Source: Ignavibacteria bacterium | GTDB taxonomy: Bacteria; Bacteroidota; Ignavibacteria; Kapaibacteriales; UBA2268 | Reading direction: 5' to 3' | Length of the DNA: 34,370 nucleotides | Assembly: GCA_012518115.1 (NCBI GenBank) | Contig: JAAYTD010000045.1 | Coordinates: 1-34,370, forward strand | Shown: positions 1 through 34,370 of the stretch, piece by piece | Layout: each line of letters starts with the position of its first letter | Numbering within the stretch: the stretch's first letter is position 1 | Notes under the pieces: model-generated | What the model was told of the DNA's origin: nothing | What the model saw: the letters and a program-made list of their open reading frames with translations, nothing else | Database searches by the model: none | Program-made: the position numbers and the translations under genes

Positions 1-81
1 AATATTTTTAGCTAACATTACGTTGCTAATTTGATTAAAATAGCTACCCTTTATTTTCTCATGGCTCTCGCTAAATTCCAT
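1..81 (-). CDS. Unknown protein, first 27 codons only (runs off left edge)
   Basis: The reading frame opens at an ATG at 81 (minus strand) and stays open for 27 codons to the window edge, beginning MEFSESHEKIKGSYF. A strong ribosome binding site (AAGGAGG) lies about nine bases upstream. I do not recognise the family. The start, the ribosome binding site and about 240 bp of upstream DNA are repeated in inverted orientation at 13565-13893, where the same frame is broken by one extra A. Conservation of the start region in two copies supports a real translated ORF, but without the rest of the gene no function can be given. It could also be a short leader peptide whose stop lies just outside the window. 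Confidence 0.4.
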   Translation of the reverse strand, partial: MEFSESHEKIKGSYFNQISNVMLAKNI

Positions 82-185
82 GTTTGCAAGCCTCCTTTAT
101 TCTTGCGTTTTGATAAGTGAAAAAAATATTATTTTGACACATTATTATTTTTTAAAATAATAAAAAATAGCGAAATAAAAAAGAT

Positions 186-236
186 AAAAAAAACTACTAG
201 CTAGTAATTTTTCTGTATTCTATAGCTAGTAGTTTT
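186..236 (-). terminator. Hairpin terminator in repeat arm (probably bidirectional)
   Basis: A 14-bp perfect stem is formed by AAAACTACTAGCTA (190-203) and TAGCTAGTAGTTTT (223-236). On the minus strand it is followed by a run of T (complement of the A run 186-193), and on the plus strand by TTTTCTTTTTT. It sits about 105 bases upstream of the ATG at 81 and is conserved in the second repeat arm, so it may be an attenuator of the small gene rather than only the end of an upstream transcript. Confidence 0.6.
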
Positions 237-345
237 CTTTTTTAATTAATTGTTATTTCTATTTATACCACTAATAAGTTCTAGAAGTATATGAGGGTGT
301 TCTGCCCTCAGTTTAGCTTAGCGGTGTAGTTGTTTTTTTTAATAG

Positions 346-520
346 ACTACCCCGGTCAGGCTTCGCCTGCCACTCCTTCGTCCCGAAGGGGAATTTGCTA
401 ACTTCGTAGAGGGGCAAATTCTCCTCTTGAGAGGAGTACCCGCGAAGCGGGGGAGGTGTGGTTTATTAACTACCCCGTCAAACTGCGTTTGACACCCCTT
501 CTGGGAAGGGGAATTTTATG
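346..520. repeat. Mosaic GC-rich hairpin repeat (forward orientation)
   Basis: Much richer in G and C than its surroundings, this element is built of short hairpins: GGCTTCGCC, CCTTCGTCCCGAAGG, CTCCTCTTGAGAGGAG, CCCGCGAAGCGGG, and a second CTACCCCGTCAAAC unit ending in CCCCTTCTGGGAAGGGG. The same units recur at 13285, 14610, 27573, 27841, 30228 and 33370. It ends against the stop codon of the EF-G-like gene, so it would lie in that gene's 3' transcript end. No coding potential is evident. Together with the repeat arm it fills the gene-free stretch 82-521. Confidence 0.8.
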
Positions 521-521
521 A

Positions 522-2648
522 TTATCCTTCTTCTTCAGCTATTTTCTTGTAAGCTTCAATTAAATCCGCCTGAATATTAGGTGGTACAGGAGCGTACTCT
601 AAAAACTCTGAAGTATATGTAGCGCGCGCTTGTGTCATTGAGCGTAAAGCAGTTGAGTATTTATCCAATTCAGCAAGAGGCATTCTTGCTTTAATTTTCT
701 GATAATGTCCTTCTGTATCGCTACCTAATATCACGCCACGTCTTGATGGCAAGTCGCTCATAATATCACCAACAAAATTAGAAGGTACTTTTATTTCTAC
801 ACTATAGATAGGTTCAAGAATTTTTGGAGCAGCATTAATAAATCCGTCTCTAAATGCCATTGTTCCTGCCATTTTGAAAGCTGTCTCATTTGAATCTACA
901 GGGTGCATTTTTCCGTCGAAAATAGAAACACGTACATCGCGAACATAGGAGCCTGTAAGAGGTCCAACCTGCATTTTTTCCATAACACCTTTTAAGATAG
1001 CAGGCATAAAGCGAGTATCTATCACGCCGCCGACGATACAATTGACATATTCTAATTTTCCGCCCCATTCAAGTTCTATTAACTCTTTACCGCGAACAGT
1101 AAGCCCCGCAGGATTTGGCATATTTTCTACCCAAGGTTCTATTCTCATATGTACTTCGGCAAATTGTCCTGCTCCACCCGATTGTTTTTTATGACGATAT
1201 GAGTTATCTACTGATTTTTGTATAGTTTCACGATATGGAACACGTGGTTCTACATATTCAGCTTCAACTTTATATCTGTTTAGCAATCTATATTTAATAA
1301 CGCCAGAGTGTAATTCGCCTTGGCAATAAACGATAGTTTGGCGTAGCTCTTTAGAATGTTCGATCATAACAGTTGGATCTTCATTGCTTAAAGCATGTAG
1401 TCCTACACCAACTTTTTCTTCTTCGCCTTTTGTTTTAGGTACAACAGCTATACGTATCTTTGGATTAGGATAAGCTATTTTCTTATAATCTACATCAAAG
1501 TTTTTGTCATATAAGGTATTGTTAATTTTAGTGTTTTTCAATTTTACAGTAGCACCTAAATCTCCAGCAACAATGTGTTGAGCATCAATACGATTTTTTC
1601 CTTTAGTATAGAAAATCTGTCCTATTCTTTCATTTTGTCCACTACCTGCAATAATCATATCGGCACTTTGTACTAATTTTCCTGTATTGACACGGAAATA
1701 AGTCATATCTCCAAGTTTAGAATCAGAGAATAACTTATAAACAAATAAAGAAGTCGGTGCATTTGAATCACATTCTACTTCTTTTGAACCTTCAGCAACA
1801 AGTAATGGAAGTTCATTAGGTGCAGGTAAATAGCTTGTAATAAAGTTCAAAATACCATCTAAACCAACATTGTTTTTTCCAGAAGCACAAACAATAGGCA
1901 CAATTAAACGATTTTTGATACCTTCTTTGAACCCTTTTTCAAATTCTTCAGGAGATAAGTCTCCATTTTCAAAGTAGTGATTCATTAAATCTTCAGATGT
2001 TTCCGCAATAGATTCAACAAGTTCATTACGGTAATTTTCTGCTTCTGCTTGTAAATCAGCAGGTATATCACTTTCAGTTCCTTTACCGTTTGCATCATAT
2101 ACAATTTGTTTCATTTTAATAATATCAATAATAGTATTAAAATTAGCACCGGTTTTCACAGGGAATTGTACAATTTTACATGAAGCAGTTAAAGAAGTTT
2201 TGATATCATCGATTATTTTTGGGGAATCTGTTTCTATGTCTAATTTATTTATAACAATAAACATAGGTTTATTGAACTTCGCGGCATAGTTCCAAGCTAA
2301 TTCTGTACCTACTTCAACACCTGTTTGCGAATTTAATACAACCATTCCTGTATCGCAAACATGTATAGGTGCAATCATCTCGCCAATATAATCATCATAT
2401 CCAGGTGTATCAATCATATTGATTTTTTTGTCGTCCCATTCTATAAATAATGGTGTGCTGAAAATAGAAGAATTGCGATCTTGCTCTATTTCGTTATGAT
2501 CTGATAGTGTATTTCTATCTTCTACCGAGCCTTTTCTCGTAATAGCTCCTGATTTAAAAAGTAACGCTTCAATTAATGACGTTTTTCCGCTACCGGCATG
2601 TCCTATTGTAGCAACATTTCTAATGTCTGATGTTTCGTAAACTTTCAT
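522..2648 (-). CDS. Elongation factor G-like translational GTPase (EF-G paralogue)
   Basis: A 708-residue protein with the EF-G domain plan: a GTPase domain, then EF-G domains II to V. The GTPase motifs differ from canonical EF-G. G1 is GHAGSGKT (residues 16-23), the switch I region reads RNSSI (58-62) where EF-G has RGITI, G3 is DTPGY (80-84) with Tyr where EF-G has the catalytic His, and G4 is NKLD (134-137). This fits the second EF-G-like family (often annotated EF-G or FusA2) common in Bacteroidota, not the main fusA. No ribosomal protein genes are nearby. The start is the ATG at 2648, with CAGGAG upstream; an in-frame TTG one codon earlier is less likely. The exact role on the ribosome is unknown. 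Confidence 0.9.
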   Translation of the reverse strand: MKVYETSDIRNVATIGHAGSGKTSLIEALLFKSGAITRKGSVEDRNTLSDHNEIEQDRNSSIFSTPLFIEWDDKKINMIDTPGYDDYIGEMIAPIHVCDTGMVVLNSQTGVEVGTELAWNYAAKFNKPMFIVINKLDIETDSPKIIDDIKTSLTASCKIVQFPVKTGANFNTIIDIIKMKQIVYDANGKGTESDIPADLQAEAENYRNELVESIAETSEDLMNHYFENGDLSPEEFEKGFKEGIKNRLIVPIVCASGKNNVGLDGILNFITSYLPAPNELPLLVAEGSKEVECDSNAPTSLFVYKLFSDSKLGDMTYFRVNTGKLVQSADMIIAGSGQNERIGQIFYTKGKNRIDAQHIVAGDLGATVKLKNTKINNTLYDKNFDVDYKKIAYPNPKIRIAVVPKTKGEEEKVGVGLHALSNEDPTVMIEHSKELRQTIVYCQGELHSGVIKYRLLNRYKVEAEYVEPRVPYRETIQKSVDNSYRHKKQSGGAGQFAEVHMRIEPWVENMPNPAGLTVRGKELIELEWGGKLEYVNCIVGGVIDTRFMPAILKGVMEKMQVGPLTGSYVRDVRVSIFDGKMHPVDSNETAFKMAGTMAFRDGFINAAPKILEPIYSVEIKVPSNFVGDIMSDLPSRRGVILGSDTEGHYQKIKARMPLAELDKYSTALRSMTQARATYTSEFLEYAPVPPNIQADLIEAYKKIAEEEG

Positions 2649-2851
2649 CAAATTCTCCTGTAAAAAAATTAAATATATATTATAAAATTATGATTATCCT
2701 AATAATTTTGACGGATTTTCTAAGAACAAAATAGTGTAAACTTAAAAATAATAAAAAACATTTATTTTTTAGTATTTATAAGCAAAAAAAACAAGAAAAA
2801 GGTGTTTTTTTTTAAAAAAATGAAAAGTAATAAAAAAAGTAATAAAAAAAA

Positions 2852-2883
2852 TTTGGTTTTTTCAAAAAAAAGTTATATTTTTG
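2852..2883 (+). promoter_or_regulatory. Bacteroidota-type promoter for the tRNA genes
   Basis: TTTG (2852-2855) is followed after 20 bases by TATTTTTG (2876-2883), which matches the Bacteroidota pattern of a TTTG box, a 19-21 base spacer and TAnnTTTG. It lies about 110 bases upstream of the first tRNA. The rest of the 346-bp gap between the EF-G gene and the tRNAs (2649-2994) is A/T-rich and shows no other signal I can support. Confidence 0.65.
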
Positions 2884-2994
2884 TATTCTGTTTTTTATCG
2901 CACCTATAGTTTCTTAGAGATTTGTATAAAAAACAGATTAGATATTAAAATTGTCATTCATAAAAAACATAAAGTAATTAAGTTTATTTTATTC

Positions 2995-3068
2995 GGGCCT
3001 GTAGCTCAACCGGTTAGAGCGCCGGACTCATAATCCGTAGGTTGGGGGTTCAAGTCCCTCCAGGCCCA
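2995..3068 (+). tRNA. tRNA with CAU anticodon (elongator Met, or Ile2)
   Basis: A complete cloverleaf of 74 nt. The acceptor stem GGGCCTG pairs with CAGGCCC, the D arm is GCTC/GAGC, the anticodon loop is CTCATAA with anticodon CAT, and the T arm is GGGGG-TTCAAGT-CCCTC with one G-U. The discriminator is A and CCA is not encoded. The first anticodon-stem pair is C-T mismatched. A CAU anticodon can be Met or lysidine-modified Ile2; the sequence alone does not let me choose. It is not an obvious initiator tRNA, because the first acceptor pair is a normal G-C. Confidence 0.93.
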
Positions 3069-3158
3069 CTTTTCTATATTGGAATAAAATAAATTGCTAA
3101 TTTTTAGTCGTTAAAGAATAATGTATTTTCTAAAAGTATGTTATTCTTTATTTTTATA

Positions 3159-3232
3159 CGGAGCATAGCGCAGCCCGGTAGCGCACGTCGTTCGGGACGA
3201 CGGGGTCGCAGGTTCAAATCCTGTTGCTCCGA
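3159..3232 (+). tRNA. tRNA-Pro (CGG)
   Basis: A complete 74-nt cloverleaf. The acceptor stem CGGAGCA pairs with TGCTCCG, the anticodon stem CGTCG/CGACG encloses loop TTCGGGA with anticodon CGG, and the T loop is TTCAAAT. CCA is not encoded. It lies 90 bases after the CAU tRNA and is probably transcribed with it from the promoter at 2852. Confidence 0.95.
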
Positions 3233-3511
3233 CGCAATATTAAAAATACAAATTGTTATATATATTGTAAGTACTTTACAATCAATACGTTTGTTTAAAT
3301 ACACTTACACAACACATTGATTTTCTTTTTTTACTTCATTCCTATCTTCATATAAAAATTTTATATGAATTTATAATAACAAAATGATATTACAATAACA
3401 AATTCAAAAACAAATGAAAGTTGTTTTTTTATATAAAAAATTGCTATAAATTTTGTATATTAGTAGCTATATTATTTATAGTTGGTTAAATTTTTATTTT
3501 TTTTGAGAATT

Positions 3512-4831
3512 ATGCAAGCAATTAAAGTTATATCGGAAACTAAGCAACTTATTTCTAAAGGTGATCAAGCTTTGCAAAAAGAAAATTATGAAACGGCTGT
3601 TGCTTATTATTCGCAAGCTATACGACTTGACGCTAAAGCTAATTTTGCATATTTTAAACGTGGACAAGTTTATGCTATAGAAGGGAAGTATTCTGAAGCC
3701 ATTACAGATTTTAATAGTGCTATTACATTAAATCCCGAATTTTCGTTTGCATATTATAAGCGTGCTCTCGTCTATTTAGAAATAAAACAGCATCGTATGG
3801 CTATAGAAGATTTTAATCGCGCTTTAATGTTAAATCCAGATATAAAAAATGCTTATACTAAACGTGGTTATTGCTATTTTGTAATTAAAGATTATGATAA
3901 CGCTATTGCAGATTTAACTAAATCTTTAGAACTAACCCCTAATGCTGCTTTAACATATTTTCATCGTGCTAATTCTTACTTTATGCAAAAAAAATATGAT
4001 CTAGCTAAGGCTGATTATGATTCAGCTATATTATTTGATTCTACAGATGCTAGATACTATCTTTCACGCGCCATAAATTATACGAACTTAGATATGAATG
4101 AAGAAGCACTTTTTGATTTAGATAATGCTATAAGAATAGACCCTTCGGTTAAATTAGCTTATCAATATCGTGCTACTATTAATATAAAATTGAATAAATA
4201 TCAAAGTGCAATAAATGACATAGACAGATTGATTTCATTAAAATTAGAAGATAAAAGAATATATGTGAGCCGTGCTTATTGTAATTTTAATCTAAAAAAT
4301 TATGATGCTGCTATTGAAGATTATACTAAAGCCTTAGAATATGATCCAAATGATGCAAGTATTTTGATAAATCGCGCAAACGCTTGTTTTAATGCAGGTA
4401 GAATAGAAGAAGCAATTTTAGATTATACACGTGCAATAGAACTTGAACCAAACTATTTTACCGCTTATAATTCTTTAGGTAATTGCTATTCACAGTTAGG
4501 AAACTATCGTGAAGCAATCAAAAGTTTTTCGAAAGCTATAGTTTTTTCGCCGAAATCATATCAAGCTTATGTAGGACGCGGACTAGCTTTCTTAAGAATG
4601 AAACATATTCCTAAAGCACTTGAAGATTTTACCTTAGCATTAGAAATAAATCCTAAAGTTCCGCAAATTTATTTAAATCGTGCTATTGCTTTTAGAATGC
4701 AAGGTAGGGTTGAGGAAGCTGCAAAAGATTTTATCGACTACCTAATTTTAGTACCTGAAATTACAAAACAAACAAACCATATAAAAACTTGGTTGAAACG
4801 GAATGGATTTCCTTATGAGGTAGCTCAATAA
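3512..4831 (+). CDS. Tetratricopeptide repeat protein
   Basis: This 439-residue protein consists almost entirely of about twelve 34-residue TPR units, from about residue 10 to 415, with the typical W/Y-x-G/R-A-Y-F-x-L-x-K-Y-x-A-I-x-D-F-x-x-A-I-x-L-x-P pattern. There is no signal peptide or membrane segment, so it is probably a cytoplasmic scaffold for protein-protein contacts; the partner is unknown. I use the ATG at 3512. An in-frame TTG at 3482 would add MVKFLFFLR, which has no ribosome site. It precedes glgA by 59 bases on the same strand, but a shared transcript is only a possibility. Confidence 0.85.
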   Translation: MQAIKVISETKQLISKGDQALQKENYETAVAYYSQAIRLDAKANFAYFKRGQVYAIEGKYSEAITDFNSAITLNPEFSFAYYKRALVYLEIKQHRMAIEDFNRALMLNPDIKNAYTKRGYCYFVIKDYDNAIADLTKSLELTPNAALTYFHRANSYFMQKKYDLAKADYDSAILFDSTDARYYLSRAINYTNLDMNEEALFDLDNAIRIDPSVKLAYQYRATINIKLNKYQSAINDIDRLISLKLEDKRIYVSRAYCNFNLKNYDAAIEDYTKALEYDPNDASILINRANACFNAGRIEEAILDYTRAIELEPNYFTAYNSLGNCYSQLGNYREAIKSFSKAIVFSPKSYQAYVGRGLAFLRMKHIPKALEDFTLALEINPKVPQIYLNRAIAFRMQGRVEEAAKDFIDYLILVPEITKQTNHIKTWLKRNGFPYEVAQ

Positions 4832-4890
4832 TAGTTGTTCAATTTAACTAAATAAAATAAAAATAATAAATAAAGACAAAAGGTAATAAT

Positions 4891-6351
4891 ATGAATATTC
4901 TAATAGTTGCAACAGAAGTATCACCATTTGCAAAAACTGGAGGATTAGCTGATGTAGTTTCTTCTTTAAGTATTGAATGGAAGAAAAAAGGACATCGTCC
5001 TGTGATAATTATGCCGAAGCATAGACGTATAGATATTCAAAAATATAATTTCCATCCAACTTTTTTAACTTTATTAGTACCGATGGGATATTGGACAGAA
5101 TATGCTACAATATGGCGCGGGAAACTACCTAATTCGGAAGTTGAAGTATATTTAGTGGAAAATAATTCATATTTCGATAGACCCGGAATTTATGGTGATA
5201 CAAGTGAATATATGGACAATGATAGGCGGTTTATATTTTTATCACGTGCTGCTTTTGAAGCTGCTAAGGCTTTGAATTTTAAACCTGATATTTTACATGC
5301 TCATGATTATCATTCTGCATATACTATGCCTTTTTTGAAAACGCATTACAAAAACGATCCGTTTTTTGCAAGAACTGCTGGCGTTTTTACTATACATAAT
5401 CTTGCTTATCAAGGTAGATTTGATCCACAAGCTACTATGGAATATTCGTCTTTTGGAATGAAAAGCTTTTATCCGGGTTCTTGGTTTGAGTATTATGGTT
5501 CTACCAACTTTATGAAAACAGGAATAAAGTTTGCTGATAAAGTTACAACTGTAAGTCCTACTTACGCTAACGAAATTAGAACGGAATACTTTGGTGAAGG
5601 TTTGCATAATGTGCTAAATAGTCGTGCAAGTGATTTAATAGGCATTCTAAACGGAGTAAATTATGATGAATGGAATCCTGAAACAGATAAATTTTTGCCA
5701 ATGAATTATTCGGTAAATAGTCTAGAGAAAAAGAAAGATATAAAATATAAGTTTTTGCGAGATAATAATATAAACGATGATTTAGATATTCCTCTTGTAG
5801 GAATGGTTACAAGACTTACTGAACAAAAAGGTATAGATTTAATAATCAATAAATTAGAAGATTTCTTATGGCACTGTAAAATCAGATTTGCTGTTGTAGG
5901 GTCTGGCGAGCCAAGATATGAAAATTATTTTAACTATATTAAATCAAAATATCCGTTCTCTTCAATTGTGTACATAGGATATAATGAGAAAATAGCACGT
6001 CAAGTTTATGCAGCAAGCGATATGTTTTTAGTACCTTCACGCTTTGAACCATGCGGGCTAACACAAATGTATGCAATGAAATACGGCACTTTGCCTATAG
6101 TAAGAGCTACCGGAGGATTAATCGATACTGTTCAAGAAGTAATTCCTTCCCAAAAAACAGGGACAGGATTTGTATTCTGGAACTATAACGCTGAAGATTT
6201 TGCTTATGCTTTGCTACGTAGTTTAGAAGTCTATAGTAATAGTGAACTTCTTAATAAAGCAAGAAAAAATGCAATGGGAATGGATTTTTCCTCTGCAAAA
6301 AGTGCAGAAAAATATATAGAAGTTTTTAAATGGGCGTTAGAAAAAATATAA
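4891..6351 (+). CDS. glgA: Glycogen synthase (ADP-glucose type), GT5 family
   Basis: The protein extends alpha-1,4-glucan chains from ADP-glucose. It has 486 residues, which is usual for bacterial GlgA. The N-terminal ADP-glucose binding signature KTGGLADV is at residues 15-22, followed by the starch-synthase catalytic domain (VYLVENNSYFDRPGIYGD, HAHDYHSA, FTIHNLAYQG). The C-terminal Rossmann domain carries VTRLTEQKG and the conserved segment RFEPCGLTQMYAMKYG with the catalytic Glu. No other glycogen genes (glgB, glgC, glgP) are in the window. It starts at ATG 4891 with AGGTAA upstream. Confidence 0.95.
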   Translation: MNILIVATEVSPFAKTGGLADVVSSLSIEWKKKGHRPVIIMPKHRRIDIQKYNFHPTFLTLLVPMGYWTEYATIWRGKLPNSEVEVYLVENNSYFDRPGIYGDTSEYMDNDRRFIFLSRAAFEAAKALNFKPDILHAHDYHSAYTMPFLKTHYKNDPFFARTAGVFTIHNLAYQGRFDPQATMEYSSFGMKSFYPGSWFEYYGSTNFMKTGIKFADKVTTVSPTYANEIRTEYFGEGLHNVLNSRASDLIGILNGVNYDEWNPETDKFLPMNYSVNSLEKKKDIKYKFLRDNNINDDLDIPLVGMVTRLTEQKGIDLIINKLEDFLWHCKIRFAVVGSGEPRYENYFNYIKSKYPFSSIVYIGYNEKIARQVYAASDMFLVPSRFEPCGLTQMYAMKYGTLPIVRATGGLIDTVQEVIPSQKTGTGFVFWNYNAEDFAYALLRSLEVYSNSELLNKARKNAMGMDFSSAKSAEKYIEVFKWALEKI

Positions 6352-6531
6352 TTTCCAATACCATTAGCTATAATTATAAACTAATTGTTTTCTTAAAAAA
6401 CAATTAAAATTAAAAGTAAATATATAACTTACTTAACAACAAATAAAATAGTGATATAATATCTAAATATTACATATTATATTACTTTTTTATGCAAACT
6501 AAATAATTAAACTTATCAAAGGAGGAACCCT

Positions 6532-7458
6532 ATGATAACCTATTTAAAAAATGCAGAAAATGGCGGTTTAACCACATTAGACAATTGGCAGAAAAAATGT
6601 TGGATAAGTATTACTTCTCCAAATCAAGATGAAATAAATTATATTCTGAACGAACTGAAAGTTCCATCAGATTTTTTATATGATATACAAGATGACGGTG
6701 AAAGACCACGCGTAGAAATTGAAGACGGCTGGACTTTAATTATTATGCGAATACCTATAAGGAGAGATTCTTCAATATCATTCTTTACTGTACCGCTTGG
6801 AATAGTTATAAAGGATGATATTGTAGCTACAATTTGTTTCCATCAAAATGATGTAATGCCAGATTTTATCATCTATACGCAGAGAAAATCGATTCGTATA
6901 GATAATAATATAAATTTTTTATTAAGGCTATTCTTATCAACATCTGTTTGGTTCCAAAAATATCTAAAGCAAATTAATGCTAATGTAAGAATGGCGGAAA
7001 AAGAATTAGAACGTTCTGTCAAAAATGAAGACTTGAAATCATTATTGAAAATTCAAAACTGTTTAGTCTATTTCATTACTTCCCTTAAAGGAAATAATAT
7101 ATTACTTTCAAAATTAAAAAACCTTAAATCAAATGAAGAAATTGATCTTGACTTATTAGAAGATGTGGAAATTGAACTAAAACAAGCTATCGAAACGACA
7201 AATGTTCATAGTAATATATTAGCTGGGACAATGAATGCTTATGCTACTATCGTTTCTAATAATGTAAACGACATTATGAAAAAGTTAACCTCAATAACTG
7301 TTATTCTTATGATCCCAACTTTAGTAGCTAGTATATATGGTATGAACTTATACAATTCTTTAGAAACAAGCCAATATGGATTTGTTTCTATTATTTTAAT
7401 AGCTACATTTTTAACTGCATTAGGTACATTATACTTACGAAGACGAAATTTCTTTTGA
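6532..7458 (+). CDS. corA: CorA-family divalent cation (Mg/Co) channel
   Basis: A 308-residue protein with the CorA layout: a soluble cytoplasmic N-terminal domain, a long helical region (about 140-240), then two membrane helices at the C-terminus joined by the periplasmic loop holding the YGMN filter signature (GMN at 270-272). It ends in the usual basic tail RRRNFF. It would admit Mg2+ into the cell down the membrane potential. The strong AAAGGAGG ribosome site ten bases upstream fixes the start. It stands alone, 180 bp after glgA; this gap is A/T-rich with no clear promoter. Confidence 0.92.
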   Translation: MITYLKNAENGGLTTLDNWQKKCWISITSPNQDEINYILNELKVPSDFLYDIQDDGERPRVEIEDGWTLIIMRIPIRRDSSISFFTVPLGIVIKDDIVATICFHQNDVMPDFIIYTQRKSIRIDNNINFLLRLFLSTSVWFQKYLKQINANVRMAEKELERSVKNEDLKSLLKIQNCLVYFITSLKGNNILLSKLKNLKSNEEIDLDLLEDVEIELKQAIETTNVHSNILAGTMNAYATIVSNNVNDIMKKLTSITVILMIPTLVASIYGMNLYNSLETSQYGFVSIILIATFLTALGTLYLRRRNFF

Positions 7459-7598
7459 TGCTTGGTTTACAAAAGAGATATGGCAAGTATAATTGAAAAC
7501 TAATGTAGTATAGTAAAATGACAAGCATACGCAGCAGCTAGCTAGTGCCTGCCAGAGTTTTTGTTGATAAACAACAAATAATTTGTTGCAAATTTTTG

Positions 7599-7628
7599 TT
7601 GAAAATTTGCTAAAAAGTATTATCTTTG
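7599..7628 (+). promoter_or_regulatory. Promoter for the NhaP2-like gene, close enough for a leaderless mRNA
   Basis: TTG (7599-7601) is followed after 19 bases by TATCTTTG (7621-7628), a full match to the Bacteroidota promoter pattern. The ATG of the antiporter is at 7636, only seven bases further on, so transcription would begin at or within a few bases of the start codon. Confidence 0.6.
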
Positions 7629-7635
7629 TAGAATT

Positions 7636-9132
7636 ATGAACATCACAGTTGAATTATTTTTATTAGTCATTTCGATTCTTATTTTCATCAGTCTGTTAGT
7701 CGGAAAGATGGGAAGTCGGTTTGGAGTACCTACTCTATTGCTTTTTTTGCTAATTGGCGTATTGTTTGGTGTTGACGGAGTTGGAATTGAATTCAACTCT
7801 CCAGTAATAACTCAAGCTATAGGCGTAGTTGCTCTGAATATTATTCTGTTTTCGGGCGGAATGGACACTCGCATGTCTGAGATAAAACCTATTGCCGTAC
7901 AAGGTTTTATACTAGCTACAGTCGGTGTTTTTCTTACGGCGCTGTTTACTGGGATTTTTATTTATTGGCTAACCAACAATTTTTTCAATGCGATAACATT
8001 TCCACTTTTAGAGTCTTTCTTGCTTGCTAGCGTTATGTCATCTACGGATTCCGCTTCTGTGTTTTCTATTCTGCGTTCAAAAAATCTTGTGCTCAAGGAA
8101 AATCTACGTCCTTTGCTGGAGTTTGAGAGCGGAAGTAACGATCCTATGGCTTATATGCTTACCATTGTACTTATTCAGCTTATCCAATCGCCTGAAATTG
8201 ATACTGTAGCAGCGGTGATAATGTTTTTTAAGCAGTTGATAATAGGTGGTTTAGCTGGTTATCTGTTAGGGAAAAAAGTTTTTGTACGCATTATCAATAA
8301 AATTAATTTAGAAAACGATGCTCTTTATTCCGTCTTGCTTGTTACTCTTATGTTCTTTTTGTTTGGACTTACCACATTTATTGGTGGCAATGGCTATTTG
8401 GCGGTTTATATAGGTGGTTTGTTTGTTGGCAACAGTCAATTTGTGCATAAACGCAGTTCGCTCAAATTCTTTGACGGAATGACTTGGTTGGTGCAAATTA
8501 TTATGTTTCTGACGCTTGGTTTGTTAGTCAATCCTTCGGAATTATTACCAATAGCGGGTGTAGGAATTGCTGTCGGCTTTTTTATGATTTTTGTTTCGCG
8601 TCCTCTCACGGTTTATACATGTCTTTTGCCATTTAGAAAAATGTCGCTGCGAGCAAAAAACTATGTTTCGTGGGTAGGTTTACGTGGTGCTGTTCCGATT
8701 ATTTTTGCCACATATCCGTGGGTAGCAGGTATTGCACAAGCTAAAACTATTTTCAATATAGTGTTTTTTATAACAATAATATCGCTTTTGGTTCAAGGAA
8801 CTTCGGTAAGCGTTATGGCGAAGTGGCTGAAGCTAGCTGAAGATGCTCCAGCTAAAAGGAAGTTGACGAAATTTGATGTTGAAATTGCTGAAGAGATAAA
8901 ATCTTATATGGGCGAAATATCTATCAAAGAGGAGTATTTAGCTAACGGCTCAAGACTTATGGATTTGAATGTGCCCGACAATACATTGATTGCTATGGTA
9001 AAACGTGACGAACAGTTTTTTATTCCGCGAGGGAATACCGAGTTAAAAGTTGGAGACGAGATTTTGGTAATTACAGACGACGAGGAAGCTTTGGAAACAA
9101 CATATAAATTTATGAGAGGAGGCAAAAAATAA
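7636..9132 (+). CDS. Potassium/proton or sodium/proton antiporter of CPA1 type (NhaP2-like) with RCK_C domain
   Basis: A 498-residue membrane protein with about 12-13 hydrophobic segments over residues 1-395 and a soluble C-terminal RCK_C (TrkA_C) domain at about 405-490, matching the 'cell volume regulation protein A' / NhaP2 group. The CPA1 ion-site motif is visible as SGSNDP (Asn168-Asp169), with SSTDSA (135-140) on the partner helix. It would exchange cytoplasmic K+ or Na+ for protons, gated by a ligand bound to the RCK_C domain. One sampled line (8041-8100) has 24 G/C of 60, against 16 of 60 in the TPR gene (4081-4140), so base composition differs from upstream genes. A terminator follows. 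Confidence 0.87.
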   Translation: MNITVELFLLVISILIFISLLVGKMGSRFGVPTLLLFLLIGVLFGVDGVGIEFNSPVITQAIGVVALNIILFSGGMDTRMSEIKPIAVQGFILATVGVFLTALFTGIFIYWLTNNFFNAITFPLLESFLLASVMSSTDSASVFSILRSKNLVLKENLRPLLEFESGSNDPMAYMLTIVLIQLIQSPEIDTVAAVIMFFKQLIIGGLAGYLLGKKVFVRIINKINLENDALYSVLLVTLMFFLFGLTTFIGGNGYLAVYIGGLFVGNSQFVHKRSSLKFFDGMTWLVQIIMFLTLGLLVNPSELLPIAGVGIAVGFFMIFVSRPLTVYTCLLPFRKMSLRAKNYVSWVGLRGAVPIIFATYPWVAGIAQAKTIFNIVFFITIISLLVQGTSVSVMAKWLKLAEDAPAKRKLTKFDVEIAEEIKSYMGEISIKEEYLANGSRLMDLNVPDNTLIAMVKRDEQFFIPRGNTELKVGDEILVITDDEEALETTYKFMRGGKK

Positions 9133-9156
9133 TCTAAAAAGAAGTAAAAAAGAGAT

Positions 9157-9184
9157 AAATAGGGCATTTTGCTCTATTTTTTTT
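9157..9184 (+). terminator. Rho-independent terminator after the antiporter gene
   Basis: AAATAGGGC (9157-9165) pairs with GCTCTATTT (9171-9179), a 9-bp stem with one G-U and a five-base loop, running into eight or more T. It lies 24 bases after the stop codon and separates the antiporter from the downstream carrier gene. Confidence 0.75.
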
Positions 9185-9282
9185 GGAGTAAAATCCAAAT
9201 AAAACCAAATTGAATTTGACTACTATATTTGGGAAAATTGTTATTCAAAATGGTATAAAACCTATAAAAATTTTTAAATGGT

Positions 9283-11139
9283 ATGTTAGCAACTTTAATT
9301 ATTCTACTTGTAACAGCTGTATTACTTGTTTGGGGCAAAATTCGTTCCGACATTATAGCTCTTTGCTCTCTTTTGGCGTTAGTGCTAACAAACGTGCTGA
9401 CACCTGCTGAGGCGTTAGCAGGCTTTTCCAATCCTGTAGTAATTATGATTGCTGCTTTATTTGTTGTGGGCGGAGCAATAACGAAGACTGGGCTTGCAGA
9501 AGTAGTTAGTAACCGCTTGCTTAAATTAGCAGGCGACAGTAACTATAAGCTATTTATTTTAGTTATACTTGTAACTGCACTTATCGGTACATTTTTGAGC
9601 AACACAGGAACAGTAGCTATGCTAATGCCGATTGTAGTGAGTATGGCTGCAAAATCTAAGGCAAACGTCAGCAGGCTTTTAATGCCAATGGCTTACGCTA
9701 GCAGTATTGGTGGAATGATGACATTAATTGGTACTCCGCCAACGCTCATTATGCACAACACGTTGATAGAAGCTGGTTACGAAGGATTGCAATTTTTTAC
9801 CACTTTGCCAGTCGGACTAATTCTATTGTTTTTTGGAATTTTGCTACTTTGGCCATTGACGAAAATGCTTGATAAAAAGGGCAAAAGAGACCAAGCAGAT
9901 GGCGAAACAACCGTTAAGTCGCCCGAACAGTTAGCAAACGATTATAACGTAATTGATAATTTATATAGAGTTGTTGTTCAAAAAGGTTCGCCCATTGTGG
10001 GCAAAAAACTTGCCGACATTGACATTACTAAGTGCTATTCGCTGATTATTAGCGAGATTCGTATTAGAATGATTTCGTCAATTAGTCGTTCAGCTCGCTC
10101 CTTTATTCCCGAAGCTTCTACTGTTCTAGCAGAAAATAATGTGTTATATATCATCGGCGATTTCAAAGATGTACTTCGCTTTGTAAAAGAAAAAAATCTA
10201 GCTTTTTTAGATAGTCAGATAGATAAACAGGTTGAGCGTCCAAAATTTGGTGGGAAATTCAAGTTTAACGAGATTGGAATGGCTGAAGTGGTAATCCTTA
10301 AAAATAGTCGTTTACACAACCGAACTGTAAGAGAATCGGAATTTCGTAGCAATTATAACGTAAGTATTTTGGGCATTCAGCGTAATGATCGCCATATTAT
10401 TCAAGATATAAAAGATGTTAAGATGCAATCAGGTGATATGCTTTTGGTACAAGGCACGTGGGAAGACATCGATCGTCTCAGTCGTCTTGAAAATGAAATC
10501 GTTGTTATCGGACAACCAGAAACTGAAGCTTCTAAAATAACTCTCAATCACAAAGCACCTTACGCTGCGATAATTCTTCTGCTTATGGTATTGGCAATGG
10601 TTTTTAATTGGTTTCCACCGGTAATAGCTGTTCTGTTAGCGGCAGTTTTTATGGTTTTAGGTGGCTGTTTCAGAACTGTTCGAGATGCTTATCGCACAAT
10701 TAACTGGGAAAGCGTTGTGCTTTTTGCGGGAATGATGCCTTTAGCAACTGCTATGGAGAAAACAGGTACTTCGGCACTTGTAACTAATAGCATTGTTGAT
10801 ATGGTTGGTTCGTTTGGACCTTACGCCGTTCTTGCTGGAATTATGTTAGCTACTTCTACGCTTACAATGTTTATCAGCAATACTGCCACCGCTATTTTGT
10901 TTGCTCCAATTGGTTTGCAAGCAGCTCTTTCTACAGGTGTGAGTCCGTATCCTTTCCTTATCGGTGTAGCAGTTGCTGCAAGTATGTGTTTGGCAAGTCC
11001 GTTTTCCACTCCACCTAACGCAATGGTTATGTCGGCAGGAAAATACAACTTTATGGATTACATAAAAGTAGGTTTGCCTTTGCAGTTGTTTTTTTTAGTG
11101 TTAATGATTTTGTTTTTACCAATTATTTTCCCATTCTAA
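9283..11139 (+). CDS. SLC13/DASS-type anion carrier with two internal RCK_C domains
   Basis: A 618-residue protein. Membrane segments lie at about 1-205 and 425-618, enclosing a soluble region with two RCK_C (TrkA_C) domains (about 215-300 and 310-395). The DASS signatures are present: SNTGTVAMLMPI and IGTPPTLIMHN in the first half, SNTATAILFAPI and SPFSTPPNAMVMSAGKYNF in the second. Relatives move di/tricarboxylates, sulfate or other anions with Na+; the substrate cannot be read from sequence. RCK_C domains suggest ligand-controlled gating. It is compositionally like the NhaP2 gene upstream, with which it may have been acquired, though a terminator separates them. ATG 9283 has no clear ribosome site, which is common in Bacteroidota. 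Confidence 0.88.
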   Translation: MLATLIILLVTAVLLVWGKIRSDIIALCSLLALVLTNVLTPAEALAGFSNPVVIMIAALFVVGGAITKTGLAEVVSNRLLKLAGDSNYKLFILVILVTALIGTFLSNTGTVAMLMPIVVSMAAKSKANVSRLLMPMAYASSIGGMMTLIGTPPTLIMHNTLIEAGYEGLQFFTTLPVGLILLFFGILLLWPLTKMLDKKGKRDQADGETTVKSPEQLANDYNVIDNLYRVVVQKGSPIVGKKLADIDITKCYSLIISEIRIRMISSISRSARSFIPEASTVLAENNVLYIIGDFKDVLRFVKEKNLAFLDSQIDKQVERPKFGGKFKFNEIGMAEVVILKNSRLHNRTVRESEFRSNYNVSILGIQRNDRHIIQDIKDVKMQSGDMLLVQGTWEDIDRLSRLENEIVVIGQPETEASKITLNHKAPYAAIILLLMVLAMVFNWFPPVIAVLLAAVFMVLGGCFRTVRDAYRTINWESVVLFAGMMPLATAMEKTGTSALVTNSIVDMVGSFGPYAVLAGIMLATSTLTMFISNTATAILFAPIGLQAALSTGVSPYPFLIGVAVAASMCLASPFSTPPNAMVMSAGKYNFMDYIKVGLPLQLFFLVLMILFLPIIFPF

Positions 11140-11204
11140 AAAAATGAATTCGTTAAGTCTTTTATGCTAATTGTTAAGGAAAGTAGGAGATTAAGATTTT
11201 TTTC

Positions 11205-11235
11205 TTTGTTTTTCTTTTCTTATTCGTTAATTTTG
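11205..11235 (+). promoter_or_regulatory. Promoter for the lipoprotein-glycosyltransferase pair
   Basis: TTTG (11205-11208), a 19-base spacer, then TAATTTTG (11228-11235) matches the Bacteroidota promoter pattern. The following ATG is at 11274, giving a leader of about 30 bases. Confidence 0.6.
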
Positions 11236-11273
11236 TATTATATTCAAAAATGGGAAACATAGTATTTTAATTT

Positions 11274-11936
11274 ATGAAAAATAATTTTATTGCTTTACTT
11301 ATTTGTTTTTTATTGCTTTCTTGCAATAATGATAATAATGTTTCTTCAAATGGACAAAATGGGCAAGATGTAAAAGATAGTACATTTTTTGTAGCTACAA
11401 GTGGAAAAACTTGGCAAATGAAGTCAAATATTGGAGATTCTGCCTGTTTTATCTCGCGTGATACGCTTAAAAATGTAAGGTTTGCACCTGTTTTTTGGGA
11501 TACTAGCTTAGCTAGTTGTTTCCATTTAGAAGCTATTCCGATAGAATTTATTTATTGGGAAGGGAATATGAAGAGACGCGAATATTATGCATTAGGTATT
11601 ACTGACACAGGTTTTGTTTTTGGAGCGAAGAAAAATCCGATGATTGATAAGGATTATATATTAGAAGATTTATATTCAGTGTTTTTTTTCATTCCTAACG
11701 ATGAGAATAAAATGAAGGCTCAAGAAGTTTTATTTGATTCTTTGCAGTACGGCGCTAGTAAGTACTATGTAGAAACAAAGGTTAATTGGCTGAAATTACT
11801 TGACAATACCTTTTGTGTAGATTATCAAAGTAAACGTGAATTGGTAGATCCTTATAAATTTTCTGAAAGTTTTACATTTGAAAAAGAGCTCGGATTTTCA
11901 CAATTTCGTGAATATAAACTAATAAAGGCTGATTAA
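11274..11936 (+). CDS. Hypothetical lipoprotein
   Basis: A 220-residue protein with a lipoprotein signal peptide: MKNNF, a hydrophobic core, and the lipobox LLSC with the lipidated Cys near residue 17, followed by an Asn/Asp-rich linker. The mature part is soluble-looking, with many aromatic residues and no repeats. I do not recognise a family. The stop codon TAA shares its last A with the ATG of the downstream glycosyltransferase (TAATG), so the two are translationally coupled and probably act in the same cell-surface process. The upstream promoter at 11205 would drive both. Confidence 0.75.
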   Translation: MKNNFIALLICFLLLSCNNDNNVSSNGQNGQDVKDSTFFVATSGKTWQMKSNIGDSACFISRDTLKNVRFAPVFWDTSLASCFHLEAIPIEFIYWEGNMKRREYYALGITDTGFVFGAKKNPMIDKDYILEDLYSVFFFIPNDENKMKAQEVLFDSLQYGASKYYVETKVNWLKLLDNTFCVDYQSKRELVDPYKFSESFTFEKELGFSQFREYKLIKAD

Positions 11937-13261
11937 TGGAAAGCATTCAATTAGATTTTGAAAACAAATTGCATAGCGATAGAATTGATGTGCAGCGTGA
12001 AGTTTTAGTAATTGCATATTATTTTCCGCCTATGGGTTTAAGTGGTGTGCAACGAACATTAAAATTTGTAAAGTACTTACCTGAATATAAATGGAAGCCC
12101 ATCGTTTTAACGACAGGTGCTACAAATTATTATGCTTTTGATGAAACCTTATTAAATGATATAGGTGAAGATGTAAAAATTTATCGTACTCAATACGATC
12201 CTTTTCAAATTAAAAAGACTGCGGAGAACAAGCAAGTTCCATATCCCTCACGTTTAAAGCAAATTCTTTTCAGAAGAATTTCGCAAGCAATTTTTATTCC
12301 CGACAGTCGTATTAGGTGGAAAAAACATGCTGTAGAATTAGGCAGTAAAATCATAGAAGAGAATCCTAACATAAAAGTTATTTATGCTACTGCTCCGCCT
12401 TATACGGATTTTTTAGTAGCAAAGGAGCTTTCGTTAAAGTACAATATTCCATTTGTTGTTGATTATCGTGATTTGTGGGTAGATAACGCATATTTTTATT
12501 TTGCAACTCCATATCATAAAGCTAAAGCTATAAAAATGGAGACAGAAGTTTTACGACTTTCACAAAAAGCATTCGTTATCACACGAGCTTTGAAAGAAAA
12601 GATGCTTAAACGTTATAAGTTTTTATCTCACAATGATTTAGGTATTTTACCCCATGGTTTTGACGAAGAAGATTTTAAGCCATATAAACATATAAAACCT
12701 GATCCAAAGAAATTTACAATTACTCATAGCGGGGTATTTTCTGATGATATGACACCAAAGTATTTTCTAAAAGGACTTGCAAAATTTCTTGATAACAACA
12801 AGGAAGCTCATAGTGTTATTGATGTCAGATTTGTTGGTTTAATGCGTAAAAATCATATAAAGTTGATTGAAAAATTGAAATTAAAGAATTATATTTCGCA
12901 GTTAGGTTACGTTTCTCATGATGAGGTTATAAAGAATTTGATGGAATCAGATGTTTTATGGATGATGATTCCTAATGATATTGCGACCCCAAGCCGTCTT
13001 TATGAATATATCGGTGCTAGAAAAACATTGCTTGTTTGTGCTCCTGAAGGTGGAATAAGAAACATAGCTAAAGAATATGAAGCGGCGCTGATTTGTGAGC
13101 CTAAAAATTCTGATGAAATTACTGAAGCTTTGGAAAAGTTATATCAAATGTGGAAGACAAACACGCTGCCAAAGCCTGATGAAAAGTATGTAAAACAGTA
13201 TGATAGACGTCAAATTTGTGGAATACTAGCTAAAGAAATTTCATTAATAGCAAATTATTAG
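11936..13261 (+). CDS. Glycosyltransferase, GT-B fold (GT4-like)
   Basis: A 441-residue protein. The N-terminal half begins YYFPPMGLSGVQRTLKFVKY, the glycine-rich acceptor-side start typical of GT4-like enzymes, and contains VDYRDLW. The C-terminal half has the donor-binding Rossmann pattern (THSGVFSDD, VRFVGLM, LGYVSHDEVIKNL, PSRLYEYIGARK with the conserved Glu). It probably transfers a sugar from a nucleotide-sugar in envelope polysaccharide or glycoprotein synthesis; the substrate is unknown. It overlaps the preceding lipoprotein gene by one base. No other polysaccharide genes are adjacent. The mosaic repeat island begins just after its stop. Confidence 0.85.
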   Translation: MESIQLDFENKLHSDRIDVQREVLVIAYYFPPMGLSGVQRTLKFVKYLPEYKWKPIVLTTGATNYYAFDETLLNDIGEDVKIYRTQYDPFQIKKTAENKQVPYPSRLKQILFRRISQAIFIPDSRIRWKKHAVELGSKIIEENPNIKVIYATAPPYTDFLVAKELSLKYNIPFVVDYRDLWVDNAYFYFATPYHKAKAIKMETEVLRLSQKAFVITRALKEKMLKRYKFLSHNDLGILPHGFDEEDFKPYKHIKPDPKKFTITHSGVFSDDMTPKYFLKGLAKFLDNNKEAHSVIDVRFVGLMRKNHIKLIEKLKLKNYISQLGYVSHDEVIKNLMESDVLWMMIPNDIATPSRLYEYIGARKTLLVCAPEGGIRNIAKEYEAALICEPKNSDEITEALEKLYQMWKTNTLPKPDEKYVKQYDRRQICGILAKEISLIANY

Positions 13262-13284
13262 CTTGGTTGTAATTTGAATGTTCG

Positions 13285-13372
13285 GAAATTTTATTTCCCT
13301 GAAGGTTGGGCTACAAATTCCCTTTCGGGACGAAGGGGTGGCAAACGAAGTTTGACGGGGGTAGTCTATAAT
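13285..13372. repeat. Mosaic GC-rich hairpin repeat (reverse orientation) plus GGATTA-type tract
   Basis: Contains TTCCCTTTCGGGACGAAGGG, TGGCAAACGAAGTTTGACGG and GGTAGTC, the reverse complement of the unit seen at 346-520. It is followed (13377-13417) by a GGATTAACAGGATTAAAGG-type tract; the part ATTAAAGGATTAGCAGGATT recurs just before the element at 27703. No coding content. With the following repeats it fills the gene-free stretch 13262-13811. Confidence 0.75.
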
Positions 13373-13424
13373 TGTTTGAACCGGGATTAACAGGATTAAA
13401 GGATTAGCAGGATTATTGACACAT

Positions 13425-13560
13425 GTGCCGTAGGCACAAAATTTCGGTAAAAGAAATGTAATCTTACTCATCTCGTCCCGTACGGGACGAAACATAAGCA
13501 AGTATAAGTTTTTACCGATATTTAATTCCTACGGGATTTATGAGAATATATAATTCATAA
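13425..13560 (+). repeat. 136-bp nested-palindrome element, copy A
   Basis: It starts with GTGCCGTAGGCAC (5-bp stem) and has outer arms TTTCGGTAAAA and TTTTACCGATA that pair across about 60 bases. Inside is the perfect 18-base palindrome TCGTCCCGTACGGGACGA, and near the end is ATTCCTACGGGATT. The same order of palindromes occurs at 27703-27840 and 30091-30227, always in the same orientation. There is no ORF of note. The fold suggests a structured RNA or a non-autonomous mobile element of REP/MITE type. Confidence 0.8.
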
Positions 13561-13564
13561 CCAT

Positions 13565-13893
13565 ACCGCTAAGCTAAATTGAGGGCAGAACACCCTCATA
13601 TACTTCTAGAATTTATTAGTGGTATAAATACAAAAAACAATTAATTAAAAAAGAAGACTACTAGCTGATAGAATACAGAAAAATTACTAGCTGGTAGTTT
13701 TTTTTTATCTTTTTTATCTCATTCTTTTTTATTATTTTGAAGAAATAACAATGTGATAAAATAATATTTTTTTCACTTATCAAAATGCAAGAATAAAGGA
13801 GGATTGCAAACATGGAATTTAGCGAGAGCCATGAGAAAAATAAAGGGTAGCTATTTTAATCAAATTAGCAACGTAATGTTAGCTAAAAATATT
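13565..13893 (+). repeat. Inverted repeat arm, copy 2 (partner at 1-325)
   Basis: This arm is a near-complete reverse-complement match to 1-325. It differs from the first arm by scattered substitutions and small indels, mostly in the A/T tract near 13710-13770, and by one extra A at 13836-13840 that breaks the small ORF. Homology ends at or after 13893, where the first arm leaves the window. Confidence 0.9.
13657..13706 (+). terminator. Hairpin terminator within repeat arm 2
   Basis: ACTACTAGCT (13657-13666) pairs with AGCTGGTAGT (13689-13698), 10 bp with one G-U, followed directly by a run of nine T. It is the counterpart of the hairpin at 186-236 and lies about 105 bases before the small ORF start at 13812, where it could act as terminator or attenuator. 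Confidence 0.6.
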
Positions 13894-13917
13894 TTTCAAC
13901 CATTAATTAAGGAATAA
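13812..13917 (+). pseudogene. Frameshifted copy of the left-edge small gene
   Basis: The ATG at 13812 has the same strong AAGGAGG site as the partner at 81. The frame reads MEFSESHEKNKG and then hits TAG (13848-13850), because an A run has five A here and four in the other copy. With that A removed the frame continues like copy 1 (IKGSYFNQISNVMLAKNI) and ends after FQPLIKE at TAA 13915-13917, a 34-residue product. It therefore looks like a degraded or slippage-prone copy. As it stands it could only make a 12-residue peptide ahead of the lipoprotein gene. Confidence 0.45.
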
Positions 13918-13922
13918 TTAAA

Positions 13923-14435
13923 ATGAAACCTTATCAAAATCCAATTATTATATTTATTGGTATAATAATTTTAATGTTTGTAGCAGGGTGTTCTAATAGT
14001 AATGAACCTCAAGAAATACAGGAAAAAATCTATCCAAGATGTATTCCTTTTCAGTCAGTTCTTTTTGACACAGCCTATTATTTGAATCAAAAAAAATATT
14101 ATAATAATAATAATTATAATCACAGGAGTACAGATACCATATTGTTAATTAATTCAACTGAGGAGTTCAAAGATATATTTGGAGTGCAGCCTTTTCCGTA
14201 TATTGCTAAACAATTTAAAACTTCTTCTCTTTTAATTTGCATTGTTAAGGAACATCCTGGAATTAGAGTTATCGAAGAACATCTATATCAAGTAAATGAA
14301 AAAGAATATAGATATGTTTATGGGATAGAACCTATCTCTCCATTAGATGTTATTGTTGACCACCATTTTTTTAAAATCACAAAAGAAAAAATTCCTTCAG
14401 ATGCAAAGCTTACAACTTATCACATTTTTTTATAA
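13923..14435 (+). CDS. Hypothetical lipoprotein
   Basis: A 170-residue protein with a lipoprotein signal: MKPYQNPI, a hydrophobic stretch and the lipobox VAGC (Cys near residue 23), then a short polar linker. The mature part has no motif I recognise. AAGGA lies upstream of the ATG. It sits between the frameshifted small gene (six bases upstream) and the 29-codon ORF (11 bases downstream), inside a repeat island, and may be part of a small acquired cassette ending at the terminator 14525-14558. Confidence 0.7.
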   Translation: MKPYQNPIIIFIGIIILMFVAGCSNSNEPQEIQEKIYPRCIPFQSVLFDTAYYLNQKKYYNNNNYNHRSTDTILLINSTEEFKDIFGVQPFPYIAKQFKTSSLLICIVKEHPGIRVIEEHLYQVNEKEYRYVYGIEPISPLDVIVDHHFFKITKEKIPSDAKLTTYHIFL

Positions 14436-14446
14436 GGAGGTACAGA

Positions 14447-14536
14447 ATGAAAAAGATGTTAGCAATTATTATTTTTTTTCTAGCTAGTAATATACAATTA
14501 TATGTATTTGCAAATCAAGAAAAGACAGGTTGCTAA
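14447..14536 (+). CDS. Possible 29-residue secreted peptide
   Basis: The ORF begins MKKMLAIIIFFLASN with a good AAGGAGG site seven bases before the ATG. It has the shape of a signal peptide (Lys-Lys, hydrophobic core, VFA as a possible cleavage site) and leaves only a short tail ending in Cys. Its last codons and stop form the left stem of a terminator. It may be a true small peptide, or the remains of a longer gene cut by a rearrangement that brought in the terminator. Confidence 0.4.
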   Translation: MKKMLAIIIFFLASNIQLYVFANQEKTGC

Positions 14537-14558
14537 AAATATTGGCAACCTGTTTTTA
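14525..14558 (+). terminator. Rho-independent terminator
   Basis: ACAGGTTGC (14525-14533) pairs perfectly with GCAACCTGT (14545-14553), with an 11-base loop, followed by TTTTTATAT. It overlaps the end of the 29-codon ORF. Confidence 0.8.
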
Positions 14559-14609
14559 TATAATATTTTAGAATGTGATTTTGGTGATTTATATGATGTT
14601 TTAAAATTT

Positions 14610-14779
14610 CACTTTCCTGAAGGTCGGGCTACAAATTTCCCTTTCGTACCAAAGTAGAATTTGACTACCCCGTCAAGCTAGCGCTTGCCACCCCTTCGTC
14701 CCGAAGGGGAATTTGCCAACCTTCGCTAAGAGGTGTGGTTCTTGACTACTTCGTCAAACTTCGTTTGCCACCCCCCCCC
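14610..14779. repeat. Mosaic GC-rich hairpin repeat (forward orientation)
   Basis: Contains TTTCCTGAAGGTCGGGCTAC, a CTACCCCGTCAAGCTAGCG unit, CCCCTTCGTCCCGAAGGGG, and a second unit CTACTTCGTCAAACTTCGTT that ends in a run of C directly beside the stop codon of the TPR lipoprotein gene (minus strand, stop at 14780-14782). As at 346-520, the element lies immediately 3' of a minus-strand gene, so it would be in that transcript's tail. Confidence 0.75.
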
Positions 14780-17275
14780 TTATTTTTTTGGTTCGGGCGG
14801 AATGATTAACTGCTTATTTGTCGTATCTTTTTCTACTTTTTCGCCGGGAACAAAATCTTCTAACTTCGGTACTAATTTTTCTGGATCAACTTGTTCTAAA
14901 AGTTGATTTTTTATTTTATCAAAATCATCAATTTTATTAATGTTATCTTGCACTCCTTTCTTTACTTTATTCAATAGTTTTTTAGGATCTTTTAAGTCTT
15001 TCCATTCGAAGCCGTCACTATCTTTTTTAGGAGTTAAAAGCAAACTTGAGTCTATAGGTGCAGTTAGTATTTCTCTATTGGCATGATATTGTTTAACTTT
15101 CCGTTCTTTGAGCTCATCGGGAATAGGTTCACCTGATTTTATTAAAGCTAGATATTTTACAGGTAGCTCTAATTCTTTAGCATAGATAGAGTTAGGATAT
15201 TCTTCAATTAATTTTTGATAATAATAGTACGCACTATCATAATTTAATAGTTTTTGCTCAAATATAAATCCTACAGAGTATAAAGACTTGGGTGCATAGT
15301 CTAAGTTTTGCGGATAATTAGTATATACTTTATTAAATTGTTTTATTGCGAATTCATATTCTTCATGTTTCATTAAATCAAAACCTGAATTATATAAAGC
15401 GGTAGCTGTATCCATAATAAAAGCGGCGGTATATCCGAGTTCTGCCATTGCAGCGCGTCCGTGTTCAGTTTTAGGCTGAGTTGCTACAATTAGGTCTAAA
15501 ATAGAGTCGGCTTTTTGTTCGTTAGTATCTCTGACACTTGTAGAATATACATATAGATAATGTGCTGAAACTTCAGATGTCAAAGGTGCTTCCATCGCAG
15601 CTTGATGGTAATAGTAATTTGCCGAGTCTTTGTTTCCTATGTTGTAGTGCAAGCGTGCCAATGAAAAATAAGATTTTGCCATTTCAGCTTTTAGAACGTC
15701 TGTATCTGTTATTTGTATTGTATCTTGTGGTGCACTTAGGTCACGGTGAGGATCATCTACATTAAATTTAACAAACTTTTGATTTATTTGTTTAACTTGT
15801 TTCTCGCTTGATTTTAAATTATTTTCACTTATTGTAATTTTATCTTTGGTATTATCTATAATTTTGACTTGGTTTTCTTGATTTTGTTCACTCTTAACTT
15901 CGTTTAAGTTAGTTTGGTTGTTATTATTTGCTATTTGTTCTTTAGTGTTTTCATCTATTATAATTTGATTTACTGTATTATTAGTATCAAGAGTAATTGT
16001 TTTTTCATTCTCATTATTTGTATTATTTTCTTTTTCTATCATTAATTTGTTCAAATTAATTGTTTTTTGAGCGAGCTCCCAATGATTTAGGAAATCAAAT
16101 AATTTACTAGCTGGTACTGCGATTTGTTTCGGTGTAAATCTTGCAATAGCTATACTTTTTCGAGCGCTAATATATTCGCTATTCATATATTCCTCTACAC
16201 CTTTTTCAAAGTAGTAGGCGTTTTTTGCTTGGCTAGAAGGGTATAGCGAATCGGCTTTTCTTTCCATGATAGGTAATTCAAGAGAATCTTTAGCTAAACG
16301 TGTAGCTAGCATTCTTTGAGCGAAAACATAATCTTTCCATTCTGTAAATTTTCCGTCATTATCTAACTTATTCAGTATTTTTTCAGCATTATAATTATCG
16401 TTAAGTCTAATTAAACAAGATGCATAATATAATTTAGATTCATATTCTGTAACGTAATCAGGTGAAAATTCCATTACTTTTGCATATGCATTTTTTGCGC
16501 GTTCAAATTTTCCCATTCTAAAGAGTATATGAGCCATTTCGCATTGCCATATTGCTTTTATTTTATTATCACTTGATTGAGTAATTGCTTGAAAGTACGG
16601 GCGGACAGCTCCTTCTAAGTCGTTTTCTAATAGAGCCATTTCTGCCTCCATATTAAATGCTTTCGTTAAAATATCGTATCGGTTTTTTAGCCATGCTACA
16701 TCAACAGTTCTTGAAAGCATAGTTTTGCCGGACAAATATTTTTTTTGCAACAGTAAAGTGAATGACATTAGTAGATGAGCATCGGGAGATAGATCGCCTG
16801 TCGGATGTAAGTCTATTAATTCGCTACATTTAATTTGAGCGGGTATCCATTCTTCTTTATAAAAATATGTCTTAGCCATTAAATATAGAGTTCGTTCTAT
16901 ATAGTCGCTTTTTGCACTTTTTGCGAGGATTTTTGAGCCTTTTATTAAAATTGAATCTAACTTAACTTCAACAGATTGTCGCACCGCTTTGGAGACAATA
17001 ATGTCGCTTAAAAACGTCGGCGCCATATTACCTTCTGCGTTGTCAATTTCAGGTATATTTGTTTGAGGAGCTATAACTTTTGGTTGAATTCGTTTTTTTT
17101 CTTTCTGGAAGTCAAATTCTTCTTCCGCTTCTTTCATCAAGCGGTCAGCGTTATAGAAAGTATTAAAGTATGTTGTAAAATTCAAAAAATTTTTACTTTG
17201 ACACGCTGTTATTAGCAAAGTCATAGCTAATAATAAAGAGATTATATATTTGTTTCCGAAGGAGTGTTTTTTCAT
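14780..17275 (-). CDS. Large TPR lipoprotein, SprE/PorW-like
   Basis: An 831-residue protein with a lipoprotein signal ending in the lipobox ITAC (Cys near residue 25). Directly after comes NFTTYFNTFYNADRLMKEAE, a segment seen in large TPR lipoproteins of Bacteroidota and Chlorobi. Degenerate TPR units cover about 80-400 and 535-700. Between them lies a low-complexity Asn/Gln/Glu-rich linker (about 415-500), and the C-terminal tail is Lys/Asp-rich. In Bacteroidota such proteins (SprE, PorW) are needed for type IX secretion and gliding. The assignment rests on architecture and is not certain, but T9SS cargo is present at 30.5-33.2 kb. It is the last gene of a minus-strand operon, 128 bases after the PD40 gene. 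Confidence 0.65.
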   Translation of the reverse strand: MKKHSFGNKYIISLLLAMTLLITACQSKNFLNFTTYFNTFYNADRLMKEAEEEFDFQKEKKRIQPKVIAPQTNIPEIDNAEGNMAPTFLSDIIVSKAVRQSVEVKLDSILIKGSKILAKSAKSDYIERTLYLMAKTYFYKEEWIPAQIKCSELIDLHPTGDLSPDAHLLMSFTLLLQKKYLSGKTMLSRTVDVAWLKNRYDILTKAFNMEAEMALLENDLEGAVRPYFQAITQSSDNKIKAIWQCEMAHILFRMGKFERAKNAYAKVMEFSPDYVTEYESKLYYASCLIRLNDNYNAEKILNKLDNDGKFTEWKDYVFAQRMLATRLAKDSLELPIMERKADSLYPSSQAKNAYYFEKGVEEYMNSEYISARKSIAIARFTPKQIAVPASKLFDFLNHWELAQKTINLNKLMIEKENNTNNENEKTITLDTNNTVNQIIIDENTKEQIANNNNQTNLNEVKSEQNQENQVKIIDNTKDKITISENNLKSSEKQVKQINQKFVKFNVDDPHRDLSAPQDTIQITDTDVLKAEMAKSYFSLARLHYNIGNKDSANYYYHQAAMEAPLTSEVSAHYLYVYSTSVRDTNEQKADSILDLIVATQPKTEHGRAAMAELGYTAAFIMDTATALYNSGFDLMKHEEYEFAIKQFNKVYTNYPQNLDYAPKSLYSVGFIFEQKLLNYDSAYYYYQKLIEEYPNSIYAKELELPVKYLALIKSGEPIPDELKERKVKQYHANREILTAPIDSSLLLTPKKDSDGFEWKDLKDPKKLLNKVKKGVQDNINKIDDFDKIKNQLLEQVDPEKLVPKLEDFVPGEKVEKDTTNKQLIIPPEPKK

Positions 17276-17403
17276 AATTTTATAACTATATGTTATTGTT
17301 TTAATAATACAATATACAATTTTTTATGGTATTTTTAGTAATCGTTTGTTTTTTTTGTTGATTTAATAATTAATTATGCAATTATATTGAGTTAGAATTT
17401 GCA

Positions 17404-18975
17404 TTATTGAGGTAATTCGCTTCTAATTTCTATTATTTTGGGATTAAATTCTTTTAGTTCTACAGTGTTATTTTTGAATTCAATATTTTTTTTCTGCAAT
17501 ATTTTTTTCAATTCATTATAGAAATCTCTGTTTAAGTTAAAGTTTGTTAAAACAACAACTTTATTTGTATAAGGTAAAATATTGTTTAGTTTTTCTAAGA
17601 GCTCTTTGTTATTGCTATAAAAGTCATTAAATTTATCATATTCTGCATATAAGAAAGAGCGGAAATAATTTTTATTACTTATCAAATGTCTTTTCAGCTC
17701 TTTTTTTTCTTTTTTACTTATAGAAAATAGAATTGTGTCATTTAATATATTTTTTTCTTTATCTATAGCTATTACTTGTACTGTGATATTATCTTTTGTA
17801 AATAGTGTTTCTTGTTTATTTAATTCATAGATAATTTTTCTTTCTTTTATGTCTATGTTTATCGTATCGTCTGAGTTGAAAATACAATAGAGCTCTATAG
17901 GATTAAATTCATAATTAAAATCTATATTTATTTGTATAGCTTCGGGTTCAGCAATGAAGTAAGTTTCGTTTTTTAACAAGTTAGATGAGTTCTCAATCTC
18001 TTTAGAACAGAGATTATATTGAGTGTTTTTTGTGATATATATATCATTTACAGGTGTTGATATAGTCATATTGTGTTTTACAAGATCTTTATCTTCGATT
18101 TTTATTTTAGGTTTTGCAGCGTATAGGTCTAATTTTCCTAAACCGTTAGGTCTATCGGAAGCGAAAATAATTGTTCCATCAGGGAGAATAGCAGGATCGC
18201 TTTCGTTAAATTCCGTATTTATATCATTTATAGGAATTGGTTTTCCCCAAGTATTATTTGTAGCTATAGAATAATATAGGTCATATCCGCCGGGTCCATC
18301 GAAACCGTTACTTGCAAATATTAAGACAGAATCAGAAACAAAGCATGGTGTAATTTCATTAGAAGTTGAATTTAATTCGTCCAGTGGCGTAAACATTCCC
18401 CACGTGTTGTCATCTTGTCGATAAGCTATCCAAAGATCAGTGTCTTTATTTGCTTTTTCACGATTTGAAGAAAATATCATTATTTTTTGATTAGGTGAAA
18501 TTGTTGGATGTGCAGAAAAAGTTGTATCTATAAAATCCGAAATTGGGATTGGTTTCACCCAAGAATTTCTTTCTATATTAGTTCTATGTAAAGATAGAAA
18601 AGAACCGTATTTTAGAGTATTAAAAGCAGATAGCACAGCATTTTTTTCATCTATAAAAGAGATATATGAGCAGTTTTGTTTTTCTTCGTTAATAGGACTT
18701 CTTAATATCTTATAATCTGCAAAAAGAATCGAGTCGTTTTCATCTAAACTTGCAATATAAAAACATGAATAACCAGTTCTTGTTGAGTTGAAATACAGCC
18801 TATTTTCAAACTTATTGAATGTCGGAGCAAAGTCGTCGGATTTTGAATTAAGAGAAGATAGATTTTGTGGCGTTTGAAATCCGACAGATATATTTTTATC
18901 AAAAGAAATTATATTTTGCGATGGAAGTATCAACAAAATAAAACTAAAAATATAAGCTAAGAACTTACTTTTCAA
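17404..18975 (-). CDS. Secreted PD40 (WD40-like beta-propeller) repeat protein
   Basis: A 523-residue protein with a signal peptide (residues 1-25, MKSKFLAYIFSFILLILPS). PD40/TolB-like propeller repeats cover about 45-290 (APTFNKFENRLYFNSTRTG, HPTISPNQKIMIFSSNRE, TPCFVSDSVLIFASNGFDG, DPAILPDGTIIFASDRPNG). The C-terminal third is not assigned; its last 90 residues have an alternating helix/strand character that might be a very degenerate OmpA-like domain. The start codon is TTG at 18975, two bases after the upstream gene's stop codon begins, with AGGAG at the right distance. An exported envelope protein is likely. Its neighbours on both sides belong to the same operon. Confidence 0.75.
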   Translation of the reverse strand: MKSKFLAYIFSFILLILPSQNIISFDKNISVGFQTPQNLSSLNSKSDDFAPTFNKFENRLYFNSTRTGYSCFYIASLDENDSILFADYKILRSPINEEKQNCSYISFIDEKNAVLSAFNTLKYGSFLSLHRTNIERNSWVKPIPISDFIDTTFSAHPTISPNQKIMIFSSNREKANKDTDLWIAYRQDDNTWGMFTPLDELNSTSNEITPCFVSDSVLIFASNGFDGPGGYDLYYSIATNNTWGKPIPINDINTEFNESDPAILPDGTIIFASDRPNGLGKLDLYAAKPKIKIEDKDLVKHNMTISTPVNDIYITKNTQYNLCSKEIENSSNLLKNETYFIAEPEAIQINIDFNYEFNPIELYCIFNSDDTINIDIKERKIIYELNKQETLFTKDNITVQVIAIDKEKNILNDTILFSISKKEKKELKRHLISNKNYFRSFLYAEYDKFNDFYSNNKELLEKLNNILPYTNKVVVLTNFNLNRDFYNELKKILQKKNIEFKNNTVELKEFNPKIIEIRSELPQ

Positions 18976-18976
18976 T

Positions 18977-19672
18977 TTAATCTCCTAAGAAATTAAAAAA
19001 ATCTTTTTCTTTTCCAAATAGTACTAAAATATCATCATCAGAGAATACAAAATCTGGTTGTGGTATTCCTAAAACCATGTAATCAACTTTTTCATCTTGT
19101 CGCAAAAGTCCATATTTTTTCACTTCTCTTTTAACGGTAACGATATTAAGAGAATATATTTGTCTTAGTTGAGAGTCCAAAACAGAACGACCTATAAGCC
19201 AATCAGGTGTTTTTATTTCATATATGCTATAATCTTCGCTTATTTTATGAGATTCTATAAGGTCGGGAAGTATTAATCTATCAGCTAGATGCTCGGCTGC
19301 TTCTGCTTCAGGGACAAGAGTTTCAGTTACGTTCAAAAGGTTCAACAATCTTTCATGAATTGGATTTAAAACACGATTAAATATCTTTCTTACTCCTATT
19401 TCTTGCAGGACAGCAGTAGTTACAATAGAAGCTTCAAAAAGTTCACCTATAGCAACAATTGTAGCATCCATTTCTTTAACACCAAGACTTTGCATAGCCT
19501 TAGCATCTGTTGAGTCCACAGTAACCGCATAAGAAACAATGTCTTGAAGTGGCTCAACTCGTTCAGGGTTTTTGTCTATAGCTAAAACTTCAGCACCTTT
19601 TTTAGTCAAACTTAAAGCTAGATTATATCCAAAATATCCTAATCCTATAACGCAAAATTTTTTATTTGCCAT
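18977..19672 (-). CDS. RCK (KtrA/TrkA-type) potassium channel regulator
   Basis: A 231-residue protein with an N-terminal RCK_N Rossmann domain: GLGYFGYNLA (8-17) is the nucleotide-binding glycine loop, followed by an acidic residue at the end of the second strand (AIDKNPERV) and VDSTD. An RCK_C domain covers about 140-225. Such proteins bind NAD(H) or ATP/ADP and gate Trk/Ktr potassium channels from the cytoplasm. No channel subunit (KtrB/TrkH) lies next to it. It follows the rhomboid gene by 14 bases and its stop abuts the PD40 start, so all are co-transcribed. Confidence 0.87.
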   Translation of the reverse strand: MANKKFCVIGLGYFGYNLALSLTKKGAEVLAIDKNPERVEPLQDIVSYAVTVDSTDAKAMQSLGVKEMDATIVAIGELFEASIVTTAVLQEIGVRKIFNRVLNPIHERLLNLLNVTETLVPEAEAAEHLADRLILPDLIESHKISEDYSIYEIKTPDWLIGRSVLDSQLRQIYSLNIVTVKREVKKYGLLRQDEKVDYMVLGIPQPDFVFSDDDILVLFGKEKDFFNFLGD

Positions 19673-19686
19673 AGCTTAATTAACAA

Positions 19687-20694
19687 CTAAATTTTTTTAC
19701 TAATTTCCGTTAAAATATATTTTTCTTGTTCTGTCAAACTTTTATATCCATTTGCAGATATTTTATCTAAAATTTCATCAATTTTTTCTTGCGTTATTAT
19801 TACGCCACCTATCTCAATATTATTGAGAACATTAGAACTTTTAGTATGCGTTTTAGGTCGATTTACATTTGTTTGTACATTTTGGTTCGGATTAGACCAA
19901 TGTGCATAATAATTAGAATTTGGATCATTAGATTGATATTTTCGTTCAAAAATGTTACCAGAAGAATTTATTTTCCTGCGACGATTAGAGTTATCAATAT
20001 GTTCATAACTTGGTATTCCAAATTTTACATATTTACGTGCAATTCGGAAAATTGGAGTTCTTTCACCGAATTTAAGAAGTAAAATACCTGTTAATGCACC
20101 ACCAAAGTGAGCAAAATGGGCTATTCCATCTTGAGAAGTAAGACCAATTATAAGTGAGATTGCCATCATACCTATACCAAACACACGAGCTGGTATCGGA
20201 ATAAATAAAGGAAACATAATAATTCTTCTATCAGGGTTAAGCATAGCAAAAGCTATGATTATGCCGTAAAGCGAGCCACTAGCGCCTATAGTAGGAGCAG
20301 TTTGACCCAGCAATGGAGAAATAAGCAAATGAAGTAAGCCCGCACCAATACCTGAAATTAAATAGAAAAATAAATATTTACCGCTGCCCCAAGTTTCTTC
20401 TAACTCTGTACTAAACATATATAGTGCAAACATATTAAAAAACAGATGCCCAAAATCAGCATGAAGAAACTGATATGTTATAAGTTGCCATATACCAAAA
20501 CCAAAGCCGAGAATGCCACTATTAGTAATTGCATAATTATCGTAAATAGGTTGTAAAGCAAAAATATCAATAACCCAATAACGAAGTGGAATTCCCGAGA
20601 CTACTATGCCGCTAAACAATAAATTGTTTATAAAATATATAGCTATATTGAGAATTAAAAGTATTTTTAAAGCCGGTGTAATTCTAAAAAACAT
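19687..20694 (-). CDS. Rhomboid-family intramembrane serine protease
   Basis: A 335-residue protein. Six membrane segments lie within residues 1-210. The catalytic Ser139 is in GASGS (137-141), the catalytic His is in AHFAHFGG (His196 most likely), and His83/Asn87 form the HxxxN pair of the second helix. The C-terminal 120 residues are soluble and polar, ending in a small helical region (IGGVIITQEKIDEILDKI) often found at the end of Bacteroidota rhomboids. It cleaves membrane proteins within the bilayer; the substrate is unknown. It is first gene of an operon with the RCK, PD40 and SprE-like genes. Confidence 0.9.
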   Translation of the reverse strand: MFFRITPALKILLILNIAIYFINNLLFSGIVVSGIPLRYWVIDIFALQPIYDNYAITNSGILGFGFGIWQLITYQFLHADFGHLFFNMFALYMFSTELEETWGSGKYLFFYLISGIGAGLLHLLISPLLGQTAPTIGASGSLYGIIIAFAMLNPDRRIIMFPLFIPIPARVFGIGMMAISLIIGLTSQDGIAHFAHFGGALTGILLLKFGERTPIFRIARKYVKFGIPSYEHIDNSNRRRKINSSGNIFERKYQSNDPNSNYYAHWSNPNQNVQTNVNRPKTHTKSSNVLNNIEIGGVIITQEKIDEILDKISANGYKSLTEQEKYILTEISKKI

Positions 20695-20723
20695 ATTCTT
20701 TTATTTTTATAATAAATTCAAAG

Positions 20724-20731
20724 CAAATATA
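20724..20731 (-). promoter_or_regulatory. Likely -7 element for the rhomboid operon
   Basis: Read on the minus strand this is TATATTTG, a match to TAnnTTTG, about 30 bases before the rhomboid ATG. A good TTTG box at the right spacing is not visible, so the promoter is only partly supported. Confidence 0.4.
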
Positions 20732-21051
20732 AGAAATAATTTGTAAATATTCATAATGCTATAACGAAAAATAATAACAATAGTAACTTAAAACTCAAAA
20801 TTTATATATTTCTATTTTTTTTGTTTATTAACAACTAATTTTGTTAAACTAAGTGTAAGTTTTTATATATAATTAACTTAATTATTAGGTATTAATAAAA
20901 AGCAAACAATTTATAGCTAATATGTTTTTAAAAAGAAATTTAGAAAAAAAACACACAAATTCTTATGAATTTTAGTAAAAAAGATAAGAAATTGCTTAAA
21001 ATTTCGTATTTTTACATTTATTTTAAAAAATTAATAAAATAAATATTTATA

Positions 21052-21059
21052 TAATTTTG
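21052..21059 (+). promoter_or_regulatory. Likely -7 element for thrS
   Basis: TAATTTTG matches TAnnTTTG and lies 28 bases before the thrS ATG; GAGGA follows as ribosome site. No clear upstream TTTG box. The 393-bp divergent gap 20695-21087 is otherwise extremely A/T-rich. I see no T-box, no hairpin of note and no ORF in it. Confidence 0.4.
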
Positions 21060-21087
21060 AAAATTTAAAATTGAGGATTTAAAATAG

Positions 21088-24511
<3,424 letters not shown>

Positions 24512-24542
24512 ATTTTTTAATAAATAATTCATAGATAAAAAA

Positions 24543-25697
24543 ATGAAACAGAAAGTTAATGCTAAACAAGAAGCAAAGAAGCAAGAAGAGAGTAACTGTC
24601 CTCAATTTATAGACAAAAGATTGCGACAAGTACGCTTTAATATGGAAGATAATAAAGTTGATGCTGTATGGGCAACTCATCTACCTAATATACGTTATCT
24701 TACAAATTTTTCTGGATCCGCAGCAACTATGCTGATATTGCCTGACGAAGTCCACTTTTTCACAGATGACAGGTATGAAGAACAGATAAAATTAGAACTA
24801 TTTGATATACCAAACTTACATACGCATATTACGCGTGATCCATTAGGATATACGATGGAAAATAATTTGTTGGACAATAGTCCGAAATTAGGTATTGAAA
24901 CAGAATATATCACACATATGGAAGCTTTAGGAATACGTTCAAAACTAATGACAAAAAGAAAAACGAAAATGTTTCCTGTTGTTAGTTTGCTAGAAAAATA
25001 TACGCAACCTAAATCTCCTGAAGAATTAGAGTCTATAAAAAAAGCATGCAAGATAGCAGAAGAAACTTTTGAAAAAGTACTTAACGACGTAATTAAACCG
25101 GGCGTTTCAGAATTAGATATAGCTATAGAAATAGGATATATTAGTAGAAAATTAGGTTCTGAAGGTGATGCATTCGATACGATTGTAGTTACAGGAAAGC
25201 GAGGCGCGCTAGTACACGGACAGCCAAGTAAAGCTAAGATAAAGAAAAATGATATAGTTTTAATAGATTTCGGTTGTAAAGTAAACGGCTTTTGCTCTGA
25301 TATAACAAGAACGATTTGTGTTGGTAAGCCGACAAAAGAACAAAAAGAAATTTATTCTTTGCTCTATAATGCAATGTCTAACGCAATAGCAGAAGTAAGA
25401 CCCGGAATGAAAGGGAATTTCTTAGATTCTGTTGCAAGAAATATGATAGAAGAAGCGGGATATGGGCAGTATTTCCAACATTCTTTAGGGCATGGAATAG
25501 GATTAGTATGCCATGAAAAACCAATCATTTCATTTAGACTAACTGACCAAATTGTGCCTGAAGATGTTGTACTAGCTATTGAACCCGGGATTTATCTACC
25601 AGACCGCTTTGGAATGCGAGTAGAAGATAATGTAGTTGTAACAAAAGGGAAAAATATAAAACTTACAAATGCTCCCGAAACTCTAATATGCTTATAG
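24543..25697 (+). CDS. M24 metallopeptidase (Xaa-Pro peptidase type)
   Basis: A 384-residue protein with an N-terminal creatinase-like domain (about 25-155) and a C-terminal pita-bread domain. All five metal ligands of the M24 family can be placed: Asp242 and Asp253 (LIDFGCKVNGFCSDITRT), His317 (HSLGHGIG), Glu347 (AIEPGIY) and Glu361 (RVEDNV). It probably removes an N-terminal residue ahead of proline (aminopeptidase P) or splits Xaa-Pro dipeptides. The first 20 residues are Lys/Gln-rich and unusual. It follows guaB by 31 bases and is closed by the terminator at 25732. Confidence 0.9.
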   Translation: MKQKVNAKQEAKKQEESNCPQFIDKRLRQVRFNMEDNKVDAVWATHLPNIRYLTNFSGSAATMLILPDEVHFFTDDRYEEQIKLELFDIPNLHTHITRDPLGYTMENNLLDNSPKLGIETEYITHMEALGIRSKLMTKRKTKMFPVVSLLEKYTQPKSPEELESIKKACKIAEETFEKVLNDVIKPGVSELDIAIEIGYISRKLGSEGDAFDTIVVTGKRGALVHGQPSKAKIKKNDIVLIDFGCKVNGFCSDITRTICVGKPTKEQKEIYSLLYNAMSNAIAEVRPGMKGNFLDSVARNMIEEAGYGQYFQHSLGHGIGLVCHEKPIISFRLTDQIVPEDVVLAIEPGIYLPDRFGMRVEDNVVVTKGKNIKLTNAPETLICL

Positions 25698-25731
25698 AAA
25701 TAAAAAAACATCTATTCTAATAAAATAAAAT

Positions 25732-25768
25732 CCCCGTAAGTAAGAAAAACGGGGGTTCTTTTTTTTAT
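25732..25768 (+). terminator. Rho-independent terminator after the thrS-guaB-M24 operon
   Basis: CCCCGT (25732-25737) pairs with ACGGGG (25749-25754), followed by TTCTTTTTTTT. It lies 35 bases after the peptidase stop and 20 bases before the next gene. Confidence 0.8.
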
Positions 25769-25788
25769 TGATGAACATATAAAACATA

Positions 25789-27390
25789 ATGAAAAAAGTA
25801 AAAATTCCACATACATTTACGATAGTTTTTGTAATAGTAGTAGTATGCGCTGCTATGACTTGGATTATACCGGGCGGAGAATTTGAGCGAAAACTTGTTG
25901 AAGTAAATGGAATAGAAAGGAATATCGTCATACCAAACTCTTTCCAAAACATAGATAGCACGCCACAAACTTGGCAAATATTCACTGCGTTCTTTAAAGG
26001 TTTTGAACGAACTTCTAATATTATTGTCTTTATTTTAATGATTGGAGGTGCATTCTGGATTGTTAATTATACAAATACTATAAACATAGCTATAAGCAAT
26101 TTTTTAAAAGTAGTAGAAAAAGTACAAAAAAATAAAATAATTAACAAAATAGGAGTGAACAACATAGTTATAATTATGATTATGACTATGTTTAGTATGT
26201 TCGGCGCTATATTCGGAATGAGCGAAGAAACAATAGCTTTCATTATTATATTTGTGCCACTAGCTATCTCTATGGGATATGATTCTATTGTTGGTGTGCT
26301 TATTTCGTATGTTGCAGCACATACTGGATTTGCAGGCGCTATGCTAAATCCGTTTACTATAGGAATTGCACAAGGTTTAGCGGGAGTACCGACATTTTCA
26401 GGAATAGAATATAGAATAATATGCTGGGTAATTTTGACTACAATAGCTATTGTATTTACAATATTATATGCAAGAAAAGTTCATAAAAATCCGCAAAAAT
26501 CTATAATGTTTGAAGCTGATAAATTTTGGCGAGAACAGAAAGAAAAAAAAGATGATATAGTACAAGAAACAGAAAACAAAACCAAAGCAAAAGTCGTTTT
26601 TGCCATAATTGCTATTATTATGTGCGTAGTTTCTATAAAATTTCCTTTAACGGAAATTAGTATAGGTGAAAGTAAATATTCATTGCCGTTTTTTCCTATA
26701 TTTACTCCTATTTTTATATTGATGGGCATTAGGGCATTAAGAAAAAACATACATAATTTTATAATTATAATTTTAGCAACTACGATAATAATGCTTGTCA
26801 TCGGTGTTTTAGGTTACCAATGGTATATCAAAGAGATAGCTGCACTTTTCTTTGCTATGGGAATTGTTGTAGGATTAGCGTTCAATCTATCTTTAGACAA
26901 CACTATGAGACTGTTTATTGAAGGTTGCAAAGATATTATGACCGCTGCTATTATTGTAGGAATGGCGGGCGGAATAATAATAATTCTTGAAGATGGAAAA
27001 ATCATAGATACATTGCTCTTTGCAGTTTCACAAGCTATGACTAATACAGGAAAAGAAACGTCAATAGCTGCTATGTATATGATACAAAACATGTTGAATA
27101 TAATCATACCGTCAGGTTCTGCAAAAGCTGCATTAACTATACCGATGATGGTGGAATTTTCTGATATTGTTGGGATTTCAAGACAATTAACTATTATGGC
27201 GTTTCAATTTGGCGATGGTTTTACAAATATGATAACACCAACATCGGGTGTACTTATTGCATGCTTAGGAGTAGGGCGAATACCTTATGAAAAATGGGTA
27301 AAGTTTATATTACCTTTTATACTTATACTTTTTGTTGTAGGATTTTTATTGCTATTGCCACCTTTATATATCCATTTTAATGGATTTTAA
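25789..27390 (+). CDS. YfcC-family membrane carrier
   Basis: A 533-residue integral membrane protein with about 12-13 hydrophobic segments. The N-terminus (IPHTFTIVFV, then TWIIPGGEFER) and the later segments GMSEETIAFIIIFVPLAISMGYDS, NPFTIGIAQGLAG, IIPSGSAKAALTIPMM and FGDGFTNMITPTSGVLIA are as expected for YfcC-type members of the DcuC/ion-transporter superfamily. Relatives are annotated as amino-acid or C4-dicarboxylate carriers; the substrate here is unknown. It lies just after a terminator and has no clear ribosome site or promoter match upstream. A repeat island follows its stop codon. Confidence 0.85.
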   Translation: MKKVKIPHTFTIVFVIVVVCAAMTWIIPGGEFERKLVEVNGIERNIVIPNSFQNIDSTPQTWQIFTAFFKGFERTSNIIVFILMIGGAFWIVNYTNTINIAISNFLKVVEKVQKNKIINKIGVNNIVIIMIMTMFSMFGAIFGMSEETIAFIIIFVPLAISMGYDSIVGVLISYVAAHTGFAGAMLNPFTIGIAQGLAGVPTFSGIEYRIICWVILTTIAIVFTILYARKVHKNPQKSIMFEADKFWREQKEKKDDIVQETENKTKAKVVFAIIAIIMCVVSIKFPLTEISIGESKYSLPFFPIFTPIFILMGIRALRKNIHNFIIIILATTIIMLVIGVLGYQWYIKEIAALFFAMGIVVGLAFNLSLDNTMRLFIEGCKDIMTAAIIVGMAGGIIIILEDGKIIDTLLFAVSQAMTNTGKETSIAAMYMIQNMLNIIIPSGSAKAALTIPMMVEFSDIVGISRQLTIMAFQFGDGFTNMITPTSGVLIACLGVGRIPYEKWVKFILPFILILFVVGFLLLLPPLYIHFNGF

Positions 27391-27470
27391 GAATTTTCAT
27401 AATTTTTCTTTGGTGCGAAAGGGTAGTCGTTTTGAAGTTAGAAGAGAGAAGCAATTGACAATATTTTTTA

Positions 27471-27563
27471 AACCGCAAAGAACACAAAGAGTTACGCAAA
27501 GAGCGCAAAGAAAAATATCAAGCCAAAAATCATAGAAATCATAGAAATCCCATAAATCACAGT
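27471..27563. repeat. CGCAAAG-type and AAATCATAG-type simple repeats
   Basis: The segment 27471-27511 contains four variants of an ACCGCAAAG / ACGCAAAGA / GCGCAAAG unit spaced about 9-12 bases apart. Next comes a tandem AAATCATAG AAATCATAG AAATCC run. Such tracts recur in intergenic DNA of many bacteria. The gene-free stretch 27391-27972 consists almost wholly of this and the three repeat elements that follow. Confidence 0.7.
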
Positions 27564-27681
27564 TTAGACAAAAAGAGGAGAATTTCCGCTCAGCGAAGTT
27601 GGCAAATTCCCCTTTGGTACGAAGGGGTGGCAAGCGAAGCTTGACGGGGTAGTCAATAATTGTCTGAACTGTGATTTATGG
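27550..27681. repeat. 132-bp element with 22-bp terminal inverted repeats enclosing a mosaic repeat
   Basis: The left end 27550-27571 (CCATAAATCACAGTTTAGAC and two more bases) and the right end 27660-27681 are inverted copies with a single mismatch. Between them lies a mosaic repeat in reverse orientation: GAGGAGAATTTCCGCTCAGC, CCCCTTTGGTACGAAGGGG, GGCAAGCGAAGCTTGACGGG, GTAGTC. That mosaic is repeated almost exactly at 27872-27955. The layout resembles a small non-autonomous transposable element, but no target duplication is obvious. Confidence 0.65.
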
Positions 27682-27702
27682 AATTAAAGGATTAGCAGGA
27701 TT

Positions 27703-27840
27703 GTGCTGTAGGCACAAAATATCGGTAAAAGAAATGTAATCTTACTCATCTCGTCCCGTACGGGACGAAACATAAGCAAGTATAAGTTTTTACCGATATT
27801 TAATCCCTACGGGATTTTTAAGGATATATAATTCATAACC
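27703..27840 (+). repeat. 138-bp nested-palindrome element, copy B
   Basis: This is the best-preserved copy. Outer arms AAATATCGGTAAAA (27717-27730) and TTTTACCGATATTT (27788-27801) pair perfectly over 14 bp. The 18-base palindrome TCGTCCCGTACGGGACGA (27751-27768) lies within, and AATCCCTACGGGATT (27802-27816) just outside. The leading GTGCTGTAGGCAC has one changed stem base relative to copy A. It is nearly identical to copy A (13425) over the full length and is flanked on both sides by mosaic repeats. Confidence 0.85.
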
Positions 27841-27955
27841 ACACTCCCCCGCTTCGCGGGTACTCCTCTACAAGAGGAGAATTTCCGCTCAGCGAAGTTG
27901 GCAAATTCCCCTTTGGTACGAAGGGGTGGCAAGCGAAGCTTGACGGGTAGTTAAT
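27841..27955. repeat. Mosaic GC-rich hairpin repeat (reverse orientation)
   Basis: Contains CCCCCGCTTCGCGGG, CTCCTCTACAAGAGGAG, then a block of about 80 bases nearly identical to 27571-27653 (AATTTCCGCTCAGCGAAGTT, CCCCTTTGGTACGAAGGGG, GGCAAGCGAAGCTTGACGGG). It ends 18 bases from the stop codon of the GntR gene. Confidence 0.8.
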
Positions 27956-27972
27956 AACCACAAACATAAATT

Positions 27973-28347
27973 CTATTTTTTTTCATTTTTTGCTAAATAT
28001 TCTTCATAAGCTTTAGCTATTTCTTCTACACTTATTTTCAAGATTTTCATTTTTTCAAATAATTCAGGTAGATTTTCTTGAAAAAACTCTTCTTTATAAA
28101 GTTTGCCAATTTTTTCTTTCGCGTCTTCTTCTATAAAAAAACCGATTCCTCGCTTGTTATATACTATTCCTAATTGTTCTATATTATCAAAAGCGCGCAC
28201 TAATGTATTACGATTAACTGCAAGTAATATGCTTAATTCTCTTACCGACGGTGTTCTGTTATTTATTTCCCATTTATCTTGAATAATTTGACTACAAATA
28301 TAATCTACTATTTGTAGATAAATAGGTTTGTCTGTTTTATATTTCAT
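27973..28347 (-). CDS. GntR-family repressor (YtrA-like short form)
   Basis: A 124-residue protein with an N-terminal winged helix-turn-helix (KPIYLQIVDYICSQII, TPSVRELSILLAVNRNTLVRAF, with the wing NKRGIGFFI to about residue 72) and a short helical C-terminal part. This is the YtrA subfamily shape, which regulates ABC transporter operons. It is last in the ATPase-permease-GntR operon, starting nine bases after the permease stop. The palindrome at 29950-29975 in the operon promoter is its probable operator, giving autorepression relieved by an unknown signal. Confidence 0.88.
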   Translation of the reverse strand: MKYKTDKPIYLQIVDYICSQIIQDKWEINNRTPSVRELSILLAVNRNTLVRAFDNIEQLGIVYNKRGIGFFIEEDAKEKIGKLYKEEFFQENLPELFEKMKILKISVEEIAKAYEEYLAKNEKK

Positions 28348-28356
28348 ATTTTCCCC

Positions 28357-29070
28357 CTATATTTGCGTTCTTCTAAATTTCAAATAAGATAAGCTCCAAG
28401 GCAATAGAGGAACTAAAATGCACCATATTATTTTAATTGACATAAGTTCTTTTGTATCAATACGAATGTTTAGTTGTGCTATATATTTTAGTTGTGATTG
28501 AGTAAGAATAAACCCTAATAAACTTAATAGCAATATAAAACATACAATTATTGCAATTCCTGTAATAATAATTTTTATAATCTTGTTGTTCTTGAAGAAA
28601 AAAACAGCGAAAAACAAAAAAGATTGTAGCTGCACGTTATAAAACATATTCTCTAAGTGGTAATTATAATTTATACTTAGATTTGGCAAATTAATCCAAC
28701 TCAGAATTGTTAATGATACTACATATATTGCAAAAAGAAGAAGCGGGAGCAAAACACTAACTTGCACTATAGCAGAAAGAAGCTTCTCAAATTGTGAGGC
28801 AGGTAGCATAGCGCGCTGCACATCTTTTTTACTGTCATATAGATTAATATAAAATACAAGTGGTGCTACAAAAACTAGAAGTAATATAATGTTAAATATG
28901 GAACTAGCGTAAGCATCAGTAGGCATAACATCATGTTGTCTAATTAAATAATATCCAAAACTTATGCAAAATAAAACTATCAGCGATAGAATAGCATATA
29001 GTTTTTTATTAATCAGAATTTCTGTTCTAATTAAATTGAAAAAGCGGTTGAAATTGAATGTGTTATTCAT
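28357..29070 (-). CDS. ABC transporter membrane subunit (hypothetical permease)
   Basis: The protein has 237 residues with about six hydrophobic segments (from the start, near 22-42, 57-80, 104-130, 146-165, 170-195 and 215-232). No sequence motif is recognised; the function is inferred from its place between an ABC ATPase gene and a GntR regulator gene. I start it at the ATG at 29070, preceded by AGGAG, which begins MNNTFNFNRFFNLIRTEI. A longer frame from 29130 would overlap the ATPase gene and has no ribosome site. The stop is TAG at 28357-28359. Confidence 0.75.
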   Translation of the reverse strand: MNNTFNFNRFFNLIRTEILINKKLYAILSLIVLFCISFGYYLIRQHDVMPTDAYASSIFNIILLLVFVAPLVFYINLYDSKKDVQRAMLPASQFEKLLSAIVQVSVLLPLLLFAIYVVSLTILSWINLPNLSINYNYHLENMFYNVQLQSFLFFAVFFFKNNKIIKIIITGIAIIVCFILLLSLLGFILTQSQLKYIAQLNIRIDTKELMSIKIIWCILVPLLPWSLSYLKFRRTQI

Positions 29071-29077
29071 AGTTTGT

Positions 29078-29914
29078 TTACTCCTTAATAAATGTTTGTT
29101 TGAAAAAATCTTTATTAGAAATTGCAGCATTAAATAAAAGTTCTATGTTTATCTTGGTGTTACTGTTGTCATTATTAGGTTCAACAGATAAAAAACCTCC
29201 CAAAGTTTGTTCGCTATATAAAGCAGAAGGCGGTGCTTGTTCTTGCAGTGTAAATTTCAATTTTTCGGAAATTTCAGCAACTGTATTATTTAATAAAATT
29301 TGATTAAATTCTAAAATAATAATCGGATCTATTAAATTTTCTAAGTCTAAAACTTGATGAGTAGAAATAACTATACTTCTGCTGTCGTTTATAGATTCTG
29401 CCAATAGCTGTCTAAAAATACTTTTTGACGGAATATCTAAACCATTTGTAGGTTCATCTAAGAAAAGTAAAGGTGTATTGCAAGCTAAAGAAAAAGCGAT
29501 TAAAGATTTTTTTTGTTGTCCATGTGACAAATTTTTCATCTTTTTCTTAAGATCAATATTAAATTTTTCTAAATAATATAGAAATTGCTCAGTATTAAAA
29601 TTTGGATATAATTTACCGTAAGTTTTTCCATAATCTATAATGTTCATAGTTGGAATAGATAAAACTTCAGGTAAATAATATATTTTTTCAAGCATATCGG
29701 GGAAACGCTTTCTGCTTTCCATTCCAAAAACTGTGCAAGTGCCAGAGTTAGGAAAAAGCAAGCCACACATTAAACGTAAAAGAGTTGTTTTTCCAACTCC
29801 ATTTTCACCAAGTAATCCGTAAATGTTACCGGGTAATATTTCCAAATCAATGCCAGATATAACTGGCGCTTGTCGCTTATTATATCTGAAATGTAAGTTT
29901 GATATTTTTATCAT
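29078..29914 (-). CDS. ABC transporter ATP-binding subunit
   Basis: A 278-residue protein with a full ABC ATPase core: Walker A GENGVGKTT (36-44), signature LSHGQQKK (about 139), Walker B LLFLDEPTNGLD, and the H-loop STHQ. The C-terminal 60 residues are a poorly conserved tail. It powers the membrane subunit encoded next; exporters of this GntR-linked type are tied to antibiotic or envelope stress in other bacteria, but the substrate here is unknown. It is the first gene of the operon, with promoter and operator directly upstream. Confidence 0.92.
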   Translation of the reverse strand: MIKISNLHFRYNKRQAPVISGIDLEILPGNIYGLLGENGVGKTTLLRLMCGLLFPNSGTCTVFGMESRKRFPDMLEKIYYLPEVLSIPTMNIIDYGKTYGKLYPNFNTEQFLYYLEKFNIDLKKKMKNLSHGQQKKSLIAFSLACNTPLLFLDEPTNGLDIPSKSIFRQLLAESINDSRSIVISTHQVLDLENLIDPIIILEFNQILLNNTVAEISEKLKFTLQEQAPPSALYSEQTLGGFLSVEPNNDNSNTKINIELLFNAAISNKDFFKQTFIKE

Positions 29915-29949
29915 TGTGCTATATAAAATTAATTAAAAATAAATAAAGA

Positions 29950-29975
29950 ATAGTGTATTAGTAAACTAATACACT
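29950..29975. promoter_or_regulatory. Operator palindrome, probably for the GntR repressor
   Basis: A perfect 26-base palindrome: TAGTGTATTAGT, a two-base centre AA, then ACTAATACACTA. It starts directly at the end of the -7 element of the minus-strand promoter, so it covers the transcription start. A bound GntR dimer would block transcription of the ABC operon. The AGTGTA...TACACT arms resemble sites described for YtrA-type GntR regulators. Confidence 0.8.
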
Positions 29976-30008
29976 ACAAAATTAAGAAGAAAATATGAAT
30001 TATCCAAA
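29976..30008 (-). promoter_or_regulatory. Promoter of the ABC-GntR operon
   Basis: On the minus strand TTTG (complement of 30005-30008) is followed after 21 bases by TAATTTTG (complement of 29976-29983), a full Bacteroidota-type match. The operator palindrome follows immediately. The ATPase start codon at 29914 gives a leader of roughly 55-60 bases. Confidence 0.75.
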
Positions 30009-30090
30009 TCTTTTTTAAAAAAGATAGTATTTTTATTAATTAAATAATTTTATAAAAAAGTTTAGGGTAGAGCAAAGTAAACATAAATAT

Positions 30091-30227
30091 GTGCTGTAGG
30101 CACAAAATATCGGTAAAAGAAATATAATCTACTAATCTCGTCCCATACGGGACAAAACATAAGCAAGTATAAGTTTTTACTGATATTTAATCCCTACGGG
30201 ATTTTTAAGGATATATAAATTATAACC
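30091..30227 (+). repeat. 137-bp nested-palindrome element, copy C (decayed)
   Basis: Same order of parts as copies A and B: GTGCTGTAGGCAC, AAATATCGGTAAAA, the central TCGTCCCATACGGGACAA, TTTTACTGATATTT, AATCCCTACGGGATT. The central palindrome has two changed bases and the right outer arm one, which weakens the pairing. Copies A and B are closer to each other than to C. It sits upstream of the LRR gene and is followed by a mosaic repeat. Confidence 0.8.
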
Positions 30228-30350
30228 TCCTCCGCGGCTCCTCCAAAGGAGGAGAGTTTTAAAATTCCTCTCCTTTGGAGAGGCTAGGAGAGGTCAAATT
30301 TCCCTTCGGGACGAAGGGGTGGCAAACGCTAGCTTGACGGGGGTAGTTAA
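30228..30350. repeat. Mosaic GC-rich hairpin repeat (reverse orientation)
   Basis: Contains TCCTCCAAAGGAGGA, CTCTCCTTTGGAGAG, TTTCCCTTCGGGACGAAGGG, GGCAAACGCTAGCTTGACGG and GGTAGTTAATAA. Together with copy C and the operator region it fills most of the gene-free stretch 29915-30467. Confidence 0.75.
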
Positions 30351-30378
30351 TAATTGTTATTCAAAATAATATAATTAA

Positions 30379-30417
30379 TTTGTTATTTCATTTTATTTTT
30401 GTATTTTTGTATTTTTG
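30379..30417 (+). promoter_or_regulatory. Promoter of the first LRR gene with three tandem -7-like elements
   Basis: TATTTTTG occurs three times in near-direct succession (30394-30401, 30402-30409, 30410-30417), each a match to TAnnTTTG. TTTG at 30379-30382 is 19 bases before the second one, the correct spacing. The LRR start codon is at 30468. Confidence 0.6.
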
Positions 30418-30467
30418 TAACAATCAATATTTTTCTTTTTTTATTAACTAAATAATGGAGCTGCATA

Positions 30468-31790
30468 ATGACACAAAGAACTATTAAATTAACAAACTTT
30501 TTGCTAACATCTTTAGCATTCTTTATTTTCATTTCTCAGTCTGCATTTTCTGATGACTTAATAACAAATACAAGATTAAAAAACTGGATAAAAGCTAATA
30601 CAGATAAGCTACCTGAAGTTGTTATAAATGAAGATGGTGGAATAGAGAATACTACAGAAAATTTAGAAGCATTAGCAAAAATAGAGGAATTAAATTGTAT
30701 TTATGGAAATCTTATTAGCATAGATGAATTAATCAGACATATGCCGAATTTGAAGAAGTTAATGTGTTACAAAAATGCTTTGATTGAATTAGATTTAAGT
30801 AATAACATAAAATTGGAGGTATTGAATTGTTATAATAGTCAACTGACTAGCTTAGATGTAAGCAAAAATATAAAATTAACACATTTATATTGTTATGAAA
30901 ATCTATTAACCAACTTGGATATAAGTAAAAATATAGAATTAGTATGGTTAGAGTGTTATACTAACCAACTAAGCAGCTTAGATGTAAGTAATAATATAGA
31001 ACTAAAAACATTGATGTGTTCTGTTAATCCATTAATTAACTTAGATGTAAGTAAAAATATAAAATTAGAAGTATTGTATTGTTACGCTAATCAATTAAGT
31101 ATCTTAGATTTAAGTAACAACGTAGAACTAAAAACATTGATGTGTTCTGACAATCAATTAACCAACTTAGATGTGAGTAATAATATAAAATTAACACATC
31201 TAGATTGTAATAATAATCAACTAAATACTTTGGATATAAGTAATAATATAAAATTAACATATTTATCTTGTTCTCAAAATCAATTAACCAACTTAGACCT
31301 TACAAATAATTTAGAATTAGGCGGATTATCTTGTTCTGAAAATCAACTAATCAACTTAGATGTAAGTAAGCATATCAAATTAACACAATTGCATTGTAAT
31401 AATAATCAGCTAACTAGCTTAGACATTAGTCCGATACCATATTTAAGGTTACTAAGCTGTTGTAATCAAGCGGAAGGTTTTATTTTGTACTTAACTAAAG
31501 AACAAAAAAGTAGATTTACTGAAAAAGATTATTGTAGTGCTATACTCAAAGAGGAAAAAAGTATTTGTGAAATAGAATGGTTAGATATTCATCCTAATCC
31601 TACTGCAGATAAGTTTTTTATTGAAAGCAAATTCTTTGATGATGAAATAAAAATATTAAATTTAGCGGGTGAAGTTTTATATCGAGAAATACTTAATACT
31701 GAAAAAACAGAAATTGATATTTCAAATCTGCCGGCGGGAGTGTATTTTGTAATAACAAAAGGAAAAATAGGAAAAGTTGTTAAAAATTAG
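30468..31790 (+). CDS. Secreted Cys-ladder leucine-rich repeat protein with T9SS sorting domain (copy 1)
   Basis: A 440-residue protein. It has a signal peptide (1-29, ending SQSAFS), a short N-terminal cap (about 30-100), then eleven to twelve 21-residue LRR units (about 100-345) of the form LxxLxCxxNQLTxLDVSxNIK. A Cys recurs at the same place in each unit, which in a folded LRR solenoid stacks into a ladder, as described for Listeria internalin J. The last 75 residues are a type A T9SS sorting domain (WLDIHPNPTADKFFI, then ILNLAGEVLYRE, ISNLPAGVYFVI). It should be exported by Sec, carried across the outer membrane by T9SS and fixed to or shed from the surface. The binding partner is unknown. 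GGAG precedes the ATG. Confidence 0.88.
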   Translation: MTQRTIKLTNFLLTSLAFFIFISQSAFSDDLITNTRLKNWIKANTDKLPEVVINEDGGIENTTENLEALAKIEELNCIYGNLISIDELIRHMPNLKKLMCYKNALIELDLSNNIKLEVLNCYNSQLTSLDVSKNIKLTHLYCYENLLTNLDISKNIELVWLECYTNQLSSLDVSNNIELKTLMCSVNPLINLDVSKNIKLEVLYCYANQLSILDLSNNVELKTLMCSDNQLTNLDVSNNIKLTHLDCNNNQLNTLDISNNIKLTYLSCSQNQLTNLDLTNNLELGGLSCSENQLINLDVSKHIKLTQLHCNNNQLTSLDISPIPYLRLLSCCNQAEGFILYLTKEQKSRFTEKDYCSAILKEEKSICEIEWLDIHPNPTADKFFIESKFFDDEIKILNLAGEVLYREILNTEKTEIDISNLPAGVYFVITKGKIGKVVKN

Positions 31791-31813
31791 TAGAAAATAA
31801 TTTTACTTTATAT

Positions 31814-31850
31814 AAACTGCTTATTGATTTTTTCAGTAAGCAGTTTTTTT
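31814..31850 (+). terminator. Rho-independent terminator after LRR copy 1
   Basis: AAACTGCTTA (31814-31823) pairs with TAAGCAGTTT (31837-31846), followed by T residues. The same hairpin occurs after the second LRR gene. Confidence 0.85.
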
Positions 31851-31950
31851 TAGGAGCTCCTATTGTCTGAACTATGATTATGATTAGTGTGATTTTGAGG
31901 TATTTTTAAAATTCTATTCATCTCAAACGCAGTTTGATAGGGTAGTTATT
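31851..31950. repeat. Duplicated 3' flank of the LRR gene with a degenerate mosaic repeat
   Basis: AGGAGCTCCTATTGTCTGAA and the next 40 bases match the flank after the second LRR gene (33309-33370) almost exactly. It continues into CTCAAACGCAGTTTGATAGG, GTAGTTATT, a worn mosaic repeat in reverse orientation. It shows that the LRR gene was duplicated together with its terminator and flank. Confidence 0.7.
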
Positions 31951-32001
31951 AAGTTATAGACTAAAGTACAAATTCTTGCCAATTGTTTTATTAATTCATA
32001 T

Positions 32002-32009
32002 TATTTTTG
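32002..32009 (+). promoter_or_regulatory. Possible -7 element for the second LRR gene
   Basis: TATTTTTG matches TAnnTTTG and lies 45 bases before the ATG. TTG triplets upstream lie at 16 and 23 bases, neither in the usual 19-21 range, so support is weak. Confidence 0.35.
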
Positions 32010-32054
32010 TATTTTAAAAACAAATAATAATTTAAAAAATTAGGAGAAAAAATC

Positions 32055-33245
32055 ATGACAAAAAAAATAACAAATCTTGTATTAATGCCCTTAGCATTAT
32101 TTATTTTCATTTCTCAATCTGCATTTTCTAATGAATTAATAACAGATTCAAAATTAAAAGAATGGATAAAATACTGTAAAAGTCAATTACCTGGAGTTGT
32201 TGTAAATGAAGATGGTGGAATAGATAGTACTACAGCGAATTTAGAAGCATTAGCAAAAATAGAGGAGTTGACTTGTAGCTCTTCCAGTCTTGTTAGCATA
32301 GATGAATTAATTAGACATATGACGAGTTTGAAGACGTTAGTTTGTTCTAATAATCCACTATACACCTTAGACTTAACAAATAATATAGAATTAAAAACAT
32401 TAGAGTGTTATAATACTCAACTAAGCACCTTAGATGTTAAAAATAACATGAAGTTAGAAAAACTGTATTGTTGGAGTAATCAACTAACTAACTTAGATGT
32501 AAGTCAAAATATAGAACTAACAAATTTAATATGCGCTAGTAATCAGTTAACTACCTTAGACTTAACAAATAATATAAAATTAGAAGAATTGAATTATGTT
32601 TTTAATCAAATAAGCAGTTTAGATTTAAGTAAGCACATAAAATTAACAAGTTTAAAATGTGCTTATAATCAATTAACTACCTTAGATGTAAGTAATAACA
32701 TAGAACTGACACTATTAAATTGTTCTGGCAATCAATTAACTATCTTAGATTTAACAAATAATATAAAATTAGAAGAATTACATTGTGATAATACTCAACT
32801 AAGTACCTTAGATGTTAAAAATAACATGAAGCTAGAAAAACTGTATTGTTGGAGTAATCAACTAGCTAGATTAGATATTACTTCGCTACCAAATTTAGGA
32901 AAGCTACAGTGTTGTAATCAAGCGGAAGGTTTTATTCTTTATTTAACTAAAAAACAAAAAAGTAAATTTACAGAAGCAAACTATTGCAATGCTATACTTA
33001 AAGAAAAAGACGGAAGTATTTGCGAAATAGAATGGTTAGATATTTACCCTAATCCGACTGCAGGCAAGTTTTTTATCGATAGTAAATTCTTGTCTGACGA
33101 AATAAAAATATTAAATTTAGCGGGTGAAGTTTTATATCGAGAAACACTTAATGCTGAAAAGACAGAAATTGATATTTCAAATCTGCCGGCGGGAGTGTAT
33201 TTCGTAATAACAAAAGGAAAAGTAGGAAAAGTTATTAAAAATTAG
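32055..33245 (+). CDS. Secreted Cys-ladder leucine-rich repeat protein with T9SS sorting domain (copy 2)
   Basis: A 396-residue paralogue of the preceding gene with the same parts: signal peptide (1-29), cap, about ten 21-residue Cys-containing LRR units, and a type A T9SS tail (WLDIYPNPTAGKFFI, ISNLPAGVYFVI) almost identical to copy 1. Two segments 378 bases apart (starting 32411 and 32789) are nearly identical over about 75 bases and both encode NTQLSTLDVKNNMKLEKLYC, the mark of a recent duplication of repeat units within the gene. One unit (LNYVFNQ) lacks the Cys. The repeats differ from copy 1 much more than the two ends do. AGGAG precedes the ATG. Confidence 0.88.
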   Translation: MTKKITNLVLMPLALFIFISQSAFSNELITDSKLKEWIKYCKSQLPGVVVNEDGGIDSTTANLEALAKIEELTCSSSSLVSIDELIRHMTSLKTLVCSNNPLYTLDLTNNIELKTLECYNTQLSTLDVKNNMKLEKLYCWSNQLTNLDVSQNIELTNLICASNQLTTLDLTNNIKLEELNYVFNQISSLDLSKHIKLTSLKCAYNQLTTLDVSNNIELTLLNCSGNQLTILDLTNNIKLEELHCDNTQLSTLDVKNNMKLEKLYCWSNQLARLDITSLPNLGKLQCCNQAEGFILYLTKKQKSKFTEANYCNAILKEKDGSICEIEWLDIYPNPTAGKFFIDSKFLSDEIKILNLAGEVLYRETLNAEKTEIDISNLPAGVYFVITKGKVGKVIKN

Positions 33246-33269
33246 TAGAAAATAATTTTTACTTTATAC

Positions 33270-33308
33270 AAACTGCTTATTGATTTTTTCAGTAAGCAGT
33301 TTTTTTTT
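33270..33308 (+). terminator. Rho-independent terminator after LRR copy 2
   Basis: AAACTGCTTA (33270-33279) pairs with TAAGCAGTTT (33293-33302), then TTTTTT. It is the duplicate of the hairpin at 31814. Confidence 0.85.
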
Positions 33309-33428
33309 AGGAGCTCCTATTGTCTGAACTATGATTATGATTAGTGTGATTTTGAGGTGTTTTTAAAATTCCCCTTCCCAGAAGGAGTGGCAGGCGAAGC
33401 CTGACGGGGTAGTCTATAATTGTCTGAA
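33309..33428. repeat. Duplicated LRR 3' flank ending in a mosaic repeat (reverse orientation)
   Basis: 33309-33370 repeats 31851-31910. It leads into AATTCCCCTTCCCAGAAGGA, GTGGCAGGCGAAGCCTGACG, GGGTAGTC and ATTGTCTGAACC, a well-preserved mosaic unit. It ends about 50 bases from the nhaA stop. Confidence 0.75.
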
Positions 33429-33475
33429 CCTTACCACAAACTAAAAAACGTCCCGTCTACAATTTTGTTTTCTAT

Positions 33476-34370
33476 TTATTCATCGGCTTCATTGCCACTT
33501 TTCAGAATAAAATATCCTATTACTCCACCAAGAATTGATGCTGCGAAAATACCGATTTTTGCCTGTGTCATGTAAATCTCGTGAGTGAATGCCAAGGACG
33601 TAATAAACAGCGACATAGTAAATCCGATGGCTGCCAAAAATGCAATTCCCACCAAGTTTTTTACATTCATGCCTTGTGGAAAAGTTGCTATTTTCAGCTT
33701 AACCAACAAGAATGTAATACCGACAATACCGATTACTTTTCCAGCCAACAATCCAAGTCCGACACCAAGCGCCACGTTGCTGCTGAAAATCTCCTGTACA
33801 TCTACCCCCAATGAAACACCTGCGTTAGCCAAAGCAAATATAGGCAACACAATGAACGTTACAAACGGTTGCATAGCATGTTCCAATCGTTGAAGTGGTG
33901 GAATTGCGGAATTGGTGTCTTTTTTTATGGCTTCTAAAACGTGTACTTGCGCTGTGGTCAGTATTGATGCATTCGTAGATGTGATATTTTGTAATTTGGT
34001 GATGGACTGTTTTACGCGATTGATGTAGGTACTTTCTTTGATGCTTACATCAGCCGGAATGGTAAACGCAGCCAAAACAGATGCAATCGTAGCGTGAACA
34101 CCTGAAAGCAAGAATGCTATCCATACGCCACCGATACCTAAAATCGCATAAAACAAGATGTTTCGCACCCCCATTTTATTTCCTATGAGCATAATTATCA
34201 CAAAACCCAATCCAGTAAGTAAGCTAATAACAGAAATATTGGAAGTGTAAAAAAATGCAATTACCAATACGGCTCCCAAGTCGTCCACGATAGCCAAAGC
34301 CGTAAGAAAAACCTTTAAGGAAAGTGGAACACGTTTGCCTAATAAATGTAATACAGCAAGAGCAAAAGCA
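33476..34370 (-). CDS. nhaA: Na+/H+ antiporter NhaA, C-terminal part (start lies beyond right edge)
   Basis: The frame is open to the window edge: 24 further codons upstream of an internal TTG read AFALAVLHLLGKRVPLSLKVF, which is NhaA sequence. About 297 codons are seen of a family usually near 390 or more. The pair of essential aspartates is in AIVDDLGA, and the later helices contain GVHATIASVLAAFTIP, FVILPIFALANAGVSLG and VGIAFLAAIGFTMSLFIT as in NhaA. It exports Na+ in exchange for protons and regulates pH. Two sampled lines (33481-33600) have 49 G/C of 120, clearly above the adjacent LRR genes, which suggests a different origin. Confidence 0.95.
   Translation of the reverse strand, partial: AFALAVLHLLGKRVPLSLKVFLTALAIVDDLGAVLVIAFFYTSNISVISLLTGLGFVIIMLIGNKMGVRNILFYAILGIGGVWIAFLLSGVHATIASVLAAFTIPADVSIKESTYINRVKQSITKLQNITSTNASILTTAQVHVLEAIKKDTNSAIPPLQRLEHAMQPFVTFIVLPIFALANAGVSLGVDVQEIFSSNVALGVGLGLLAGKVIGIVGITFLLVKLKIATFPQGMNVKNLVGIAFLAAIGFTMSLFITSLAFTHEIYMTQAKIGIFAASILGGVIGYFILKSGNEADE

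Follow-up and report, generated by a model that had tools for sequence, protein, structure and literature searches.

A three-hairpin intergenic repeat of an Ignavibacteria genome, probably a gene-less derivative of TnpA subclass 1.2 units

The intergenic element found in three copies in the stretch of Ignavibacteria DNA analysed here (the window, 34,370 nucleotides) is probably a non-autonomous, REPIN-like mobile repeat and a gene-less derivative of units of the HuH/Y1 transposase TnpA subclass 1.2. Its copies, their architecture, the compensation of its stems, the proximity of related units to tnpA1.2 genes, and the matching spacing of their parts were observed directly and are described below.

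Architecture and copies of the element

The element is 114 bp long and is composed of an outer hairpin, an arm, a central palindrome, the inverted arm, and a second outer hairpin (Table 1). The hairpins have stems of 5–7 bp and loops of 3–4 nt; GTAG is found in the element within the hairpin loop (CCGTAGG) and within the arm (GGTAG). Three copies with the same order of parts had been reported in a preliminary description, with A and B almost identical and C decayed, and all three were recovered. Over 143 nt compared without gaps, copy A shares 95% identity with copy B and 71% with copy C; copy C contains indels, and its gapped identity to copy B is 92%. The 14 bp arms (AAATATCGGTAAAA/TTTTACCGATATTT) given in that description for the element as a whole are perfect in copy B, whereas the arms of copy A contain one mismatch (ATTTC), and in copy C the right arm carries one change (ACTGATAT) and the central palindrome two (CATAC..GGACAA). 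Copy B folded with z=−5.3 whether treated as DNA or as RNA, and none of 200 shuffled sequences folded equally well; together with the number of copies in the genome, this places the element well outside chance expectation.

Table 1. Positions of the element copies, their parts, and the adjoining repeats in the window.
Feature	Positions	Strand	Remarks
Copy A (alpha subfamily)	13424–13538	+	from sequence and genome comparison
Copy B (alpha subfamily), main subject of study	27702–27816	+	from sequence and genome comparison
Copy C (diverged alpha copy)	30090–30203	+	left flank AAACATAAATATGTGC like that of beta copies
Copy B, left outer hairpin TGTGCTGTAGGCACA	27702–27716		loop GTA, core CYGTAGG; compensated in relatives
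Copy B, left arm AAATATCGGTAAAA	27717–27730	+	counterpart at tnpA1.2 genes, read inward: AAATATYGGTAGAA
Copy B, central palindrome TCGTCCCGTACGGGACGA	27751–27768		34 nt to left hairpin, matching the flanks of tnpA1.2
Copy B, right (inverted) arm TTTTACCGATATTT	27788–27801	−	from sequence
Copy B, right outer hairpin AATCCCTACGGGATT	27802–27816		inward core CCGTAGG; stem unlike that of left hairpin
Copy A, central palindrome	13473–13490		from sequence
Copy C, decayed central palindrome TCGTCCCATACGGGACAA	30138–30155		from sequence
Neighbouring repeat module (GGGGTAGTC..TTGTCTGAAC..AAAGGATTAGCAGGATT)	27646–27701	+	outside the element proper; precedes most alpha copies
Right tail TTTAAGGATATATAATTCATAACC	27817–27840	+	common to other hairpin repeats in the genome; membership in element uncertain

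The genome of origin (G000) is a 2.48 Mb draft in 92 contigs, 97% complete; its membership of the Bacteroidota is indicated by type IX secretion tails and by an EF-G2 whose best match is of the Bacteroidetes type. At least 29 complete copies were counted in it, 21 near-identical (alpha) and 8 diverged (beta), along with one further fragment at a contig end (L024). Because mean pairwise identity is 95% within alpha, 89% within beta, and 77% between the two, amplification is, judged by these identities, recent and repeated. The shared orientation described for the three copies holds within the window, whereas both orientations occur in the genome. The intergenic position likewise holds for all copies but one (L026), which overlaps a 100-aa ORF that we regard as spurious; no copy lies within a credible gene.

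The left-hand repeat module adjoins 19 of the 21 alpha copies, in two junction forms, so the spreading unit would often, or at least in part, have been larger than the element. The module is also present elsewhere in the genome without the element, and the beta copies as well as L018 and L021 contain the same element next to a different left flank. The right-hand tail also accompanies other hairpin families of the genome. Intergenic regions are mosaics of repeat modules, and several end families evidently coexist in this genome: further hairpin repeat families were found at L217–L226, for example AACCCCGTAGGGGTGACA.. with an inverted partner, and these include ATAATGTCATCCCTACGGGATT together with a right tail identical to that of the alpha copies. 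Other dispersed modules (CAAATTCCCCTTCGGGACGAAGGGGTGGCAAGCGAAGCTTGACGGGGTAGTC; TTGTCTGAAC..AGGATTAGCAGGATT) contribute to the intergenic mosaic of the window at 345–402, 13314–13380, 27573–27701, 27872–27947, and 33381–33429, and a AACCGCAAAGAACACAAAGAGTTACGCAAAGAGCGCAAAG repeat occupies 27470–27515, with a second copy of similar type beside L264. Two adjacent leucine-rich-repeat genes (30468–31790 and 32055–33245), with type IX secretion tails and an internal periodicity of 63 bp, are apparently a recent duplication.

Stem compensation in relatives and linkage to tnpA subclass 1.2

A covariance model prepared from the copies retrieved the same element from G002 and G004 (same family) and from G051 (same order), and a second model, to which the copies of G004 had been added, gave matches in 15 of 123 genomes of the order. 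No element was found by covariance model in the congener G001; dcuC, the gene upstream of copy B, is present there with no element seen after it, but the next gene differs, synteny having changed, so this locus gives no clean empty site. The closest relatives retain a length of approximately 114–124 nt with different letters, and relatives from other genera and families keep architecture and length while differing in sequence. The single-end pattern GTAGGNANNNNATATCGGTAGAA matched 9 of 395 genomes of the phylum, and its reversed control gave 0 matches.

In an alignment covering three genera, 92% of outer-hairpin and arm cells are paired, versus at most 48% when the partners were slid. Altogether 13 pairs are altered on both sides, with a score of 0.398 versus 0.155 for shuffled alignments; because of the common ancestry of the aligned sequences, the shuffle counts cannot be read as probabilities. 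In the arms, covariation might also come about if both ends were one recognition motif, inverted. This does not explain the covariation inside the outer hairpins, where two pairs of helix 1 and four pairs of helix 3 (the right outer hairpin, 99% paired) have both sides altered. The reading as a REP- or MITE-like element in the preliminary description, which had named a lack of further copies, of conserved ends, and of compensation as refuting findings, is supported by the 29 genome copies, the conserved ends, and the stem changes compensated between genomes.

Repeat-bearing genomes were scanned for Y1_Tnp. In G004, three complete elements form an array next to the start of a tnpA1.2 gene (C85:17391–17846), at a distance of approximately 30 bp, and Y1 genes in G112, G015, G051, G240, and G265 are flanked by hairpin-plus-arm units like those of the element. 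Tandem hairpin-plus-arm units with a period of approximately 292 bp were also observed in G265 (C26:7494–9112; L087, L124), ending beside a tnpA1.2 gene. The linked proteins contain D-H-x-H, WQ, and Y-I-x-N-Q-x-x-H-H, which is the signature of subclass 1.2; a profile of these proteins from the relatives matches the solved TnpA structures of ISDra2 and IS608 (E=7e-16 for ISDra2-type chains), and an AlphaFold model of one tnpA1.2 protein has a mean pLDDT of 87. By these motifs and profile matches, the linked enzyme is a TnpA_Y1 of subclass 1.2, nearest to the TnpA of IS200/IS605 and not a classical RAYT. A Y1-type transposase gene with the same ends in its flanks, as anticipated in the preliminary description, is thus present in relatives.

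Since the first 22 genomes were selected with a bias toward repeat bearers, 80 subclass 1.2 loci were collected by protein alone. Most of these loci are from Bacteroidota; Ignavibacteria, Balneolaceae, and a small number of MAGs with other labels are also represented. Hairpins were scored when perfect, with a stem of at least 5 and a loop of 3–4. Their density across the 80 loci fell approximately 15-fold, from 10.8 per kb in the 100 bp next to tnpA1.2 to 0.71 per kb at a distance of 1.5–2.4 kb, and hairpins were present within 300 bp on both sides in 55 of the 72 loci with full flanks, versus 8% for displaced positions. Nine other Y1 genes, a small comparison, had 0 or 1 hairpin per flank. 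The commonest loops in the tnpA1.2 flanks were CC-GTA-GG and CC-GTTA-GG, accompanied by the inward arm AAATATYGGTAGAA; a strict inward-arm pattern matched both flanks in only 22 of 72 loci. Outer and inner hairpins were separated by a median of 36.5 nt, with 80 of 98 pairs between 30 and 42 nt.

No Y1 genes were found in the own genome by Pfam search, and no intact tnpA1.2 was detected in the 97%-complete draft by Pfam search combined with a 21-row profile. A relic of tnpA subclass 1.2 (C8:4801–4977; L235), consisting of 59 C-terminal amino acids with one in-frame stop, was recognised by the 21-row profile only. Decayed GAA-loop double hairpins follow it downstream, and a repeat module (GTCTGAAC..GATT) abuts its truncated end. 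Because these flanks are of the GAA-loop type, the relic probably belongs to another subfamily and is not the enzyme for the copies described here.

Proposed derivation and alternative explanations

In the window element the outer hairpins stand 34 and 33 nt from the central palindrome, which matches the spacing in tnpA1.2 flanks. The perfect palindrome CCCGTACGGG equals the left half of CCCGTAGGG joined to the right half of CCCTACGGG, and the central palindrome would accordingly represent two fused inner hairpins (CCCGT joined to ACGGG). Families with a GTA loop fit such a fused-hairpin centre, whereas the GAA-loop families (G002, G102, G025) have ordinary central loops and look unfused. Two gene-less loci possess both inner hairpins, with spacings of 35 and 34 nt (G113:C384, L067) and of 37 and 39 nt (G015:C56, L071); they look like stages on the way from tnpA1.2 units to the three-hairpin element and fit a deletion series. 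From the matching spacing, the join in the palindrome, and these two loci, we infer that the window element arose from a tnpA1.2 unit by deletion of the gene and fusion of the inner hairpins.

The full unit, as reconstructed from relatives, would consist of an outer hairpin (core CCGTAGG or a variant), the arm AAATATYGGTAGAA, approximately 20 nt, an inner hairpin, and tnpA1.2, followed by the same parts inverted. Loss of the gene and fusion of the two inner hairpins would leave one perfect palindrome. By analogy with IS200/IS605 and REP biology, the three hairpins may form when the DNA becomes single-stranded, as may happen on the lagging strand, and TnpA1.2 acting in trans may recognise the hairpin and arm at both ends, cut, and join. 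Copies would be deposited in this manner, those between genes being tolerated, and the neighbouring repeat module of the alpha copies would have been carried along in at least part of the spread. The supplying transposase seems to have been lost from the genome or to lie concealed in a gap of the assembly. The transposase-driven spread in trans put forward in the preliminary description is supported by the Y1 link seen in relatives; the movement itself stays a proposal here, and the own draft genome yielded no intact transposase. Deletion, recognition, cleavage, and movement in trans are all to be read in this conditional sense. It is slightly more likely than not that TnpA1.2 defines a single-strand transposable element type of its own in the Bacteroidota and neighbouring phyla, having inverted ends with two hairpins each around the conserved arm AAATATYGGTAGAA and its own gene-less three-hairpin derivatives, of which the window element would be one.

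The element might instead be a passive module of the mosaic intergenic repeats, multiplied solely through recombination or another mobile composite, in which case the resemblance of its ends to those of tnpA1.2 units would be a fossil. The flanking modules common to most alpha copies and the failure to find an intact tnpA1.2 in the own genome agree with this explanation, which is nevertheless unlikely, in that the beta copies, L018, and L021 are the same element with a different left flank, complete elements adjoin tnpA1.2 in G004, and the genome contains several different hairpin families. We consider it quite improbable that the element is a structured RNA or a transcript-end element (a bidirectional terminator or mRNA stabiliser) that is kept at gene ends by selection and not by mobility, even though it has a stable RNA fold and compensated hairpin stems and the gene pairs around its copies are convergent more often than divergent (12 convergent, 12 tandem, and 4 divergent, against a naive expectation of 1:2:1). 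The structured RNA family offered as an option in the preliminary description is disfavoured, as no terminator-like site was found in the element, promoters around copy B are not in excess, and the only Rfam matches in the window are two tRNAs. Furthermore, the ends are inverted copies of one DNA unit, which an RNA role would not need, hairpin-plus-arm units cluster beside tnpA1.2 genes, and no copies were found in the congener G001.

Inverted arms, a fixed length of approximately 114–121 bp, and high identity among copies would also suit a MITE of a conventional double-strand DDE transposon, whose ordinary terminal inverted repeats the arms and hairpins would then be. This is very improbable: the adjoining gene in relatives encodes a Y1/HuH enzyme (the transposase searches covered Y1 only), visual inspection of a set of copy junctions revealed no target-site duplication, and the outer stems differ between the two ends yet stay paired, so it is the hairpin form that is kept and not the stem sequence.

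Comparison with known systems

A text search of the literature for the motif strings returned unrelated papers only, and in the literature on subclass 1.2 and on RAYTs and REPINs in Bacteroidetes no such repeats were found reported. Because subclass 1.2 was listed with REP "no" by Quentin et al. in 2018, and generally without IS200-type end structures (PMC6006769), the element appears to represent an undescribed repeat class. It provides a candidate DNA substrate that can be tested in vitro to a little-known transposase subclass that has been reported without REP and IS features, and a ready annotation for abundant intergenic palindromes of Bacteroidota. REP/REPIN biology is extended to this phylum, with an end design built on loop and arm motif in place of a GTAG foot, and a genome with at least 29 copies and only a broken transposase fragment would offer a natural case for the fate of repeats after loss of the enzyme.

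The linked genes share with TnpA subclass 1.2 (PMC6006769) the same motifs (DH[IV]H, WQ, YIxNQxxHH) and the same range, Bacteroidetes; that subclass is listed without REPs, whereas most Bacteroidota loci examined here have two-sided hairpins. Among REPs, the GTAG- and CGTC-tagged types are likewise short extragenic palindromes, the CGTC type being known from Bacteroidetes (PMC3733652). CGTC REPs have an 8–9 bp stem starting with A–T pairs, a 4–5 nt loop, and mostly a CCA-type tail (PMC3733652); the element differs in its 5–7 bp stems, its 3–4 nt loops, and the lack of a CCA-type tail, and falls outside that type.

In the IS200/IS605 family, which also includes gene-less derivatives, the enzymes of IS608 and ISDra2 are the nearest solved relatives of the enzyme linked here, and subterminal hairpins stand at both ends, as is the case here. 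The ends of IS200/IS605 elements are not known to be inverted repeats. In contrast, the present element has inverted ends and a conserved arm, each end of the full unit would have two hairpins, and it cannot be placed in that family.

With the REPINs and BIMEs of RAYTs (TnpA_REP) in Pseudomonas and E. coli (PMC3116915, PMC8266576) the element has in common an inverted palindromic pair, a large hairpin, intergenic location, and many copies, as well as compensatory changes, units at a Y1/HuH gene located elsewhere (REPtron-like), and the lack of a gene of its own. It differs from them in that, by eye, no GTAG stands at the foot of a hairpin in the element or in the tnpA flanks inspected, each end comprises an outer hairpin and an arm, a third, central hairpin is added, and the linked enzyme in relatives is of subclass 1.2 and not of a RAYT subclass. 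The element works most like a REPIN, and is set apart from REPs by its lack of a GTAG foot and by the subclass of the linked enzyme.
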